DNA of 64,000 nucleotides. Source: Acrocarpospora phusangensis (lineage in GTDB: Bacteria; Actinomycetota; Actinomycetes; Streptosporangiales; Streptosporangiaceae). Below are positions 1-64,000 of the stretch, one piece after another. Location: the NCBI RefSeq assembly GCF_016862995.1, contig NZ_BOOA01000046.1:1-64000 (forward strand), given 5' to 3'. Under the pieces are notes generated by a model, which had not been told where the DNA came from, did no database searches, and worked only from the letters and a program-made list of their open reading frames with translations. Numbering within the stretch: the first letter of the stretch is position 1; each line of letters begins with the position of its first letter. Position numbers and translations under genes: made by a program.

Positions 1-8
1 TCCCAATC

Positions 9-73
9 TCAGCCAACCAGCAGAGGAATCACGACCTCATCCACCCACAGCCCTCGCGGCAGCAACCCCGGTT
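9..73 (-). pseudogene. Relic of a second metallophosphoesterase C-terminus
   Basis: Directly downstream of the stop of the metallophosphoesterase gene, the minus strand still encodes a tail that resembles that gene's own C-terminus. Both share the stretch DEVVIPL followed by a few residues and a stop, preceded by a similar G-x-L-P segment. The relic is about 20 codons long, has no start and ends in TGA at 9-11. It looks like the leftover of a tandem duplicate, or of a readthrough extension created by partial duplication. Only the 3' end lies in the window, so a longer paralogue cannot have survived upstream of it: the intact gene occupies that position. Confidence 0.45.
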
Positions 74-1585
74 TCAGCTGGCCGGGAGAGGGATGACGAC
101 CTCGTCCTCCAGGGGCGGGTTGAGCTCCTGGGGCAGGCAGCCGGTGGCGGCGAAGCAGCGGATGCGGAGCTCGTCCCCGACCACGGACACGTGGAGGAAG
201 CTCTTGAAGAACGGTGGTGTGTCCCAGTCGGACAGCTCGGAGATCCAGCGGTGGAAGAATCGGCCGACCGGGAGGCGGAACGGGAACGGCCAGCCGCCCA
301 GGAGGCGGGCGGCCCACTTCATCCGGGCGGTGATCCGGACGGGTTCGGCCATGTCCCTCGGCGGGGTGTTGCCGACTCGCTCGGACATCAGGGCGAGCCC
401 CTGGTCCGGGGTGAGGTAGAGCCACTTCATCCGGAACCTGCGGCTGTAGAGCAGGCTGTAGAAGGACAGCGAGTCGCCGCGCAGCGGGTAGCACTTGAAG
501 CTGTCCTCGGGGACCCGGGTGACCCGCGGGATCGTGTGCGTCGCGTGCATGAAGGCACCGCCGCCCCCGGCCACCAGGTACTGGATGACCCGGTCGCCGG
601 CCTTGACCGGGAAACGCTGGTAGTTGTGCACGTCCCCGCCGATGGCGGCCAGGTAGTTGTGCTTCGGGTCGGTGACGATCTCGTCCACCGTGCTGCCGCC
701 CTCGATCGGGCAGGGCTTGTAGTCGTCCCGTACGTAGATGGGCTTGCCGGTGATGAGCACCTTGGGCCGGGGATCGGCGGAGATGTGGCGGAGCCACTCG
801 CCCTGCTCGCGGTCGAGGGTGCCGCGGATGCCGGTGTCGATGCCGACGACCAGGAGGCGGCCGAGGTCCAGCACCCAGTACGAGGACGGCTGGACCGCCT
901 GCTGGGACGGCCGCCCGCGCATCTTCCAGGCCTCGGCCAGGGCGGGCTCGTCGATCGCCTCGGGCTTCTTCCAGAGCAGGCCGCGCAGCCCGGACGGGGA
1001 CAGCCGGAAGCCCTCCCGCTGCACCGCCAGCGGCTTGGACCCGCAGAACACCCGCATGAAGCCGCCGAGCCCGTCGTACCAGTCGTGGTTGCCGGGGATG
1101 GCGTAGATGGGGGCGTCGTAGTCCTTGAACGGGCGGAAGAACTTGTCGCAGTAGTCGCCGGCCGCGCCGGTCGGGTAGATGACGTCGCTGGCGATGATCG
1201 CGAAGGAGGTGTCCGCGCCGAGCTTGAGCAGGCCGGGCACGACCGCGTACTGCGAGGCGTCGCCCTCGCCGGTGTCGCCCACGACCAGGAAGGAGAAGTC
1301 CCTGCCGACCTCCTTGACGATGCGGAAGTCGGGGTCGGCGCCGTTCTCCCGCTGGGAGGCCACCCAGCGGCGCCGTACCTCGGCGGAGGGGTCGCCGAAC
1401 AGCCCCGCCAGGATCTCGTTCCTGGAACGCCAGAGGGTCTTGGGGTTGAGCCAGGTGAAGGTGTCCTTGCTCGGGCGCAGCGCCTCGAACGCGCCGACCT
1501 GCGCGCAGGCCCACCCGGCGCCCTCCTCGGACACCCGGGACGAACCCTGCTTTCCCCGTGCCGCCGCGACGTCGACCGTGACCAT
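74..1585 (-). CDS. Calcineurin-like metallophosphoesterase
   Basis: A 503-residue protein of the binuclear-metal phosphoesterase superfamily. Visible motifs are GDTGEGD (Asp104), GNHD (166-168 carries the catalytic Asn-His-Asp), a middle TGKP segment and a late GGDVHNY histidine motif. No signal peptide or membrane segment is evident, so a cytoplasmic enzyme is likely. The N-terminal ~95 residues before the first motif are unusual for small phosphatases and may be a family-specific cap. The ATG at 1585 lies 19 nt downstream of the stop of the FAD oxidase gene, so the two are probably co-transcribed. No strong ribosome site precedes it. The substrate is unknown; phosphoprotein, cyclic nucleotide or phospholipid are all possible. 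Confidence 0.85.
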   Translation of the reverse strand: MVTVDVAAARGKQGSSRVSEEGAGWACAQVGAFEALRPSKDTFTWLNPKTLWRSRNEILAGLFGDPSAEVRRRWVASQRENGADPDFRIVKEVGRDFSFLVVGDTGEGDASQYAVVPGLLKLGADTSFAIIASDVIYPTGAAGDYCDKFFRPFKDYDAPIYAIPGNHDWYDGLGGFMRVFCGSKPLAVQREGFRLSPSGLRGLLWKKPEAIDEPALAEAWKMRGRPSQQAVQPSSYWVLDLGRLLVVGIDTGIRGTLDREQGEWLRHISADPRPKVLITGKPIYVRDDYKPCPIEGGSTVDEIVTDPKHNYLAAIGGDVHNYQRFPVKAGDRVIQYLVAGGGGAFMHATHTIPRVTRVPEDSFKCYPLRGDSLSFYSLLYSRRFRMKWLYLTPDQGLALMSERVGNTPPRDMAEPVRITARMKWAARLLGGWPFPFRLPVGRFFHRWISELSDWDTPPFFKSFLHVSVVGDELRIRCFAATGCLPQELNPPLEDEVVIPLPAS

Positions 1586-1604
1586 GAGGCAATCTTGGCG
1601 CTTT

Positions 1605-3200
1605 CTAGGGGATCAGGACACCCGGGTTGAGAATCCCGTACGGGTCGAGCCGTCCCTTGATCGCCCGCATGATCTGCACGCCCAGCTCACCGATCTCGTT
1701 CGCGTACGCGTCCCGGTGGTCGCGCCCCACGCCGTGGTGGTGCGAGATGGTGCCCCCCGTGAGGACGATCGCCTTGTTGACGGCTGCTTTGGCGCGTTCC
1801 CACTGGGCGAGAGGATCTTCGTCCTGGGCCGCGACCACGGTGAAGTACAGCGACGCGCCGGTGGCGTATACGTGGGAGACGTGGCACATCACCAAGGGAT
1901 CGTCCAGGGTCGCCCGCAGCGCGAGCCGTACGGCGTCGTAGAGGCGCGGGAGGTCGGCCCAGAACCCGGCGGTCTCCAAGGTCTCCACGGTGGCCCCAGC
2001 GGCCAGCAGGGAGTCGCGCAGGTATGGCGCGGAGTAACGGCCCTCGTCCCAGCGCTCGCCCGGCTCGGTGCCCCGGTAGACGCCGCCCAGCTCCGACAGG
2101 AGCGCGGCCACGGCCTCCCGCCGGTGCGCCACGTCGTCCTCCGACCCCTCGAACCCGGTGATCATCGAGCATCCGGCGTCGGCCAGCGTGCCCAGCTCGG
2201 CCGGGCGGGACAGCCCGATCATGCTCTCGGTCTCGTCCGAGAGCCGCAGCACCGTCGGCAGTGGCCCTTCCTGGGCGATCCGCCGCATCGCGGTCTGCCC
2301 GGCCGTGAACGAGTCGAACCGCCAGCCTTCGTACACCTTCGCCCGGGGCGCGGTCCTGACCCGCAGCTGGAGCGCGGTGATCACGCCGAACGCGCCCTCC
2401 GAGCCCAGGATGATCTGGCGCAGGTCGGGTCCGGCCGCCGACTTGGGGGCGCGGCCGAGTTCGAGGGTGCCGCGCGGGGTGGCCACGGTCATGCCGACGA
2501 CCATGTCGTCGAAGCGGCCGTACCCGGCGGAGGCCTGGCCGGAGGAGCGGGCGGCGGCGAAGCCGCCGAGGGTGGCGTACTCGAAGGACTGCGGGAAGTG
2601 GCCGAGGGTGAGGTCGTGCCTGGCCAGAATCTGTTCGGCCTGGGGGGCGCGCAGGCCAGGCTCGAACTCGGCGATCATGGACACCTTGTCGACCGAGAGC
2701 ACCCGGTTGAGCCGGGCCAGGTCGAGCGCGATCACGCCGCTGTAGTTGGTCCTGGAGGCGACCAGGCCGCCCACCACGGAGGTGCCGCCGCCGAACGGGA
2801 CCACCGCCACCCGGTGCTCGGCGCACAGCTTGAGCAGGTCCAGGATCTCGCTGTGCGAGCCGGGCAGCACGACGGCGTCGGGCGCGTCCGCGCCGTCGCC
2901 CGCGCGCATCCGGAGCAGGTCGGGGGTGGACTTGCCGCGGGTGTGCCGGATCCTGGCGTCCTCGTCGCAGCGCACGTGCTCGTCGCCGACCAGGGTGCTG
3001 AGCCGGGTCATCACCGGCGCGGGCAGCGCCGAGATGGGCAGCTGGACCTCGCCGAAGCTGGCGGGCGGGTTCTCGGGGTCGCTCACCCCGAGCAGGTCGC
3101 CGAGGAGCTTGCGCACCTTGGGCGGCAGCTCCCTGGCTTTCGCCGGATCGCCCCATCCGGACCAGAGCATGGGTTCGGCGGCGCTGCTGGGAGTTTCCAC
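1605..3200 (-). CDS. FAD-binding oxidase, alkyl-DHAP synthase-like
   Basis: A 531-residue flavoenzyme of the VAO/PCMH fold. It has an N-terminal FAD-binding domain with VVPFGGGTSVVGGL and a C-terminal FAD-linked oxidase domain ending in a SHHHGVG-type motif and LDPYGILNPG. The triple-His motif is typical of alkylglycerone-phosphate synthases, which make ether-lipid precursors, but many actinobacterial homologues have no proven substrate. I chose the GTG at 3200 because GAAAGG lies upstream at suitable distance, and longer in-frame starts would run into the divergent glpD. The divergent pairing with glpD and the metallophosphoesterase downstream suggest a glycerol-phosphate or lipid-linked role; this is inference. 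Confidence 0.85.
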   Translation of the reverse strand: METPSSAAEPMLWSGWGDPAKARELPPKVRKLLGDLLGVSDPENPPASFGEVQLPISALPAPVMTRLSTLVGDEHVRCDEDARIRHTRGKSTPDLLRMRAGDGADAPDAVVLPGSHSEILDLLKLCAEHRVAVVPFGGGTSVVGGLVASRTNYSGVIALDLARLNRVLSVDKVSMIAEFEPGLRAPQAEQILARHDLTLGHFPQSFEYATLGGFAAARSSGQASAGYGRFDDMVVGMTVATPRGTLELGRAPKSAAGPDLRQIILGSEGAFGVITALQLRVRTAPRAKVYEGWRFDSFTAGQTAMRRIAQEGPLPTVLRLSDETESMIGLSRPAELGTLADAGCSMITGFEGSEDDVAHRREAVAALLSELGGVYRGTEPGERWDEGRYSAPYLRDSLLAAGATVETLETAGFWADLPRLYDAVRLALRATLDDPLVMCHVSHVYATGASLYFTVVAAQDEDPLAQWERAKAAVNKAIVLTGGTISHHHGVGRDHRDAYANEIGELGVQIMRAIKGRLDPYGILNPGVLIP

Positions 3201-3258
3201 GGAGACCGGCCTTTCGGTTAGGTTACCAAAGAGTAATACGCGGGATTGAGGGATGACC
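3201..3258. promoter_or_regulatory. Divergent promoter region, FAD oxidase / glpD
   Basis: A short AT-richer spacer between two divergent genes that must hold both promoters. It contains the small palindrome GGTTACC (3221-3227) and a GAGGG ribosome site (3248-3252) serving glpD. The left half of an iron-box-like sequence occurs at 3218 but its right half is not conserved. Confidence 0.5.
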
Positions 3259-4755
3259 ATGGACTCCTCACTCAACGCCGCCCGCCGCGCCAGGGAACTC
3301 GGGGAGGTGCGGGAGCGGGTGGTGGACGTGCTCGTGGTGGGGCTGGGCGCCACAGGGGCCGGCGCCGCGCTCGACGCGGCCTCGCGCGGCCTGTCCGTCG
3401 CCGCCATCGACGCGTACGACCTGGCCTTCGGCACCTCCCGGTGGAGCTCCAAGCTGATCCACGGCGGCCTGCGCTACCTCGCCAGGGGGCAGGTCGGCGT
3501 CGCCAAGGAGAGCGCCGTGGAGCGCGGGGTCCTGCTCCGGCACACGGCTCCGCATCTGGTGCAGGCGCATCCGTACCTGCTGGCCATGACGCCGCGGGTG
3601 TCCCGTACCCAGGCGCGGCTGGCGATGACCGGCTACCGGCTGGGCGACGCGCTGCGCACCGCCGCGGGCACGCCGCGGCGGCTGCTGCCAGGACCGTCCC
3701 GCATCCCCGCGGAACGGGCGCTCGACCTGGTGCCGTCGCTCGACCCCGAGGGCCTGCGCGGCGCGCTGCTGTCCTGGGACGGCCGGGTGGTGGACGACGC
3801 GCGCCTGGTGGTGGCGATCGCCCGCACGGCCGCCGCGCACGGCGCCCGCGTGCTCACCCGCTGCCGGGCGCTCGCCCTCACCGGCGACTCCGGGCTGGTA
3901 CGCGACGAGCTCACCGGCGAGGAGTTCACCATCAGAGCCAAGGCGGTCGTCAACGCCACCGGCGTCTGGGCGGGCGGCCTGGTGCCCGAGGTGGAGCTGC
4001 GGCCCTCCCGGGGCACGCACCTGGTCCTGCGCCCCGGCACGCTGGGCCCGCTCAAGGCCGGCCTGCACGTGCCCATCCCGGACGCGGGCAACCGTTTCGC
4101 CCTGGTCCTCCCGCAGCTCGACGGCCGCGTCTACGTGGGCCTCACCGACGAACCGCTGGACGGGCCCGTGCCCGAGGTGCCCGAAGCCCCCGAGAGCGAC
4201 GTGAGCTTCCTCCTGGACGTGCTGGGCTCGGTCCTGGCCACGCCCGTGCGGCGGGACCAGGTCGCGGGCGCGTACGCGGGCCTGCGCCCGCTGCTGGCGG
4301 GCGGCGGGGGCACGGCCGACCTGTCCCGGCGGCACGCCGTGCTCCGCTCCCCCGACGGCGTGGTGACCGTGGTCGGCGGCAAGCTCACCACCTACCGCAG
4401 GATGGCCGAGGACGCCATCGACGCCACCGGCCTGCCGGCGCCGCGCAGTTCCACCGCCCGCCTGCCCCTGGTGGGGGCCGCCCGCAGCGGCGACGGCCTG
4501 CCGCCAAGGCTGGTGCGGCGGTACGGGTCGGAGGCGGCCGCCGTACAGGACCTGGGGGCGCGGGAGCCGGAGCTGCGGCGCCCGGTCATCGACGGCCAGC
4601 CGACCACGCTGGCCGAGCTGGTCTGGGCGGTGCGGCACGAGGGCGCCCTCGTCCCCGACGACCTGCTGGACCGCCGTACCAGGATCGGCCTCATCCCGGA
4701 GGACCGGGCCGCCGCGCTGCCGACGGCCGAGGCGGCCTTCGGGATCAGTGAATAA
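3259..4755 (+). CDS. glpD: Glycerol-3-phosphate dehydrogenase/oxidase
   Basis: An FAD-dependent GlpD/GlpO-family enzyme of 498 residues that oxidises glycerol-3-phosphate to dihydroxyacetone phosphate and passes electrons to quinone or oxygen. The N-terminal dinucleotide fold GLGATGAGAALDAASRG, the segment SSKLIHGGLRYL and the later VVGGKLTTYRRMAEDAID are family hallmarks. The C-terminal helical domain is present. Two in-frame ATGs sit 6 nt apart (3253, 3259). GAGGG at 3248-3252 leaves 0 nt to the first and 6 nt to the second, so I chose 3259. It is divergent from the FAD oxidase, an arrangement that suggests joint control of glycerol-phosphate use. Confidence 0.93.
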   Translation: MDSSLNAARRARELGEVRERVVDVLVVGLGATGAGAALDAASRGLSVAAIDAYDLAFGTSRWSSKLIHGGLRYLARGQVGVAKESAVERGVLLRHTAPHLVQAHPYLLAMTPRVSRTQARLAMTGYRLGDALRTAAGTPRRLLPGPSRIPAERALDLVPSLDPEGLRGALLSWDGRVVDDARLVVAIARTAAAHGARVLTRCRALALTGDSGLVRDELTGEEFTIRAKAVVNATGVWAGGLVPEVELRPSRGTHLVLRPGTLGPLKAGLHVPIPDAGNRFALVLPQLDGRVYVGLTDEPLDGPVPEVPEAPESDVSFLLDVLGSVLATPVRRDQVAGAYAGLRPLLAGGGGTADLSRRHAVLRSPDGVVTVVGGKLTTYRRMAEDAIDATGLPAPRSSTARLPLVGAARSGDGLPPRLVRRYGSEAAAVQDLGAREPELRRPVIDGQPTTLAELVWAVRHEGALVPDDLLDRRTRIGLIPEDRAAALPTAEAAFGISE

Positions 4756-4786
4756 AACCCGGGCCGGATTCCGGTATACGGGAGGT

Positions 4787-4819
4787 TTGACACCCTCCGC
4801 TAAGGTTAGGATTACCTAA
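4787..4819 (+). promoter_or_regulatory. Promoter with IdeR/DmdR-type iron box
   Basis: A perfect -35 hexamer TTGACA (4787-4792) is followed by a 19-bp element at 4801-4819 that matches 16 of 19 positions of the actinobacterial iron-box consensus (two TTAGGTTAG-like inverted arms). The box overlaps the expected -10 region, as in classic repression by Fe(II)-IdeR/DtxR/DmdR. It lies 35 bp upstream of the Suc/Fer-like gene and points to its derepression under iron limitation. Confidence 0.75.
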
Positions 4820-4854
4820 TTCAGCGAGGGCGTACACACGGGGGCGAAGCGGGC

Positions 4855-5760
4855 ATGGCCAATGGGTGCGAGCATCCCGCCGGACTGCACACCGGCGCGG
4901 CGCCCGTTCTCGCGAGCGCGACGGTGGGCGCTCGGTTCTGGCTGCTCATCGAGCATTCCGGGCCCTGGGCGGCGTACCTGGACGAGTGCAAGCTGCCGGA
5001 CGCGACGCGGGCGCTGATCGACCGCGCGACGGCCCTCGGCGTGCGCCCGCAGCTGATCCGCAGGACCGGCAAGCGCAACGGCTCCGGCGGCCCGCTCCAC
5101 GTTTTCGTGGCCTCCTCGGCGGGCGCGGAGCCCTGGATGGCGGAGGGCCGCTTCGACAACCCGGACGATCTTGACCTGGACGCACTCGTGCACGGAGTGG
5201 TTCCAGAGTCCTGCATACTTGTCGGAGAGCCGGTATTTCTGGTCTGCACGCACGCCAAGCGCAACGCGTGCTGTGCCCGCATTGGACTGCCGCTCGCGAG
5301 ATTTCTCGACGAGCAACTGCCCGGCCAGGTGTGGGAAACCACACATGTAGGCGGCGATCGATACGCCGCTAACCTCGTGTGCTTGCCACACGGGCTTTAC
5401 TACGGCAGCATGTCTCAGGCTGCTGCGATCGCGGCGGCAAACGCGTACCGGCACGGCGAGGTCGTCCTCGACCGTTTCCGGGGGCGCGCGGGTATCCCTG
5501 AGCCATCGCAAGCCGCCGAGCATTTTGTCCGGTCCCACACGGGCGAGCTCTCGGTCGGCGCAGTGGCCGTGGAATCCTCCCGGTCGGATGGCGACACCAC
5601 GGTGTGCATTGTTGTTCACAATGCCCCTGTTGGTTCGTCGCGGTTTCGGGTAGTGGTCGAACCTGCGGTGTTCGCGGCACCGTGCGGTCTCGCCTGCACC
5701 GAAGATGTCTCGACCTACAGGTTGGCCGAGCTGAGCCTGCTCACCCCGGCCTTGACCTGA
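4855..5760 (+). CDS. Sucrase/ferredoxin-like (Suc_Fer) protein
   Basis: A 301-residue protein of the Suc_Fer-like family, related to thioredoxin-fold [2Fe-2S] ferredoxins. The signature CTHAKRNACC (Cys131, Cys139, Cys140) is followed by HVGGDRYAAN (His164) and LPHGLYYG, which give the expected cluster ligands and fold core. No export signal is seen, so it is probably a cytoplasmic redox protein. The sucrase part of the family name has little experimental basis. An iron box overlapping the promoter suggests iron-starvation control, and a role in reductive release of iron from siderophores is a reasonable inference. The ATG at 4855 has only a G-rich, weak ribosome site. Confidence 0.88.
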   Translation: MANGCEHPAGLHTGAAPVLASATVGARFWLLIEHSGPWAAYLDECKLPDATRALIDRATALGVRPQLIRRTGKRNGSGGPLHVFVASSAGAEPWMAEGRFDNPDDLDLDALVHGVVPESCILVGEPVFLVCTHAKRNACCARIGLPLARFLDEQLPGQVWETTHVGGDRYAANLVCLPHGLYYGSMSQAAAIAAANAYRHGEVVLDRFRGRAGIPEPSQAAEHFVRSHTGELSVGAVAVESSRSDGDTTVCIVVHNAPVGSSRFRVVVEPAVFAAPCGLACTEDVSTYRLAELSLLTPALT

Positions 5761-5776
5761 GGCTCCGCCAGGAGCC
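5761..5776 (+). terminator. Short hairpin after Suc_Fer gene
   Basis: GGCTCC (5761-5766) and GGAGCC (5771-5776) form a 6-bp stem with a 4-nt loop starting at the base after the stop codon. No T-run follows, so it is a weak terminator or an mRNA 3'-end stabiliser. Confidence 0.4.
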
Positions 5777-5800
5777 GGGAACACCACGGGCAGTTATTGC

Positions 5801-5831
5801 GTTGGATGCAGGGACGCCATAAGCGTCCAAT
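5801..5831 (+). promoter_or_regulatory. Mutually exclusive stems in whiB leader
   Basis: Two alternative hairpins share one strand. GGACGC (5812-5817) can pair with GCGTCC (5823-5829 region), while the upstream TTGGATGC can pair with GCGTCCAA (5824-5831) with one G-T wobble. The element sits 45-75 nt before the WhiB gene and could be an operator dyad or a leader RNA switch. Confidence 0.35.
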
Positions 5832-5874
5832 GCGGCACAAACTCTGAAATACCTCTCACCAAAGGTGGTTTCTC

Positions 5875-6189
5875 ATGTCTCAGGTACGTCGGCAGCTCGC
5901 CCGCCCGCGCCCCAGTTGGGGTTGGCAGGATGATGCCGCGTGCCGGGGAGAGGACCTTGTGCTGTTCTTCGGCCCCGACGGCGAGCGTCAGCCGGAGCGT
6001 GACATCCGCGAGCGCAAGGCCAAGGCCATCTGCGCCCAGTGTCCGGTCCGCGCCGAGTGTCTCGACTACGCCCTGTCCAGGCCTGAGAAGTACGGCACGT
6101 GGGGCGGCCTGAACGAGGACGAGCGCGCCTCCGAGCGTCGTCGTCGCATGCGGCGCGCCGCGAGCGCCGGCATCAGCGCCGTCGCGTAA
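5875..6189 (+). CDS. WhiB-family iron-sulfur regulator
   Basis: A 104-residue Wbl protein. The four invariant cysteines that bind the [4Fe-4S] cluster are Cys23, Cys53, Cys56 and Cys62, followed by the G-T-W-G-G turn at 74-78 and a basic C-terminal tail (RRRRMRRA) for DNA contact. FFGPDGER near residue 31 recalls the WhiD/WhiB3 branch, but I do not assign a subtype. Such proteins bind the primary sigma factor and tune transcription in response to redox or nitric oxide. AAAGGTGG upstream at good spacing fixes the ATG at 5875. A large hairpin follows the gene, so it is probably monocistronic. Confidence 0.93.
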   Translation: MSQVRRQLARPRPSWGWQDDAACRGEDLVLFFGPDGERQPERDIRERKAKAICAQCPVRAECLDYALSRPEKYGTWGGLNEDERASERRRRMRRAASAGISAVA

Positions 6190-6226
6190 CGAACCCCTGG
6201 GTCGCCAACCCTCCCCGCCACGCTTT

Positions 6227-6285
6227 CCGGGGCCCACCGGGTAAGCCGCTCCGCCGATCCGGCGGAGCGGACACCTGGTGGGCCC
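6227..6285 (+). terminator. Large bipartite hairpin after whiB
   Basis: An 11-bp perfect inner stem (6246-6256 with 6260-6270, 3-nt loop) is enclosed by a 9-bp outer stem GGGCCCACC (6230-6238) pairing with GGTGGGCCC (6277-6285). There is no T-run. It most likely terminates whiB transcription or insulates the next gene. Confidence 0.7.
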
Positions 6286-6322
6286 GGCTCAGCTTCACGG
6301 CCAGTCTAAGGCAGCAAACACA

Positions 6323-6676
6323 ATGGAAATCGCCGCATACGCCCTGTCTGGGCTGGTCGCCGCCATCCACGTCTACATCCTGGTCCTGGAGATGTTCCTC
6401 TGGACCACTCCCCGGGGCCGCGCCGCGTTCGGCACCACCCCCGAGTTCGCCGCCCAGTCCCGGACCCTCGCCGGCAACCAGGGCCTCTACAACGGCTTCC
6501 TCGCCGCCGGCCTCATCTGGGGCCTGATCGGCCGCGACCCCGCCGTCCTCACCTTCTTCCTGGCCTGCGTCATCATCGCCGGCCTGTACGGCGCCGCCAC
6601 CGTCAGCCGCCGCATCCTCTACGTGCAGAGCGTCCCCGCCGCGCTCGCCCTCGTCTTCGTCCTGCTCAGCCGCTAG
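6323..6676 (+). CDS. DUF1304 family membrane protein
   Basis: A 117-residue integral membrane protein with four predicted hydrophobic helices, matching the DUF1304 family in length. The N-terminal LSGLVAAIHVYILVLEMFLW and the central AGNQGLYNGFLAAGLIWGL are typical of it. The function is unknown. I start at ATG 6323 with AAGG about 11 nt upstream; an in-frame ATG at 6278 falls within the preceding hairpin and would add a non-hydrophobic leader. The 3' end overlaps the convergent phosphoribosyltransferase by 11 bp. Confidence 0.85.
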   Translation: MEIAAYALSGLVAAIHVYILVLEMFLWTTPRGRAAFGTTPEFAAQSRTLAGNQGLYNGFLAAGLIWGLIGRDPAVLTFFLACVIIAGLYGAATVSRRILYVQSVPAALALVFVLLSR

Positions 6677-7349
6677 CCCCGCGCCGCCCGGCCAGCAGCG
6701 CCAGCACGTCGGCGTCGGTGAGCTGGTCGAACGACAGGTAGTGCTGGCCGACGGCCCGGAACACGGCCGGCTGGGCCAGCACCACGAGCCCGTCGGCCTC
6801 CCCCGTCAGCGCCCGTACGGTCTGCCGCGCGGCCACCGGAACCGCCAGCGTGACCGTGCCCGGGTCCTCCCCCGGCTCCCGCTGGCCGGCCCGCATGGCG
6901 CGCACCGCGCGCAGCGCCGCCCTGGCGGTGCCGCCCGTGGCGAGGCCGTCGTCCACCACGACGACGGCGCGCCCGGCCAGGCGTGGCAGCGCCCGGCCGC
7001 CGCGGTAGACCTCGACCCGGCGGGCCAGTTCGCGGCGTTCCCGCTCGGCCACCGCCGCCAGGTCCGCCGCCTTCAGGCCGACGGCGCGCAGCATGTTCTC
7101 GTCGAACACCGGCTCGCCGCCCTCGGCGATCGCGCCGAGGCCCAGCTCCGGCTGGGCCGGATGGCCGATCTTGCGGGTGACCAGCACGTCCACGGGCGCG
7201 TCCAGGGCCGCCCCGATCGGGACGGCCACCGGCACTCCGCCGCGCGGCAGCGCCAGGACGAGCGGGCGGGGCAGCCGCAGGCCGGCCAGGACCTCGGCGA
7301 GCAGTTCGCCCGCCTCCTCCCGGTCCACGAACGGAAGCGCGATCTCCAT
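6666..7349 (-). CDS. Phosphoribosyltransferase family protein
   Basis: A type I phosphoribosyltransferase of about 227 residues. The PRPP-binding loop VVVVDDGLATGGT is preceded by LALPRGGVPVAVPIG and VTRKIGHPAQPELGLGAIAEGG, a pattern found in stand-alone actinobacterial PRTases often linked to stress or dormancy loci. The base substrate cannot be predicted. Several in-frame starts exist (7385, 7370, 7358, 7349). AAGGG lies 11 nt before 7349 but only 2 nt before 7358, so I use 7349. The upstream spacer is filled with tandem repeats. Confidence 0.85.
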   Translation of the reverse strand: MEIALPFVDREEAGELLAEVLAGLRLPRPLVLALPRGGVPVAVPIGAALDAPVDVLVTRKIGHPAQPELGLGAIAEGGEPVFDENMLRAVGLKAADLAAVAERERRELARRVEVYRGGRALPRLAGRAVVVVDDGLATGGTARAALRAVRAMRAGQREPGEDPGTVTLAVPVAARQTVRALTGEADGLVVLAQPAVFRAVGQHYLSFDQLTDADVLALLAGRRGASG

Positions 7350-7390
7350 TCGAGCCATATCCCTTGACATACCCGGCCCAATCACCCGGA

Positions 7391-7655
7391 CACGCCTCGC
7401 GCCACCGGCCGACGGCGCACAACGCCGGAGCCCGGCCCAACCGCCCGAACACGCCCCGCGCCATCGAGCGCCTTAGCACAACGCCCGGAGCCCGGCGCAA
7501 CCGCCCGACACGCCCCGCGCCATCGAACGCCCTCGCACACGCCTCGCGCCATCGAGCGCCATCGCACAACGCCCGGAGCCCGGCCCAACCGCCCGGACAC
7601 GCCTCGCGCCATCGAGCGCCATCGGAACGATGCCGGGGGCGAGCCGGGCAGGTGG
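7391..7655. repeat. Tandem ~59-bp intergenic repeat
   Basis: Units begin with CACGCC(T/C)CGCGCCA at about 7391, 7450, 7509, 7538 and 7598. The spacing is 59, 59, 29 and 60 bp, so the third unit is internally shortened. Each full unit also carries an ACGCCCGGAGCCCGGC-like core. The array fills nearly all of the 300-bp space between the phosphoribosyltransferase and rsgA genes. Unit length is not a multiple of three throughout, and no gene is supported here. Confidence 0.85.
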
Positions 7656-7678
7656 ACCCCTCGCGCCGCCGGGCCGCG

Positions 7679-8785
7679 TCACGGCCGGTTGCGGCCCCGC
7701 ATGGACTTGTGGATGATCTTCCACTGGCGGGTCGCCTCGGAGCGGAGCCTGGCGTCGCTGCGGCGGGCCATCCAGGCGGCCTCCCGCTGCAGCTTGAACC
7801 AGCTCTCCAGCCGCCGCTCCGGGAGCACGCCCGCGTCGACGGCCTCCACCACGGCGCAGCCGGGCTCCGAGGTGTGCGAGCAGTCGTCGAAACGGCAGGC
7901 CGCCGCCAGCTCCTCGATGTCGGAGAAGACCAGGTCGACGCCGTCGCTGATGTCGTACAGGCCGACCCGGCGGATGCCCGGGGTGTCGATGATCAGGCCG
8001 CCGCCGGGCAGCGGGATCAGCTCCCGGTGCACGGTGGTGTGCCGGCCCCGGCCGTCGCCGGCCCGGACCTGCTGCGTCTCCATCACGCCGTCGCCGGCGA
8101 GCGCGTTGACGAGCGTGGACTTGCCGGCGCCGGACGGGCCGAGCACGACGGCCGTCCTGGAGCCGTCCAGGTAGGAGCGGACCACGTCCACCCCGTCGCC
8201 GGTGAGCGAGGACACCGCGTGCACGTCCACCCCGGGCGCGACCCCGGCCACGTCGGCCAGGAGGTCGTCCAGGCCCCGGTCGAACAGGTCGGCCTTGGTG
8301 ATGAGCACGACCGGTGTGCCGCCGCTCTCCCAGGCGAGCGCGACCATGCGCTCGATCCGGCCGAGGTCGGCGAAGTCGGTGGCGTGCATGGACGGCTCGG
8401 CGACGAAGACGACGTCCACGTTGGCGGCCAGCACGTGGCCCTGCCCGTCGCCGGACAGGCCGCCGCGGGAGACCCGGCCCACGCCGCCCCGGACGAAGGC
8501 GCTCGTCCGGGGCAGCACGCTGTCGAGTTCGTACCGGCCCTCCGGCAGGTACCGGAGGGCCACCCAGTCGCCCACGCAGGGCAGTTCGACCGGGTTCTCG
8601 GCGGAGGCGCGGCGGATCCTGGCGCCGTACTTGGCCTGGTGCTGGCCGTCGGCGGCGAGGACCTCGGCCACGCCGCGGTCCACGCGGGCGACCCGGGCGG
8701 GAACCATACCCTCAGGCAGGTCGGCGGTCTCCCGCCAACCGAGTTTTACAAGATCGAAAGAACCAGAGAATTCTGGCGAGAACAA
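7679..8785 (-). CDS. rsgA: Ribosome small-subunit GTPase A
   Basis: A 368-residue circularly permuted GTPase that assists late 30S maturation. The permuted motif order is clear: G4 TKAD (163-166), then G1 GPSGAGKST (216-224), then G3 DTPG (267-270), followed by a C-terminal zinc site of Cys297, Cys302, His304 and Cys310. An N-terminal OB-like region (about 25-110) precedes the GTPase. The predicted start is TTG at 8785, with AAGGG about 9 nt upstream; a shorter start within the first 30 codons cannot be excluded. It is transcribed away from glyA's terminator. Confidence 0.92.
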   Translation of the reverse strand: MFSPEFSGSFDLVKLGWRETADLPEGMVPARVARVDRGVAEVLAADGQHQAKYGARIRRASAENPVELPCVGDWVALRYLPEGRYELDSVLPRTSAFVRGGVGRVSRGGLSGDGQGHVLAANVDVVFVAEPSMHATDFADLGRIERMVALAWESGGTPVVLITKADLFDRGLDDLLADVAGVAPGVDVHAVSSLTGDGVDVVRSYLDGSRTAVVLGPSGAGKSTLVNALAGDGVMETQQVRAGDGRGRHTTVHRELIPLPGGGLIIDTPGIRRVGLYDISDGVDLVFSDIEELAAACRFDDCSHTSEPGCAVVEAVDAGVLPERRLESWFKLQREAAWMARRSDARLRSEATRQWKIIHKSMRGRNRP

Positions 8786-8964
8786 TGGAGGAAACCCTTC
8801 GGAAACCCGGGTCCTCGAATCAGAGGCGCACCCGGAGGCTGATGGACGGCAGGCACGACAGAACGACCCGCATAGTCCTCACCTCCCTGTCCTCCACGGC
8901 GGCCCTCCACCGGGCGGCCAACGCGGAACACCCTACAGAACCGCCCGGCCCCGCGACAAACGAA

Positions 8965-8992
8965 TAAGGCCCGCGCCGGAGCGCGGGCCTTA
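8965..8992 (-). terminator. Intrinsic terminator of glyA
   Basis: A perfect 12-bp stem (8965-8976 with 8981-8992, loop CGGA) lies just beyond the glyA stop. On the minus strand it is followed by a T-rich run (TTATTCGTTT), giving a good intrinsic terminator. Confidence 0.9.
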
Positions 8993-9006
8993 CGAAGCGT
9001 CTGGGC

Positions 9007-10272
<1,266 letters not shown>

Positions 10273-10299
10273 GGCGCCTTCCTTGTCCACGTTGACAGC

Positions 10300-10400
10300 C
10301 GCGGTGACCCAGGCGCACGGCCTCCGCAGGTTCGCTTCCCGGTGGTGCCCCACCTAGCGACGCGCCCGCAGGGCGACGTCAGCGCCAGTCGCGACCCTGC
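10300..10400 (-). promoter_or_regulatory. ZTP (pfl) riboswitch upstream of glyA
   Basis: The minus-strand leader carries the two conserved blocks of the pfl motif. The 5' block GGGTCGCGACTGGCG lies at 10397-10383, then a variable stem, and the 3' block CCACCGGGAAGCG at 10345-10333 is followed by CGCCTGGGTC at 10315-10306. ZTP riboswitches sense the purine intermediate ZMP/ZTP, which builds up when 10-formyl-tetrahydrofolate is scarce, and glyA is a classic target. The aptamer ends about 30 nt before the ATG, which fits translational or short-range control. Confidence 0.85.
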
Positions 10401-10430
10401 CACCCTATCGGAGCCGTCCGCACGGCCGGG

Positions 10431-10461
10431 ACTACTCGGAGACTACTCGGAGACTACTCGG
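10431..10461. repeat. Three-copy 11-bp direct repeat
   Basis: ACTACTCGGAG occurs almost three times in a row across the stop codon of the YihY-like gene. Because the copies carry in-register stop triplets on the minus strand, the last codons of that gene arise from the repeat. Confidence 0.7.
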
Positions 10462-11416
10462 CGCTCCCCTGGCGACCGGATCCGGCCAGCGGCCAGAGCC
10501 GGTCCACCTCGGCGTTGAGGGTGGCCCCGATGAGCACGGCCAGGGCCGTGATGTACAGCCAGAGCAGCACGGCGATCGGCGCGGCCAGCGAGCCGTAGAT
10601 GGAGAGCGGCTGGAACCAGGCGGCCAGCACCTCGCGCAGCACGGCGGCGCACAGGATCCAGATGACCAGCGCGAGCACCGCGCCGGGCACCTCCCGCCAC
10701 CAGCGGGTCCGCATCGGCACGCTGACGTGGTAGAGCATGGTCAGCATGAGCACCGAGCCGACCACCACGACCGGCCAGTACAGGATGCCGACCAGCCCCT
10801 CGTAGCCGGGCAGCGCGTTGGCCAGCAGGGTCGGGCCGATCACCAGGATCGGCATCACCACCAGGCCGATCAGCAGGGCGGCCAGGTAGAGGCCGAACGA
10901 CATCAGGCGGGTCCTGATGATGCCCCGGGTCTCCCCCAGTCCGTACGCGATGGAGATCAGGTCCACGTACACGAACAGGGCGCGGGACCCCGACCAGAGC
11001 GAGAGCAGGAAGCCGACCGATATCAGCGACACCTCGCCGCCGTCCAGCACGTCGCTGAGCAGCGGTTCGACCACGCTCTTCATCGCGTCGGGGCTGAACA
11101 GCAGGTCGGCGTTCTGGATCACCGACCGCCGGATGGCGACGATGGTCTCGTGGCCCAGCATGCCGCTGAGGTGGCCGAGCACGCCCAGCAGCCCGAGCGC
11201 GAACGGCGGCAGCGACAGCAGCGCGAAAAAGGCGGCCTCGCCCGCGAGGCCGGTGACCCGGTAGTTGACGCCCGCCAGGGTCGTGGTCTTGACCAGTGAC
11301 CAGAACCCCGTGCCGGCCAGGCGCTCCATCCCGGCTCTGGCGCGCGCCATGCCGAAGCGTGACTTGTGCCCCGCCGGATGGCGGGGCCTACGCGACGGCG
11401 CGTCGGTGGACGTCAT
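10454..11416 (-). CDS. YihY/BrkB-type inner membrane protein
   Basis: A 320-residue membrane protein with about six hydrophobic helices and the family segments GLAGEAAFFALLSLPPFALGLLG and SRALFVYVDLISIAYGLGETRG. The family was once annotated as ribonuclease BN, but that is not supported; the present role is unknown, possibly transport or envelope. A basic N-terminus (SRRPRHPAGHKSRFG) precedes the first helix. I begin at ATG 11416; an upstream ATG at 11485 would add a non-conserved leader. The C-terminus ends in an 11-bp repeat array. Confidence 0.85.
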   Translation of the reverse strand: MTSTDAPSRRPRHPAGHKSRFGMARARAGMERLAGTGFWSLVKTTTLAGVNYRVTGLAGEAAFFALLSLPPFALGLLGVLGHLSGMLGHETIVAIRRSVIQNADLLFSPDAMKSVVEPLLSDVLDGGEVSLISVGFLLSLWSGSRALFVYVDLISIAYGLGETRGIIRTRLMSFGLYLAALLIGLVVMPILVIGPTLLANALPGYEGLVGILYWPVVVVGSVLMLTMLYHVSVPMRTRWWREVPGAVLALVIWILCAAVLREVLAAWFQPLSIYGSLAAPIAVLLWLYITALAVLIGATLNAEVDRLWPLAGSGRQGSAE

Positions 11417-11649
11417 GGCACCCAACCGTGTTCGTGGGAATCCCGGGCTCGACCATGGACTACCCGCTACGTGGCCGGATAGCACGGATCATTAGCAGCC
11501 CAGAATACGGTCCCGGGACCGCTCAGGGCAGCAGCGCGCACCGAAACCGGCGGCCGGAAGCTCGGGCGGCCCTACACCACCGGGATTTCCCGAGGTCAAG
11601 TTTTAACCAACCCGGCCCTGGACCGGCGTCCCAAACTGTGGGACCGAAC
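11417..11649. other. Intergenic spacer before sulfur operon
   Basis: This stretch separates the YihY-like gene start from the sulfur-operon promoter. It must contain the minus-strand promoter of the YihY gene. I see no conserved ORF, RNA motif or repeat in it. Confidence 0.5.
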
Positions 11650-11678
11650 TTGGACATCTGTGGTACGCGAGGTATCGT
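11650..11678 (+). promoter_or_regulatory. Promoter of the sulfur assimilation operon
   Basis: TTGGAC (11650-11655) and TATCGT (11673-11678) are separated by exactly 17 bp. The predicted transcription start falls at or 1-2 nt before the ATG at 11686, so the transcript would be leaderless. Confidence 0.7.
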
Positions 11679-11685
11679 TTGGGAC

Positions 11686-11769
11686 ATGCCTGCGGATCCG
11701 ATGCTCGTCGTGCGACGCCACGTCGACCTTCTGCGTGTCCGCAGCGCCATCTGTTACGACGCCCGTTGA
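11686..11769 (+). CDS. Cysteine-responsive leader peptide
   Basis: A 27-codon ORF with no ribosome site, beginning at the predicted transcription start. Its RRHVDLLRVRSAIC core (residues 10-23) matches the actinobacterial leader-peptide family found before sulfate/sulfite assimilation genes. A single cysteine codon (TGT, 11752-11754) lies four codons from the end. A terminator-like stem begins immediately after that codon. The peptide itself probably has no function: ribosome stalling at the Cys codon when Cys-tRNA is low should change RNA folding and allow transcription into sir. The homology is recognised from the motif, and the mechanism is inferred. Confidence 0.85.
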   Translation: MPADPMLVVRRHVDLLRVRSAICYDAR

Positions 11770-11818
11770 CCGTCGCCCCCTTCTCTTGATCGTGGGCGCG
11801 TGAGCAGGCGTCTTTTTT
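11758..11818 (+). terminator. Attenuator downstream of cysteine leader
   Basis: GACGCC (11758-11763, inside the leader ORF) can pair with GGCGTC (11807-11812), which runs straight into TTTTTT (11813-11818). An inner CGCCC/GGGCG pairing (about 11774-11798) supports the fold. Because the 5' arm starts one codon past the Cys codon's neighbour, a stalled ribosome would block it. This fits cysteine-controlled attenuation of the sir operon. Confidence 0.7.
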
Positions 11819-11900
11819 GTGCCCCCGCACTCGACGGCGAGGCGGGAGGAAGCCTGCTACTGCGCCGCCCGTGCCCCAGCTCCTTCGAAAAGGACCAGCC

Positions 11901-13583
11901 ATGAGCACCCCGGCCCGCCCAGGCAACCGGCACCACAAGCGCCCGCGTGGCGAAGGCCAGTGGGCCCTCGGCTATCGGGAACCGCTGAACAAGAACGAGG
12001 AGAACAAGAAGAACGACGACGGCCTCAACGTCCGTCAGCGGATCATCGACATCTACTCCAAGCGCGGCTTCGACTCCATCGACCCCGCCGACCTGCGCGG
12101 CCGGATGCGCTGGTACGGCCTCTACACCCAGCGCAAGCCCGGCATCGACGGCGGCAAGACGGCGATCCTGGAGCCGGAGGAGCTGGACGACCGCTACTTC
12201 ATGCTCCGTATCCGGATCGACGGCGGCCAGCTGAGCCTGCGGCAGCTGCGGGTCATCGCCGACATCTCCAACGAGTTCGGCCGGGGCACCGCCGACATCA
12301 CCGACCGCCAGAACGTGCAGCTGCACTGGGTGGAGGTGGAGTCGGTCCCGGAGATCTGGCGCCGGCTCGAAGAGGTCGGCCTGTCCACCACCGAGGCCTG
12401 CGGCGACACCCCGCGCGTGATCCTCGGCTGCCCGCTGGCGGGCGTGGACGTGGACGAGGTCATCGACGGCACCGAGCAGGTCGCCGAGATCTACGAGCGG
12501 TTCATCGGCGACAAGGCCTTCTCGAACCTGCCGCGCAAGTTCAAGTCCGCGGTCAGCGGGTGCCCGGCCCACTGCACCGTGCACGAGATCAACGACGTCG
12601 CCTTCGTCGGCGTGGTCAACGAGGCCGGCGAGGCCGGTTACGACGCCTGGGTGGGCGGCGGCCTGTCCACCAACCCGATGATCGGCAAGCGGCTCGGCGT
12701 CTTCGTCCGCCCCGACCAGGTGGCCGACGTGTACGGCGGCGTGGTCGGCATCTTCCGCGACTACGGCTACCGCCGCCTGCGCCACCGCGCCCGGATCAAG
12801 TTCCTGATGAACGACTGGGGCCCCGAGCGTTTCCGCGAGGTGCTCCAGAAGGAGTACCTCGGCTACGAGCTGCCCGACGGCCCCGCTCCCGCGCTGCCGC
12901 GCGGCGGCCGGCGCGACCACGTGGGCGTGCACCCGCAGCGGGACGGCAACTTCTACGTCGGCTTCGCCCCCAAGGTGGGCCGCGTGGACGGTGACACCCT
13001 GCACCGGATCGCCGACATCGCCGAGCGGCACGGCTCGGACCGGGTCCGCACCACGGTCGAGCAGAAGATGGTCATCCTGGACATCGCGCCCGGCCTGGTG
13101 GACTCGGCCGTGGCCGAGCTGGAGGCGGCCGACCTCCAGGTCAACCCGTCCACGTTCCGCCGCCAGACGATGGCCTGCACCGGCATCGAGTACTGCAAGC
13201 TCGCCATCGTCGAGACCAAGGCGACGGCGACCACGCTCATCCACGAGCTGGAGAACCGGCTCCCCGACTTCAAGGACCCGCTGACCATCAACGTCAACGG
13301 GTGCCCCAACTCCTGTGCCCGCATCCAGGTCGCCGACATCGGCCTGAAGGGCCAGCTCGTCGTGAACGACCGGGGCGAGCAGGTCGAGGGCTTCCAGATC
13401 CACCTGGGCGGCTCGCTGGGCGCCACGCCCGGTTTCGGGCGCAAGGTCCGCGGCCTGAAGGCCACCGCCGAGGAGCTGCCCGACTACGTGGAGCGCGTGG
13501 TCTCCAACTTCGGCAAACAGAAGAACGACGGCGAGACCTTCGCCGAATGGGTCCAGCGGGCCGACGAGAGCGACCTCAAGTGA
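11901..13583 (+). CDS. sir: Ferredoxin-dependent sulfite reductase
   Basis: A 560-residue siroheme/[4Fe-4S] enzyme of the nitrite/sulfite reductase family that reduces sulfite to sulfide. The cluster/siroheme ligands are Cys426, Cys432 (CTGIEYC) and Cys468, Cys472 (NGCPNSC). Two ferredoxin-like half domains precede the siroheme domains in the usual duplicated order. Tyr72/Tyr75 in RWYGLYTQRK and Cys177 in ILGCPLAG are candidates for the Tyr-Cys crosslink of actinobacterial sulfite reductases such as NirA. AAAAGGA eight bases upstream sets ATG 11901. Its position with cysH and a chelatase supports sulfite over nitrite. Confidence 0.93.
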   Translation: MSTPARPGNRHHKRPRGEGQWALGYREPLNKNEENKKNDDGLNVRQRIIDIYSKRGFDSIDPADLRGRMRWYGLYTQRKPGIDGGKTAILEPEELDDRYFMLRIRIDGGQLSLRQLRVIADISNEFGRGTADITDRQNVQLHWVEVESVPEIWRRLEEVGLSTTEACGDTPRVILGCPLAGVDVDEVIDGTEQVAEIYERFIGDKAFSNLPRKFKSAVSGCPAHCTVHEINDVAFVGVVNEAGEAGYDAWVGGGLSTNPMIGKRLGVFVRPDQVADVYGGVVGIFRDYGYRRLRHRARIKFLMNDWGPERFREVLQKEYLGYELPDGPAPALPRGGRRDHVGVHPQRDGNFYVGFAPKVGRVDGDTLHRIADIAERHGSDRVRTTVEQKMVILDIAPGLVDSAVAELEAADLQVNPSTFRRQTMACTGIEYCKLAIVETKATATTLIHELENRLPDFKDPLTINVNGCPNSCARIQVADIGLKGQLVVNDRGEQVEGFQIHLGGSLGATPGFGRKVRGLKATAEELPDYVERVVSNFGKQKNDGETFAEWVQRADESDLK

Positions 13584-13732
13584 GCGAGCGCGCCGTCCCG
13601 TTCTACTGCCCGTACTGCGGCGACGAGGACCTGGAGCCCTACGTCTCCGACGAGGAGCCGTACGGGTGGTACTGCCGGGCCTGCGCCCGCGCGTTCCGGG
13701 TGAAATTTCTCGGTATAGGCGTGCGTTCGTAA
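13580..13732 (+). CDS. Small zinc-ribbon protein of sir operon
   Basis: A 50-residue protein with two CxxC pairs (CPYC near the start and CRAC later), a compact zinc-ribbon or rubredoxin-like layout with acidic linker and a basic, hydrophobic C-terminus. It starts at a GTG that overlaps the sir stop (GTGA), so translation is coupled. Small CxxC proteins at this position are recurrent between sulfite reductase and cysH in actinomycetes. Its role is unknown; metal or electron delivery to the reductase is a guess. Confidence 0.8.
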   Translation: MSERAVPFYCPYCGDEDLEPYVSDEEPYGWYCRACARAFRVKFLGIGVRS

Positions 13733-13761
13733 CCCCCACGACGTGATGAGGAGTAATTGAG

Positions 13762-14490
13762 ATGACATTGGTGGACATCGAAGTCGGCTTGGAGCGCCAG
13801 CGCGGCGTCCTCGACCTGCAGAGCATCGTCGAGTCGGCGTCCGAGTTCCTGGAGGACGCCCCCGCGCGCGAGATCATCCGCTGGGCTGCGGCCACGTTCG
13901 GCGACCGCCTCTGTCTCACCTCCTCGATGAGCGACGCCCTGCTGATCGACCTGGTCAGCCGGGTGAAGCCGGGCGTGGACGTGCTGTTCATCGACACCGG
14001 CTACCACTTCGCGGAGACGATCGGCACCCGGGACGCGGTCGAGGCCGTCTACCCGGTCAACGTGATCAACGTGACCCCGTCCCGGACGGTCGCCGAGCAG
14101 GACCGCGACCTGGGCCCCCGCCTGTACGGCCGCAACCCCGACCTGTGCTGCTTTCTCCGCAAGGTGGAGCCGCTCAACCGGGCGCTGGAGCCGTACCTGG
14201 CGTGGGTGTCGGGGATTCGGCGGGACGAGTCGCCCACCCGGGCGAACACCCGCGTGGTGGAGTGGGACGCGAAGCGGCAGATGGTCAAGGTCAACCCCAT
14301 CGCCCGCTGGACCCAGGAGGACGTCGACAACTACATCGCCGACAACGGCGTCCTGATCAACCCGCTGCACTACGACAACTACCCCTCCATCGGCTGCGCG
14401 CCCTGCACCCGCCAGGTCGCGCCCGGTGAGGACCCCCGCGCCGGCCGCTGGGCCGGCCTAGGAAAGATCGAATGCGGCATTCACCTGTAA
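13762..14490 (+). CDS. cysH: Adenylylsulfate (APS) reductase
   Basis: A 242-residue PAPS/APS reductase that reduces activated sulfate to sulfite. Cys129-Cys130 and Cys212-Cys215 supply the [4Fe-4S] cluster that marks the APS-specific branch; the catalytic Cys238 sits in the C-terminal ECGIHL. The P-loop-like SSMSDALLIDL and GIRRDESPTRA complete the active site. GAGGAG lies eight to nine bases before ATG 13762. It overlaps the downstream chelatase gene by 19 bp, showing a tight operon with sir. Confidence 0.95.
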   Translation: MTLVDIEVGLERQRGVLDLQSIVESASEFLEDAPAREIIRWAAATFGDRLCLTSSMSDALLIDLVSRVKPGVDVLFIDTGYHFAETIGTRDAVEAVYPVNVINVTPSRTVAEQDRDLGPRLYGRNPDLCCFLRKVEPLNRALEPYLAWVSGIRRDESPTRANTRVVEWDAKRQMVKVNPIARWTQEDVDNYIADNGVLINPLHYDNYPSIGCAPCTRQVAPGEDPRAGRWAGLGKIECGIHL

Positions 14491-15245
14491 TCCCGCTGGT
14501 GGCGGTGGCACACGGGTCCCGCGACCCGCGCGCCGCCGCCGTCATCGCGACCCTCCTGGACCGGGTACGGCTGACGCGTCCCGGCCTGGACGTCCGCACC
14601 GCCTACCTGGACCACGCCCCGCCCACCCTCGCCAGTGCTCTGGCCACCCTCGACACGGCCGTGGTCCTGCCGCTGCTGCTCACCGCCGCGTACCACACCC
14701 GGGTGGACATCCCGGCCGCCCTCCGGGAGGCCGCCTGCCGCCGCCCGCGCCTGTCCGTGCACGTGGGCGACGCGCTCGGCCCGGACCCGCTGCTGGTGGC
14801 CGCCCTGGAACGCCGCCTGACCGAGGCCGGCGTCCCCCTCGGCGATCCCGAGACCGCCGTCGTGCTCGTGTCGGCCGGTTCGAGCGACCCGCGCGCCAAC
14901 GGCACGATCACGCGCATGGCCGCCGAGTGGTCCCGTACCCGATCCTGGTGGTCGGTGACCCCGGCCTTCGCCTCCGCGACCGCTCCCGACCCGGCCACCG
15001 AGGTCACGCGCCTGCTCCGCGCCGGCGCTCCCCGCGTGGTCGTCGCCCCCTACCTGCTGGCTCCCGGCTACTTCGCCGACAAGGTCACCCGGCAGACCAC
15101 GGCCGCGGGCGCCCACACGGTGTCGGACGTCCTGGGCGCGGCCCCGGAACTCACCACGCTGATCCTCCGGCGGTACGAGGAAGCCCTTATCCGGGGAAGC
15201 CGGGCCGTTTCCGCCCGGGACGGGCTCCACGCCGTCACCGCGTGA
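14472..15245 (+). CDS. Sirohydrochlorin chelatase (CbiX/SirB type)
   Basis: A 257-residue two-domain class II chelatase that inserts iron into sirohydrochlorin to complete siroheme, the cofactor of the sulfite reductase three genes upstream. The N-terminal AHGSRDPRA, the central LLLTAAYHTRVDIP and the late YLLAPGYFADKV provide the metal-binding histidines of a tandem CbiX fold. The start overlaps the end of cysH by 19 bp. Cobalt insertion for cobalamin is the alternative substrate, but the neighbours favour siroheme. Confidence 0.88.
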   Translation: MRHSPVIPLVAVAHGSRDPRAAAVIATLLDRVRLTRPGLDVRTAYLDHAPPTLASALATLDTAVVLPLLLTAAYHTRVDIPAALREAACRRPRLSVHVGDALGPDPLLVAALERRLTEAGVPLGDPETAVVLVSAGSSDPRANGTITRMAAEWSRTRSWWSVTPAFASATAPDPATEVTRLLRAGAPRVVVAPYLLAPGYFADKVTRQTTAAGAHTVSDVLGAAPELTTLILRRYEEALIRGSRAVSARDGLHAVTA

Positions 15246-15283
15246 CGGCCGTTGCCTATAAGTCAGTGGCATGTTGGTAACGG

Positions 15284-18064
15284 TTGGTAATCACGGCTGC
15301 CCGGGCCGCGCCGGTTCGCCACCCTGGTGGCGTGAGCAGCTCAGGACGGCAGGCCGACTCTCCTGGCCCATCTGAGGGCGTCACCCTGACCCACTCCACG
15401 GTCGGCGGTGGCGCGTACCGGATCGGATCGGCGCGTGATGTGTCCATCAGCGCGCCACAGCTGTCCGCGCGCCCTCCGCTGCCGGACGCGATCACCACGG
15501 TCGCGCCCGCCGGCCTGACCGGGTTGCCGCGCCGGCCGGCAGCGGTGTTCGTGGGCCGCGACCAAGCTCTGGAGCGGATCGGGCGAGCTCTGGTCCCCGC
15601 GAACGCGGGCGGCGGCGCGGGCCGGGTAGGCGTGATCGCCCAGGCGGCGTTGCTCGGGCTGGGCGGGATCGGCAAGAGCGAGCTCGCGTTGCAGTACGCG
15701 ACCCGGTACCGGGACCGGTATCGGGTGGTGTGGTGGGCCGAGGCGGACAGCCCGGAGCAGATCGAGATCTTCCTCGCCGGTCTGGCGCGCGCGATCTGCG
15801 CGGGATCGCATTCGGTGGCGGCGGGCCAGGCGACCGTGGACGAGGCCGCGGCGTGGGCGCTGGCGTGGCTGACGAACCATGACGGATGGCTGCTGGTCCT
15901 CGACAACGTCGAGGATCCCGCGCACGTGCAGAGCCACCTCGCCCAGCTCAGCGGCAGAGGCCATATCCTCATCACCACCCGGCTGGGAGTCGGCTGGCGT
16001 GAGCACGGCTGCACGCCCATCGACCTGGACGTCCTCACCCCCGGCGCCGCCGCGCGGCTGCTCGCCGATCTGATCGGCACGGACGCGTCCGCCGAGGAGC
16101 TCGCCGAGCTCGCCCACGACCTGGGCTTCCTGCCGCTGGCGTTGACGCAGGCGGCCGCGTTCATCGCGCACACCCCGGGGATCGGCGTGACCGCCTACCG
16201 CTGGCTGCTGCGTGACTCGCCTGCCCGCGCGCACCAGGTGACCGCCGTCGGGGAGGACGCCAAACGCGTCATCGCCCAGGTGTGGGCTCTCACCCGGACC
16301 CGGATCGCCGACTTGGATCCGCTCGCGCCCCAGCTGCTGGAGCTGCTGTCCTGCTATGCCCCGGACCAGCTGCCCATCGGTGTTCTCCATCAGCTGCGTG
16401 GCAGCGACGAGGTTCAGATCGGGAGCGCGCTCGGGCTGCTCGCCTCGTACAACATGATCACCATTGGTGAGGACACGGTCACGGTCCACCGCCTGGTCCA
16501 GGCCGTCACCCTGGTCGGTCTCACTCCCAAGGAGCAGGCCGTCGTCCGGAGTCAGGCCGCCGACCTGCTCACGCAGGCGCTGCCCGCCGACCCGAAGGCG
16601 ATTGGCAACTGGCCGGCGTACGGGCGGCTGCTGGCCCACGCCCGCAGCGTCCTGCCCCCGGGTTCGCCCGCCATGAAGCAGGTCATCGGCTATCTGGGCG
16701 CCAGCGGCGACTACACCACGGCCAGGACCCTGCAACAGCAGCGGTACGAGGCCATCCGCGACGCGCGGGGACCGGAGCACCACGACACGCTGGCCGCGCG
16801 GGCCGACCTCGCCACCTGGACCGGCCTGGCCGGAGAGGCGCTCCGCGCCCGAGAGCAGTACGGCGACCTGCTGCCCGTGTGCGTACGGGTCCTGGGTGCC
16901 GAGCATCCGTACACGCTCACCGCGCAGGCGAACCTGGCGTACTGGGCGGGACAGACAGGGGACGCCGCCGCCGCGCGGGACCAGCTCGCCGCGCTGCTGC
17001 CGGTCCGCCGGCGTGTCTCGGGCGACGCGCATCCCGACACCCTGGGCACCCGCGCCCACCTGGCGACGTGGACGGGCCGGGCGGGGGACGCGGCCGACGC
17101 CCGGCAGAGGTTCACCACGCTGCTCCCGATCATCGAACGCGTGCTCGGCCCGGAACATCCCGAGACGCTCGGCGCACGGGCCGAACTGGCCGGCTGGACC
17201 GGAGAGGCGGGGGACGCGGCCCGGGCGCGGGAGGAGTACACCGCGCTGGTGCCGATCCGCACGCGTGTCTCGGGCGCCGGGCATCCTGACACGCTCGCCG
17301 CGGAGGCGAACCTCGCCCACTGGACGAGGCAGGAGGTCATCGCCCGGGGCGGAGACCACCAGAGTCAGGTCGTCTCCTGGCCCCGGGACAGCTTCATGGG
17401 CATGCTCCCTCCCGACCTGCGTGACCCTCTCCTCGCCAGGGGCATGCGCCGGGTCTTCGGCCCCGGCGACCACCTGATCGCCGGCAACTCCTCCGTCTCC
17501 GCGGCGTTCCTGGTGCTGGAGGGTTTCGTCAAACTCCACGGCACCTCGGACGACGGGCGGCCTGTTCTCCTGACCGTCGCGGGGGCCGGTGACATGATCG
17601 GGATGGAGAGCTCGCTGGACGGCGGTCCTCAACTGGAGGCCGCCGTGGCCGCGTCACGAGTGGTGACACAGGTGCTCCACGGGAAGAACCTGTCCCTCTT
17701 CCTCGACCATCATCAGCAGGCGGAACGGGCGATGGCGCGCTTCATCGTCAGGAAGCTCCGCCTGATCGTGCGGCAGAGAACCGAGTTCTCCGGCGTGTCG
17801 GTCCTGATCAGGCTCGCGCGAGCACTCGACGCTCTGGCCGCCGCGCACGGTCGCCGGACAGAGTCGGGAATCAGGATCGAGGTGCCCTTGAGCCATGCGG
17901 ACATCGCCACCTTGATCGATGCGACCGAGCCCAGCGTTCAGCGGGCGATAAGCGACCTACGCCGGAGAGGCATCATCGTCACCGGCTACCGCCACATCGT
18001 CGTCACGGACTCAGCGGCGCTGGATGCCATCGGCCGGGCCGAGGAGGTACCTCCGGCCGGCTAG
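15284..18064 (+). CDS. STAND NTPase-TPR-Crp/Fnr fusion protein
   Basis: A 926-residue multidomain protein. Residues 1-85 are a Gly/Ser-rich leader with a THSTVGGGAYRIGSARDVSI motif like those preceding NB-ARC proteins. An NB-ARC/STAND ATPase follows: Walker A GLGGIGKS (Lys131), Walker B LLVLD (Asp207), ILITTR and a GLPL-like FLPLALTQAA. Four and a half 42-residue TPR units of the kinesin-light-chain/TPR_10 type occupy about 496-690. Residues 701-926 form what looks like a complete Crp/Fnr regulator, with a cNMP-binding barrel, dimer helix and a winged HTH (SHADIATLIDATEPSVQRAI). STAND-TPR proteins are common; a Crp output domain is not. One open frame covers it all with no frameshift. The N-terminal start is uncertain. 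Confidence 0.88.
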   Translation: MVITAARAAPVRHPGGVSSSGRQADSPGPSEGVTLTHSTVGGGAYRIGSARDVSISAPQLSARPPLPDAITTVAPAGLTGLPRRPAAVFVGRDQALERIGRALVPANAGGGAGRVGVIAQAALLGLGGIGKSELALQYATRYRDRYRVVWWAEADSPEQIEIFLAGLARAICAGSHSVAAGQATVDEAAAWALAWLTNHDGWLLVLDNVEDPAHVQSHLAQLSGRGHILITTRLGVGWREHGCTPIDLDVLTPGAAARLLADLIGTDASAEELAELAHDLGFLPLALTQAAAFIAHTPGIGVTAYRWLLRDSPARAHQVTAVGEDAKRVIAQVWALTRTRIADLDPLAPQLLELLSCYAPDQLPIGVLHQLRGSDEVQIGSALGLLASYNMITIGEDTVTVHRLVQAVTLVGLTPKEQAVVRSQAADLLTQALPADPKAIGNWPAYGRLLAHARSVLPPGSPAMKQVIGYLGASGDYTTARTLQQQRYEAIRDARGPEHHDTLAARADLATWTGLAGEALRAREQYGDLLPVCVRVLGAEHPYTLTAQANLAYWAGQTGDAAAARDQLAALLPVRRRVSGDAHPDTLGTRAHLATWTGRAGDAADARQRFTTLLPIIERVLGPEHPETLGARAELAGWTGEAGDAARAREEYTALVPIRTRVSGAGHPDTLAAEANLAHWTRQEVIARGGDHQSQVVSWPRDSFMGMLPPDLRDPLLARGMRRVFGPGDHLIAGNSSVSAAFLVLEGFVKLHGTSDDGRPVLLTVAGAGDMIGMESSLDGGPQLEAAVAASRVVTQVLHGKNLSLFLDHHQQAERAMARFIVRKLRLIVRQRTEFSGVSVLIRLARALDALAAAHGRRTESGIRIEVPLSHADIATLIDATEPSVQRAISDLRRRGIIVTGYRHIVVTDSAALDAIGRAEEVPPAG
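16769..17331 (+). repeat. 126-bp coding tandem repeats (TPR)
   Basis: Unit starts at 16769, 16895, 17021, 17147 and 17273 give four full 42-codon copies and a fifth cut at about 19 codons. Each unit opens with G-x-x-H-P-x-T-L and contains L-A-x-W-x-G. The fifth unit is truncated where the Crp portion begins, which marks the fusion junction. Confidence 0.85.
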
Positions 18065-18204
18065 CACGCGCCGGCATGCGGGTCCCGGGGTCGTTTTGGG
18101 ACGGCGATCACATGCCTGGTGAGACGGCGTTCCGTGGAACATCTGGGGATATCGTGTCCGTGGTTTGGCTGTCCGGAGACGCTCATCCGGGGAGACCGCC
18201 GATC

Positions 18205-18645
18205 ATGACGATCAAGCACTCAGTTCGTACTGCCGTGATTTCCGCGGTGACCGCGGGTTCCCTCATGATCACGGGAGTGTCGCCGGCGCTGGCGGATGCC
18301 GGTTTGCCCGGTTTGCCCGGTTTGCCGGGCACGAATGCCAAGGCCAACTGCGGCATCCTCACCTGCGATGTGATCTTCTCGCGGGATTTCACCAGATATC
18401 TGAAGGACCTGAGCGGTGACGTGACCTACATCGCCGGTGCGGTCTGCGGCGGCATCGCCGTGGCCGCGACACCGCTGGCGGGCGGCGTGTGCGTCCTCGC
18501 GGTCGCCGCGAAGTACGCGATGATCGCCCCGGTGCTCAAGTACGCGGCCCACACGAACCGGTGCCTCAAACTGCGCTGGCCGATCCCCAGCCCGGAACTG
18601 ATGTGGGCCGAGTACACGGGCGGCGGCGACTGCTTCGACAACTGA
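18205..18645 (+). CDS. Small secreted protein, unknown function
   Basis: A 146-residue protein with a clear Sec signal peptide: a basic start, a hydrophobic core to about residue 28 and an Ala-Leu-Ala-Asp-Ala cleavage region. Just after the signal lies a short GLPGLPGLPG run encoded by near-perfect 9-bp DNA repeats. The mature part has several Cys residues (CGILTC, VCGG, GVC, NRC, DCF) that could form disulfides and a hydrophobic, glycine-rich middle that might insert in a membrane. GGGGAG upstream supports ATG 18205. I do not recognise the family. It follows the STAND-Crp gene by 140 bp. Confidence 0.75.
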   Translation: MTIKHSVRTAVISAVTAGSLMITGVSPALADAGLPGLPGLPGTNAKANCGILTCDVIFSRDFTRYLKDLSGDVTYIAGAVCGGIAVAATPLAGGVCVLAVAAKYAMIAPVLKYAAHTNRCLKLRWPIPSPELMWAEYTGGGDCFDN

Positions 18646-18649
18646 CGGT

Positions 18650-19435
18650 TTACCAGCGAGACGGGTCGGGGGCAGGCGGCGGAGGCGGCGGAGGGGACGG
18701 TGGAGGGGGCTGGGGTGGGGGCGAACCGCGGTTGATCTGGAGCCAGGCGGTGTGGGCGTCGCGGAGGGCGTTGTGGGCGGGGTTGCCCAGTTCGTGGTCG
18801 GCCTGGCGGCGGCGGTCGAGCCACCAGTCGCTCCAGGCGGCCCAGGTGCGCTTGATGGGCTCGGCGCGGGAGTCACCGATGATCTTGATGTCGCCCATGA
18901 TGGCGTAGCCGCGGACGCGGACGACCGGGACGTTCTGGCCGGGCGGCGCCTCGACGACCTTGACCTTCTTGTCGCCCATGATCGACATGCCGGACAGCTC
19001 GACGTCCACGCCGTCCGGCACGATGATCTTGACGTCGCCCATCACGCTGGTGGCGACGATGTCCACCTCGTTGCTGCGGACCTCGGCCTCCCGCAGGTCG
19101 AGCACGACGTCGCCCATCACGCAGACGACCCCGATCTCCTGGTCGATCCGCCATTTGCCGCGCCGCTTGGTGTCGCCCATCACGGCCACGAACCAGCGCC
19201 TGGCCTTGCCCTTGGCCGGGGGCGTGACCGGTAACGGGGCCGGACCGCCCGCGCCGGCGGGCAGATCGGCGGTGATCTGCGCCAGTTCGGCATGTGTCTG
19301 GGCGAGATAGGCCGCCTCGGTCCTCTCGGTGAGCTCGGCGAGGGTCAGCCGCCCTTCCACCGACGCGTCCCGCAACCGCTCGACCACGGCTTCGCGCTCC
19401 GCGTCCGAAGCGCGCATTCCGCCTGGCTCGTTCAT
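18650..19435 (-). CDS. DUF1707 / LiaF-like cell-wall stress protein
   Basis: About 261 residues. The N-terminal DUF1707 (SHOCT-like) domain is RASDAEREAVVERLRDASVEGRLTLAEL; the middle carries LiaF-type repeats, each containing V/I-M-G-D (VMGDTK, VMGDVV, VMGDVK, IMGDKK, IMGDIK). The C-terminal tail is proline-rich. No membrane helix is seen, so it is probably a cytoplasmic or DNA-associated member. LiaF-related proteins modulate cell-envelope stress responses. GTG 19441, ATG 19435 and ATG 19417 are all possible starts; the domain itself starts at the last. Its stop lies 5 bp from the convergent secreted-protein gene. Confidence 0.85.
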   Translation of the reverse strand: MNEPGGMRASDAEREAVVERLRDASVEGRLTLAELTERTEAAYLAQTHAELAQITADLPAGAGGPAPLPVTPPAKGKARRWFVAVMGDTKRRGKWRIDQEIGVVCVMGDVVLDLREAEVRSNEVDIVATSVMGDVKIIVPDGVDVELSGMSIMGDKKVKVVEAPPGQNVPVVRVRGYAIMGDIKIIGDSRAEPIKRTWAAWSDWWLDRRRQADHELGNPAHNALRDAHTAWLQINRGSPPPQPPPPSPPPPPPPAPDPSRW

Positions 19436-19535
19436 ACCCACGAATCTAGCCCCCGCCCGCGGCAGACTCTCTCCTCCCTAGGAACGATTCCGGGCGCTGG
19501 CGTGAGGAGCTTCGCGACTGTGTGACGATGGAACC

Positions 19536-21038
19536 GTGACAGGCAGTGAGCTGATGACCGCGGTGGCGGAAGACGACCTGGTCCGGGTGCGTGCGCTGCT
19601 CCGCCCGGGCGTGGACCTGAACCCCGATCGCGGCACCACCCCGCTCTACGAGGCCGCCGTGCACGGCAACGGCGACATGATCCGCCTGCTGCTGGAGTAC
19701 GGCGCGGATCCCGACCTGCCCAGTCACGGCCCCGACGAGGGCCTGCCGCTGTGCGCCGCCGCCTGCTGGGACCACGACGAGGCCGTGCTCGCCCTGCTGG
19801 ACGGGGGCGCCAACCCCGACGCGGCCGAGGACGGCTGGACGGCGCTGCTCTGGGCGGCCGGCCTCGGCCACCTGGCCACGGCCGACGTGCTGCTCGACGG
19901 CGGCGCGAACCCCGACGCGGGCTGCCCGCACACCCCCCTCACCGCCGCCGCCCGGTTCGGGGCGTACGGGATCGTCTGGTCCCTGCTGGAACACGGCGCG
20001 GACCCGGCGAAACCCGATGACGGCGGCCTCACCGCGCTGGAGATCGCGCGGGAGCTGTCGGAGGCCGACCTGGAGGCGCTGCTGACCTCGCGCATTGACG
20101 CCAACGTCGAGGCGAAGGAGTCGGCGGAGTCCGCCGACCAGGAGGGCAGGGTGATCGTGGTCAGCCGGTCGCACGCCGCCGACGGGACCGAGCTGGTGGA
20201 GGTCGAGGCGGACGGCACCCGGCTGGCCATCCAGCGCGGGCACGCGGCCGTGGCGACGATCCTGGAGGACGCGCTGGGCATCCGGACGCCGGTCGCGGAG
20301 CTGATGGCGCGGGCCGTGCCGTACCGGGATCGGGATGAGGGTGGGGAGACGTGGTGGGCGGCCGTGCATTCGGTGCAGAACCGGCATGACGAGGAGACGT
20401 TCGGGGCGGCGGTGGAGTTGTGCGCCTCGTCTGATCCGGTGACCCGGGATTTCGGGGTGGACGTGCTGTCGCAGTTCGGGTTCACGGCCGACGACCGGCC
20501 GTATCTGGAGCGCACGCTGCCGGTGTTGCAGGGGCTGGCCGAGCGGGAGCAGGATCCGCGGGTCGTGGAGTCGGTGCTGGGGGCGCTGGGGCAGCAGGGC
20601 GACCCGAGAGCGCTGCCCGAGGTCCTGGCGATCATCGGCAGGCCGGGCCGGGAGCACTCCGTCCGGGATGCAATCGCCCTGTCCGCCGTGCTGACGCCCG
20701 GCCACGCCGAAGGGCTGACCTGCCTGATCGGCCTCTCCCGGCATCCGTCGGCCGAGATCCGCGACTACGCCACCCATGGGCTGGCCGCCCTGGGTGACGG
20801 CTTCGACGGCGACGCCGTCCTGGAAGCGCTCCACGACCGCGTCAGTGACCCGGACCTGAGCACCACGGCCGAGGCCGCCGCCGCGCTGGCCGCCCGCCAC
20901 GACCGCCGCGCCATCGACGCCATCCACCGCGTCCTCTGCGAGACCGACCAGGACGACCCCGACGACGAGTACATCCGCGAGCTGGCCCTGGAGGCCGCCA
21001 CCCTGCTCAACCTGGATCTCCCCGACCTCACCCACTGA
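19536..21038 (+). CDS. Ankyrin- and HEAT-repeat protein
   Basis: A 500-residue repeat protein. The first ~180 residues are ankyrin repeats (for example GTTPLYEAAVHGNGDMIRLL and LLDGGANPD units). Residues about 270-490 are HEAT/armadillo-like helices with VVESVLGALGQQGDPRALPEV and related segments. There is no signal peptide, enzyme motif or membrane helix, so a cytoplasmic protein-binding scaffold is likely. The GTG at 19536 has no clear ribosome site and may be leaderless or begin at ATG 19554. It overlaps the convergent SRPBCC gene by 11 bp. The partner is unknown. Confidence 0.8.
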   Translation: MTGSELMTAVAEDDLVRVRALLRPGVDLNPDRGTTPLYEAAVHGNGDMIRLLLEYGADPDLPSHGPDEGLPLCAAACWDHDEAVLALLDGGANPDAAEDGWTALLWAAGLGHLATADVLLDGGANPDAGCPHTPLTAAARFGAYGIVWSLLEHGADPAKPDDGGLTALEIARELSEADLEALLTSRIDANVEAKESAESADQEGRVIVVSRSHAADGTELVEVEADGTRLAIQRGHAAVATILEDALGIRTPVAELMARAVPYRDRDEGGETWWAAVHSVQNRHDEETFGAAVELCASSDPVTRDFGVDVLSQFGFTADDRPYLERTLPVLQGLAEREQDPRVVESVLGALGQQGDPRALPEVLAIIGRPGREHSVRDAIALSAVLTPGHAEGLTCLIGLSRHPSAEIRDYATHGLAALGDGFDGDAVLEALHDRVSDPDLSTTAEAAAALAARHDRRAIDAIHRVLCETDQDDPDDEYIRELALEAATLLNLDLPDLTH

Positions 21039-21690
21039 GCAGGGAACCCCAGCGGGCTTCGAGGCCGGCGAAGGTCGGGTCGTCGAGGCCGTAGGTGGTG
21101 AGGACGAGCATCGCGTTGCCGCCGCTCCCCCGGCCGGCGACGAGGAGGCCGTCGCCCCATTCGGCCACGGTCACGCCGAGTTGGTTGGCCGAGCGGTACC
21201 AGATCTCGCCGGTCAGGCCGCCCGCCGCGTACGGGGTGCCCGGGGGCAGGTCGGCGACGGCCGTGAGGCCGGCCAGGTCGAAGACGTCGGCGGGAGCCGT
21301 ACCGGAGGAGAAGACGGTGCGGCGGTCGGCGGCGGGGTGGCGTTCGAGGGCGAACCTGAGCTGGTGGAGGAAGGTGATCCAGCCCTCGTTGATGTCGTCG
21401 TAGTAGGCGTCCCAGTCGGGATTGTCGCCTTTGGGGGCGCGGGTGAGCCTGAGGCGGGTCGTCTCCCCCAGGTCGGTCAGCTCGAAGCGGTCCTTACCTT
21501 GGAGCTCCAGCCAGCGCTCCGCCGCGGACTCGGTCACGTTCTCCTGGTAGATGACCTCGATCTCCTTGTCGAGGCCGTCGAAGTGCCAGCCGTGCCAGCG
21601 CCGGATCTCCTCGGGCTCGCGCAGGGCCCGCCACACGGCGTCCACCGGCGCGGCGATGGTGACATCAACGACGAATCGCTCTTCGCTCAT
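21028..21690 (-). CDS. SRPBCC / AHSA1-like domain protein
   Basis: A 220-residue protein whose N-terminal ~140 residues match the activator-of-Hsp90-ATPase-like SRPBCC fold (VTIAAPVDAVWRALREPEEIRRWHGW). The fold makes a hydrophobic ligand pocket; the C-terminal part is less familiar. It is encoded immediately after an ArsR-type regulator with a 4-bp ATGA overlap, a very common actinobacterial pair in which the regulator controls the SRPBCC protein. The ligand is unknown. Confidence 0.88.
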   Translation of the reverse strand: MSEERFVVDVTIAAPVDAVWRALREPEEIRRWHGWHFDGLDKEIEVIYQENVTESAAERWLELQGKDRFELTDLGETTRLRLTRAPKGDNPDWDAYYDDINEGWITFLHQLRFALERHPAADRRTVFSSGTAPADVFDLAGLTAVADLPPGTPYAAGGLTGEIWYRSANQLGVTVAEWGDGLLVAGRGSGGNAMLVLTTYGLDDPTFAGLEARWGSLLSG

Positions 21691-22265
21691 CTGGGTTCCT
21701 CGGGTCGGGACGGATGGGGCGCCGGGTGCCCACCGGCGACCAACCGGTAGGGGCGGCCGCCGGGACGGTCGAACCGCGCGGCCACCTGGGCGATGGCGGC
21801 GGCGAGCTGGTCGGTGAACTCGTGCACGTCGCCGGGCTCCCCGAACCGCACCTCGGCCTCCAGGGTGAAGGTGAGCAGCCGGACGCCCTGCCGTTCGGCC
21901 GCGGCGCTCATCCGGGCCACGTCGCGGACGGTCCCCGCCGCCACGTCGACCAGGTGCTCGGCGGCGTGCCGGTCGGCGATCGCCGTGAAGGCGTCCCGGA
22001 CGAGCACCCCGGGGTCCACGAGGAGGGCGTTGGCGCTCGCCCGCATGATCCGCTCGACGCAGCCCCGGCGCGGGCGCTCCTCGACGAGTTCGATCAGCCC
22101 GGCCTGCTCCAGCACCCGGAAGTGGTACCCGACGCGCTGGCGCGGCAGGCCCAGCTCGGCGGCCACCTGGGCGGCGGACCCGGGTTCACGCAGGCGTTCG
22201 AGGATCTGCCGCCGCGGCGGCGACAGAGCCGTCCGCACCCGCTCCGGCTCGTCCATGAGCACCAT
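21687..22265 (-). CDS. ArsR-type HTH transcriptional regulator
   Basis: About 192 residues with an N-terminal winged helix (PPRRQILERLREPGSAAQVAAELGLPRQRVGYHFRVLEQAGLIELV). No ArsR metal-cysteine pair is present, so it probably senses a small molecule or protein state. Starts at TTG 22286, ATG 22265 and ATG 22256 are possible; GGGTGG five bases before 22265 favours that one. A perfect inverted repeat lies just upstream, suggesting self-control and control of the coupled SRPBCC gene. Confidence 0.82.
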   Translation of the reverse strand: MVLMDEPERVRTALSPPRRQILERLREPGSAAQVAAELGLPRQRVGYHFRVLEQAGLIELVEERPRRGCVERIMRASANALLVDPGVLVRDAFTAIADRHAAEHLVDVAAGTVRDVARMSAAAERQGVRLLTFTLEAEVRFGEPGDVHEFTDQLAAAIAQVAARFDRPGGRPYRLVAGGHPAPHPSRPEEPR

Positions 22266-22290
22266 CTCAGCCACCCGCCCATGCAATCAT

Positions 22291-22310
22291 TTGACAAAAT
22301 AATCTGTCAA
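22291..22310 (-). promoter_or_regulatory. Palindromic operator of ArsR/SRPBCC pair
   Basis: TTGACA (22291-22296) and TGTCAA (22305-22310) are perfect inverted arms around an 8-bp AT-rich spacer in otherwise GC-rich DNA. On the minus strand the distal arm doubles as a consensus -35 hexamer, so protein binding would block the promoter. Confidence 0.7.
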
Positions 22311-22349
22311 TTGCGCGTACGCCCGAGGGCGCGGCCTGAGCCGGGAGGA

Positions 22350-23231
22350 TCAGGGGCCGGACAGGGCCGGGGCGGCGGTGAAGAGGTCGGCGGCGAGGGA
22401 CTGATCGCCTTCGACATCCCAGGTGAAGCCGTCGCCACGGCCGCCGAGCAGGAAGCAGAAGCCGACGACGTCGCAGGTGAGCGTGACGTCGGCGGACTCG
22501 CCCCGGTACGGCGCGGCCACGTGGGACACGTCCAGGGGCACGTGCCAGTCACCGCCGCCGGGTCCGGTGAGCGTGAGCCGTACCGTGCGGGATGTCGCGT
22601 CGAAGCCGGTCAGGAGCATCGTCCAGGGGACGAGGCGGGCGCAGAAGTCGGCGGTCGGGTGGATGTGCTCGGCGACGGGGTGCGGGAGCCGCAGGCCGTT
22701 GAGGTTGGCCGCGTCGTCGGTGTGGATCCAGGTTTCGAGCATGCGCGCCAGCAGGTGGTCACGGATCGCGAAAGGGGTGCCGCCCGGGGCCACGACCTGG
22801 TCGGGGTCGACTCCGGGGAGGTGGGCGCAGATCGCGTCGGCCTGGTCGCGCCAGGAATGCCGGGTCTGCTCGGGCGTGCGCTGCCGCTCGAAGTCCTGGA
22901 GTTCGTGGGTCCTGGCCAGCGCCTCGTTCACGCCGATCGGAGGGCCGAGCACGGGGGCGCCGATGGCGTCGGCGAGCAGCCCGTCCTTGGCGGCCAGGTG
23001 GGCGACCAGTTCCTGGAGCGTCCAGCCTTCGACGACGACCTGGTCCCAGCGCTCGGCGGAGGCCAGCAGGGCGTCCATGGCGGCCACCCGTCCCGCGTAC
23101 GGCGAGGCCCAGGCGGGAACGGACGCGGCGGGCCGGCGGCGCGAACCGGCGGCGGCCAGCAGGCGCGCGCGGGACGACGGCGCTTCGGGCGTCTCGGCCA
23201 AAGCGTCCAGGTAGAGACGTTCAAGACTCAT
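22350..23231 (-). CDS. Mycothiol-dependent DinB/MDMPI-family protein
   Basis: A 293-residue member of the mycothiol-dependent maleylpyruvate isomerase family. The N-terminal DinB-like four-helix bundle has candidate metal ligands His in ELVAHLAAKDG and Glu/His in ETWIHTDD; a C-terminal MDMPI domain follows. Family members catalyse thiol-dependent isomerisation or act without known substrate. Here the gene starts 10 bp after an ECF sigma factor, a placement usually held by anti-sigma factors. A sensing or anti-sigma role in thiol stress is a plausible inference, but nothing in the sequence proves it. Confidence 0.82.
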   Translation of the reverse strand: MSLERLYLDALAETPEAPSSRARLLAAAGSRRRPAASVPAWASPYAGRVAAMDALLASAERWDQVVVEGWTLQELVAHLAAKDGLLADAIGAPVLGPPIGVNEALARTHELQDFERQRTPEQTRHSWRDQADAICAHLPGVDPDQVVAPGGTPFAIRDHLLARMLETWIHTDDAANLNGLRLPHPVAEHIHPTADFCARLVPWTMLLTGFDATSRTVRLTLTGPGGGDWHVPLDVSHVAAPYRGESADVTLTCDVVGFCFLLGGRGDGFTWDVEGDQSLAADLFTAAPALSGP

Positions 23232-23241
23232 CGCCGCCTCC

Positions 23242-23793
23242 TCATGGTTGCTCCCCTCCCAGGGATTCGGCGAGTTTTCGCAGGCCGAGCCGGATACGGG
23301 ACTTCGCGGTCCCCTCCGGGATGGCCAGTTCCTCCGCTACCTGACGATAGGTCCGGCCCTGGTAGTACGCGAGTTCGATCACCGCGCGCAGGGCGTCGGG
23401 CAAGGTGGCCACCGCCTCCCGTACCCGGGTCGCCTCGTCGGCGGCCAGGACGGTGTCCTCCAGTTCGCCCGGGCGCTCGTACACGCGGGGCCCGAGCACG
23501 CTGACCTTGCGCCGCTCCTCGGCGCGGACGTGATCGACGGCCCGCCGGTGCGCGATCGTGGCCAGCCACGCGCGCAGCGAGCCGCGTTCCGGGTCGTACG
23601 CCAGCGGACGCTCCCAGAAGGTGACGAAAACCTCCTGGGCGATGTCCTCGGCGACCGCCCGGTCCCGGGTCACGCGTACGGCCAGACCGAAGATCAGTGC
23701 GGCGAAGCGGTCGTAGAGTTCGCCGAGGGCGGCCTCGTCTCCACCCACGACGCGCTGGTGGAGCAGACGGTCGTCGACAACCGGTGCCTCCAC
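23242..23793 (-). CDS. ECF-family RNA polymerase sigma factor
   Basis: About 183 residues with sigma region 2 (LYDRFAALIFGLAVRVTRDRAVAEDIAQEVFVTFW) and region 4 (LPDALRAVIELAYYQGRTYRQVAEELAIPEGTAKSRI). It resembles the SigK/ECF19-like group. GTG 23799 sits directly on the GGGGAGG ribosome site, whereas GTG 23793 has five bases of spacing, so I chose 23793. Downstream is the coupled MDMPI protein and upstream is a divergent acyl-CoA dehydrogenase. Confidence 0.92.
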   Translation of the reverse strand: MEAPVVDDRLLHQRVVGGDEAALGELYDRFAALIFGLAVRVTRDRAVAEDIAQEVFVTFWERPLAYDPERGSLRAWLATIAHRRAVDHVRAEERRKVSVLGPRVYERPGELEDTVLAADEATRVREAVATLPDALRAVIELAYYQGRTYRQVAEELAIPEGTAKSRIRLGLRKLAESLGGEQP

Positions 23794-23900
23794 TGGCACC
23801 TCCCCTGCTGAGCATCGGTTCGTCCGCGCGACCCGAGCATCGCACTATTCGCGTGAGATGTTGAGATGGATGAGGACATTTCCGGTTAGGAGTCGATCAA

Positions 23901-25511
23901 GTGACACATGAAGTGATCAATCAGCCGCCTCCGTATGTCGGACACGATATCTCGGCTGATCCAACTCTGCTGTCGTCGCTTGACCGGGAGGGCGCCGGCT
24001 GGGCCGCCGGGGAGCTGCGCCAGCTCGGGGTGCTGGGCGGATCCGAGCGGGCGCAGGAGTGGGGGCGGCTCGCCAACGAGTACCCGCCGGTGCTGCGGAC
24101 GCATGACCGTTACGGGAACCGCATCGACGAGGTGGAGTTCCATCCGGCCTGGCACGAACTGATGGCGGTCGCCGTCGAGAACGGGCTGCACGCGGCGCCG
24201 TGGACGTCGGCGCGGCCGGGGGCACATGTGGCGCGGGCGGCCAAGTTCTTCGTGTGGTCGCAGGTCGAGGCCGGGCACGGGTGCCCGATCTCCATGACGT
24301 ACGCGTCGGTGGCCGCGTTGCGGCATTCGCCGGAGCTGTGCGCTTCCTGGGAGCCGTTGCTGGCGTCGCGTACCTACGATTCCGGGCTTCGTCCCATGTC
24401 GGAGAAGCGCGGTGTGCTCGCCGGAATGGCGATGACCGAGAAGCAGGGCGGCTCCGACGTACGCGCCGGGACCACCGTCGCGGAGCCCCTCGACGACGGC
24501 ACCTACGCCCTCACCGGGCACAAATGGTTCAACTCCGCCCCGATGTGCGACGCCTTCCTGGTCCTCGCGCAGGCGCCCGGCGGCCTGTCCTGCTTCCTGC
24601 TCCCCCGCGTGCTCCCCGACGGCTCGCTCAACACGATGCGCCTGATGCGGTTGAAGGACAAACTGGGCAACCGTTCGAACGCCTCCGCCGAGGTCGAGTA
24701 CTCGCGCGCGATCGCCCACCTCGTCGGCGAGGAGGGCCGCGGCGTCCGGACCATCATCGAGATGGTCAACATGACCCGCCTCGACTGCGTGATCGGCTCC
24801 GCGGCCGGCATGCGCCTCGGCGTCACCCGCGCCGTCCACCACACCCGCCACCGCCACGCCTTCGGCCGCGCGCTCGTCGACCAGCCGCTCATGCGCAACG
24901 TCCTCGCCGACCTCATCCTCGAATCCGAGGCCGCCACCCTCCTGATGACGCGCCTCGCCGGCGCCACCGACCGCGCCGTCGCCGGTTCCGCCCCCGAAGG
25001 CCTCTTCCGCCGTACGGCACTGGCCGCCGCCAAGTACTGGATCTGCAAACGCGCCCCCGGCCACGCGGCCGAAGCCCTCGAATGCCTCGGCGGCAACGGC
25101 TACGTCGAAGAGTCCGGCATGCCCCGCCTGTTCCGCGAATCCCCCCTCAACGGCATCTGGGAGGGCTCCGGCAACGTCGCCGCCCTCGACCTGATGCGCG
25201 TGCTCACCCGCCAGCCCGAATCCGTCGAGGCCTTCTTCGCCGAAGTCTCCCTGGCCGACGATCCTCGCGTCACCACCGCCGTCGCCGACACCCAGAAGAC
25301 CCTCACCACCGCCACCGAGTCCGACGCCCGCCACCTGGCCCAGCAGATGGCCCTGCTCCTCCAGGCGTCCCTCCTGATCCGCCACGCCCCGGCCCCGCTC
25401 GCCGACGCCTTCTGCGCGTCCCGCCTCACCGGCAACCACCCCGGCGCGTACGGCACCCTGCAGAACGCCGACGTGACCGCGATCATCGACCACATCCCGC
25501 ACCATGGCTGA
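23901..25511 (+). CDS. Acyl-CoA dehydrogenase, AidB-like
   Basis: A 536-residue flavoprotein of the acyl-CoA dehydrogenase superfamily. The AidB-like branch is shown by AMTEKQGGSDVRAG, ALTGHKWFNSAPMCDAF, HHTRHRHAFGRALVDQPLMRNV, ALECLGGNGYVEESGMPRLFRESPLNGIWEGSGN and a C-terminal helical extension. AidB proteins bind DNA and are linked to alkylation damage; isovaleryl-CoA oxidation is the alternative. AGGAG eight bases upstream sets the GTG at 23901. It overlaps the following HAD gene by 8 bp. Confidence 0.92.
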   Translation: MTHEVINQPPPYVGHDISADPTLLSSLDREGAGWAAGELRQLGVLGGSERAQEWGRLANEYPPVLRTHDRYGNRIDEVEFHPAWHELMAVAVENGLHAAPWTSARPGAHVARAAKFFVWSQVEAGHGCPISMTYASVAALRHSPELCASWEPLLASRTYDSGLRPMSEKRGVLAGMAMTEKQGGSDVRAGTTVAEPLDDGTYALTGHKWFNSAPMCDAFLVLAQAPGGLSCFLLPRVLPDGSLNTMRLMRLKDKLGNRSNASAEVEYSRAIAHLVGEEGRGVRTIIEMVNMTRLDCVIGSAAGMRLGVTRAVHHTRHRHAFGRALVDQPLMRNVLADLILESEAATLLMTRLAGATDRAVAGSAPEGLFRRTALAAAKYWICKRAPGHAAEALECLGGNGYVEESGMPRLFRESPLNGIWEGSGNVAALDLMRVLTRQPESVEAFFAEVSLADDPRVTTAVADTQKTLTTATESDARHLAQQMALLLQASLLIRHAPAPLADAFCASRLTGNHPGAYGTLQNADVTAIIDHIPHHG

Positions 25512-26199
25512 GCCGCTGCTGGTGCTCTGGGACATCGATCACACGTTGATCGACGCCGGTTCCGTGGCGCGCCCGGCGTACGCCACGGCGTTCCAGAAGG
25601 CGACCGGTCTCGTACTGGATCAGCCCTGGCAGTTCGACGGGCGTACGGAACTGGCCGCCGCGACGGAGGTGATGCGGATCCACGGTGTGGAGCCCGTCGC
25701 CGACCTGGTGGCGGCCTTCATCGAGCTGCTGACCCTGGAGCTGCGGGCGCGTGCCGCCGACATGGCCGCCAACGGGTACGTGCTGCCCGGCGCGGCCGAC
25801 GCGCTGACCGCGCTGGGCGACGTCCCGGGCGTGCGCCAGTCGGTCCTGACCGGCAACCTCTACCCGCTGGCCGTCCTGAAGATGGAGGTGTTCGGCCTCG
25901 ACCACCACGTCGACTTCCGCCTCGGCGCGTACGGCGGCGACGCCTTCGAACGCACCGACCTCCCCGCGTACGCCTTCGACCGCACCGAACAGCACCTCGG
26001 CTACCGCCACAGCGGCCCCGACACCGTCATCGTCGGCGACACCCTCCGCGACATCGCCACCGCCCACGCCGCCGGCGCCCGAGTCGTCGCGGTAGCCACC
26101 GGCGCCACCCCCGCCCCCGCCCTCCTGGCCGCCGGCGCCGACGTCGTCCTCCCCGACCTGTCCGACACCACCGCCGTCCTGCGAGCGATCGGTAGGTAG
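25504..26199 (+). CDS. HAD-family hydrolase (phosphatase)
   Basis: A 231-residue haloacid-dehalogenase-type phosphatase. Motif I is DIDHTLID, motif II LTGN and motif IV VGDTLRDI; the lysine motif III is replaced or displaced near the cap. The layout is phosphoglycolate-phosphatase-like, with a helical cap (about 16-85). The start overlaps the end of the AidB-like gene by 8 bp, so they are co-transcribed. The substrate is unknown. Confidence 0.88.
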   Translation: MAEPLLVLWDIDHTLIDAGSVARPAYATAFQKATGLVLDQPWQFDGRTELAAATEVMRIHGVEPVADLVAAFIELLTLELRARAADMAANGYVLPGAADALTALGDVPGVRQSVLTGNLYPLAVLKMEVFGLDHHVDFRLGAYGGDAFERTDLPAYAFDRTEQHLGYRHSGPDTVIVGDTLRDIATAHAAGARVVAVATGATPAPALLAAGADVVLPDLSDTTAVLRAIGR

Positions 26200-26229
26200 G
26201 TAGATGGAATCTACGCAGATTCCATCTAC
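26200..26229. terminator. 12-bp stem-loop after HAD gene
   Basis: A perfect 12-bp inverted repeat (26200-26211 with 26218-26229, 6-nt loop) begins at the first base after the HAD stop. It is AT-richer than its surroundings and has no T-run. It could be a terminator separating the HAD gene from the guanidine operon, or a protein-binding dyad. Confidence 0.6.
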
Positions 26230-26337
26230 AGAATCCTGAGGATGTCCGCTGCCGGGAGTCATCTGACCGCTACTTGGGAGAAACACGGGCGAAACAGCTC
26301 GGCGGTGTCATGAAGGGGACTCACCTGGAGGGTGGGG

Positions 26338-26437
26338 CGCACCTAGGGTTCCGCTCCGGAGGCCGGAGGCTGGTCCGAGAGGTGCAGGCGGTCGCCGGAG
26401 GGCGGCCGTTCCACGGCGGGAGAAAAGCCCGGGAGAC
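26338..26437 (+). promoter_or_regulatory. Guanidine-I (ykkC) riboswitch
   Basis: The leader contains the conserved blocks of the ykkC/guanidine-I aptamer in order: CTAGGGTTCCG (26343-26353), CTGGTCCGAGAG (26370-26381) and ACGGCGGGAGAAAAGCCCGG (26413-26432) with the closing GGAGA. A GCCTC/GAGGC hairpin followed by TTT (about 26450-26471) can act as the expression platform. Guanidine-I riboswitches bind free guanidinium and usually turn genes on; the genes below fit this exactly. Confidence 0.92.
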
Positions 26438-26487
26438 AGTCATTCAGGCTGCCTCTCTGTTTGAGGCTTTCCCGATGAGGAGTGACC

Positions 26488-27609
26488 GTGGGGCATCTCC
26501 ACCACAACTACGGACCCGAGGCCCGGTACGCGGTCGAGCGTGAGGCGTCGCTTCCGACGACGATGCACGAACGCGAGATCGCCCGCGGCCTGGAGTACGG
26601 CCTGCAGGGCGCGGACTCCATCGTGGACCGCACGATCCCCACGTTCTCCCGGGGGGAGTTGCCGCACTTCGCCGGCATCAACACCTTCCTCAAAGCGCCC
26701 TACGTCGAAGACGTCAGAAAGTGCGGCGAGTACGACGTCGCCGTACTGGGGGCGCCGTTCGACGGGGGCACCACGTACCGGTCGGGGACGCGGTTCGGGC
26801 CGCAGGGCATCAGGAAGATCTCCGCGCTGTACGGCCCGTACAGCTTCGAGCTGGGGGTCGATCTGCGGGAGTCCATCACCGTCTGCGACCTGGGCGACAT
26901 CTTCACCATTCCCGCCAACATCGAGAAGACCTTCGACCAGATCTCGAAGGGCGTCTCGCACGTGTACGCCTCCGGCGCGTTCCCCGTCGTCCTCGGCGGC
27001 GACCACTCCATCGGCTACCCGACCGTCCGGGGCGTCGCCGAGCACCACGCCGGCAACATCGGGATCATCCACTTCGACCGGCATGTGGACACCCAGGAGA
27101 CCGACCTGGACGAGCGCATGCACACCACGCCGTGGTTCCACGCCACCGACATCCCCAACGTGCCCGCCAAGAACCTGGTGCAGATCGGCATCGGCGGCTG
27201 GCAGGCCCCCCGGCCCGGCGTGAAGGTGGGCCGCGAGCGCGGGACGACGATCATGACGGTGACCGACTGCGTGGAGATGGGGATCGAGAACGCGGCCGAA
27301 CGCGCGCTGGAGGTCGCCTGGGACGGCGCGGAGGCGGTCTGGCTGTCGTTCGACGTGGACTGCCTGGACGCCGCGTTCGTGCCGGGCACCGGCTGGCCGG
27401 AGCCGGGCGGGTTCCTGCCGCGTGAGGTGCTGAAGTTCATCCAGCTCATCGCCGACGCCCGGCCGCTGGCCGGGATCGAGGTGGTGGAGTGCGCCCCGCC
27501 GTACGACAACGCCGACATCACCTCTCTTATCGCCACCCGCGTGATCTGCGACACCCTCGGTTGCCTGGTCCGCGCGGGTCACCTCCCCAAGAAGAAGGGA
27601 GCGGCGTGA
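26488..27609 (+). CDS. gdmH: Guanidine hydrolase, ureohydrolase family
   Basis: A 373-residue arginase/agmatinase-fold metalloenzyme. The binuclear-metal ligands are visible: His173 (GGDHS), Asp197, His199 and Asp201 (HFDRHVD), Asp289 and Asp291 (SFDVD). An N-terminal extension of ~80 residues (FSRGELPHFAGINTFLKAPYVED), FDGGTTYRSGTRFGPQGIR and PGTGWPEPGGFLPRE match the guanidine hydrolase GdmH better than agmatinases. GdmH is a nickel enzyme that releases urea and ammonia. A guanidine-I riboswitch precedes it and an importer follows. GAGGAG (26476-26481) leaves six bases to GTG 26488. The hypA/hypB-like nickel factors known for GdmH are not in the window. Confidence 0.9.
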   Translation: MGHLHHNYGPEARYAVEREASLPTTMHEREIARGLEYGLQGADSIVDRTIPTFSRGELPHFAGINTFLKAPYVEDVRKCGEYDVAVLGAPFDGGTTYRSGTRFGPQGIRKISALYGPYSFELGVDLRESITVCDLGDIFTIPANIEKTFDQISKGVSHVYASGAFPVVLGGDHSIGYPTVRGVAEHHAGNIGIIHFDRHVDTQETDLDERMHTTPWFHATDIPNVPAKNLVQIGIGGWQAPRPGVKVGRERGTTIMTVTDCVEMGIENAAERALEVAWDGAEAVWLSFDVDCLDAAFVPGTGWPEPGGFLPREVLKFIQLIADARPLAGIEVVECAPPYDNADITSLIATRVICDTLGCLVRAGHLPKKKGAA

Positions 27610-28595
27610 TGTTCCGTCGCTTACTGCCCGCCCTGGCCACCCTCGCCCTGTTAGGGACGGCCTGCGCCGCCGAACCCGAGGCCGCCCCCTCGGCGGCCCC
27701 GGCCGCGCAGAAGATCACGCTGGGGTTCAGCGCGTGGCCCGGCTGGTTCCCGTGGCAGGTCGCCGCCGAGCAGGGCCTGTTCGAGAAGAACGGCGTGCAG
27801 GTCGAACTCAAGTATTTCGACAGTTACACCGACTCCCTGAACGCCCTGGCCACCGGCACCATCGACGCCAACAGCCAGACGCTCAACGACACGCTGGCCT
27901 CGGTCGCCGGCGGCGCGAAGCAGAGCATCGTGCTGGTGAACGACAACTCCACCGGCAACGACCAGATCATCGCGGGGCCGGGGATCGAGACGCTGACCGA
28001 CCTCAAGGGCAAGACGGTCGCGGCCGAGCAGGGCACGGTCGACCACTATCTGCTGCTGCTCGCGCTGCGCAAGGCGGGCCTGACCGAGGCGGACGTGCGG
28101 TTCACGCCCATGCTGACGGACGCGGCGGCGGCCGCGTTCGTGGCGGGCCAGGTGGACGCCGTGGGCGCGTTCGCGCCGTTCACCTCGACCGCGCTCCAGC
28201 GGGAGGGCAGCAAGGCCATCGCCACCTCGGCCGACTTCCCCGGCGCCATCCCCGACCACCTGGTGGTGACCAGGGATCTGCTGGGCCGGGACGAGAAGGC
28301 CGTGCAGGCCCTGGTCTCGACCTGGTTCGACACGATCGAGTGGATCGCGGCGAACCGGCCCAAGGCGCTGGAGATCATGGCCAAGCGGGGCGGGGTGAGC
28401 GTCGCCGACTACGAGACGTACGACAAGGGCACGACGATCTTCAGTCTGGAGCAGAACCGGCAGGCGTTCGCGAGCGATCTGCCCGCCCAGGCCAAGCTGA
28501 TCTCCGAATTCCTGGTCTCCACCAAGCTGGTGGACAGCCCCCCGCCGCTGGACGGCCTGTTCGAGCCCAAGTTCGTGCAGGCGGTCCAGCCGTGA
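27609..28595 (+). CDS. ABC substrate-binding lipoprotein (NitT/TauT type)
   Basis: A 328-residue extracytoplasmic binding protein with an N-terminal signal ending in the lipobox LLGTAC, so it is lipid-anchored. The body has the NitT/TauT/SsuA fold: ITLGFSAWPGWFPWQVAAEQGLFEKNGV, DANSQTLNDTLASVAGGAKQSIVLVNDNSTGNDQIIA and LKGKTVAAEQGTVDHYLLL. Its ATG overlaps the gdmH stop (TGATG), giving coupled translation. In this riboswitch-controlled operon the most likely ligand is guanidinium or a guanidinium compound; this is inference from context. Confidence 0.9.
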   Translation: MFRRLLPALATLALLGTACAAEPEAAPSAAPAAQKITLGFSAWPGWFPWQVAAEQGLFEKNGVQVELKYFDSYTDSLNALATGTIDANSQTLNDTLASVAGGAKQSIVLVNDNSTGNDQIIAGPGIETLTDLKGKTVAAEQGTVDHYLLLLALRKAGLTEADVRFTPMLTDAAAAAFVAGQVDAVGAFAPFTSTALQREGSKAIATSADFPGAIPDHLVVTRDLLGRDEKAVQALVSTWFDTIEWIAANRPKALEIMAKRGGVSVADYETYDKGTTIFSLEQNRQAFASDLPAQAKLISEFLVSTKLVDSPPPLDGLFEPKFVQAVQP

Positions 28596-28599
28596 GCGC

Positions 28600-29424
28600 A
28601 TGGTGAGCACCGCCCCGCCGCAGGTCGCGCCCAGGACGGCGGCGCGGCGGGTCAAGCTGCTCAAGACCGAGGTCTCCCGCGGGACCGCCTGGGTCCTGCG
28701 GGCGGCGTCGATCCTGGTGCCGCTGGTGGCCTGGTGGGCGCTGAGCGCGAGCGGCGTCGTGGCGGACACGTTCCTGCCCTCCCCGCCGGACGTGTGGGCG
28801 GCCGGCCTGGCCATGATCGAGAGCGGCGACCTGCCCGGTGACCTGCTGGCCAGCCTGGGCCGCATCGGCGCGGGCTTCGGCCTGGCCGTGCTCATCTCGG
28901 TGCCGCTCGGCTTCGCGATGGGCACCCTGGGCTGGGCGCAGCCGCTGCTGGAGCCGGTGATCGGCATCCTGCGCTACCTGCCGGCCTCCGCCTTCATCCC
29001 GCTGCTGATCATCTGGCTCGGCATCGGCGAGACCTCGAAGATCGCGCTGCTCGTGCTGGGCGTGGTCTTCTTCAACACGCTGATGACCGCCGACGTGGTC
29101 CGGCAGGTCCCGGCCCGGCTGCTGGAGGTCTCGGCCATCCTCGGCGCGGGCCGGGCCCGGGTGGCCTCCCGGGTCGTCTTCCCGTACGCGCTGCCGGGCA
29201 TTCTCGACGCCATGCGGGTGAACGCCGCGGCGGCCTGGAACTTCGTGGTCGTGGCCGAACTGATCGCGGCGACCTCCGGCCTCGGCTACCGGATCACGCG
29301 GGCGCAGCGTTTCCTGCAGACCGACCGCATCTTCGCCATCCTCATCGTGATCGGGCTGATCGGCCTGACCATCGACATCACGCTCCGCCTGGTCCGGGGC
29401 CGGGTCGGCCGGTGGTCCCAGTGA
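28600..29424 (+). CDS. ABC transporter permease (NitT/TauT type)
   Basis: A 274-residue inner-membrane permease with about six helices and the EAA loop ILGAGRARVASRVVFPYALPGILDAMRVNAAAAWNFVVVAE. It begins 4 bp after the binding-protein stop and overlaps the ATPase gene by 13 bp, so it is the second component of one importer. A GTG at 28603 next to ATG 28600 makes little difference. Confidence 0.92.
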   Translation: MVSTAPPQVAPRTAARRVKLLKTEVSRGTAWVLRAASILVPLVAWWALSASGVVADTFLPSPPDVWAAGLAMIESGDLPGDLLASLGRIGAGFGLAVLISVPLGFAMGTLGWAQPLLEPVIGILRYLPASAFIPLLIIWLGIGETSKIALLVLGVVFFNTLMTADVVRQVPARLLEVSAILGAGRARVASRVVFPYALPGILDAMRVNAAAAWNFVVVAELIAATSGLGYRITRAQRFLQTDRIFAILIVIGLIGLTIDITLRLVRGRVGRWSQ

Positions 29425-30215
29425 CGTTGCGGCTGACCGGCGTGAGCCGGGAGTACGTCCCCGGGGTCCCCGTGCTCTCCGGCATCGACCTGGCCATCGA
29501 GCCCGGCGAGTTCGTCACCGTGGTCGGGGCCAGCGGATCCGGCAAGTCCACCCTGCTCTGCCTGATCGCCGGGCTGGCCCGCCCGACGACCGGCCAGGTG
29601 CTGCTGGACGGCCAGGAGGTGCTCGGCCCGGGACCTGACCGGGGCATGGCCTTCCAGACGGCCTCGCTCTACCCGTGGCGGAGCGTCGCCCGCAACGTCG
29701 CCTTCGGCCTGGAGTCGATGCGGATGCCCCGTGCGGAACGGGACGAACGAGTCCGGTGGCTGCTGGAGGAGGTCGGCCTGACCGCCTTCGCCGGCAGCCT
29801 GCCCGGCCGGCTCTCCGGCGGCCAGCAGCAGCGCGTCTCGATCGCCAGGGCGCTGGCCTGCCAGCCGCGGGTGCTGCTGCTCGACGAGCCCTTCGGCGCG
29901 CTCGACGTGCAGACCAAGGAGGACATGCAGCTGTTCATCCGGCAGGTCTGGCAGGACGTCGGCACCACGGTCGTCATGGTCACCCACGACGTCGAGGAGG
30001 CCGTCTTCCTCGGCCAGCGGGTGCTGGTCCTGTCCAGCGACCCCGGCCGGATCAGCCAGGACATCCCCGTCGACCTCCCCGAACCCCGCACCCTGGAGGT
30101 ACGGCGCGGCCCCGCGTTCCTGGCGCTGCGCGCCCGCGTGGAGGACCTGGTCAGAGCCGAGCACCGCGCGCACCAGGCCGCCCAGGCCCGCAAGGGGCAT
30201 GCCGGTTCGGCATAG
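29412..30215 (+). CDS. ABC transporter ATPase (NitT/TauT type)
   Basis: A 267-residue nucleotide-binding subunit. Walker A GASGSGKST, Q-loop AFQTASLYPW, signature LSGGQQQRVSIARAL, Walker B VLLLDEPFGALD and the switch His in VTHDVEEAVFLG are all intact. The start is a GTG (29412, or 29421) inside the permease gene. With the two preceding genes it completes a riboswitch-controlled uptake system likely for guanidine. Confidence 0.93.
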   Translation: MVPVTLRLTGVSREYVPGVPVLSGIDLAIEPGEFVTVVGASGSGKSTLLCLIAGLARPTTGQVLLDGQEVLGPGPDRGMAFQTASLYPWRSVARNVAFGLESMRMPRAERDERVRWLLEEVGLTAFAGSLPGRLSGGQQQRVSIARALACQPRVLLLDEPFGALDVQTKEDMQLFIRQVWQDVGTTVVMVTHDVEEAVFLGQRVLVLSSDPGRISQDIPVDLPEPRTLEVRRGPAFLALRARVEDLVRAEHRAHQAAQARKGHAGSA

Positions 30216-30275
30216 CCCCACCCCACGGCGTTAGGGTCAGCGGTGACAGTCTCTGAACTGAAAGGGATATCGACC

Positions 30276-30704
30276 ATGGCGACCACGCGTACCGCGACGA
30301 CCCAGTGGAAGGGCGCGCTCCTCGACGGCTCCGGCACGGTGTCGCTCGACACCTCCGGGGTCGGCACCTTCGACGTGACGTGGGCTTCGCGCTCCCAGGA
30401 CGCGAACGGCAAGACCAGCCCGGAGGAGTTGATCGCGGCGGCCCACTCGTCCTGCTTCTCGATGGCGCTGTCGCACGGGCTGGCTCAGGCGGGGACCCCG
30501 CCGCAGTCCGTCGAGACCAAGGCGGACGTGACGTTCCAGCCGGGTGAGGGCATCACCGGCATCGTCATCTCCGTCCGGGCGCAGGTTCCCGGCCTCACCG
30601 CCGAGGAATTCCAGGCGGCGGCCGAGACGGCCAAGGCCAACTGCCCGGTCAGCAAGGCCCTCACCGGCACCACGATCACCCTGAACGCCGAATTGCTCAG
30701 CTAG
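30276..30704 (+). CDS. OsmC-type peroxidase
   Basis: A 142-residue OsmC/Ohr-family thiol peroxidase. The paired redox cysteines are Cys60 (AHSSCFSMALSHGL) and Cys123 (AKANCPVSKAL). The family reduces organic peroxides and is induced by osmotic or oxidative stress. AAAGGG nine bases upstream fixes ATG 30276. A strong terminator follows directly, so it ends its own transcription unit. Confidence 0.92.
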   Translation: MATTRTATTQWKGALLDGSGTVSLDTSGVGTFDVTWASRSQDANGKTSPEELIAAAHSSCFSMALSHGLAQAGTPPQSVETKADVTFQPGEGITGIVISVRAQVPGLTAEEFQAAAETAKANCPVSKALTGTTITLNAELLS

Positions 30705-30712
30705 GACCAGTT

Positions 30713-30743
30713 CGGCCCCCGTCGCGAGTGACGGGGGCCGTTT
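30713..30743. terminator. Bidirectional terminator after OsmC gene
   Basis: A perfect 11-bp stem (30713-30723 with 30730-30740, loop GCGAGT) is followed by TTT on the plus strand and lies between two convergent genes. Confidence 0.9.
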
Positions 30744-30757
30744 CGGTTCCCGGGGCC

Positions 30758-31864
30758 TCAGCGGGCCAGGATGTCGTCCAGGTTGTACGCGATCGGCTTC
30801 TCCAGCTGCTCGTACGTGCACGACTGCGGCGTGCGGTCGGTCCGCCAGCGCCGGAACTGGGCGGTGTGCCGGAACCGCTCCCCCTCCATGTGGTCGTAGG
30901 CCACCTCGATCACCAGCTCGGGCCGGAGCGGGATGAAGGACAGGTCCTTCTTGGCGTTCCACCGGGAGATCGCGCCGGGCAGCCGCTGCCCCTCCGGGCC
31001 GTTGCCGGGCCCGTTCGGCGCCCAGGACGCCCACTCGCCCCACGGATGCTCCGACAGCTCGGCGAGCCGGTACGGGGCCAGCTCGGCGACCAGCTCCTCC
31101 CGGCGCTTCATCGGGAACGACGCGGACACCCCGACGTGGTGCAGCCGCCCGTCCTCCCCGTACAACCCCAGCAGCAGGGAGCCCACGATGGGGCCGCTCT
31201 TGTGCTCCCGGTAGCCGGCGACCACGCAGTCGGCGGTGCGCTCGTGCTTGACCTTGAACATGGTCCGCTTGTCCGGCTCGTACGGCAGGCCGGCCGGTTT
31301 CACGATGATCCCGTCGAGCCCGGCGCCCTCGAACATCTCGAACCATTCGAGCGCCCGCTCCTCCACGGTGGTGATGGGCGTGAGCCGCACCGAATCGCCG
31401 GCCTTGGCGGTGATCTCCTCCAGGCGGGCGCGGCGCTCGGCGAAGGGGGCGGCCATCAGGTCCTCCTCGCCGACGGCCAGCAGGTCGAAGGCGATGAAGG
31501 AGGCGGGCGTCTGCTCGGCGAGCAGCTTGACCCGGGACGCGGCGGGGTGGATGCGCTGCTGGAGGGCGTCGAAGTCGAGGGTCTGGCCGCGCATGACGAC
31601 GATCTCGCCGTCCACCACGCAGCGTTCCGGCAGCTCGCGCCGGACGGCCTCGACCACTTCCGGGAAGTAGCGGGTGAACGGGCGCTCGTTGCGGCTGCCC
31701 AGGTAGACCTCGTCGCCGTCGCGGAACACGATGCAGCGGAAGCCGTCCCACTTGGGCTCGTAGTAGAGCGAGCCGTCCTGCGCCGGCATGCCCTTCACCG
31801 CTTTGGCCAGCATGGGCGAGACCGGTGGCAGCACCGGCAACGTCAAATCCGAAATCTCCGTCAT
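30758..31864 (-). CDS. ligC: ATP-dependent DNA ligase, LigC type
   Basis: A 368-residue ligase with catalytic lysine in KWDGFR (Lys38) and motifs VDGEIVV, FIAFDLLA, EGAGLDGIIVKPAGLPYE and MFKVKHERTADCVVAGYR, followed by an OB-fold. No Ku-binding or polymerase domain is present, so it is the stand-alone LigC class used in excision repair. Its ATG overlaps the stop of the upstream reductase gene by 4 bp. No partner Ku gene is in the window. Confidence 0.92.
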   Translation of the reverse strand: MTEISDLTLPVLPPVSPMLAKAVKGMPAQDGSLYYEPKWDGFRCIVFRDGDEVYLGSRNERPFTRYFPEVVEAVRRELPERCVVDGEIVVMRGQTLDFDALQQRIHPAASRVKLLAEQTPASFIAFDLLAVGEEDLMAAPFAERRARLEEITAKAGDSVRLTPITTVEERALEWFEMFEGAGLDGIIVKPAGLPYEPDKRTMFKVKHERTADCVVAGYREHKSGPIVGSLLLGLYGEDGRLHHVGVSASFPMKRREELVAELAPYRLAELSEHPWGEWASWAPNGPGNGPEGQRLPGAISRWNAKKDLSFIPLRPELVIEVAYDHMEGERFRHTAQFRRWRTDRTPQSCTYEQLEKPIAYNLDDILAR

Positions 31865-32586
31865 GATGCGCCCTCCCGGACATAGCGGCAGAAAAGAAAG
31901 CCGTCTTGCTCCAGCACGTGCGCCAGGTCCAGGGCGTGCTGGGCGGCGACCCCGTTGAAGATCCGGGCCGCGTCACCGCCGATCAGCAGCGGACTGACGG
32001 TCAGGCACAGTTCGTCCACCAGACCGGCCGAGGACAGCTGGGCGTTGAGCCGGGGCCCGCCCTCGCACAGGACGCGCCCGAGCCCGCGCTCGTGTAACTC
32101 GCGGACGGCCCGGCCCAGGTCCACCCGCTCGTCGCCGGTCACGATCACGTCGGCGTGGCGGGCCGCCTCCAGCCGCCGGTCCTTCGGCGCGGCCTCGGTG
32201 GTGAACACGATCGTCCGCGCGGTGGGCGCCGCGGCGGTGAACAGCGGGCCGCCGAGATCGAGGTCGAGCCTGCGGGTGACGACCGCGATCGGCGGCGCCG
32301 GCGCGCGGCCGGCCCGGAGGCCGCGCCAGGACTCCCGCGGCTCGACCGGCCCGTAGCCCTCCGCCCTGGCGGTCTGCGCGCCGGCCAGGACCACGTCGGC
32401 CATGCCGCGCAGCAGCCCGAAGACCCGCTTGTCGGCCGCCCCGGACAGGCCGCCGGAGACGCCCCTCAGCCAGGCTCCGCCGTCGGCGCTGGACACCATG
32501 TTGAGCCGCAGCCACGGGGAGCGCGGATAACCGTAGGCGGCGACGAGATCCGGATCCTCGATCGCGTGAGGAAGTATCTGACGCAC
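31861..32586 (-). CDS. RibD C-terminal / pyrimidine reductase-like protein
   Basis: About 241 residues of the dihydrofolate-reductase-like RibD-C family. LNMVSSADGGAW, DVVLAGAQTARAEGYGP and VLCEGGPRLNAQLSSAGLVDELCLTVSPLLIGG mark the NADPH-binding fold used to reduce 5-amino-6-ribosylaminouracil-type substrates. Without the deaminase half it may act in a flavin/deazaflavin or unrelated reduction. I start at GTG 32586; an upstream ATG at 32673 would add a non-conserved leader. It is translationally coupled to ligC. Confidence 0.85.
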   Translation of the reverse strand: MRQILPHAIEDPDLVAAYGYPRSPWLRLNMVSSADGGAWLRGVSGGLSGAADKRVFGLLRGMADVVLAGAQTARAEGYGPVEPRESWRGLRAGRAPAPPIAVVTRRLDLDLGGPLFTAAAPTARTIVFTTEAAPKDRRLEAARHADVIVTGDERVDLGRAVRELHERGLGRVLCEGGPRLNAQLSSAGLVDELCLTVSPLLIGGDAARIFNGVAAQHALDLAHVLEQDGFLFCRYVREGAS

Positions 32587-32737
32587 GTTTCTACAGTGGC
32601 ACAGTCCACCGACAGTCCGGCAGCCCGGTAGCCCCGCGTAACGGTTTGATGTCTCCTGATACCCGAATGTCAAGATCGGTGTTGGATCGAGACAGATGCG
32701 ACCGATGGGTGGGGAGACTTATCGGGAGGGGGCATTC

Positions 32738-33135
32738 GTGCCGATTGTCGCTTTGGCGGCGTGGCTGCTGGCCGCGTTCGTCGGGATCTATCTGCTCTAC
32801 CGCTGGCTCAGCGGCGGCGGCCTCCGCCGCCAGGACACGAAGGTCACCCGGTTCCCGATCGCGCTGATCTTCAGCCACCCCGTGCTGGCGGTCACCGGTC
32901 TCGGCGTGTGGGCCGCCTTCCTGACCACCGGCCAGCGCTGGTACGCCTGGGCCGCCTTCTTCGTGCTCACCGTGGTCGCGCTGCTGGGCTTCACCATGTT
33001 CACCCGCTGGCTGGGCGGCGGCCGGCACGCCCGCGGGGCCGAGCGGCGGTTCCCGACGCTGGCCGTGACGCTGCACGGCCTGGCGGGGGTCTCCGCGTTC
33101 GTACTGGTCCTGCTGGCGGCGACGGGGATCCCCCG

Positions 33136-33139
<4 letters not shown>
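32738..33139 (+). CDS. Four-helix membrane protein, unknown
   Basis: A 133-residue integral membrane protein with four predicted helices separated by short loops, and a positively charged stretch (RRQDTKV) after the first. GGGAGGGGG at 32724-32732 places the start at GTG 32738, giving a protein that begins at the first helix. I do not recognise the family. It overlaps the convergent glgX by 4 bp. Confidence 0.7.
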
Positions 33140-35250
<2,111 letters not shown>

Positions 35251-35351
35251 GTATCCCCATTGTCCACTGATGAGCCCCCTTCTGCACCCCGTCAATTTCC
35301 CGGTCGATAGTCTGTTTTGGCAGTCCGTATCGACGAGCATCGGGGGAGCTC

Positions 35352-35960
35352 ATGAGGTACGCAGGGTTTCTTCCCCTGCTGTCGGGCGGCATTCTGCTGC
35401 TCGGCTGCGCTCACGAAACGCCCACCATAGCCCTTATGGCCGCATTCCACCGCATAACTCCGGAAAGCTGGTGCCGCGACCAGGGCGGGACCGTGCGGAC
35501 CTACGTGCCGAGGGACCCCGAGGCCCCCACCGTCGAACGGCCCATGTGCGTCTTCCGCGCCCCCGGCGGCGGCCACGTGCTGATCGGCGCCGCCACCCTG
35601 GCGTCCCCGCGCGCCACCCTGGCCGCCGTCGCGTACGTCCACAGCCCGCCGCCCCCGCGCGTCGACAGCGCGATCAACCCCGACATCGGGTACTGCCTGG
35701 CCCTGGGCGGCAAATCGGACCCCGCGGGCTGGTACCCGATCGACGACGCCGACGCCAGGCCCATCCCCTTCTGCGTCTTCGCCGACGACTCGGTGATCGA
35801 CACGTGGGGCCTGGCCTCCCGCGCCGTCAGCCCCGCGCGCGCCCCCGACCTGCGCGCCAAGTTCCGCTACCGCGCGCCCTCCCCGAGCCCGGTTCACTCG
35901 GTGTCGGGCCGCGCCTTGGACGGCTGGACCCGTTTCGGCTCCCCGGGCATCTTCGGATAG
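35352..35960 (+). CDS. Lipoprotein with DUF333-like repeats
   Basis: A 202-residue predicted lipoprotein with the lipobox LLLGC. Two cysteine-containing repeats, one around WCRDQGGTVRTYV...CVF and one around YCLALGGKSDPAGWYP...CVF, resemble DUF333 modules. GGGGGAG precedes ATG 35352. The last 67 bp overlap the convergent LigD-type gene, an unusually long convergent overlap. The function is unknown. Confidence 0.8.
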   Translation: MRYAGFLPLLSGGILLLGCAHETPTIALMAAFHRITPESWCRDQGGTVRTYVPRDPEAPTVERPMCVFRAPGGGHVLIGAATLASPRATLAAVAYVHSPPPPRVDSAINPDIGYCLALGGKSDPAGWYPIDDADARPIPFCVFADDSVIDTWGLASRAVSPARAPDLRAKFRYRAPSPSPVHSVSGRALDGWTRFGSPGIFG

Positions 35961-36895
35961 TTCGGCGGGTACGGCATGTCGCCCCGGCCGTCCTCCTCGT
36001 ACATGCCGAGCAGGCCCTCCAGCGAGAACGCCTGGTCGTCGATCGCCCGCTGCACGTCGCCCAGCTTCGCGAAACGCTCCGGCATCGTCCTGATGTCGAA
36101 GTCGCGCGGGTCGCAGTCGGCCAGCTCCTCCCACGTCACGGGGGCGGACACCGTCGCGTCCGGCTTGGCGCGCACCGAGTACGCGCTGGCGACCGTGCGG
36201 TCGCGGGCGTTCTGGTTGAAGTCGATGAAGACGCGTTCGCCGCGTTCCTCCTTCCACCAGGCGGTGGTGGCCAGGTCGGGCGCGCGGCGTTCCACCTCCC
36301 GGGCGAAGGCGATCGCCGCGTACCTGACCTCGGTGAAGGTCCAGCGCGGCTCGATCCGGACGGCGATGTGCACGCCGCGGTTGCCGGAGGTCTTCGGGAA
36401 CCCGGTCAGCCCGAGTTCGTCGAGCACGTCCCTGGCCGTGAACGCCACCTTCCTGGCCTGGTCGAACCCGGTCCCCGGCTGGGGGTCGATGTCGATCCGC
36501 AGCTCGTCGGGGTGTTCGAGGTCCGCGCTCCGCGCGTGCCACGGGTGGAAGTCGATCGTCCCCAAGTTGGCGCACCAGGCGATCGCGGCGACCTCGGCGG
36601 GACAGAAGGCGTCAGCCGTACGGCCACTGGGGAACCGCACGGTCACCGTGTCGATCCAGTCGGGATGCTTGGGCATGCGCTTCTGGTAGATCGCATCGGT
36701 TTCGACGCCATCGGGATGGCGTTTCAGGTACGTCGGGCGGTCGCGCACCGCGCGCAGCACGCCGTCGCCGACGCTCACGTAGTACTCCACCAGCTCGCGC
36801 TTGGTCGCGCCGATGCCCGGGAAGTAGATCTTGTCCGGGTTGCTGACCTTGACGGTCCGCCCCCCGACGTCGAGTTCGATAAACGGCGATGCCAT
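35894..36895 (-). CDS. LigD-type polymerase/primase domain protein
   Basis: A 333-residue stand-alone primase-polymerase (PolDom) of the LigD family. The DID metal site is Asp135 and Asp137 (ELRIDIDPQPGTGF); IYFPGIGATKRELVEYY, TYLKRHPDG and KTSGNRGVHIAV are characteristic. It adds ribonucleotides at ends during non-homologous end joining or fills gaps in LigC-dependent repair. Here it is not fused to ligase or nuclease domains, and the LigC gene lies 4 kb away. I start at ATG 36895. Confidence 0.92.
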   Translation of the reverse strand: MASPFIELDVGGRTVKVSNPDKIYFPGIGATKRELVEYYVSVGDGVLRAVRDRPTYLKRHPDGVETDAIYQKRMPKHPDWIDTVTVRFPSGRTADAFCPAEVAAIAWCANLGTIDFHPWHARSADLEHPDELRIDIDPQPGTGFDQARKVAFTARDVLDELGLTGFPKTSGNRGVHIAVRIEPRWTFTEVRYAAIAFAREVERRAPDLATTAWWKEERGERVFIDFNQNARDRTVASAYSVRAKPDATVSAPVTWEELADCDPRDFDIRTMPERFAKLGDVQRAIDDQAFSLEGLLGMYEEDGRGDMPYPPNYPKMPGEPKRVQPSKARPDTE

Positions 36896-37018
36896 AACCC
36901 GGACGATACCCACTGTTGACAGTCCTACGGCGGGCTTGATCGCACCCGCCGGGGCGGGGAAGTTTCCGCGGCGGGTTCCGGTTGACTCAGGTGAATCCGA
37001 CGAACAAGGCTGGTGAGC

Positions 37019-37417
37019 ATGAACAAGGTGGTCAAGAGCGAGGCCGAGTGGCGTGTGCAGCTGTCGCCCGAGGAGTTCCGGGTGCTGCGGCAGGCCGGGA
37101 CCGAGCGGCCCTTCACCGGGGAGTACGTCGACACCAAGACCGAGGGCGTCTACAGCTGCCGGGCGTGCGGGGCCGAGCTGTTCCGGTCCGACACCAAGTT
37201 CGAGTCGCACTGCGGCTGGCCGTCGTTCTTCGAGCCGAGCGAGTCCGACGCCGTCACCCTGATCGAGGACCGCAGCCTCGGCATGGTCCGCGTCGAGGTG
37301 CGCTGCGCGACCTGTGACTCCCACCTGGGTCACGTCTTCCACGGCGAGGGCTACCCGACCCCGACCGACGACCGGTACTGCATCAACTCGGTGAGCCTCA
37401 CCCTCAAGCCCGCCTAG
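37019..37417 (+). CDS. msrB: Peptide methionine-R-sulfoxide reductase
   Basis: A 132-residue MsrB that reduces methionine-R-sulfoxide. Zinc ligands are Cys47, Cys50, Cys96 and Cys99; the catalytic Cys121 is in RYCINS; GWPSFF and GHVFHGEG form the active-site walls. AAGG about nine bases upstream supports ATG 37019. The divergent TTGACA in the spacer before ligD may be its -35. It overlaps the next gene by 4 bp. Confidence 0.94.
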
Positions 37418-37974
37418 GAGCGCGGCTCCGGGTGGGTGACGCGGCAGTCACGATCGTCCCGGCCGAGGATGTTGGCGAGCACGGGATTGCCGTTCTCGCC
37501 GAACTCGGCCTGGACGAACACGACGGGATCGCGCTCGCCGGTTGAGGCGAGGTAGAGCAGGCCGCGTTCACAGAGCCGGAGAGCCGTCTTCGAGTTGTTC
37601 GCGCTCTCCGGCAGATTCGTATATATCCGCAGGTAGCGGCCGGTGGTCCGGATATCGGTCACCCGGCCGTTCGTCTTGTCGGACCAGTGTTCGTTGAAAT
37701 AGGCGACAGCCGATTCGCTGGTGTATTTCGACTTGCCGGCGGCCTTCGTCACCGCAGGTTCCGGCTGTTCGCTCTGGCCGACGTCGGCCACGTCCAGCTC
37801 GGCCGGCGTGGCGGATGCCGTGGCGACCGGGGCATCCGGGGCATCCGGCCGCAGCAGCGGCAGCGCCACGGCCGCGCCGCCCAAGGCCAGGCAGGCCACT
37901 CCGACACTGATTTCGGCCATTCTCGACCGTTTACGCCGCCGTCTTCCTCTGGAACGTGCCACCCCGGCAGACAT
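37414..37974 (-). CDS. Single-pass membrane protein, unknown
   Basis: A 186-residue protein with a basic N-terminus ([12 protein letters not shown]), one hydrophobic helix ([20 protein letters not shown]) and an extracellular domain containing two Cys residues. The topology is that of an anchored periplasmic/extracytoplasmic protein. GAGGGG precedes ATG 37974. I do not recognise the domain. It overlaps the convergent msrB by 4 bp. Confidence 0.65.
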
Positions 37975-38130
37975 CGCCCCTCGCAACGTGGGATTTCGTC
38001 CGAGTATCGCAAGGAAGCCGAGATCGTGACCGGCAAACATGCGGAACGGGCATGCCCGTACCCGCCTGTCACGCCTTCCCGGAATGACGGGAATATCGTC
38101 ACCTGACGGCGGGAACGCGATGATGAGCCA

Positions 38131-40002
38131 ATGGGTCCCGTGAGCGTGAGATCGGGTCTGGCCTGGGGTGTGTTCGGGCTGTCGTGCGTGCTGGTTGCCG
38201 CGGGAATCGTGATCCAGCCGGGCGACCCGGTCGACGCCGCGCTGGCGCTGGGCTTCACCCCGCTCGGGGCGTACCTGGTCAGCCATCGCAAAGGCGGCGC
38301 GGTCGGGCCGCTCTGCCTGCTGGCGGGCCTCAGCGCGGTCGCCTACGCCGCCGACGCGTACGGCTCCCGCCCGGACTGGCCCGCGGCCGACTGGGCGCTC
38401 TGGATCGCCGCCCTCACCTGGGCTCCGCCGCTGCTGGCCGGCTGCACGCTGCTGCTGTTGCTGGTGCCGGACGGAAAGCTGCCCAGCCCCCGCTGGCGGC
38501 CGGTGGCGGCGGCCGCGATCATCGCGACCACCCTGTTCAGCGCCGTCGTCGCGCTCATCCCGCCCGACACGGGCACCAGCCCGTTCGCCGTCGAGGCGCT
38601 GCGCCCGCTCAAGCTGTTCTTCGTGCCCATCACGGGCACCCTGGCCGCCATCGCGGTGCTGTCCGCCGCCGGGCTGCTGGTGCGCACGGCCAGGGCCCGC
38701 GGCCCGCTCCGGCTGCAGCTGCTGTGGATCTGCGTGGGCGCGGTGCTGGCCGTGGCCGGCGCGTTCCTGCCCGCGCTGGTGCCGCTGCCCGGCGCGGGCG
38801 TGCCGTTCATCCTGGCCCTGCCCGTCTGCGTGGCCGTCGCCATGCTCCGCCACGACCTCTACGAGACCAGCCTGCCGCTCCGCCGCTTCCTCACCTTCGC
38901 CCTGCTCGCCGTGGCCCTCACCGGCCTGTACGCCCTGATCGCCCGCCTCACCGGCAGCGGCGTCGCCGGCACGGTCGCCGTGGCCGCCGCCGTCGAGCCG
39001 TTGCACCACTGGCTCCGCCGCGCCGCCGGCCGCATCCTGTACGGCAGGCGATCCGACCCGCAGGAGGTCTTCGCCCGGCTGGCCCGCCGCCTCTCCGGCA
39101 CCTCCGACCCGGCCGGCATCCTGGCGGCCGTCGGGGACGCGGTGGTCGAAGCCGTCGGGCCGCCGTACGCGCGGATCGAACTGGGCGGCCACGACGAGCC
39201 CTTGAAGATCGTCGAACGGGGGCGGCCGGAGCCCGTGACGCTGTCGGTCCCGCTCCGCTTCCAGGGCGAGGAGCTCGGCGCCGTGCTGGTCTCCCGGGAG
39301 TCCCAGGGCGACCGGCGGGTCCTGGCCCAGCTCGCCCTGCAGGCGGGGGCCGCGCTGGCCGCCGCCCACCGCGCGGCGGCGCTCCAGCGGTCGCGGCTGC
39401 TGCTGGTCACCGCCAGGGAGGAGGAGCGCCGGCGCATCAGCAGGGACCTGCACGACGGGCTCGGCCCGGTCCTGGCCGGCATCGGCTTCACCGTGGACGC
39501 GGCGGGCAACGCGCTAGCCGCCGACCCGGACCGGACGCGCGGCCTGCTCACCCAGATCCGCGCCCAGGTCCACGAGGCCGGCGCGGGCGTACGCGGCCTG
39601 GTGCGCGGCCTGCGCCCGCCCGAGCTCTCCCAGCTGGGCCTGGCCCGGGCGGTCGAGCAGTCCGCCGCCGACCTGCGCGCGGGCGGCCTGCGGGTGGACG
39701 TCACCATCGGCGACACCGCCCGCCTCACCGCCGCCGCCGAGGTCGCCCTCTACTTCGTCGCCCGCGAGGCCCTCGCCAACGCGGTACGGCACGCCGCCCC
39801 CACCCGCTGCGCGGTCCGGCTCCGCCCGGCGCGGAAAGGCTTTGAGATCATGGTGACCGACGACGGCCCCGGCCTGCCGCCCGACGCCCGGCCGGGGGTC
39901 GGGCTGACCTCGATGCGGGAACGCGTCGAGGAGCTGGACGGCACGTTCACCGTCGAATCCGGTCCGGCGGGGACCGTCGTGCGCGCCTGGCTCCCCGCAT
40001 GA
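38131..40002 (+). CDS. Sensor histidine kinase, NarL partner type
   Basis: A 623-residue membrane kinase. About eight N-terminal helices (to ~residue 300) sense an unknown signal, a GAF-like segment follows, and the kinase core has the HisKA_3 phosphoacceptor His441 in ISRDLHDGLGPVLAGI and an HATPase with NAVRHA, DDGPGLP and GVGLTSMRERV. The stop overlaps the start of the response regulator by 4 bp, so the pair is a single unit. Confidence 0.93.
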   Translation: MGPVSVRSGLAWGVFGLSCVLVAAGIVIQPGDPVDAALALGFTPLGAYLVSHRKGGAVGPLCLLAGLSAVAYAADAYGSRPDWPAADWALWIAALTWAPPLLAGCTLLLLLVPDGKLPSPRWRPVAAAAIIATTLFSAVVALIPPDTGTSPFAVEALRPLKLFFVPITGTLAAIAVLSAAGLLVRTARARGPLRLQLLWICVGAVLAVAGAFLPALVPLPGAGVPFILALPVCVAVAMLRHDLYETSLPLRRFLTFALLAVALTGLYALIARLTGSGVAGTVAVAAAVEPLHHWLRRAAGRILYGRRSDPQEVFARLARRLSGTSDPAGILAAVGDAVVEAVGPPYARIELGGHDEPLKIVERGRPEPVTLSVPLRFQGEELGAVLVSRESQGDRRVLAQLALQAGAALAAAHRAAALQRSRLLLVTAREEERRRISRDLHDGLGPVLAGIGFTVDAAGNALAADPDRTRGLLTQIRAQVHEAGAGVRGLVRGLRPPELSQLGLARAVEQSAADLRAGGLRVDVTIGDTARLTAAAEVALYFVAREALANAVRHAAPTRCAVRLRPARKGFEIMVTDDGPGLPPDARPGVGLTSMRERVEELDGTFTVESGPAGTVVRAWLPA

Positions 40003-40640
40003 TCCGGCTCCTGGTCGTGGACGACCACCCGGTGGTCCGGGACGGCCTGCGCGCCCTGATGTCCACCGTGGACGGGATCGAGGTCGTGGCCGTCGCCGAG
40101 GACGGCGCGCAGGCTCTGCGCGCGGTGCGCGAGCACGCGGTGGACGTGGTCCTGATGGACATCGCGATGCCGGTCATGGACGGGGTCGAGGCCACCCGCC
40201 GGCTGACCGGGGAGCCGTCCCCGCCCACGGTGGTCATGCTCACCATGGCGGACGACGATCTCTCGCTGCTGGCCGCCGTACGCGCCGGGGCCCGGGGTTA
40301 CCTGCTCAAGCACTCCGGCCAGGAGGACGTGATCGCCGCCGTGCGCGCGGCCGCCCGCGGGCAGGCGGTCTTCGGCCAGGGGGCGGCCGACGCCCTGATC
40401 ACCCTGCTGCACGCCCCGCCCGCCGCGGCCCCTCCCCCGTTCCCGCAGCTCACCCAGCGGGAGCGGGAGGTCCTCGACCTGCTCGCGAAGGGCCTCGGCA
40501 ACCAGGCGATCGCCCGGCGGCTCCACCTGAGCCCGAAGACCGTGGCCAACACCGTCTCGGCCATCCTGCCCAAGCTCCCGGCCCGCGACCGCGCCGAAGC
40601 CGTCGAACGCGCCCGTACGGCGGGCCTCGGCCTCCCATAG
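39999..40640 (+). CDS. LuxR/NarL-type response regulator
   Basis: A 213-residue response regulator with phosphoacceptor Asp54 (VLMDIAMP), acidic pocket VVDDH and Lys in GARGYLLK. The C-terminal HTH is LTQREREVLDLLAKGLGNQAIARRLHLSPKTVANTV. It starts inside the 3' end of the kinase gene. Target genes are not evident; the adjacent membrane-protein gene is a candidate. Confidence 0.94.
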   Translation: MIRLLVVDDHPVVRDGLRALMSTVDGIEVVAVAEDGAQALRAVREHAVDVVLMDIAMPVMDGVEATRRLTGEPSPPTVVMLTMADDDLSLLAAVRAGARGYLLKHSGQEDVIAAVRAAARGQAVFGQGAADALITLLHAPPAAAPPPFPQLTQREREVLDLLAKGLGNQAIARRLHLSPKTVANTVSAILPKLPARDRAEAVERARTAGLGLP

Positions 40641-40729
40641 CGCTCCCGGATCGCCGGGATCATCCGCCCTGGTGGGCGGGAACGGCCGCGCCCGAGCCTG
40701 GACTCCGGTATCCGATGGAGGAGGATGAC

Positions 40730-41233
40730 ATGTCCGGAGCAGGGCGATGGCCGTGGGTGGCGGCGGGAGCGTCGGCGGTGCTGGGGGCCACCCAGGTGAT
40801 CCGGCCGCAGGTGGTGCCGTTCGCGGGGGCGGGCGACTACCTGATCGAGGCGGCGTACGCGCTCTACCTGGTCGGCGCGGTCCCGGCCGTGCTGGCCGTA
40901 CGGCGGGCGAACCCGGGATGGGGCAGGATCGGGACCGTGGGCAGCGTCCTGTACGCGATCGCGCACGGATTGCTCGCGATCCCGGTCGGGCTCACGCTCG
41001 TCCTGGCCGACGAGCCGCCGGAGCCGGTGGGGCTGCTGTTCCTGCCGGGCCTGGCGCTGTGGCTGGCCGGGGGCGTGCTGATGGGCGTGGCCGCGTTCCG
41101 GCGGAGCCGCCCGCTGGGCGTCGCCATCCCGGCGGCCCTGCCGCTGGCCATGGTGGCCGGCGCGGCGGGACCGCTGGTGGAGGCGGCGCTGTGGGCGTTC
41201 CTGGCTACGGGAGGGCGGCGACCAGTTCGCTGA
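40730..41233 (+). CDS. Small multi-helix membrane protein
   Basis: About 167 residues with four to five hydrophobic helices and little hydrophilic sequence. GGAGGAGG five bases upstream sets ATG 40730, with the 40715 ATG lying in the ribosome site. It follows the two-component genes and may be their target. I do not recognise it. Its 3' end overlaps the convergent hemQ by 29 bp. Confidence 0.7.
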
Positions 41234-41918
41234 CCGGCTTGCGCGTGCCGGTGTAGAACGGGATCTCGATCCGGGTGTGCCGCCGGGCCTCCGCGCCGCG
41301 CAGGTGGCGCATCAGGTCGACGATGCGGTGCAGTTCGTCGGCCTCGAAGGCCAGCATCCACTCGAAGTCGTTCAACGCGAAGCAGGCGACGGTGTTGGAG
41401 CGCACGTCCGGGTAGTCCCGCGCCATCTTGCCGTGCTCGGCGAGCATGGCGCGGCGCTCGGAGTCCTCCAGCAGGTACCAGTCCAGCGACCGGACGAACG
41501 GGTAGACGCAGACGAAGCCCTTCGGCTCCTCCTCGGCGAGGAACGCGGGGATGTGCGACTTGTTGAACTCGGCCGGCCGGTGGAGGGCCATCGCCGACCA
41601 GACCGGCTCGCTCGCCCGGCCCAGGGCGGTACGGCGGAACCTGCCGTACACCTCCTGGAGGTCCTCCGCCGACGGCGCGTGCCACCAGAGCATGAAGTCG
41701 GCGTCGGCGCGGAACCCGGCCACGTCGTAGACGCCGCGGGTGACCACGTCCTTCTGCTCCGACTGGGCCAGCAGCTCGGCCACTTCCTCGGCGACCGCCT
41801 CGCGGTTGCCCGGGAGCGCGTCGCGCAGCCGGAAGACCGACCACATGGTGTAGCGGATCACGTTGTTGAGGTCACGCGCTCGGGGTCGCGGCGCGCTCGC
41901 CTGGGTGCCGTCCGTCAT
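41205..41918 (-). CDS. hemQ: Coproheme decarboxylase
   Basis: A 237-residue chlorite-dismutase-like protein. It performs the last step of the coproporphyrin-dependent heme route, decarboxylating coproheme to heme b. The catalytic Tyr139 ([12 protein letters not shown]) and proximal heme-ligand His162 ([11 protein letters not shown]) are present. ATG 41918 lies inside the end of hemY, which overlaps by 47 bp, so the two are co-translated. Actinobacteria lack the classic HemN/HemF step, fitting this gene. Confidence 0.93.
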
Positions 41919-43326
41919 GCTGCCATTCTCCCCCCGGGCCCAGGTGCTCCAGAATCCGGGATGCTGCTCTCCTGGCCGTGCCCACCGTGGCGGGCACGCC
42001 GAGGCCGTCGTAGGCGGCCCCGCAGACGGCCAGCCCGGGCTGCTCGGCCACGGCGGCGAAGACGCGCGCGACGCGGTCGAGATGGCCGACGTGGTACTGC
42101 GGCAGGCCGCCGCCCCACCTGCTGACCCGCGAGTCGATCGGCACGCCGCGCAGGCCGGCGGTCTCGGCCAGCTCGGCCGTGGCGAGGGCGACCAGCTCGG
42201 CGTCGTCGCGCTGGAGCAGCCGCTCCTCGCCGACCCGGCCGATGGAGCAGCGGACCAGGACGACCCCGGCCTCGGCCAGGTACGGCCACTTGCTGGTGCT
42301 GAAGGTGACGGCCTTGACCGCGCGTCCCTCGACGGGCGGCACGAGGTAGCCGCTGCCCCCGGGGAGGGACGGAGCGGCGTCCCGGGCGTAGGCGAGGGTG
42401 ATGATGGCCATGCTGGCGTACTCGATCCGGGCGAGTTCGGCCGCGGCGGCGGGCACGTCATGGCTCAGGAGCCGCGCGGCGGGAGCCGCGGGTACGGCCA
42501 GCACGACGGCGTCGGCCTCGACCACGGCCTCGTCCCTGGTGGGGCCGGTGACGAGCCGCCAGCCCGCCGGGGCCCGGCGCAGGCCGCGCACCATGACCCC
42601 GGTCCTGACCTGCGCGCCGGAGGCTTCGGCCAGGGCGGGGGGCAGGCCGCCGAGGCCGCCGTCGAGGGTGGTGAAGACCGGTCCCGCGTTCTTCGGGGCG
42701 GCGGCCACGAGGTCCTCGGCCGCGCGCAGCAGGGAGCGTTCCTTCCTGGCCGCGGCGGCGATGGCCGGCATGGTGGCGTCCAGGGAGAGCCGGTCGGCCC
42801 GTCCCGCGTACACGCCGCCCAGCAGCGGCTCGACCAGGCGGTCGACGATCTCCTCGCCCATCCTGGCCGTGACGTACTCGGCCACGGAGACGTCGGCGTC
42901 GAGCGGCGTGGCGGGCAGGACGCGGTCCATGGGCACCCGGGCCAGGCCGTCCGCCGACAGGATGCCCGAGGCGGCCAGCGCGTCCAGGTCGGACGGCACG
43001 CCCATGACCTGGCCCGCGGGCATCGGGCGCAGCTCGCCCCGCGACAGGATGGACGACCGGGTGGTGCCGGGGTCGACCAGCCGGTCCGCGAGACCGATCG
43101 AGGCGACCAGCTCCCTGCCCTCCGGGCGGCGCGCCAGCATGGACTCCGCGCCCGCGTCGATCAGCACTCCCGCCACCTCGGAGGCGTGGAGTTTGCCGCC
43201 GATCCGGGAGCCGCCCTCCAGGACCGTGATCCGCAGCCGCGGGCCGCCCTCCGACCGGAGGAACCACGCCGCCGCCAGTCCGGCGATGCCCGCCCCCACG
43301 ATCACGACGTGCTTGTCCGTCCCCAT
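41872..43326 (-). CDS. hemY: Coproporphyrinogen III oxidase (HemY type)
   Basis: A 484-residue FAD enzyme that oxidises coproporphyrinogen III to coproporphyrin III in the Gram-positive heme route. The N-terminal [21 protein letters not shown] and [12 protein letters not shown] bind FAD; the middle [26 protein letters not shown] is typical of HemY/CgoX. ATG 43326 begins directly before the dinucleotide fold. It overlaps hemQ at its 3' end. Older annotation calls it protoporphyrinogen oxidase. Confidence 0.93.
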
Positions 43327-43447
43327 GCCGACCAACGCTACCGGCCGCCCCCGCCGGTCCCTTATCGCGTCCGTGCTCAGGGGAGCCGTGACAGCATCGT
43401 GACGGAGCGCCTCAAACCGGCCGCCCGTACGAAGCGTCTTCAAGGAC

Positions 43448-44509
43448 ATGATGAGATTGCGGCTCACGGCCGGCGGGGCGCGCGGCGCCCGGTGGGCGGC
43501 CTCGCCTTTCCGATACTTACTTCTCCCGCTCACGTGCGCGGCGTTCCTGGTCGCCGGGTGCGGGGGCGGCGCCGAGATGACGTCCGGCGGCGCCGCGCCG
43601 GCGATGGACTCGTCCGTGGCGGGAGCCCCCCAGAAGGCGATGCCGGAGGCCGCCGCCACCAGGGCCCCCGCCGCCCTGAGCGACGGGCAGGACGCGGACG
43701 AGCAGGGCAGGTCCGGCGGCGAGGTCCAGGCGATCAACATCCAGACGGTGGACCGGTCGATCATCTACACGGCCGAGCTGACCGTGCGGGCCAAGGACGT
43801 CGTGAAGGCGAGCGACAGCGCCAAGCAGCTGGTGACCGGCGCGGGCGGCTACGTCGCGGACGAGAAGAGCACGGCCTTCAGCGGCAGCAACAACGAGGCG
43901 GTGATCACATTCAAGATCCCCCCGGCGCGCTACCCGGAGGTCCTCGGCAAGCTCGGCACCGACCTGGGCGAGCGGCGCTCGCTGCACCAGGGCGCGCAGG
44001 ACGTCACCGGTGAGGTGGCCGACGTGGAGGCCCGGGTGAAGTCGGCGGAGGCGGCCCTGGACCAGTTCCGGCTGCTCCTCACCAAGGCCGACAAGATCGG
44101 CGAGATCCTGGAGATCGAGCGGGAGATCCAGAACCGCACCGCCGAGCTGGAGTCCCTGCAGGCCCGGCAGAAGGCCCTCGCCGAGCAGACCGGCATGGCC
44201 ACCGTCACGCTCACCCTGATCGGCCCCGAAGTCGTCGTGGAGGAGCCTGAGGAGGAGCCCAGTGGCTTCTTCGGCGGTCTCGAGATCGGCTGGAACGCCC
44301 TGGTCAAGGCCGTCGAGGTCGGCCTGACCGTGCTCGGCACCCTGCTGCCGTGGCTGATCCTGATCGCCGTCGTGTGGATCGTCGCCCACCAGATCCTGCG
44401 CAGGCTGCGGCCCCGGCGGCCGGTGCCCGCGCCCGCTCCGCCGCCGCCCGCCCCCGCCGTGGCCGAGCGCGGCCCGGACGTCTCTGCGGGCAGCACGACC
44501 GAGAAGTGA
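43448..44509 (+). CDS. DUF4349 lipoprotein
   Basis: A 353-residue protein with a signal peptide ending at the lipobox LVAGC, a low-complexity Ala/Gly linker, a DUF4349 domain (IYTAELTVRAKDVVKASDSAKQLVTGAGGYVADE) with a coiled-coil, and one C-terminal transmembrane helix (about residues 285-318) followed by a proline-rich tail. The family is of unknown function, probably envelope-linked. The gene sits on the opposite strand between hemY and hemE. Confidence 0.88.
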   Translation: MMRLRLTAGGARGARWAASPFRYLLLPLTCAAFLVAGCGGGAEMTSGGAAPAMDSSVAGAPQKAMPEAAATRAPAALSDGQDADEQGRSGGEVQAINIQTVDRSIIYTAELTVRAKDVVKASDSAKQLVTGAGGYVADEKSTAFSGSNNEAVITFKIPPARYPEVLGKLGTDLGERRSLHQGAQDVTGEVADVEARVKSAEAALDQFRLLLTKADKIGEILEIEREIQNRTAELESLQARQKALAEQTGMATVTLTLIGPEVVVEEPEEEPSGFFGGLEIGWNALVKAVEVGLTVLGTLLPWLILIAVVWIVAHQILRRLRPRRPVPAPAPPPPAPAVAERGPDVSAGSTTEK

Positions 44510-44519
44510 CTCCCGCGGC

Positions 44520-44552
44520 AGGGGCCGCCTCCGGGCGGCGGAGGCGGCCCCT
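44520..44552. terminator. Bidirectional terminator, DUF4349 / hemE
   Basis: A perfect 13-bp GC-rich stem (44520-44532 with 44540-44552, 7-nt loop) sits between the convergent DUF4349 and hemE stop codons. Confidence 0.9.
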
Positions 44553-44560
44553 GGTCGCGG

Positions 44561-45598
44561 TCAGCGCTGCGTGGTGGTGTGGACGTGGTCGGTCAGGCGG
44601 GCCAGCTGGTCGGGGTCGGTGGACGGCAGCACGCCGTGGCCGAGGTTGAAGACGTGGCCCTCGGCGACCCGCCCGCTCTCCAGCACGCTGGTGGCCCGGC
44701 CGGCCACCACGTCCCACGGCGCCAGCAGGATGGCGGGGTCGAGGTTGCCCTGCAGGGCCTTGCCCGCGCCGACCCGCAGCGCCGCCTCGTCGAGGGGCAC
44801 CCGCCAGTCCACGCCGACCACGTCCGCGCCGGCCTCGCCCATGACCCCGAGCAGTTCGCCGGTGCCCACCCCGAAGTGGATGCGCGGCACGTCCAGGTCG
44901 GCCAGCCCCTCGAAGATCCGGCTGGTGTACGGCAGCACGTAGGTGCGGTAGTCGTTCGGGGCCACCGCCCCCACCCAGGAGTCGAACAGCTGCAGGGCGG
45001 AGGCGCCCGCCGCGGCCTGGATGCGCAGGAAGCCCAGGGTGATGGTGGTCAGGCGGTCCATGAGCTCGTGCCAGAGGGCGGGCTCGCCGTACATCATGGC
45101 CTTGGTGCGGTCGTGGTTCTTGGAGGGGCCGCCCTCGATGAGGTAGGAGGCCAGGGTGAAGGGCGCTCCGGCGAAGCCGATCAGCGGCACCCGGTCCAGC
45201 TCCTTGACCAGCGCGCCGACGGCCTCCGTCACGTACGGCACGTCGCCCGGCTCGATCGGCCGCAGGCGGGCCGCGCCCGCGGCGTCCCGGATCGGCTCGG
45301 CCACCACGGGCCCGACACCGGGCTTGATGTCCAGGTCCACGCCGATGGCCTTCAGCGGGACCACGATGTCGCTGAAGAAGATCGCGGCGTCCACGCCGTA
45401 GCGCCGCACCGGCTGCAACGTGATCTCGACCACCAGGTCAGGGGTGGCGCAGGCGTCCAGCATGGCCGTGCCCGCGCGCAGCTTGCGGTATTCGGGCAGC
45501 GACCGGCCCGCCTGGCGCATGTACCAGACCGGCGTGTACGGAACGGGCCTGCGGCGGCACGCCAGCAGGAACGCGGAGTCAGCGAGCTGGGGATTCAC
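44561..45598 (-). CDS. hemE: Uroporphyrinogen decarboxylase
   Basis: A 345-residue enzyme converting uroporphyrinogen III to coproporphyrinogen III, the substrate of Hem[59 protein letters not shown] and [26 protein letters not shown] are the expected core. The start is a GTG at 45598 with a weak ribosome site. Together with hemY and hemQ it makes a heme locus interrupted by the DUF4349 gene. Confidence 0.95.
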
Positions 45599-45803
45599 CT
45601 GTCAAGCGTGCCATGCCGGGCGGCCGGTCGGTGCGGCAACCCCAAGCCGATCACGAAATCCGGCAATCATGGAGGCGCCGTACGCCCAAGCGGCCCACCC
45701 GGGTAGGCAAAATGTTCGGCAAACACGCCTCCGGCATCGATTCCATTACCACTTTCGAGACACGCCGAGCGCGATGCGGGGAAATGTCGGCGGGACATGT
45801 CAA

Positions 45804-45830
45804 CGTCGGACCGAGTTCCGGGTTCCGACG
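45804..45830 (+). promoter_or_regulatory. Hairpin before small zinc-ribbon gene
   Basis: CGTCGGA (45804-45810) and TCCGACG (45824-45830) form a 7-bp stem with a 13-nt loop that ends right before the AAAGGG ribosome site. The rest of the 240-bp spacer (45599-45838), which must carry the hemE promoter, shows no other feature. Confidence 0.4.
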
Positions 45831-45838
45831 AAAGGGCG

Positions 45839-46006
45839 ATGACTTCGATGTGGAGTTCCCCCGAACACCGCACTGAGCGCTGTGCCGCCTGCGCCGCCGA
45901 GCGCGCGTTCGAGCAGCCGCCCTGTCAGGACGGCCACGAGACCTGTGACGAGTGGTCCTGCGTCGACTGTGGCAGTGCCCTGCTCCTGGCGCGGGCGGCG
46001 GCTTGA
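45839..46006 (+). CDS. Small zinc-ribbon protein
   Basis: A 55-residue (or 52, if from ATG 45848) protein with CAAC, later CQDGHETC and CVDC pairs, a likely one- or two-zinc ribbon. AAAGGG lies two bases before ATG 45839 but eleven before ATG 45848. The family is not recognised, but small ribbons of this size near DUF3000 genes are frequent in actinomycetes. The role is unknown. Confidence 0.7.
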   Translation: MTSMWSSPEHRTERCAACAAERAFEQPPCQDGHETCDEWSCVDCGSALLLARAAA

Positions 46007-46015
46007 TCATCAAAT

Positions 46016-46666
46016 ATGACGACAACGACCTCCCCTCTGCTTCGCGCGCTCCCGAATCCGGCCTACGCTTCGGTCATGACCTTCGGTGACCCGCCGGCGC
46101 CGCCGGCCGCCTTCCGGCGCGCGCTGGAGACGCTGCGCCCCGCCGAGGTCCGCCCTGAGATCGAGCTGGAGGACATTCCGGCTCCGCAGCGGCTGGCGCC
46201 GTACTCCGGCGCGGTCGGCGCGTCCGTCTACCGGGACGACGACGAACTGGCCGTCGGCCGCCTGATCATGCTGTTCGACCCGGACGGCCAGCGCGGCTGG
46301 GAGGGCCCGTTCCGGCTGGTCGCGTACGTCCGGGCGGACATGGAGCCGGAGATCACCTCCGACCCGCTGCTCGGCCCGGTGGCCTGGAGCTGGCTGACCG
46401 AGGCGCTGGAGGCCCACGGCGCGGCGTTCGCCGCCGCGGGCGGCACGGTGACCCGGGCGGTGTCCGAAGGTTTCGGCAACAAGGACAACGATCCCGTCAC
46501 GACCGAACTGGAATTGCGTGCGTCCTGGTCGCCGCTGGACGAAGATCTGTCCGCCCACGTGGCCGCGTGGTGCGATCTGATGTGCCTGGCGGCGGGGATC
46601 CCCCCGCTGCCGCCCGATGTCGCGGCCCTGAAGCCGCGGCGTACCGACCATCCGAAAGTGCTCTAG
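46016..46666 (+). CDS. DUF3000 family protein
   Basis: A 216-residue (or 196, if from ATG 46076) soluble protein of the actinobacteria-specific DUF3000 family. RPEIELEDIPAPQRLAPYSGAVGASV, GRLIMLFDPDGQRGWEGPFRLVAYVRADMEPE and DPLLGPVAWSWLTEALE match it. Family members are consistently encoded next to ribonuclease D, as here, but their function is unknown. A hairpin at 46691-46728 follows. Confidence 0.88.
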   Translation: MTTTTSPLLRALPNPAYASVMTFGDPPAPPAAFRRALETLRPAEVRPEIELEDIPAPQRLAPYSGAVGASVYRDDDELAVGRLIMLFDPDGQRGWEGPFRLVAYVRADMEPEITSDPLLGPVAWSWLTEALEAHGAAFAAAGGTVTRAVSEGFGNKDNDPVTTELELRASWSPLDEDLSAHVAAWCDLMCLAAGIPPLPPDVAALKPRRTDHPKVL

Positions 46667-46690
46667 AAAGCTCTTTCTCCGCCCTACCGA

Positions 46691-46728
46691 GAGGAGGCTC
46701 GGTTGATCGTCTCGCTCGTCGCCTCCTC
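46691..46728 (+). terminator. Probable terminator after DUF3000 gene
   Basis: GAGGAGGC (46691-46698) pairs with GCCTCCTC (46721-46728) over a 22-nt loop that can fold further. The remaining 46729-46857 spacer should hold the rnd promoter; no element stands out. Confidence 0.5.
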
Positions 46729-46857
46729 ATGTGGTCGCGGCATGCCATAGCTTGAGACATCGACCGAACCCGGAGCACACCGTGCCGGACCGTTCCACCA
46801 TTCCGAACCACCTACCAGCCGCCATGAGGGACGAGGTAGCCAGCCCGAGGTTGTTCA

Positions 46858-48084
46858 GTGACCGATGAGAAAGACGTCCAGCCGCTGCTGGAACCGCGCG
46901 ACGGCATCCCGCCGGTAGTAGAGGACGAGGAGGCGCTGGCCGCCACCGTGCAGGCGTTCGCGGCGGGCAGCGGCCCGGTCGCGGTGGACGCCGAGCGGGC
47001 CTCCGGCTACCGGTACAGCGGCCGGGCGTACCTGGTGCAGCTGCGCCGCGCGGGGACGGGCAGCGCGCTGATCGACCCGATCCAGTGCCCCGATCTGACC
47101 GGCCTGGACGCCGCGCTGGGCGGCGCCGAGGTGGTCCTGCACGCGGCCTCCCAGGACCTGCCGTGCCTGGCCGAGCTGGGTTTCCGGCCGAAGCTGCTGT
47201 TCGACACCGAGCTGGCCGGGCGGCTGCTCGGCTACGAGCGGGTGGGCCTCGGCACGATGGTGGAGGTCGTGCTGGGCCTGGGCCTGGTGAAGGGGCACAG
47301 CGCGGCCGACTGGTCCACCCGGCCGCTGCCGGAGGACTGGCTGCGCTACGCGGTGCTGGACGTCGAGGTGCTCATCGAGCTGCGCGACGTGCTCCACGCC
47401 GAGCTGGTGGAGAGCGGCAAGCTGGAGTGGGCGATGGAGGAGTTCGCGGCGATCCTGGCCGCGCCCACCGCGCCGCTGCGCAGCGACCCCTGGCGGCGTA
47501 CGAGCGGCATCCACCGGGTCCGCAACCTGCGCGGCCTGGCCGTGGTCCGCGAGCTGTGGACGCTCAGGGACGAGCTGGCCAGGGACGCCGACCTGGCGCC
47601 GGGTCGGGTGCTGCCGGACTCGGCGATCGTGCAGGCCGCGCTGGACCTGCCGCGCACGACCAAGGCGCTCACCGAGATCGCGCCGTTCACCGGCCGCAGC
47701 GCGCGGCGGCATCTGCGCGACTGGCTCAACGCGGTGACCCGGGCCCGGATCATGGCCGACGACGAGCTGCCGCAGCCGATCGGCCCCGGCGACGGCCCGC
47801 CCCCGGCGAACCGGTGGGCGGACCGCGACCCGGTCGCGGCCAAGCGGCTGCACGCGGCCAGGACGGTGGTGGCCGCGCTGGCCGACGAGCACCGCATGCC
47901 GACCGAGAACCTGCTCCAGCCGGACGCGGTGCGCCGCCTCACCTGGGAGCCGCCGGATTCCGCCGACGAAGAGGTGATCGCGGCGCGGCTGCGCGAGCTG
48001 GGAGCCCGGGAGTGGCAGGTGGGACTGACCGCCCTGCCGCTCGCCAAGGCCCTCCAGCGGCTGGAGACCAAGGGCGAGATCTGA
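46858..48084 (+). CDS. rnd: Ribonuclease D (DEDD exonuclease with HRDC)
   Basis: A 408-residue 3'-5' exoribonuclease. The DEDD residues include Asp44 and Glu46 (VAVDAERASGYRY), an Asp in HAASQDLPCL and Tyr/Asp in YAVLDVEVL. HRDC domain(s) follow at about 220-300 and the extreme C-terminus. It trims stable RNA precursors. The start is GTG 46858 with no strong ribosome site. Pairing with DUF3000 is conserved. Confidence 0.93.
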   Translation: MTDEKDVQPLLEPRDGIPPVVEDEEALAATVQAFAAGSGPVAVDAERASGYRYSGRAYLVQLRRAGTGSALIDPIQCPDLTGLDAALGGAEVVLHAASQDLPCLAELGFRPKLLFDTELAGRLLGYERVGLGTMVEVVLGLGLVKGHSAADWSTRPLPEDWLRYAVLDVEVLIELRDVLHAELVESGKLEWAMEEFAAILAAPTAPLRSDPWRRTSGIHRVRNLRGLAVVRELWTLRDELARDADLAPGRVLPDSAIVQAALDLPRTTKALTEIAPFTGRSARRHLRDWLNAVTRARIMADDELPQPIGPGDGPPPANRWADRDPVAAKRLHAARTVVAALADEHRMPTENLLQPDAVRRLTWEPPDSADEEVIAARLRELGAREWQVGLTALPLAKALQRLETKGEI

Positions 48085-48136
48085 CCTCCTCGCCGGCCGG
48101 GGTCTGACCGACTCCCACCTCACCGGCCTCGGAGGG

Positions 48137-49684
48137 TCAGCGCAGCCGCAGCCAGACCGCGGTGTCCGGGGGCAGCGCGCCGCCGGGAAGCCCGCCGCTG
48201 GCCAGCAGCACGGACTCGTACGCCGGCAGCTCCGCCGGCTCCGTGCCCAGGTTGACCAGGCAGGCGAAGTCGTCGCCCCGGGTGAAGGCCAGGTCGTAGC
48301 CGTCCAGCCAGCGGAACTCGCCGGACGGGCGGCCGGCGATCGCGGCGCGGTAGAGCGCCAGCGTGGAGCCGGGGTCGGCCCGCTGCGCCTCCACCGTGAG
48401 CGCCGCCCAGCCGTCCGGCTGCGGCAGCCAGGTGGCGCCGCCTTCGCCGAACCCGTACGGCGCGGCCGTCCCGGACCAGGGCATCGGCACGCGGCAGCCG
48501 TCCCGCCCGAGCCTGGCGCCTCCGGTACGGCGGTAGACCGGGTCGTCGCGGTCGGCGGCCGGGATGTCCAGGAACTCGGGCAGTCCCAGCTCCTCGCCCT
48601 GGTACACGTACGCCGAACCGGGCAGGGCGAGCAGCAGCAGGGCGGCGGCGCGGGCGCGGCGGGTGCCCAGGGCCACGTCCACCTCGGCGTCGGAGCGGGC
48701 GGGCGCGGGCGCGCCGTACCGGCTGACCGGGCGCATCACGTCGTGGTTGCTGATCACCCAGGGGGCGACCACGTCCGAGCCCTCGGCCAGGGCCAGCGAG
48801 GCCGTGATCGTCTGCCGCAGCGCGGCGGCGTTCCAGGCGGTCTGGAACAGGAAGAAGTTGAATGCCTGCGGCATGCCGCCCGGGATGAAGTACGGCTCCA
48901 GGTGGGTGATCTCGTCCCCCCAGAACTCCCCCACCGCGGTACGGCGGCCGGGGAACACGTCCGCCGGGTAGGAGTCCAGGATGGCCCGCCAGGTGGCGTA
49001 GTGCGCGACCAGCTCGGGCCGGTGGAACCAGGGCGAGGGCCGGTCGGAGGGCGCCGGGTCGGGCACGTCGGGCAGCTGGGGGTCCTTGAACAGACCGTGC
49101 GCCACGTCCACCCGCAGCCCGGCCACGCCCCGGTCCAGCCAGAATCGCAGCACCTTCTCGAACATGGCGGGCACGGCCGGGTTGGCCCAGTTCCAGTCGG
49201 GCTGGGAGGAGTCGAACAGGTGCAGGTACCACTGCCCGTCGGGGGTCTGCGTCCAGGCCGGGCCGCCGAAGATGGACTGCCAGTTGTTGGGCGCGTCGCG
49301 GAAGATGAACAGGTCGCGTTCCGGGCTGCCGGGCCCGGCGGCGAGCGCGGCCTGGAAGGCGGGGTGCGCGGACGAGCAGTGGTTGGGCACGACGTCGACG
49401 ATCACCCGGATGCCGTGCCCGGCCGCCGCCGCGACGAAGGCGTCGAAGTCGGCCAGGGTGCCGAAGCGGGGGTCCACGTCGCAGTAGTCGGCGACGTCGT
49501 ACCCGCCGTCCGCGAGCGGGGACGGGTAGAAGGGCGAGAACCAGACGGCGTCCACGCCCAGCTCCGCCAGGTACGGCAGGCGGGCCAGCGCCCCCGTGAA
49601 GTCGCCGGTCCCGTCGGCGTTCCCGTCGGCGAAGCTGCGGGGATAGATCTGGTAGACGACGGCGTCACGCCACCATTGCGTCAC
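48137..49684 (-). CDS. GH13 alpha-glucosidase-type hydrolase
   Basis: A 515-residue glycoside hydrolase family 13 enzyme, oligo-1,6-glucosidase-like. The catalytic triad is Asp193 (GLRVDVAHG), Glu253 (AVGEFWGDE) and Asp315 (ISNHD). No signal peptide is present, so it hydrolyses imported sugars. GGGAGC precedes GTG 49684. It faces a divergent catabolic operon across two LacI-type operators, so both directions are likely repressed together. Confidence 0.92.
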   Translation of the reverse strand: MTQWWRDAVVYQIYPRSFADGNADGTGDFTGALARLPYLAELGVDAVWFSPFYPSPLADGGYDVADYCDVDPRFGTLADFDAFVAAAAGHGIRVIVDVVPNHCSSAHPAFQAALAAGPGSPERDLFIFRDAPNNWQSIFGGPAWTQTPDGQWYLHLFDSSQPDWNWANPAVPAMFEKVLRFWLDRGVAGLRVDVAHGLFKDPQLPDVPDPAPSDRPSPWFHRPELVAHYATWRAILDSYPADVFPGRRTAVGEFWGDEITHLEPYFIPGGMPQAFNFFLFQTAWNAAALRQTITASLALAEGSDVVAPWVISNHDVMRPVSRYGAPAPARSDAEVDVALGTRRARAAALLLLALPGSAYVYQGEELGLPEFLDIPAADRDDPVYRRTGGARLGRDGCRVPMPWSGTAAPYGFGEGGATWLPQPDGWAALTVEAQRADPGSTLALYRAAIAGRPSGEFRWLDGYDLAFTRGDDFACLVNLGTEPAELPAYESVLLASGGLPGGALPPDTAVWLRLR

Positions 49685-49736
49685 AAGTGCTCCCTGTTCG
49701 TACGTACTGCGCAAAGTTAATCAAAACGCCAACGTT

Positions 49737-49750
49737 GGAAAGCGCTTGCC
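49737..49750. promoter_or_regulatory. LacI-type operator 1
   Basis: GGAAAGCGCTTGCC, one base off a perfect palindrome, just upstream of the GH13 start. Its sequence matches the operators at 49777 and 54671. Confidence 0.8.
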
Positions 49751-49776
49751 CACCGGCCATCCACCTCATATCCTCA

Positions 49777-49790
49777 GGAAAGCGCTTTCC
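49777..49790. promoter_or_regulatory. LacI-type operator 2
   Basis: GGAAAGCGCTTTCC, a perfect 14-bp palindrome, 40 bp from operator 1 and about 26 bp before the oxidoreductase ATG. The spacing places both sites on nearly the same DNA face, permitting cooperative binding. Confidence 0.85.
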
Positions 49791-49815
49791 AACCCCTTAA
49801 GCAGGAGATATCGCG

Positions 49816-50961
49816 ATGAGCGAGCAGGTCCTAGGCGTCGTCATGAACGGCGTCACCGGCCGCATGGGCTACCGCCAGCACCTGGTGCGGTCCGTGCTGG
49901 CGATCAACGAGCAGGCGGGCGTCACCCTGCCGGACGGCTCCCGCGTGCGGCTCCGTCCCGTGCTGGTCGGCCGGAACGCCGCCAAACTGGCCGAGCTGGC
50001 CGAGCGGCACGGCATCGCCGACCACACCACCGACCTGGACGCGGCGCTGGCCGACCCGGCGAACACGATCTACTTCGACGCGCAGGTCACCCAGGCCCGG
50101 GTGCCGGCCACGCTCAAGGCCATCGCGGCGGGCAAGCACGTCTACACCGAGAAGCCGACGGCCGAGTCGGTACCGGAGGCCATCCGGCTGGCCGAGGCCG
50201 CCGAGCGGGCCGGGGTGCGCAACGGGGTCGTGCAGGACAAGCTCTTCCTGCCGGGCCTGATCAAGCTGAAGCGGCTGATCGACGCCGGCTTCTTCGGCCA
50301 GATCCTGTCGGTGCGCGGCGAGTTCGGCTACTGGGTGTTCGAGGGCGACTGGCAGGCCGCGCAGCGCCCGTCCTGGAACTACCGGGCCGAGGACGGCGGC
50401 GGCATCGTGCTGGACATGTTCCCGCACTGGGCCTACGTGCTGGAGAACCTGTTCGGCCGGGTCCAGTCGGTGTACGCCCATGTGACCACCCACATCCCCG
50501 AGCGCTGGGACGAGAGCGGCACGCAGTACAAGGCGACCGCCGACGACGCCGCCTACGGGGTGTTCGAGCTGGCCGGCGGCGTGGTCGCGCAGATCAACTC
50601 GTCCTGGGCGGTGCGGGTCAACCGCGACGAACTGGTGGAGTTCCAGGTGGACGGCACGCACGGCAGCGCGGTCGCCGGACTGCGCGGCTGCCGCGTGCAG
50701 CACCGCAGCGCCACCCCGAAGCCGGTCTGGAACCCCGACATCCCGGCCACGGCGCGGTTCCGGGACGGGTGGCAGGAGGTTCCGGACAACGCCGAGTTCG
50801 ACAACGGGTTCAAGGTGCAGTGGGAGCAGTTCATCCGGCATGTGGTGGCGGGCGCGCCGTTCCCGTACACGCTCAGGTCCGGGGCCAGGGGCGTGCAGAT
50901 CGCCGAGCTGGGGCTGCGCTCGCACGCCGAGGGCCGGCGCCTTCCGGTGGCCGAGCTGTGA
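49816..50961 (+). CDS. Gfo/Idh/MocA family oxidoreductase
   Basis: A 381-residue NAD(P)-dependent sugar dehydrogenase. The N-terminal fold starts at VVMNGVTGRMGYRQ, an atypical GxTGxxG version of the usual GxGxxG; the catalytic EKP motif is HVYTEKPTAES and a GGG-I-V-LDMFPHW active-site segment follows. GCAGGAG precedes ATG 49816. It is first of three tightly coupled genes and may oxidise the 3-position of a glycoside or inositol. The substrate is unknown. Confidence 0.9.
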   Translation: MSEQVLGVVMNGVTGRMGYRQHLVRSVLAINEQAGVTLPDGSRVRLRPVLVGRNAAKLAELAERHGIADHTTDLDAALADPANTIYFDAQVTQARVPATLKAIAAGKHVYTEKPTAESVPEAIRLAEAAERAGVRNGVVQDKLFLPGLIKLKRLIDAGFFGQILSVRGEFGYWVFEGDWQAAQRPSWNYRAEDGGGIVLDMFPHWAYVLENLFGRVQSVYAHVTTHIPERWDESGTQYKATADDAAYGVFELAGGVVAQINSSWAVRVNRDELVEFQVDGTHGSAVAGLRGCRVQHRSATPKPVWNPDIPATARFRDGWQEVPDNAEFDNGFKVQWEQFIRHVVAGAPFPYTLRSGARGVQIAELGLRSHAEGRRLPVAEL

Positions 50962-52094
50962 GCGCCTCGATCGAGCTGCCGGCCGGGACGTACCGGCTGA
51001 GGGAGCCCGTCTCCTGGCCGCGCCCGGCGGGCCCGCCGCGCGGCCGCGTCGTGTACGCCGCAGCCCACGTGGTCGCCGATCCGCTCGGCGACAACACCCC
51101 CGGCTCCCCCGCCGCGGTCGACTGGGAGGCCACGCTCCGGTTCCGCCGGCACCTGTGGTCGTACGGGCTGCGCGTGGCCGACGCCATGGACACGGCGCAG
51201 CGCAACAACGGCCTGGACTGGGCCGCCACCCGCGAGCTGATCCGGCTGAGCGCGGCGGAGGCCCGCTCCTTCGGCGACCCCGCCGACCTCATCGCCTGCG
51301 GGGCCGGGACCGACCACGTCCCCGGCGCGCGCACCCCGCAGGCCGTCGAGGCGGCCTACCGGGAGCAGATCAGGACCGTCCAGGAGAGCGGCGCGACCGT
51401 CATCCTGATGGCCAGCCGCCAGCTGGCCGCGATCACCCACGCCCCGGACGACTACCACGCGGTCTACGGCAAGCTCCTGGCCGAGGTGGAGCGCCCGGCC
51501 ATCCTGCACTGGCTGGGCGAGATGTTCGACCCGCAGCTGGCCGGCTACTGGGGCTCCCGCGACATCGACACGGCGACGGCGTCCTTCCTGGAGCTGGTGC
51601 ACGCCAACGCCGCCAAGATCGACGGCGTGAAGGTCTCCCTGCTGGACGAGGAGCACGAGGTGCGCCTGCGCGCCGCGCTGCCCGAGGGCGTGCGCCTCTA
51701 CACGGGCGACGACTTCAACTACCCGTCCCTGATCAAGTCGGGCTCGCACGCCCTGCTGGGCATCTTCGACGCGATCGCCCCCGCCGCCTCGGCCGCCCTC
51801 CAGGCCCTGGACGCGGGCGACACGGCCGAGTACGACCGCGTGCTGGACCCCACCGTCGCCCTCTCCCGCAGGATCTTCGAAGCCCCGACCTTCCACTACA
51901 AGACCGGCATCGTCTTCCTGGCCTGGCTCAACGGCCACCAGGACGCGTTCACGATGGTCAACGGCGCCCAGTCGGCACGGTCCCTCCCCCACCTGGCCGA
52001 GGTGTTCCGCCTCGCCGACCAGGCCGGGCTGCTGACCGACCCCGAGCTGGCCGTCCACCGGATGCGGGCGCTGCTGGCGGTGCACGGCCGATGA
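50958..52094 (+). CDS. DUF993 / aldolase-like TIM-barrel protein
   Basis: A 378-residue protein of the DUF993 family, distantly dihydrodipicolinate-synthase-like. AAHVVADPLGDN, VADAMDTAQRNNGLDW, IDGVKVSLLDEEHEVRLR and YTGDDFNYPSLIKSGSHALLG are recognisable; the Lys in GVKVSL is a candidate Schiff-base residue. It begins at a GTG overlapping the previous stop (GTGA) and ends by overlapping the next gene. It probably cleaves or rearranges a sugar acid in the same pathway. Confidence 0.88.
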   Translation: MSASIELPAGTYRLREPVSWPRPAGPPRGRVVYAAAHVVADPLGDNTPGSPAAVDWEATLRFRRHLWSYGLRVADAMDTAQRNNGLDWAATRELIRLSAAEARSFGDPADLIACGAGTDHVPGARTPQAVEAAYREQIRTVQESGATVILMASRQLAAITHAPDDYHAVYGKLLAEVERPAILHWLGEMFDPQLAGYWGSRDIDTATASFLELVHANAAKIDGVKVSLLDEEHEVRLRAALPEGVRLYTGDDFNYPSLIKSGSHALLGIFDAIAPAASAALQALDAGDTAEYDRVLDPTVALSRRIFEAPTFHYKTGIVFLAWLNGHQDAFTMVNGAQSARSLPHLAEVFRLADQAGLLTDPELAVHRMRALLAVHGR

Positions 52095-52915
52095 ACAGGC
52101 TCTCGCTGAACCAGTGGACGACCAAGCGGTGGACGGTCGCCGAAGCCGTGGACGGCTGCGTACGGCACGGCGTCGGGGCCATCGGGCTGTGGCGGCAGGA
52201 CGTCGCCGAGCAGGGGCTGGACGAGACGGTGAAGCTCGTCCAGGCGGCCGGGCTACGGGTCTCCTCGCTCTGCCGCGGCGGCTTCCTGACCGGGTCGGAC
52301 CCGCTGCCCGACAACCGCAGGGCCGTCGACGAGGCGGCAGAGCTGGGGGCGTCCTGCCTGGTCCTGGTGGTGGGCGGCCTGCCGGGTGTGGTGCCGGGCG
52401 AACCGCTGGGGGCGTTCTCGCGGGATCTGGCGGGGGCCCGGGATCGGGTGGCCGAAGGGCTGGCGGCGCTCGCGCCGTACGCGGCGGAGCAGGGGGTGCG
52501 GCTGGCACTGGAGCCGCTGCACCCGATGTACTGCGCCGACCGGGCCGTGCTGTCCACGCTGGGGCAGGCGATCGATCTCGCCGAGCCGTACCCGCCCGAG
52601 GTGGTGGGGGTGGTGGTGGACACCTTCCACCTGTGGTGGGATCCGGCGGTGCTCGGCCAGATCGCCAGGGCCGGGGAGCGCATCGCCAGCTACCAGGTGT
52701 GCGACTTCCTGTGCCCGCTGCCCGCGGACGTGCTGCTCGGGCGGGGCATGATGGGCGACGGCGTGATCGACTTCGCGCCGCTCAACCGGGCGGTGGCCGA
52801 GGCGGGATACACCGGCGACATCGAGGTGGAGATCTTCAACGCGGACGTCTGGGCGGCCGACCCCGACACGGTGGTGACGACCATGAAGGCGCGTTACGCG
52901 GAGCTGATCGCGTAG
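52091..52915 (+). CDS. Sugar phosphate isomerase/epimerase
   Basis: A 274-residue xylose-isomerase-like TIM barrel (AP endonuclease family 2). LALEPLHPM, VVDTFHLWWDP, YQVCDFLCPLP and DIEVEIFN supply the metal-binding Glu, His, Asp residues. Its ATG overlaps the DUF993 stop (ATGA). Likely isomerises a keto-sugar intermediate. It overlaps the convergent second isomerase by 22 bp. Confidence 0.9.
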   Translation: MNRLSLNQWTTKRWTVAEAVDGCVRHGVGAIGLWRQDVAEQGLDETVKLVQAAGLRVSSLCRGGFLTGSDPLPDNRRAVDEAAELGASCLVLVVGGLPGVVPGEPLGAFSRDLAGARDRVAEGLAALAPYAAEQGVRLALEPLHPMYCADRAVLSTLGQAIDLAEPYPPEVVGVVVDTFHLWWDPAVLGQIARAGERIASYQVCDFLCPLPADVLLGRGMMGDGVIDFAPLNRAVAEAGYTGDIEVEIFNADVWAADPDTVVTTMKARYAELIA

Positions 52916-53670
52916 CGGGACACCCAGTCCCGCGCCCCCGGCAGGATCTCCGCCACCGGTTCGACGTGCGGATACCAGGTGCGCTCCCATTCGAGCGAGA
53001 CCCAGCCGGGGAATCCGCGCAGCAGCTCCCCGCAGGCGTCGAGCGGCACGGAACCGGCCCCCAGCGGGCGCGGCGTGGTGTCGGCGGCCGAGACGGCGTC
53101 CTTGATCTGGACGTACGCCAGGTGGCGGGCCAGCGCCGCGAGAGTGGTCGCCGGGGGTTCGCCGTGCCGCCAGGGGTGCAGCAGGTCCCAGATGGCTCCC
53201 GTCACGTCCGGCAGGGCGACGGCGTCCAGCAGTCCGGCCACGGCCGCGCCCGTGGGCAGGCTGTCGTGGGTCTCCACGAACACCCGGACGCCGTGCTCCC
53301 GGCACAGGTCCGCGACCGCCCGCACCCGCCGCGCGGCCGCCGCGAGGTCGTCGCCGCCGGGGAAGACCCGGACCCCGGTCGCGCCGAGGTCCGCGGCCAG
53401 CTCCAGGTCGGCCCGCAGCCCGGCGGCCACCGGCTCGTCGGGGCCCGGCGCGGCGATCTTCGTGTATCCGGCGAGGGCGGCGACGGCCAGCCCGTGCCCG
53501 TGGATCGTGTCCCGGACGGCCGCGCGCCCGGCCGCGTCCAGCCCGGCGTGCACCCCCGTGTCCGGGTGCAGGCGCAGCTCCAGCCCGTCGCAGCCGCCCC
53601 GGACCGCCGTCTCCACGGCCGCCGCGACACCCTCCCCCGGTAGGCCCAGCGTGCTGACGGCCAGCTTCAT
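52894..53670 (-). CDS. Sugar phosphate isomerase/epimerase (second)
   Basis: A 258-residue TIM-barrel isomerase of the same superfamily as its convergent neighbour but with low similarity. VFVETHDSLPTG, DVTGAIWDLLHPWRHGEP and YVQIKDA carry metal ligands. Its ATG overlaps the stop of the LacI gene, so the regulator and this enzyme are made together. Confidence 0.88.
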   Translation of the reverse strand: MKLAVSTLGLPGEGVAAAVETAVRGGCDGLELRLHPDTGVHAGLDAAGRAAVRDTIHGHGLAVAALAGYTKIAAPGPDEPVAAGLRADLELAADLGATGVRVFPGGDDLAAAARRVRAVADLCREHGVRVFVETHDSLPTGAAVAGLLDAVALPDVTGAIWDLLHPWRHGEPPATTLAALARHLAYVQIKDAVSAADTTPRPLGAGSVPLDACGELLRGFPGWVSLEWERTWYPHVEPVAEILPGARDWVSRYAISSA

Positions 53671-54659
53671 AGCGCGCGCACGCTCTCCCGCAGGACCACT
53701 TCGCCGGTTATCGGCACCACCTGCGGCTCCTCGGCCCCGCCCAGGGCCAGTTCGACCGCGAGTGAGCCCATGGCGGCGAGCGGGAGCCGTACGGTGGCGA
53801 GGGCCGGGACGAGGTCGCGCAGCGTGGGGATGTCGTCGAAGCCCGCCACCGAGACCTCCTCGGGCACGCGTACCCCGCGCTCCCTGAAGCGGGCCAGCGC
53901 GCCCACGGCCATCACGTCGTTGACGGCGAACACGCAGGTCACGTCGGGCCGTACGGAGGCGGCCGCGGCGTGGCCGCCGTCCCGGTCGAAGCGGCCGTAC
54001 ACGATCTGGGGTTCTGGCAGGCCGAGTTCGGCGAGGGTGGCGCAGAAGCCGGCGCGGCGGTCGGCGGCGGTGATCAGGTGCGGCGGCCCGGCCAGCACCG
54101 CGAACCGGATGTGCCCGAGCCCGGCGAGCCGGGCGGCCAGCGCGGCGGCGCCCGCCCGGTTGCCGGGCGCGACCGTGTCCACGCCGAGCAGGTCCTGGCC
54201 CACGCAGGCGACCCGGCCGCCCTGCGCCCGGTAGCGGTCGAGCTCGGCCCTGAGCCGCGCGGTCAGCCCCGGGTCCGCCACCCGCGACCCGGCCACCAGG
54301 ACGGCCTTGGCGCGCTGCGCGTTGAGCGTGGCCACGTACGCGATCTCCCGCTCCGGGTCGCGGCGCGTGGTGCCCACCATCACCACGTGCCCCTCCGCGT
54401 CCGCCGCCCGCATCGCCCCGTCGGCGATCGCCGCGAAGTACGGATCGACGAGATCGTGCACCACCAGCCCGATCACGTTGCTGGCCCCCCTGGCCAGCGT
54501 CTGCGCCGCCACGTTGGTGCGGTAGCCCAGCTCGGCCGCGGCCTTCTCCACCCGCACCCGCATGGCCGCCCCGACCTGCCGGGTGCTCCCGTTGAGCACC
54601 CGCGAGGCCGTCGCCAGTGACACGCCGGCCTGCCTCGCCACGTCCTCCAGAGTGACCAC
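53667..54659 (-). CDS. LacI-family transcriptional repressor
   Basis: A 330-residue repressor with N-terminal HTH (TLEDVARQAGVSLATASRVLNG), hinge helix and a periplasmic-binding-type ligand domain (NVIGLVVHDLVDPYFAAIADG, VFAVNDVMAVGALARFRERGVRVPEEVSVAGFDDIP). GGAGG four to five bases upstream supports GTG 54659. A matching operator sits 12 bp upstream of the start, so it is autoregulated and is the likely controller of the GH13 and oxidoreductase operons. Confidence 0.93.
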   Translation of the reverse strand: MVTLEDVARQAGVSLATASRVLNGSTRQVGAAMRVRVEKAAAELGYRTNVAAQTLARGASNVIGLVVHDLVDPYFAAIADGAMRAADAEGHVVMVGTTRRDPEREIAYVATLNAQRAKAVLVAGSRVADPGLTARLRAELDRYRAQGGRVACVGQDLLGVDTVAPGNRAGAAALAARLAGLGHIRFAVLAGPPHLITAADRRAGFCATLAELGLPEPQIVYGRFDRDGGHAAAASVRPDVTCVFAVNDVMAVGALARFRERGVRVPEEVSVAGFDDIPTLRDLVPALATVRLPLAAMGSLAVELALGGAEEPQVVPITGEVVLRESVRAL

Positions 54660-54670
54660 ACGACCTCCAC

Positions 54671-54684
54671 GGAAAGCGATTTCC
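54671..54684. promoter_or_regulatory. LacI-type operator 3 (autoregulatory)
   Basis: GGAAAGCGATTTCC differs from operator 2 by one base. It lies just before the repressor gene. Confidence 0.85.
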
Positions 54685-54836
54685 CAGTATGCCAGGCGGA
54701 CCGGATCGTCCGCGAAACGTACATCACGGGCACCGCCCACGCTGGGACGATCCGAACCTCCGGCGCGCCGGGCTTGACGGAGGCGGCCGGGCTGGCGCAT
54801 GCATGGTCGGCAGCCGAATCCCCACCTGGAGCCGTG

Positions 54837-55220
54837 ATGAAGATCATGAGGATCGTCGCGCTGGCGGCCGCCGCCGCGCTGCTCTCCGCTCCACTCACCG
54901 TCGTGCCGGCCTCGGCCGCGGCGGGAGCCAGCTACACCCTCAGCATCACCCAGCGAGGCGCCACCAGAACCGTCGCCCTCACCTGCTCGCCGGACGGCGG
55001 CACCCACCCGTCCCCGGCGGCGGCCTGCGCCCGGCTGGCCAGGGCCTGGGGCGACCCCGCGATGATCGCCCCCAAGACGGGCGTGTTCTGCATCGCCCTG
55101 TACGACCCGGTGACGGCCACCGCGACCGGAAACTACTTCGGCCGGCCGATCGCCTACACCCGTTCGTTCACCAACATGTGCTGGCTGAACGTGGCGACGT
55201 GGGAGGTGTTCGCCTTCTGA
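54837..55220 (+). CDS. Subtilisin inhibitor-like (SSI) protein
   Basis: A 127-residue secreted protease inhibitor. A Sec signal ends near VPASAAAG (about residue 28). The four cysteines of the SSI fold are Cys50, Cys64, Cys85 and Cys115, and TATATGNYFGRPIAYTRSF and VFAF match the family. By alignment to SSI (C-P-M-V) the reactive bond is Ala87-Leu88, so the P1 residue is Ala rather than the common Met or Lys. TGGAG precedes ATG 54837. It is a monocistronic gene. Confidence 0.9.
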   Translation: MKIMRIVALAAAAALLSAPLTVVPASAAAGASYTLSITQRGATRTVALTCSPDGGTHPSPAAACARLARAWGDPAMIAPKTGVFCIALYDPVTATATGNYFGRPIAYTRSFTNMCWLNVATWEVFAF

Positions 55221-55256
55221 CCCGCTAACCTCCGGAATGGACAAAACGGAGGTTAA

Positions 55257-55859
55257 GTGCGCGAACTGCTGCTGGGGCTCGGGCTCGGCCTGGGCGCCGG
55301 GCTCTCGCCGGGGGCCCTGCTCAGCCTGGTGATCACGGCCAGCCTGCGCGGCGGCTTCCCGGCGGGACTGCGGATCGCGTGCGTGCCGCTCCTGTCCGAC
55401 CTGCCGATCGTGCTGCTCACGATCGGCGCGGTCGGCGCGCTGCCGGGCGGCTTCCTGCGCGTGCTGTCCCTGGCCGGCGGGGCGTACGTGGTGTTCCTCG
55501 GCGTGCAGGGCCTGCGCGACGCCCGTACGGCCGAGCCGCCGCGCCCCGGGGACGGCGCCCCCGCCCAGGTGCTCAGGGGCGTCGTCGTCAACATGCTCAA
55601 CCCGCACCCGTGGCTGTTCTGGGCCACCGTCGGCGCGCCCCTCTTCGTCGCCGCCTGGGACGCGGGACCGGCCGGCGCGCTCGCGTTCGTCCTCGGCTTC
55701 TACCTGGTCCTGGTCGGCTCCAAGGTGGCGCTGGCCGGGCTGGTCGGCGCGGGACGGCACCGGGTCGGCGTACGCGGCTACCGGCTCCTGCTGGCCGCCA
55801 GCAGCCTGCTGCTCGCCGGCGCCGGCGCCGTCCTGGTCAGCTCCGGGATCGCCGGCTGA
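55257..55859 (+). CDS. LysE-family translocator
   Basis: A 200-residue membrane exporter of the LysE/RhtB type with about six helices. GLSPGALLSLVITASLRGGFPAGLRIACVP and MLNPHPWLFWATVGAP are family signatures. GGAGG four bases before GTG 55257 fixes the start. The substrate (amino acid or metabolite) is unknown. It overlaps the convergent permease by 23 bp. Confidence 0.9.
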   Translation: MRELLLGLGLGLGAGLSPGALLSLVITASLRGGFPAGLRIACVPLLSDLPIVLLTIGAVGALPGGFLRVLSLAGGAYVVFLGVQGLRDARTAEPPRPGDGAPAQVLRGVVVNMLNPHPWLFWATVGAPLFVAAWDAGPAGALAFVLGFYLVLVGSKVALAGLVGAGRHRVGVRGYRLLLAASSLLLAGAGAVLVSSGIAG

Positions 55860-57303
55860 GCGCGACCCGGCTGTGCCGGGCGCTGTAGAGCCGGTAGACG
55901 ACGACGCCGAGCGCCATCCACACGACGAACCGCAGCCAGGTCTCCACCGCCAGGTTGAGCATCAGGTAGACGCAGGCGAGCACCGCCAGCGCGGGCAGCC
56001 AGGGCACCAGCGGCGCGCGGAACGAGCGCGGCAGGTCCGGCCGGGTCCTGCGCAGGACGACCACGCCCACGGCCACCACCACGAACGCGAACAGCGTCCC
56101 GATGTTCACCATCTCGGCCAGCGTGCTCAACGGGATGAACCCCGCCAGCGCGGCCGTCACCACCCCGATGATGATCGTGATCTTGTACGGCGTGCGCCGC
56201 AGCGGATGCACCGCCGCCAGACCTTTCGGCAGCAGCCCGTCCCGGCTCATCGCGAAGAACACCCGGCTCTGGCCGAGCATCAGGATCAGGATGACCGTCG
56301 TCATCCCCGAGATGCCGCCGATGCTGATCAGCCCCGCCAGCCACGGCTGCCCGACCGCCTTGAACGCGTCCGCCAGCGGCGCGCTCTCGCTCAGCTGGTG
56401 GAAGGGCAGCATGCCGACCACCACCATCGAGACCGCGACGTAGAGGAGCGCGCACAAGGCGAGCGAGGCGATGATGCCGATGGGCAGGTCGCGCTGCGGG
56501 TGGCGGGTCTCCTCGGCCGCGGTGGCGACCACGTCGAAGCCGATGTAGGCGAAGAAGACCACGGCCGCGGCGGCGAAGACGCCGGCCGTGCCGTACACGG
56601 TGGGGGTGACCCCGAACAGGACCTGGATCAGCGGCGCGGCCAGTCCCGAGACTCCCTCGGTGGCCTTCGCGGGCGGCACGAACGGCGTGTAGTTGGCGCC
56701 GTTGACGAAGAACAGCCCGGCGAAGATGACCAGCAGGATGACGGCGACCTTGAGGACGACCATGACCAGGTTGAACCGGGCGGACATCTTGATGCCGCCC
56801 ACCAGCAGCCAGGTCAGCAGCAGCACGACGATCACGGCCAGGTAGTTGAACGTCCAGCCGCCGACGCCGACGACCGGCAGCGTGACGCCCAGGCTCTCCA
56901 TCACCGAGGTGAAGTAGCCGGACCAGCCCACCGCCACCACGGCCGCGCCGAGCGCCATCTCCAGCATCAGGTCCCACCCGATGATCCAGGCCGGGAACTC
57001 CCCGATGGTCGCGTACGCGAAGGTGTACGCGGAGCCCGCCACCGGCAGCGTGGAGGCGAACTCGGCGTAGCAGAGCGCGGCCAGGCCGCAGACCACGGCC
57101 GCCACCACGAACGACAGCGCCACCGAGGGGCCGGCGTAGTCGCGGGCCGCCAGGCCGGTCAGCGTGAAGATGCCGGTGCCGAGGATGACGCCCAGGCCGA
57201 ACACGGTCAGGTCGAGCGCGCTCAGCGTGCGCTCCAGGCGGTTGCCCGCGCCCTCCGCGTCCTGAATGGACTGCTCGACCGACTTCGTGCGGAAGATGCC
57301 CAC
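55837..57303 (-). CDS. Amino acid permease (APC, CAT-type)
   Basis: A 488-residue APC-superfamily transporter with about twelve helices. VFGLGVILGTGIFTLTG and FFAYIGFDVVATAAEETRHPQRDLPIGI are typical of cationic amino acid transporter-like members. GTG 57303 has a purine-rich GGAGGGG upstream. It lies convergent to the LysE exporter, so uptake and efflux genes are adjacent. Confidence 0.92.
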   Translation of the reverse strand: MGIFRTKSVEQSIQDAEGAGNRLERTLSALDLTVFGLGVILGTGIFTLTGLAARDYAGPSVALSFVVAAVVCGLAALCYAEFASTLPVAGSAYTFAYATIGEFPAWIIGWDLMLEMALGAAVVAVGWSGYFTSVMESLGVTLPVVGVGGWTFNYLAVIVVLLLTWLLVGGIKMSARFNLVMVVLKVAVILLVIFAGLFFVNGANYTPFVPPAKATEGVSGLAAPLIQVLFGVTPTVYGTAGVFAAAAVVFFAYIGFDVVATAAEETRHPQRDLPIGIIASLALCALLYVAVSMVVVGMLPFHQLSESAPLADAFKAVGQPWLAGLISIGGISGMTTVILILMLGQSRVFFAMSRDGLLPKGLAAVHPLRRTPYKITIIIGVVTAALAGFIPLSTLAEMVNIGTLFAFVVVAVGVVVLRRTRPDLPRSFRAPLVPWLPALAVLACVYLMLNLAVETWLRFVVWMALGVVVYRLYSARHSRVALSRRSRS

Positions 57304-57401
57304 ACCCGCACCCCTCCCTGATCATGCCCGTCCCTGGTCACTGCCCAGCCGGGCGCGCGGAAACCGGCGCGCTCGGCAAAGGAGCGGGGGACAGGCGGGG
57401 A

Positions 57402-59282
57402 TCAGGTCAGGGCGGGACTGCGCTTGGCGATCGCCTCGGTGATCTCCCGGGCCAGGTCCTGGCCGGTCAGCCCGAACTCGGCCAGCAGCTTCGCCCGCTT
57501 GGCGTGGTCCAGGAAGCGCTGCGGGATGCCGTAGGTCCGGACCGGCACGTCCACGTCGGCGTCGCGCAGCGCGCGGGCCACCGCGTCGCCGCTCGCGCCC
57601 ACCCGGCCGTTGTCCTCCACCACCACGACCAGCTTGTACGCCGCCGCCTCCCGGACCAGCTCCGGATCCAGCGGCCGCACCCAGCGCGGGTCCACCACGG
57701 TGGCGCCGATGCCCTGCGCGGCCAGCAGCGACGCGGCCTCCAGGCAGACCTCCGCCATCGGGCCCACCGAGACCACTAACACGTCCTTCTCGGCGGGGGC
57801 GGAGCGCAGCACGTCCATCCCGCCCAGCGCGGCCACCGGCTCGAACTCGCGGACCACGGCGCCCTTCGGGAACCGCACCACCGAGGGGCCGTCGGTGACG
57901 TCCAGGCACTCCCGCAGCAGCTCCCGCAGGCGGGAGGCGTCCCGCGGCACCGCCACCGACAGGCCGGGCACGACGTGCAGGATGGACAGGTCCCACATGC
58001 CGTTGTGGCTGGCCCCGTCGTCGCCGGTGATCCCGGCCCGGTCCAGCACGACGGTGACCGGCAGCCGGTGCAGCGCCACGTCCATCAGCAGCTGGTCGAA
58101 GGCCCGGTTGAGGAAGGTGGAGTAGACCGCCACCACCGGGTGCAGCCCGCCCAGGGCGAGCCCCGCCGCCGAGGTGAGCGCGTGCTGCTCGGCGATGCCC
58201 ACGTCGAAGATGCGCTCCGGATACGCCTCGGCGAACTCGGCCAGCCCGGTCGGGTGCAGCATGGCGGCGGTGATGGCCACCACGTCGGCCCGCTCGGCAC
58301 CGATCCGCACCATCTCCTCGCTGAACACGTTGGTCCACCCGTACGCCTTCGGGATCTCCTCGCCGGTGACCACGTCGAAGGGCTGCGGGGCGTGGAAGCA
58401 GTCCTCCTCGTGGTTCTCGGCCGGCGTGTAGCCCTGGCCCTTGGTGGTGAGCACGTGCACGATGACCGGGCCGCCGAAGGCCTTGGCCTTGCGCAGGGCG
58501 CTCTCCACGGCCGGCTCGTCGTGGCCGTCGATCGGCCCGACGTACTTCAGGCCGAGGTCCTCGAACATGGCCTGGGGGGCGATGATGTCCTTGATGCCCT
58601 TCTTGATGCCGTGCAGCGTGTCGTACAGCACCGGGACGTTGCCGAAGCGGTCCTTCACGAACTCCAGGACCTGCTCGTAGTTCTGGGTGACCCGCAGCTT
58701 GGCCAGGTGGGTGGCCAGGCCGCCGATCGTGGGCGAGTAGGAGCGCCCGTTGTCGTTGACCACGATGACCAGCGGGAGGTCCTTGTTGGCGGCGATGTTG
58801 TTGAGCGCCTCCCAGGCCATGCCGCCGGTGAGCGCGCCGTCGCCGATCACCGCCACCACCGTGCGGTCGCCCTCGCCGCGCAGCTTGACCGCCTTGGCCA
58901 GGCCGTCGCCGTAGGACAGGGCGGTGGAGGCGTGCGAGTTCTCGACCAGGTCGTGCTCGGACTCGGCCTGGCTGGGGTAGCCGGACAGGCCGCCCTCCTG
59001 GCGGAGCGTGCCGAACCGGCCGGCCCGGCCGGTGAGCATCTTGTGCACGTAGGACTGGTGACCGGTGTCGAAGACGATCGGGTCGTGCGGGGAGTCGAAG
59101 ACGCGGTGCAGGGCGATGGTCAGCTCCACGACCCCCAGATTGGGGCCGAGATGCCCACCCGCACCTGATCCCGCCACCGAGGAGACGAGCAGGTCGCGTA
59201 TCTCAGCCGCGAGTGCCGGCAGGTCCCGCGGGTCCAGTCGCTTGAGGTCGTGCGGTCCGCTCACAGACTCCAGTAGCCCCAC
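57402..59282 (-). CDS. dxs: 1-deoxy-D-xylulose-5-phosphate synthase
   Basis: A 626-residue thiamine-diphosphate enzyme and first step of the MEP isoprenoid pathway, condensing pyruvate and glyceraldehyde-3-phosphate. The ThDP site [16 protein letters not shown] spans 147-162; the activating Glu is in [12 protein letters not shown]; the C-terminal transketolase domain is complete. AAGGG six bases upstream supports GTG 59282. It stands as a single gene here. Confidence 0.96.
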
Positions 59283-59405
59283 TGCTCACCCTTCCGTTCG
59301 TCGTCGAACTGGGACGAGTCTAGTTCGCCGTTCTTCTTACGCCTCCCCTACCTACCAGGCAATCCCTTTGCCCGCCGTTGACTTGTCCCGTACGCTCCAG
59401 GTTTC

Positions 59406-60167
59406 ATGCGTATTCTGACTTTGCTGATCACCGGACTGATCGGTGCCACTCTGCTGACCGGCACCGCGCATGCCGCGCCGGTGCCCACCGGCAAGGCCGC
59501 GCTGACGCACAACCCGCTGTACAAGACGGGCGAGTTCGACTGGACCGAGTGCAAGGAACTCGACCGGCGGCCGGACGACCTCAACTCCTACCAGCTCTAC
59601 CTGGACCACCTGCTCGAATGCCTGGACCGCTCCTGGGGCGAGGAGTTCAAGCAGGCGGGCCTGCCCTTCAGCAAGCCCAAGGTCCGCTACATCACCAAGA
59701 GTGTGGCCACCGGCTGCGGCAAGTACCCCATCAACTACGCGGCGGGCCTGTACTGCCCGAAGAACAAGACGATGTGGGTGGCCATCAGCAAGTGGCAGCT
59801 CGCCGACCCCGACGAGTTCACCCTGTTCAACGTGATCGCCCACGAGTACGGGCATTACGCGCAGGACCGGGCCGGCATCCTGCCGGCCGCCATGCGCCTG
59901 CAGAAGAAGGCCAGCAAGACCAAGCAGTACGCGATCCAGCGTCAGGTCGAACTGCAGGCCGAGTGCTTCGCGTCCGCCTTCATCGGCAGCGTGTGGCACT
60001 CGCTCGGCCGCAACGAGTTCGACTACCAGGACCTCATGGACCTGACCTTCGGGGACGTGCTCCACGGCAAGACCAAGAACATCCGATACTGGATGAAGCG
60101 GGGCTGGGACGGCAACGGCCCGAAGGCGTGCAACACCTTCACGGCACCGGCGTCCCGCGTCTCGTAA
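59406..60167 (+). CDS. Secreted neutral zinc metallopeptidase
   Basis: A 253-residue protein with a signal peptide cleaved near TAHA-AP. The catalytic zinc site is HEYGH (146-150) with a downstream Glu186 (ELQAECFASAF), the pattern of the YpfJ-like zincin family. Six cysteines suggest disulfides in the exported form. CCAGG four bases upstream supports ATG 59406. It is followed by a terminator and a paralogue on the same strand. Confidence 0.88.
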   Translation: MRILTLLITGLIGATLLTGTAHAAPVPTGKAALTHNPLYKTGEFDWTECKELDRRPDDLNSYQLYLDHLLECLDRSWGEEFKQAGLPFSKPKVRYITKSVATGCGKYPINYAAGLYCPKNKTMWVAISKWQLADPDEFTLFNVIAHEYGHYAQDRAGILPAAMRLQKKASKTKQYAIQRQVELQAECFASAFIGSVWHSLGRNEFDYQDLMDLTFGDVLHGKTKNIRYWMKRGWDGNGPKACNTFTAPASRVS

Positions 60168-60183
60168 CGGGGCTCCCGACAGC

Positions 60184-60227
60184 GTGACAGGGCGTGGGCG
60201 GCCAGCCGTCCACGCCCCTTCTGTCAC
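60184..60227 (+). terminator. Terminator between tandem peptidases
   Basis: GGGCGTGG (60190-60197) pairs with CCACGCCC (60210-60217), and an outer GTGACAG/CTGTCAC pair (60184-60190, 60221-60227) extends the hairpin. An AT-rich tail with TTTT follows, and the downstream promoter of the second peptidase lies in 60228-60298. Confidence 0.8.
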
Positions 60228-60298
60228 AATTTTGTCGCAGTAATCAATATTTACTTAGCTTTACTCCTGAATCGGGCCTGCAATATGGTCTTGTGCCC

Positions 60299-61126
60299 AT
60301 GCGAACACCCCTCATCGCAGTAGGCCTCGGCCTGAGCGCCGCCCTCTTCCTCGCCGGTACGGCGCAAGCCCAGGTACCGGCCGCCGCTCCCCAGGCCCCG
60401 GTCACCGCTTCGGCCGCGGCGGCCGGCGCGTTAGCCCCCTTCCCGACCGCGCTGACCAAGAACAAGATCTACCGCTCCGGCGCCGTCGACACGATCGACT
60501 GCTCCCCCTCGGAGCCGCGCGCGGGCAGCGCCGCAGCCGTCAAGACCTACCTGCTCAAGGTGTACCGCTGCGTCAACCAGATGTGGGCGCGGCAGTTCAA
60601 GGCGGTCGGCTGGACGTACCGGGTGCCGAAGATCGTCATCCGGACCAGCGGCACCAAGACGCCGTGCGGCAAGCTCACCAAGAACTACCCGGCGCACTAC
60701 TGCCCGACCCAGCAGGCCATCTACATGGTGCTGCTGTCCCAGCAGGTCAAGGAGCCGTTCCCGCTGGTGCTGGCCAAGACCATGGCGCACGAGATCGGGC
60801 ACCACGTGCAGCAGCGGGCGGGCATCCTGACGCCGTACTACAACCTGAGCTGGCGGGCGCGGACCAAGACGGCCAAGAACCTGCTCAGCCACCGGGTGGA
60901 GCAGCAGGCCGAGTGCTTCGCCGGCGTGTTCCTGAGCGGCGCGCAGGACTCGCTGCCGGTGGACTTCGCCGAGTGGGACCACATCAACACCTGGGCGCGC
61001 AAGCACGCCAGCGACACCATGCACGGCAAGGGCGTCAACCAGGTCTACTGGCTGGAGCGTGGCTTCGACTCGGGTTCCCCGGCCGCGTGCAACACCTGGG
61101 TCGTCTCCAACGCCCGCGTCGCCTAG
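60299..61126 (+). CDS. Secreted zinc metallopeptidase (paralogue)
   Basis: A 275-residue paralogue of the gene just upstream, with signal peptide to about TAQA, an Ala-rich linker and the zincin motif HEIGH (164-168) plus Glu205 (EQQAECFAGVF). The C-terminal halves of the two proteins align closely, the N-terminal thirds do not. ATG 60299 or GTG 60293 could start it. The preceding AT-rich 60 bp likely hold its own promoter, so the copies may be expressed separately. Confidence 0.88.
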   Translation: MRTPLIAVGLGLSAALFLAGTAQAQVPAAAPQAPVTASAAAAGALAPFPTALTKNKIYRSGAVDTIDCSPSEPRAGSAAAVKTYLLKVYRCVNQMWARQFKAVGWTYRVPKIVIRTSGTKTPCGKLTKNYPAHYCPTQQAIYMVLLSQQVKEPFPLVLAKTMAHEIGHHVQQRAGILTPYYNLSWRARTKTAKNLLSHRVEQQAECFAGVFLSGAQDSLPVDFAEWDHINTWARKHASDTMHGKGVNQVYWLERGFDSGSPAACNTWVVSNARVA

Positions 61127-61158
61127 GGCTACCGCGTTCCAGGCCGTTCTAGGTCGTT

Positions 61159-62436
61159 CTAGGTCCTGGCCGCCTGGGTCTGCCGGGTGGCCATCCGGGC
61201 CAGCACTTCCAAGGGGTCGGCGAGCACCTGGGCGAAAGCCAGCTCGGCGGCCCCCACGATCGTGGCGTCGTCCACCAGCGCCGAGGTGCGCAGCCGCAGC
61301 GACTCGCGCAGCGCCGCGAGGGTGCAGGTGTTGAGGCGGCTGCGCACCTGGGCGGCGGAGCCGAGGTAGATCTCCCGCAGGGTGCCGCCGAAGATGACGA
61401 CCTCGGGGTTGAAGATGTTGACCAGGTTGGCCACTCCGAAGCCGAGCCAGTCGCCGACCCGGTGCAGTGCGTCCTGAGCGATTATGTCGCCCTTGTCGGC
61501 GGCCTCCACGACGGCCCTGATGCCGTCCCTGCCGCGCTCGCCGCGGGCCGAGCGGCCCGCGTGCTCCAGCAGGGCCCGCTCGCCGACCTCCGCCTCCAGG
61601 CAGCCGTGCGAGCCGCAGCCGCACAGCCGTCCGTCGGGGTTGACCACGGTGTGGCCGACCTCACCGCCGTACCCGGCGACGCCGCCGAGTAACTGGTTGT
61701 TGACGATGATGCCGCCGCCGATGCCGACGTCGCCGTGGAGGTAGACGAGGTCGCGGCAGCCGACGCCGAGGCCCCGGGTGTGCTCGGCCAGCGCGCCCAG
61801 GTTGGCGTCGTTGCCGACCGAGACCGGCAGGCCCAGGGCGAGCCTGGCCGACAGCGCCTCCCCGAAGGGGGCGTCCTCCAGGCCGATGTTGGGGGCGAAC
61901 CGTACGACGCCGTCGGATTTGCGCACCGCGCCGCAGAGGGCGGCGGCGGCGCCCACGCAGACGGTGTCGGGGCGGACCTTGCGCTGCATCTGCCGGGCGA
62001 ACCCGGCCAGCGTCTCCACCACCTCGGTCATGTCGAAGCCGCCCCGCGGCCGGACGGCCTCGCGCCGGTCCAGGATCACGCCGCCGAGGCCGATCCGGGC
62101 CGCGACGAGGCGGTCCACGCCCACGTCGAAGGCGAGCACATAGACCCGCGCCGACTCGGGGCGCACCACCAGGGACGGCCGACCGGCCCGGCCGGTGTCC
62201 CTGGGCAGTTCCTCGCGGACCAGCCCGGCCGCGGTCAGGTCCGCGGTGAGCGCCATGATGGTGCTCCGGTTGAGCCCCATGCGATTGGTCAGCTCGGCCC
62301 GCGACGTGGGGCCGCCCAGGTGCACGTGCCGCAGCAGGGTGCCCAGGTTGTGACGGCGGATCTCCTCCTGGGAGGGACCTGCGCGCAGCATGCGTTCTGC
62401 CTCTGGTGCCGTTCGGGGGTCAGGTGTCGTGCTCAC
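61159..62436 (-). CDS. ROK-family transcriptional regulator
   Basis: A 425-residue ROK protein with an N-terminal winged helix (RAELTNRMGLNRSTIMALTADLTAAGLV) and a sugar-kinase-like domain. The zinc signature GHTVVNPDGRLCGCGSHGCLE is intact. Such regulators sense the sugar or its phosphate and control the transport genes beside them. Its GTG 62436 begins one base after the permease stop, so it is expressed with the transporter. Confidence 0.9.
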   Translation of the reverse strand: MSTTPDPRTAPEAERMLRAGPSQEEIRRHNLGTLLRHVHLGGPTSRAELTNRMGLNRSTIMALTADLTAAGLVREELPRDTGRAGRPSLVVRPESARVYVLAFDVGVDRLVAARIGLGGVILDRREAVRPRGGFDMTEVVETLAGFARQMQRKVRPDTVCVGAAAALCGAVRKSDGVVRFAPNIGLEDAPFGEALSARLALGLPVSVGNDANLGALAEHTRGLGVGCRDLVYLHGDVGIGGGIIVNNQLLGGVAGYGGEVGHTVVNPDGRLCGCGSHGCLEAEVGERALLEHAGRSARGERGRDGIRAVVEAADKGDIIAQDALHRVGDWLGFGVANLVNIFNPEVVIFGGTLREIYLGSAAQVRSRLNTCTLAALRESLRLRTSALVDDATIVGAAELAFAQVLADPLEVLARMATRQTQAART

Positions 62437-62437
62437 C

Positions 62438-63682
62438 CTATCGACGGCCGGAGGAGGACGCCCGCTTGCGGGACAGCGCGTCCACACCGGCCGACAGCAG
62501 CAGGACCGCGCCGGTGACGATGTACTTGACGCTGGCGCTGTAGCCCATCAGGCCCATGCCGTTGATGACCACCGCGACCACCGCGCCGCCGAGCAGCGCG
62601 TCCAGGACGCGTCCCTTGCCGCCGAACAGGCTGGTGCCGCCGATCACGGCCGCGCCGACGGCAAACAGCAGCACCGTGCTGCCGCCGGTGTTCGGGTCCA
62701 CCGAGTTGGCCCGCGAGGCGGCCACGATGCCGCCGATGGAGGCCATGAAGGAACAGATCACGAAGGCGGAGATGCGGATCCTGTCCACGTTGATACCGGC
62801 CCGGCGGGCCGCCTCGGCGTTGCCGCCGACCGCGTACACGTGCCGGCCGTAGGCCGTACGGCGGAGCACGAACGTCCAGACGATGAGCAGCACCAGGATG
62901 ACCGGCACCACGATGGGCACGCCGGTCAGCGAGATGATCGCGGGGTTGCGGCTGCGCTCCAGGTTGAGCACGTAGACGGCGAAGCCGGCGATGACCGCGA
63001 GCGCGCCGACCCGTACGGCGATGACGGCCATGGAGTCGGCCATCAGGCCGCGGGAGGTGCGCCGGCGGGCCTGGGTCAGCTGGATGCCCGCGTAGAGGAG
63101 CACACCGGCGACCAGCAGCACCCAGCCGAGCAGCGGGGACAGGTTGCTGTTGGCGATGGCCAGGATGGTCTCGTCGCGGATGGAGACGTTGGTGCCCTCG
63201 TCCAGCAGGATCAGCGCCACGCCCTGGAAGGCCAGGAAGGCGGCCAGCGTGACCACGAAGGACGGGATGCCCAGCTTGGCCACCAGCGCGCCGAGGACCA
63301 GGCCGATGAGCACGCCGGTCACCATGGAGGCCAGCACCGCCGTGTACCACGGCCAGCCCTCGTTGGTGAGCAGCACGGCCATCACGGCCGCGCAGACGCC
63401 GCTGGCGAAGCCGGCGGACAGGTCGATCTCGCCCAGCAGCAGGACGAAGACCAGGCCCATCGCGATGATGGTGACGCCGGCGCCCTGGGTGAACAGGTTC
63501 GCGAAGTTGATCGGCGACAGGAACGACGGGCTGAGCGAGGCGAAGACCACGCACAGGACGACCAGGCCGATCACCGCCGGGAGCGCGCCGAGGTCGCCGC
63601 CGCGCACCCGTTCGAAGTAGTCCCGGACCTGCGATCCGATGGCGGGAGCGCTGGTCTTCGCCGGGCTCGTTGTCGTCGTCAT
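62438..63682 (-). CDS. Sugar ABC transporter permease (XylH/RbsC type)
   Basis: A 414-residue permease with about ten helices of the ribose/xylose-type CUT2 family. GEIDLSAGFASGVCAAVMAVLL, LGIPSFVVTLAAFLAFQGVALIL and GGNAEAARRAGINVDRIRISAFVICSFMASIGGIVAASR are characteristic. Its ATG overlaps the stop of the ATPase gene. The solute-binding gene is beyond the window. The combination with ROK suggests pentose uptake. Confidence 0.93.
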   Translation of the reverse strand: MTTTTSPAKTSAPAIGSQVRDYFERVRGGDLGALPAVIGLVVLCVVFASLSPSFLSPINFANLFTQGAGVTIIAMGLVFVLLLGEIDLSAGFASGVCAAVMAVLLTNEGWPWYTAVLASMVTGVLIGLVLGALVAKLGIPSFVVTLAAFLAFQGVALILLDEGTNVSIRDETILAIANSNLSPLLGWVLLVAGVLLYAGIQLTQARRRTSRGLMADSMAVIAVRVGALAVIAGFAVYVLNLERSRNPAIISLTGVPIVVPVILVLLIVWTFVLRRTAYGRHVYAVGGNAEAARRAGINVDRIRISAFVICSFMASIGGIVAASRANSVDPNTGGSTVLLFAVGAAVIGGTSLFGGKGRVLDALLGGAVVAVVINGMGLMGYSASVKYIVTGAVLLLSAGVDALSRKRASSSGRR

Positions 63683-64000
63683 GCGCTTGCTCCGTTGCCG
63701 GTCGGCAGGCCGAGCTCCCCGCTGCGCCCGGCCGTGATCAGTTCCACGATCTGGGAATGGGTGACCTCGGAGGTCTTGACCTGGGCGGCCATCCGGCCGA
63801 GGTAGAGCGCCGCGATCCGGTCGGACACGGCGAACACATCGTTCATGTTGTGCGAGATGAGTACCACGGCCAGGCCGTTGTCGGCCAGCCTGCGGACCAG
63901 TTCGAGGACCTGCGCGGTCTGGGCGACGCCGAGGGCGGCGGTCGGCTCGTCCAGAATGACGACCTTGCTGTTCCACAGCACGGCCTTGGCGATGGCGACC
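63679..64000 (-). CDS. Sugar ABC transporter ATPase, truncated by window end
   Basis: The C-terminal ~107 residues of a CUT2 sugar transporter ATPase. The Walker B region (VVILDEPTAAL) and switch His (LISHNMNDVF) are present; the Walker A and signature lie upstream, outside the window. It heads the operon with the permease and ROK gene. The domain order suggests a single or second ATPase half of a XylG-like protein. Confidence 0.9.
   Translation of the reverse strand, partial: VAIAKAVLWNSKVVILDEPTAALGVAQTAQVLELVRRLADNGLAVVLISHNMNDVFAVSDRIAALYLGRMAAQVKTSEVTHSQIVELITAGRSGELGLPTGNGASA

Follow-up and report, generated by a model that had tools for sequence, protein, structure and literature searches.

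By its sequence, the gene at positions 15284-18064 (forward strand) of the window, the 64,000-nucleotide stretch of Acrocarpospora DNA analysed here, is two whole proteins joined end to end: an FxsT-like STAND ATPase-TPR protein and, following it in the same frame, a Crp/Fnr protein. As far as the nucleotide sequence can tell, the fusion is real, complete and uncommon. We put a probability of roughly 0.55 on the reading that it encodes a single-polypeptide, STAND-gated transcription regulator comparable to AfsR and MalT, in which Crp would be the DNA-binding output.

Domain organization of the fused gene

The frame is uninterrupted for 926 codons from a TTG at 15284, or for 910 codons if the GTG at 15332 is used. 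Third-position GC content (GC3) is 0.73 over codons 1-60 and 0.80-0.98 from residue 61, through the junction, to the C-terminus; the lower value over the first 60 codons means that GTG 15332 (residue 17) may be preferable to TTG 15284 as the start. Three parts share the frame: first a STAND/NB-ARC-type ATPase, next a TPR array and last a Crp/Fnr protein that is complete. Pfam matches above cut-off were to TPR_10 (four stretches), TPR_12, cNMP_binding (residues 723-802) and HTH_Crp_2 (residues 843-915), while AAA_16, NB-ARC and DUF7779 scored under cut-off.

The ATPase region spans approximately residues 89-280 (15548-16123, forward strand), with AAA_16 at 89-214 and NB-ARC at 122-280, both below cut-off. 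Direct reading identified a Walker A motif, GLGGIGKS, with Lys131, and a Walker B motif, LLVLDN, with Asp207. The NCBIfam model NF040586 (FxSxx_TPR), which corresponds to FxsT of the FxSxx-COOH system, matched the whole protein at 350.9 bits against a cut-off of 300, its best stretch lying at residues 87-453. Frame, Pfam, NF040586 and motifs together confirm the single STAND-TPR-Crp frame with Lys131 and Asp207 given in the preliminary description of this DNA. No PADLOC anti-phage defence family matched the fusion protein at E 0.01.

The TPR array, matched by TPR_10 and TPR_12, covers approximately residues 478-683 (16715-17332, forward strand) and closes with a half unit, HPDTLAAEANLAHWTR. 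The preliminary description took this as a fifth TPR unit cut exactly where Crp starts. Comparison with homologues shows that the cut does not mark the fusion: the half unit found before Crp in the window, HPxTL...LAxW, is also where the close homologues terminate, in 20 of 22 loci. Only L095 and L101 depart from this; L081 and L098, both in the set, are apparently the same Nonomuraea gene. The half unit is thus the customary end of the family, and a fusion breakpoint inside a TPR is ruled out. In a wider set of 64 loci, excluding the window, 41 stop at most 40 residues past the last half-unit motif; 19 extend longer, mostly into what by eye is diverged TPR-like sequence, and 4 are without the motif in the frame read. 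From these sequence comparisons, the N-terminal half is an FxsT-like STAND ATPase-TPR protein that is complete up to its usual C-terminus.

The two exceptions differ in kind. The 366-residue tail of L101 resembles read-through by eye, has no Pfam match of its own and was rejected as a real fusion partner. L095, from another genome, runs into the 3' part of an Rv1155-like PPOX gene, and its tail aligns to residues 53-141 of a 147-residue Rv1155-type protein. Since only this portion is covered, the fusion is a truncating one, and it indicates that accidental fusions do occur among STAND-TPR homologues.

The neighbourhoods of the STAND homologues had no gene in common beyond small groups of at most 5 loci. 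None of 60 homologue loci held a Crp match at E 1e-6; partnership with Crp is therefore not usual for this STAND family, and a two-gene STAND and Crp operon was rejected as the ancestor of the fusion, no such arrangement having been found at these loci.

Uneven divergence of the Crp half

The Crp part comprises a sensor barrel at approximately residues 705-806 (17396-17701, forward strand) and a Crp-type winged HTH (wHTH) at residues 843-915 (17810-18028, forward strand). Both exceeded their Pfam cut-offs, at 37.8 bits versus 27.5 for PF00027 and 52.5 versus 27 for PF13545. Solved Crp/Fnr structures matched this part at E ~1e-15 in an alignment that includes Mycobacterium tuberculosis Crp structures. 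That the gene carries a complete Crp/Fnr protein with barrel and wHTH, as first described, is thus borne out.

The nearest relatives found for the fused Crp were three standalone Acrocarpospora Crps: a paralogue in its own genome (G000:C36:44915-45607), one in G002 (C41) and one in G001 (C2). The fused wHTH is 0.68, 0.69 and 0.61 identical to these three, respectively, the next best value among 23 Crps being 0.49. The corresponding values for the barrel are 0.38, 0.37 and 0.36. Against the paralogue in the same genome, 49 of 72 wHTH residues are identical versus 44 of 117 in the barrel (Fisher p 5e-5). When 276 Crp pairs, not independent of one another, were ranked by wHTH-minus-barrel identity, the three pairs of the window with Acrocarpospora Crps took the top three places (0.33, 0.30 and 0.25); the background of 253 pairs without the window had a mean of 0.046 and a standard deviation of 0.063.

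The expected ligand contacts have changed as well. We take the Glu and Arg at the equivalents of positions 774 and 783 to bind the phosphate and ribose of cNMP. The fused barrel has Met774 and Gln783 in their place; among the 23 other Crps compared, a set that holds near duplicates, Glu occupies the first position in 21 and Arg the second in 22. The standalone Acrocarpospora Crps keep both residues, unlike the fused protein, and are encoded beside thioredoxin-like and thioredoxin-reductase-like genes, whereas the fused Crp does not stand alone. Over residues 785-805, identity to the paralogue falls to 14%. The fused Crp thus lacks the two phosphate-binding cassette residues, Glu and Arg, that characterize a cNMP-responsive Crp, and its output is probably independent of cNMP.

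In the barrel tree, the window fell within the Acrocarpospora clade with support of 99/99. Its end branch there measured 2.53 changes per column, a length that, according to a warning from the tree tool, weakens confidence in the placement. In the wHTH tree, the end branch was 0.36 changes per column and support was weaker (88/67). A chimeric Crp, with barrel and wHTH of separate origin, is disfavoured because the barrel groups with the Crps of the genus, albeit on that long branch, and because its top identities are to the same paralogue of the genus, although 0.38 is barely over the 0.37 of others.

At residues shared by the fused Crp and its own paralogue, codon identity hardly differed between barrel (0.55) and wHTH (0.53). 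Because the two values are alike, the likeness of the wHTHs does not appear to stem from recent conversion by the paralogue, which is not indicated. Relative to the other two orthologues, codon identity was higher in the wHTH than in the barrel (0.54 versus 0.42, and 0.64 versus 0.45), and the standalone Crps show the same trend among themselves (0.89 versus 0.78, and 0.68 versus 0.58). Based on these codon identities and the conservation of the wHTH, the latter seems to have been under constraint for roughly as long as the genus has existed.

As judged from the alignments and trees, the barrel has diverged fast since the duplication, with two expected cNMP residues changed, and the wHTH has stayed near the paralogue. 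With the ligand pocket decayed and the DNA-binding end kept, it is probably the switch part and not a small messenger that sets the action of Crp. The fast change of the barrel could also signal decay.

Distribution and genomic setting

In 5 genomes of the genus, the only match covering the full length of the protein was the protein itself. In the order set, 65 of 297 genomes had a match (1e-70, best 3 candidates per genome); among the matches listed, all but the window's own stop at query residue 693 or earlier. The phylum set of 346 genomes (1e-60, best 2 candidates per genome) yielded one other match, ending at residue 634. The Crp part alone matched in 9 of 297 genomes of the family set (1e-40, best 9 candidates per genome) and in 25 of 394 of the class set (1e-32, best 7 candidates per genome). 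Apart from the window's own, these matches lay in frames of 232-368 amino acids, bar one of 589. The latter (G045:C3) was considered as a second fusion, as was a 712-amino-acid frame in G001 (C98); both are standalone Crps, the upstream frame looking non-coding in the former and reading as non-coding-like in the latter.

Among the sets searched, the fusion was thus seen solely in this Acrocarpospora genome and does not form a recurrent family. The genome sets overlap and were drawn from larger groups, and, outside the genus set, few best candidates were taken per genome, so distant fusions could have escaped. A domain-architecture search had been proposed to gauge how often the fusion recurs: no second genome with it was found in the genus, family, order, class, phylum or plasmid sets, considering the best candidates per genome. 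In the open-licence literature searched, no paper described a chain that runs from STAND through TPRs to Crp.

The closest approach to the pairing was on a plasmid. Of 156 plasmid records, one, pVMKU of Micromonospora maris, accounts for 80% or more of the query, through two separate genes in reverse order, the STAND-TPR gene having a Crp gene 1.5 kb upstream of it. The likeness is that of a Crp near a STAND-TPR protein, and the M. maris Crp has Asp and Gln at the two pocket positions that are changed in the fusion (Met774 and Gln783). It differs in that the genes are separate, the Crp has an N-terminal extension of its own and the STAND protein is only 36% identical; it is also one case.

The fusion gene and an orphan gene make up a segment of approximately 3.4 kb (15246-18646) that two congeners, Acrocarpospora corrugata (G002) and G001, do not have: their CbiX-type and DUF1707 genes are separated by only a short spacer. 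The contigs of two further congeners, G003 and G004, end at the syntenic site, making presence of the segment unreadable in both. The segment would thus be a lineage-specific insertion here or a loss elsewhere. A mobile element bounded by terminal repeats was rejected, as two 160-base stretches at the segment ends have no 9-mers in common. Upstream of the fusion lie sulphur assimilation genes (a sulphite/nitrite-reductase-type protein, PAPS reductase and CbiX); downstream are the orphan gene and then a DUF1707/LiaF-like gene. Among the ten neighbouring genes scanned, we recognised no FxsA, FxsB, metallopeptidase, precursor peptide or radical-SAM maturase.

The orphan gene (18205-18645, forward strand) has an apparent signal peptide by reading and no Pfam or NCBIfam match. 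Its own copy was the only one in 200 family genomes, and it had no match in 72,556 plasmid records. A conserved palindrome was found upstream of the standalone Crp paralogue; in the window, it has one two-mismatch match, at 42732, versus 4.45 expected by chance, and an operator common to the fusion locus and the paralogue was accordingly rejected. The suggestion that this adjacent secreted-protein gene is a target of the fusion finds no backing in either result.

Proposed function and alternative readings

MalT and the LAL proteins are STAND transcription regulators with a DNA-binding domain in the same chain. Judged by its predicted domains, the fusion shares this architecture, a single polypeptide carrying the ATPase, the repeats and a domain that binds DNA. 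It is unusual among known STAND regulators in that the DNA-binding domain is a Crp and is placed C-terminally. The initial contention that STAND-TPR proteins usually end in their repeats needs correcting to the extent that STAND proteins with a DNA-binding domain, such as AfsR and MalT, are well known.

AfsR provides a mechanistic precedent. There, the DNA-binding domain is kept inhibited by the NOD and TPR parts until ATP is bound, which lifts the inhibition and leaves the oligomeric state and DNA binding unchanged (PMC10936776). Like the fusion, AfsR combines a STAND ATPase, TPRs and a DNA-binding domain on one chain; its SARP domain is N-terminal, whereas in the fusion Crp, with barrel and wHTH, is C-terminal, after the TPRs. 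The proposal in the preliminary description that oligomerisation could drive DNA binding finds no parallel in AfsR. In a STAND-gated regulator, the TPR array would sense a protein or peptide. Before switching, the STAND-TPR part would hold the Crp dimer back or misplace it, much as in AfsR; ATP binding and a conformational change of the STAND part would then release or present the dimer. Once freed, the dimer would bind operators resembling the ones that the standalone paralogue recognises, the barrel acting mainly as a dimerisation scaffold and hinge and not as a cNMP sensor. Because the wHTHs of the fusion and the paralogue are close, their target promoters are probably common.

A related precedent is the description by Kaur et al. 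(2020) of AP-ATPase-TPR genes of actinobacterial peptide-processing systems, some of which are linked to genes for CRP-like factors (PMC7159879). In those systems, as there described, Crp is linked; here it is fused, a covalent version of the pairing. Further, cNMP sensing is supposed in that text, whereas in the fused Crp the cNMP residues are missing and sensing seems to have been lost.

An evolutionary extension of the STAND-gated reading can be advanced tentatively, and we regard it as doubtful: a duplicated Crp, no longer receiving a cNMP input, would have been taken over as the DNA-binding output by a STAND immune-type switch, with its DNA specificity still that of the standalone sister. 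If so, M. maris, whose Crp and STAND-TPR genes are neighbours but unfused and whose Crp is changed at the same two pocket positions, would show a second step along the same path.

It is rather unlikely that the fusion is an accident of this lineage with little or no regulatory meaning, whereby a STAND gene happened to be placed ahead of a Crp duplicate and lost its stop codon, leaving a barrel that is now in decay. The restriction to one genome, the absence of the segment from the syntenic site of two congeners, the lack of shared neighbours among STAND homologues, the fusion of L095 to a broken PPOX-like gene and the barrel branch of 2.53 are all consistent with such an accident. However, frame and GC3 are intact throughout and both halves are whole. 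Moreover, the wHTH has kept 68% identity despite synonymous divergence like that between congeners.

Continued ligand sensing by the fused Crp, of either another nucleotide or a small molecule, such that the protein integrates two inputs, is also unlikely. The barrel is kept at full length, and some members of the Crp/Fnr family use ligands or cofactors other than cNMP; nevertheless, both expected cNMP contacts are changed, and the stretch at 785-805 has diverged as described above.

We consider it improbable that Crp is separate in the cell, produced from an internal start at Met705 or Met707 or by proteolysis, with the STAND part working alone as it does in homologues. The junction, at approximately residues 684-701 (17333-17384, forward strand), contains no in-frame start or stop, and the whole stretch from residue 656 to residue 705 is free of start codons in the gene's frame. 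The Crp part can be aligned to the paralogues from near its own N-terminus: the standalone proteins start with MSHLSEHDRWPATSLMGML, and the window aligns there as GDHQSQVVSWPRDSFMGML. Met705 and Met707 are thus the sole well-formed start candidates for Crp alone. Their ATGs, at 17396 and 17402, sit in the MGM of the conserved Crp N-terminal region, and the STAND part is complete without Crp, both of which suit a separate Crp. Against it, no Shine-Dalgarno sequence is evident in the 25 bases upstream, the paralogues reach approximately ten residues further upstream, and no sigma-70-type promoter match was found in 14400-19500, although the sigma-70 consensus is a weak test in actinomycetes.

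Finally, misassembly or a sequencing error joining two genes is highly improbable even though the fusion occurs in one assembly only, a 9.1-Mb draft of 219 contigs in which the window is contig C46: within its own genome, the stretch 17130-17450 matches itself, two internal TPR copies (72-73%) and short chance matches, leaving no near-identical repeat to mislead the assembler into this join, and the three forward frames of 17300-17460 hold one stop, at 17422, off the gene's frame and already within Crp-homologous sequence; one indel near the junction would therefore neither bring back a STAND stop with a Crp start after it nor give two well-formed genes. The preliminary description had equated a fusion unique to one assembly, with halves encoded separately elsewhere, with an artefact; the uniqueness stands within the sets searched, but Crp is not a neighbouring gene at any of the 60 homologue loci searched and an artefact is disfavoured.

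The STAND-gated reading concerns a single gene in a single assembly so far. Its interest lies in the family to which the switch belongs: actinomycetes abound in STAND ATPases akin to the ones that act in apoptosis and plant immunity, and the outputs of most are not established. The fusion may be a Rosetta-stone case for the linkage of AP-ATPase-TPR and CRP-like genes reported in PMC7159879. If the capture of a duplicated Crp is true, a peptide- or protein-sensing STAND ATPase would directly command promoters that the sister Crp runs by another signal. With a well-understood DNA-binding dimer as the fused output, and a standalone sister of that dimer in the same genome, the function of a STAND protein would become a simple reporter question.

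The lineage-specific segment and its surroundings

The ~3.4-kb lineage-specific segment that carries the STAND-TPR-Crp fusion gene also contains an orphan gene (window 18205-18645), whose product carries GLPGLPGLPG repeats and seems to have a signal peptide. Searches of 200 family genomes and of plasmids revealed no relatives of this gene. Downstream of the flanking DUF1707 gene lies a gene for a 500-residue ankyrin and HEAT-repeat protein (window 19536-21038). In two congeners, G003 and G004, a contig break separates the CbiX-type gene from the DUF1707 gene (G003:C50 and G003:C44; G004:C129 and G004:C60), precisely at the site of the window's extra segment.

STAND-TPR homologues in other contexts

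The M. maris plasmid pVMKU (L080) encodes a Crp protein (7608-8744) and, 1.5 kb downstream, a STAND-TPR protein (10274-11998). This Crp has an N-terminal extension, and two of its cNMP-pocket residues, usually Glu and Arg, are altered to Asp and Gln. At locus L095 (G172:C1; 7366-7692), a STAND-TPR homologue continues in frame into the 3' portion of an Rv1155-like PPOX gene, of which the first 52 residues are missing. The sequence of the A. corrugata STAND homologue (L040, G002:C38:112577-114333) is distributed over three reading frames, indicating that it is a pseudogene or contains sequencing errors.

A conserved block upstream of the standalone Crp gene

Comparison of the regions upstream of the standalone Crp gene in three genomes (loci L044, L043, and L045) revealed a fully conserved block, GGAACGTTCCCGGTAGCAGT, located at G000:C36:44839 in A. 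phusangensis and at G002:C41:74700 in A. corrugata. Across five genomes, the 14-mer GGGAACGTTCCCGG yielded 18 matches versus 0 for the reversed control; matches also occurred in genomes in which no close Crp orthologue was found. The block is a candidate operator or promoter element.
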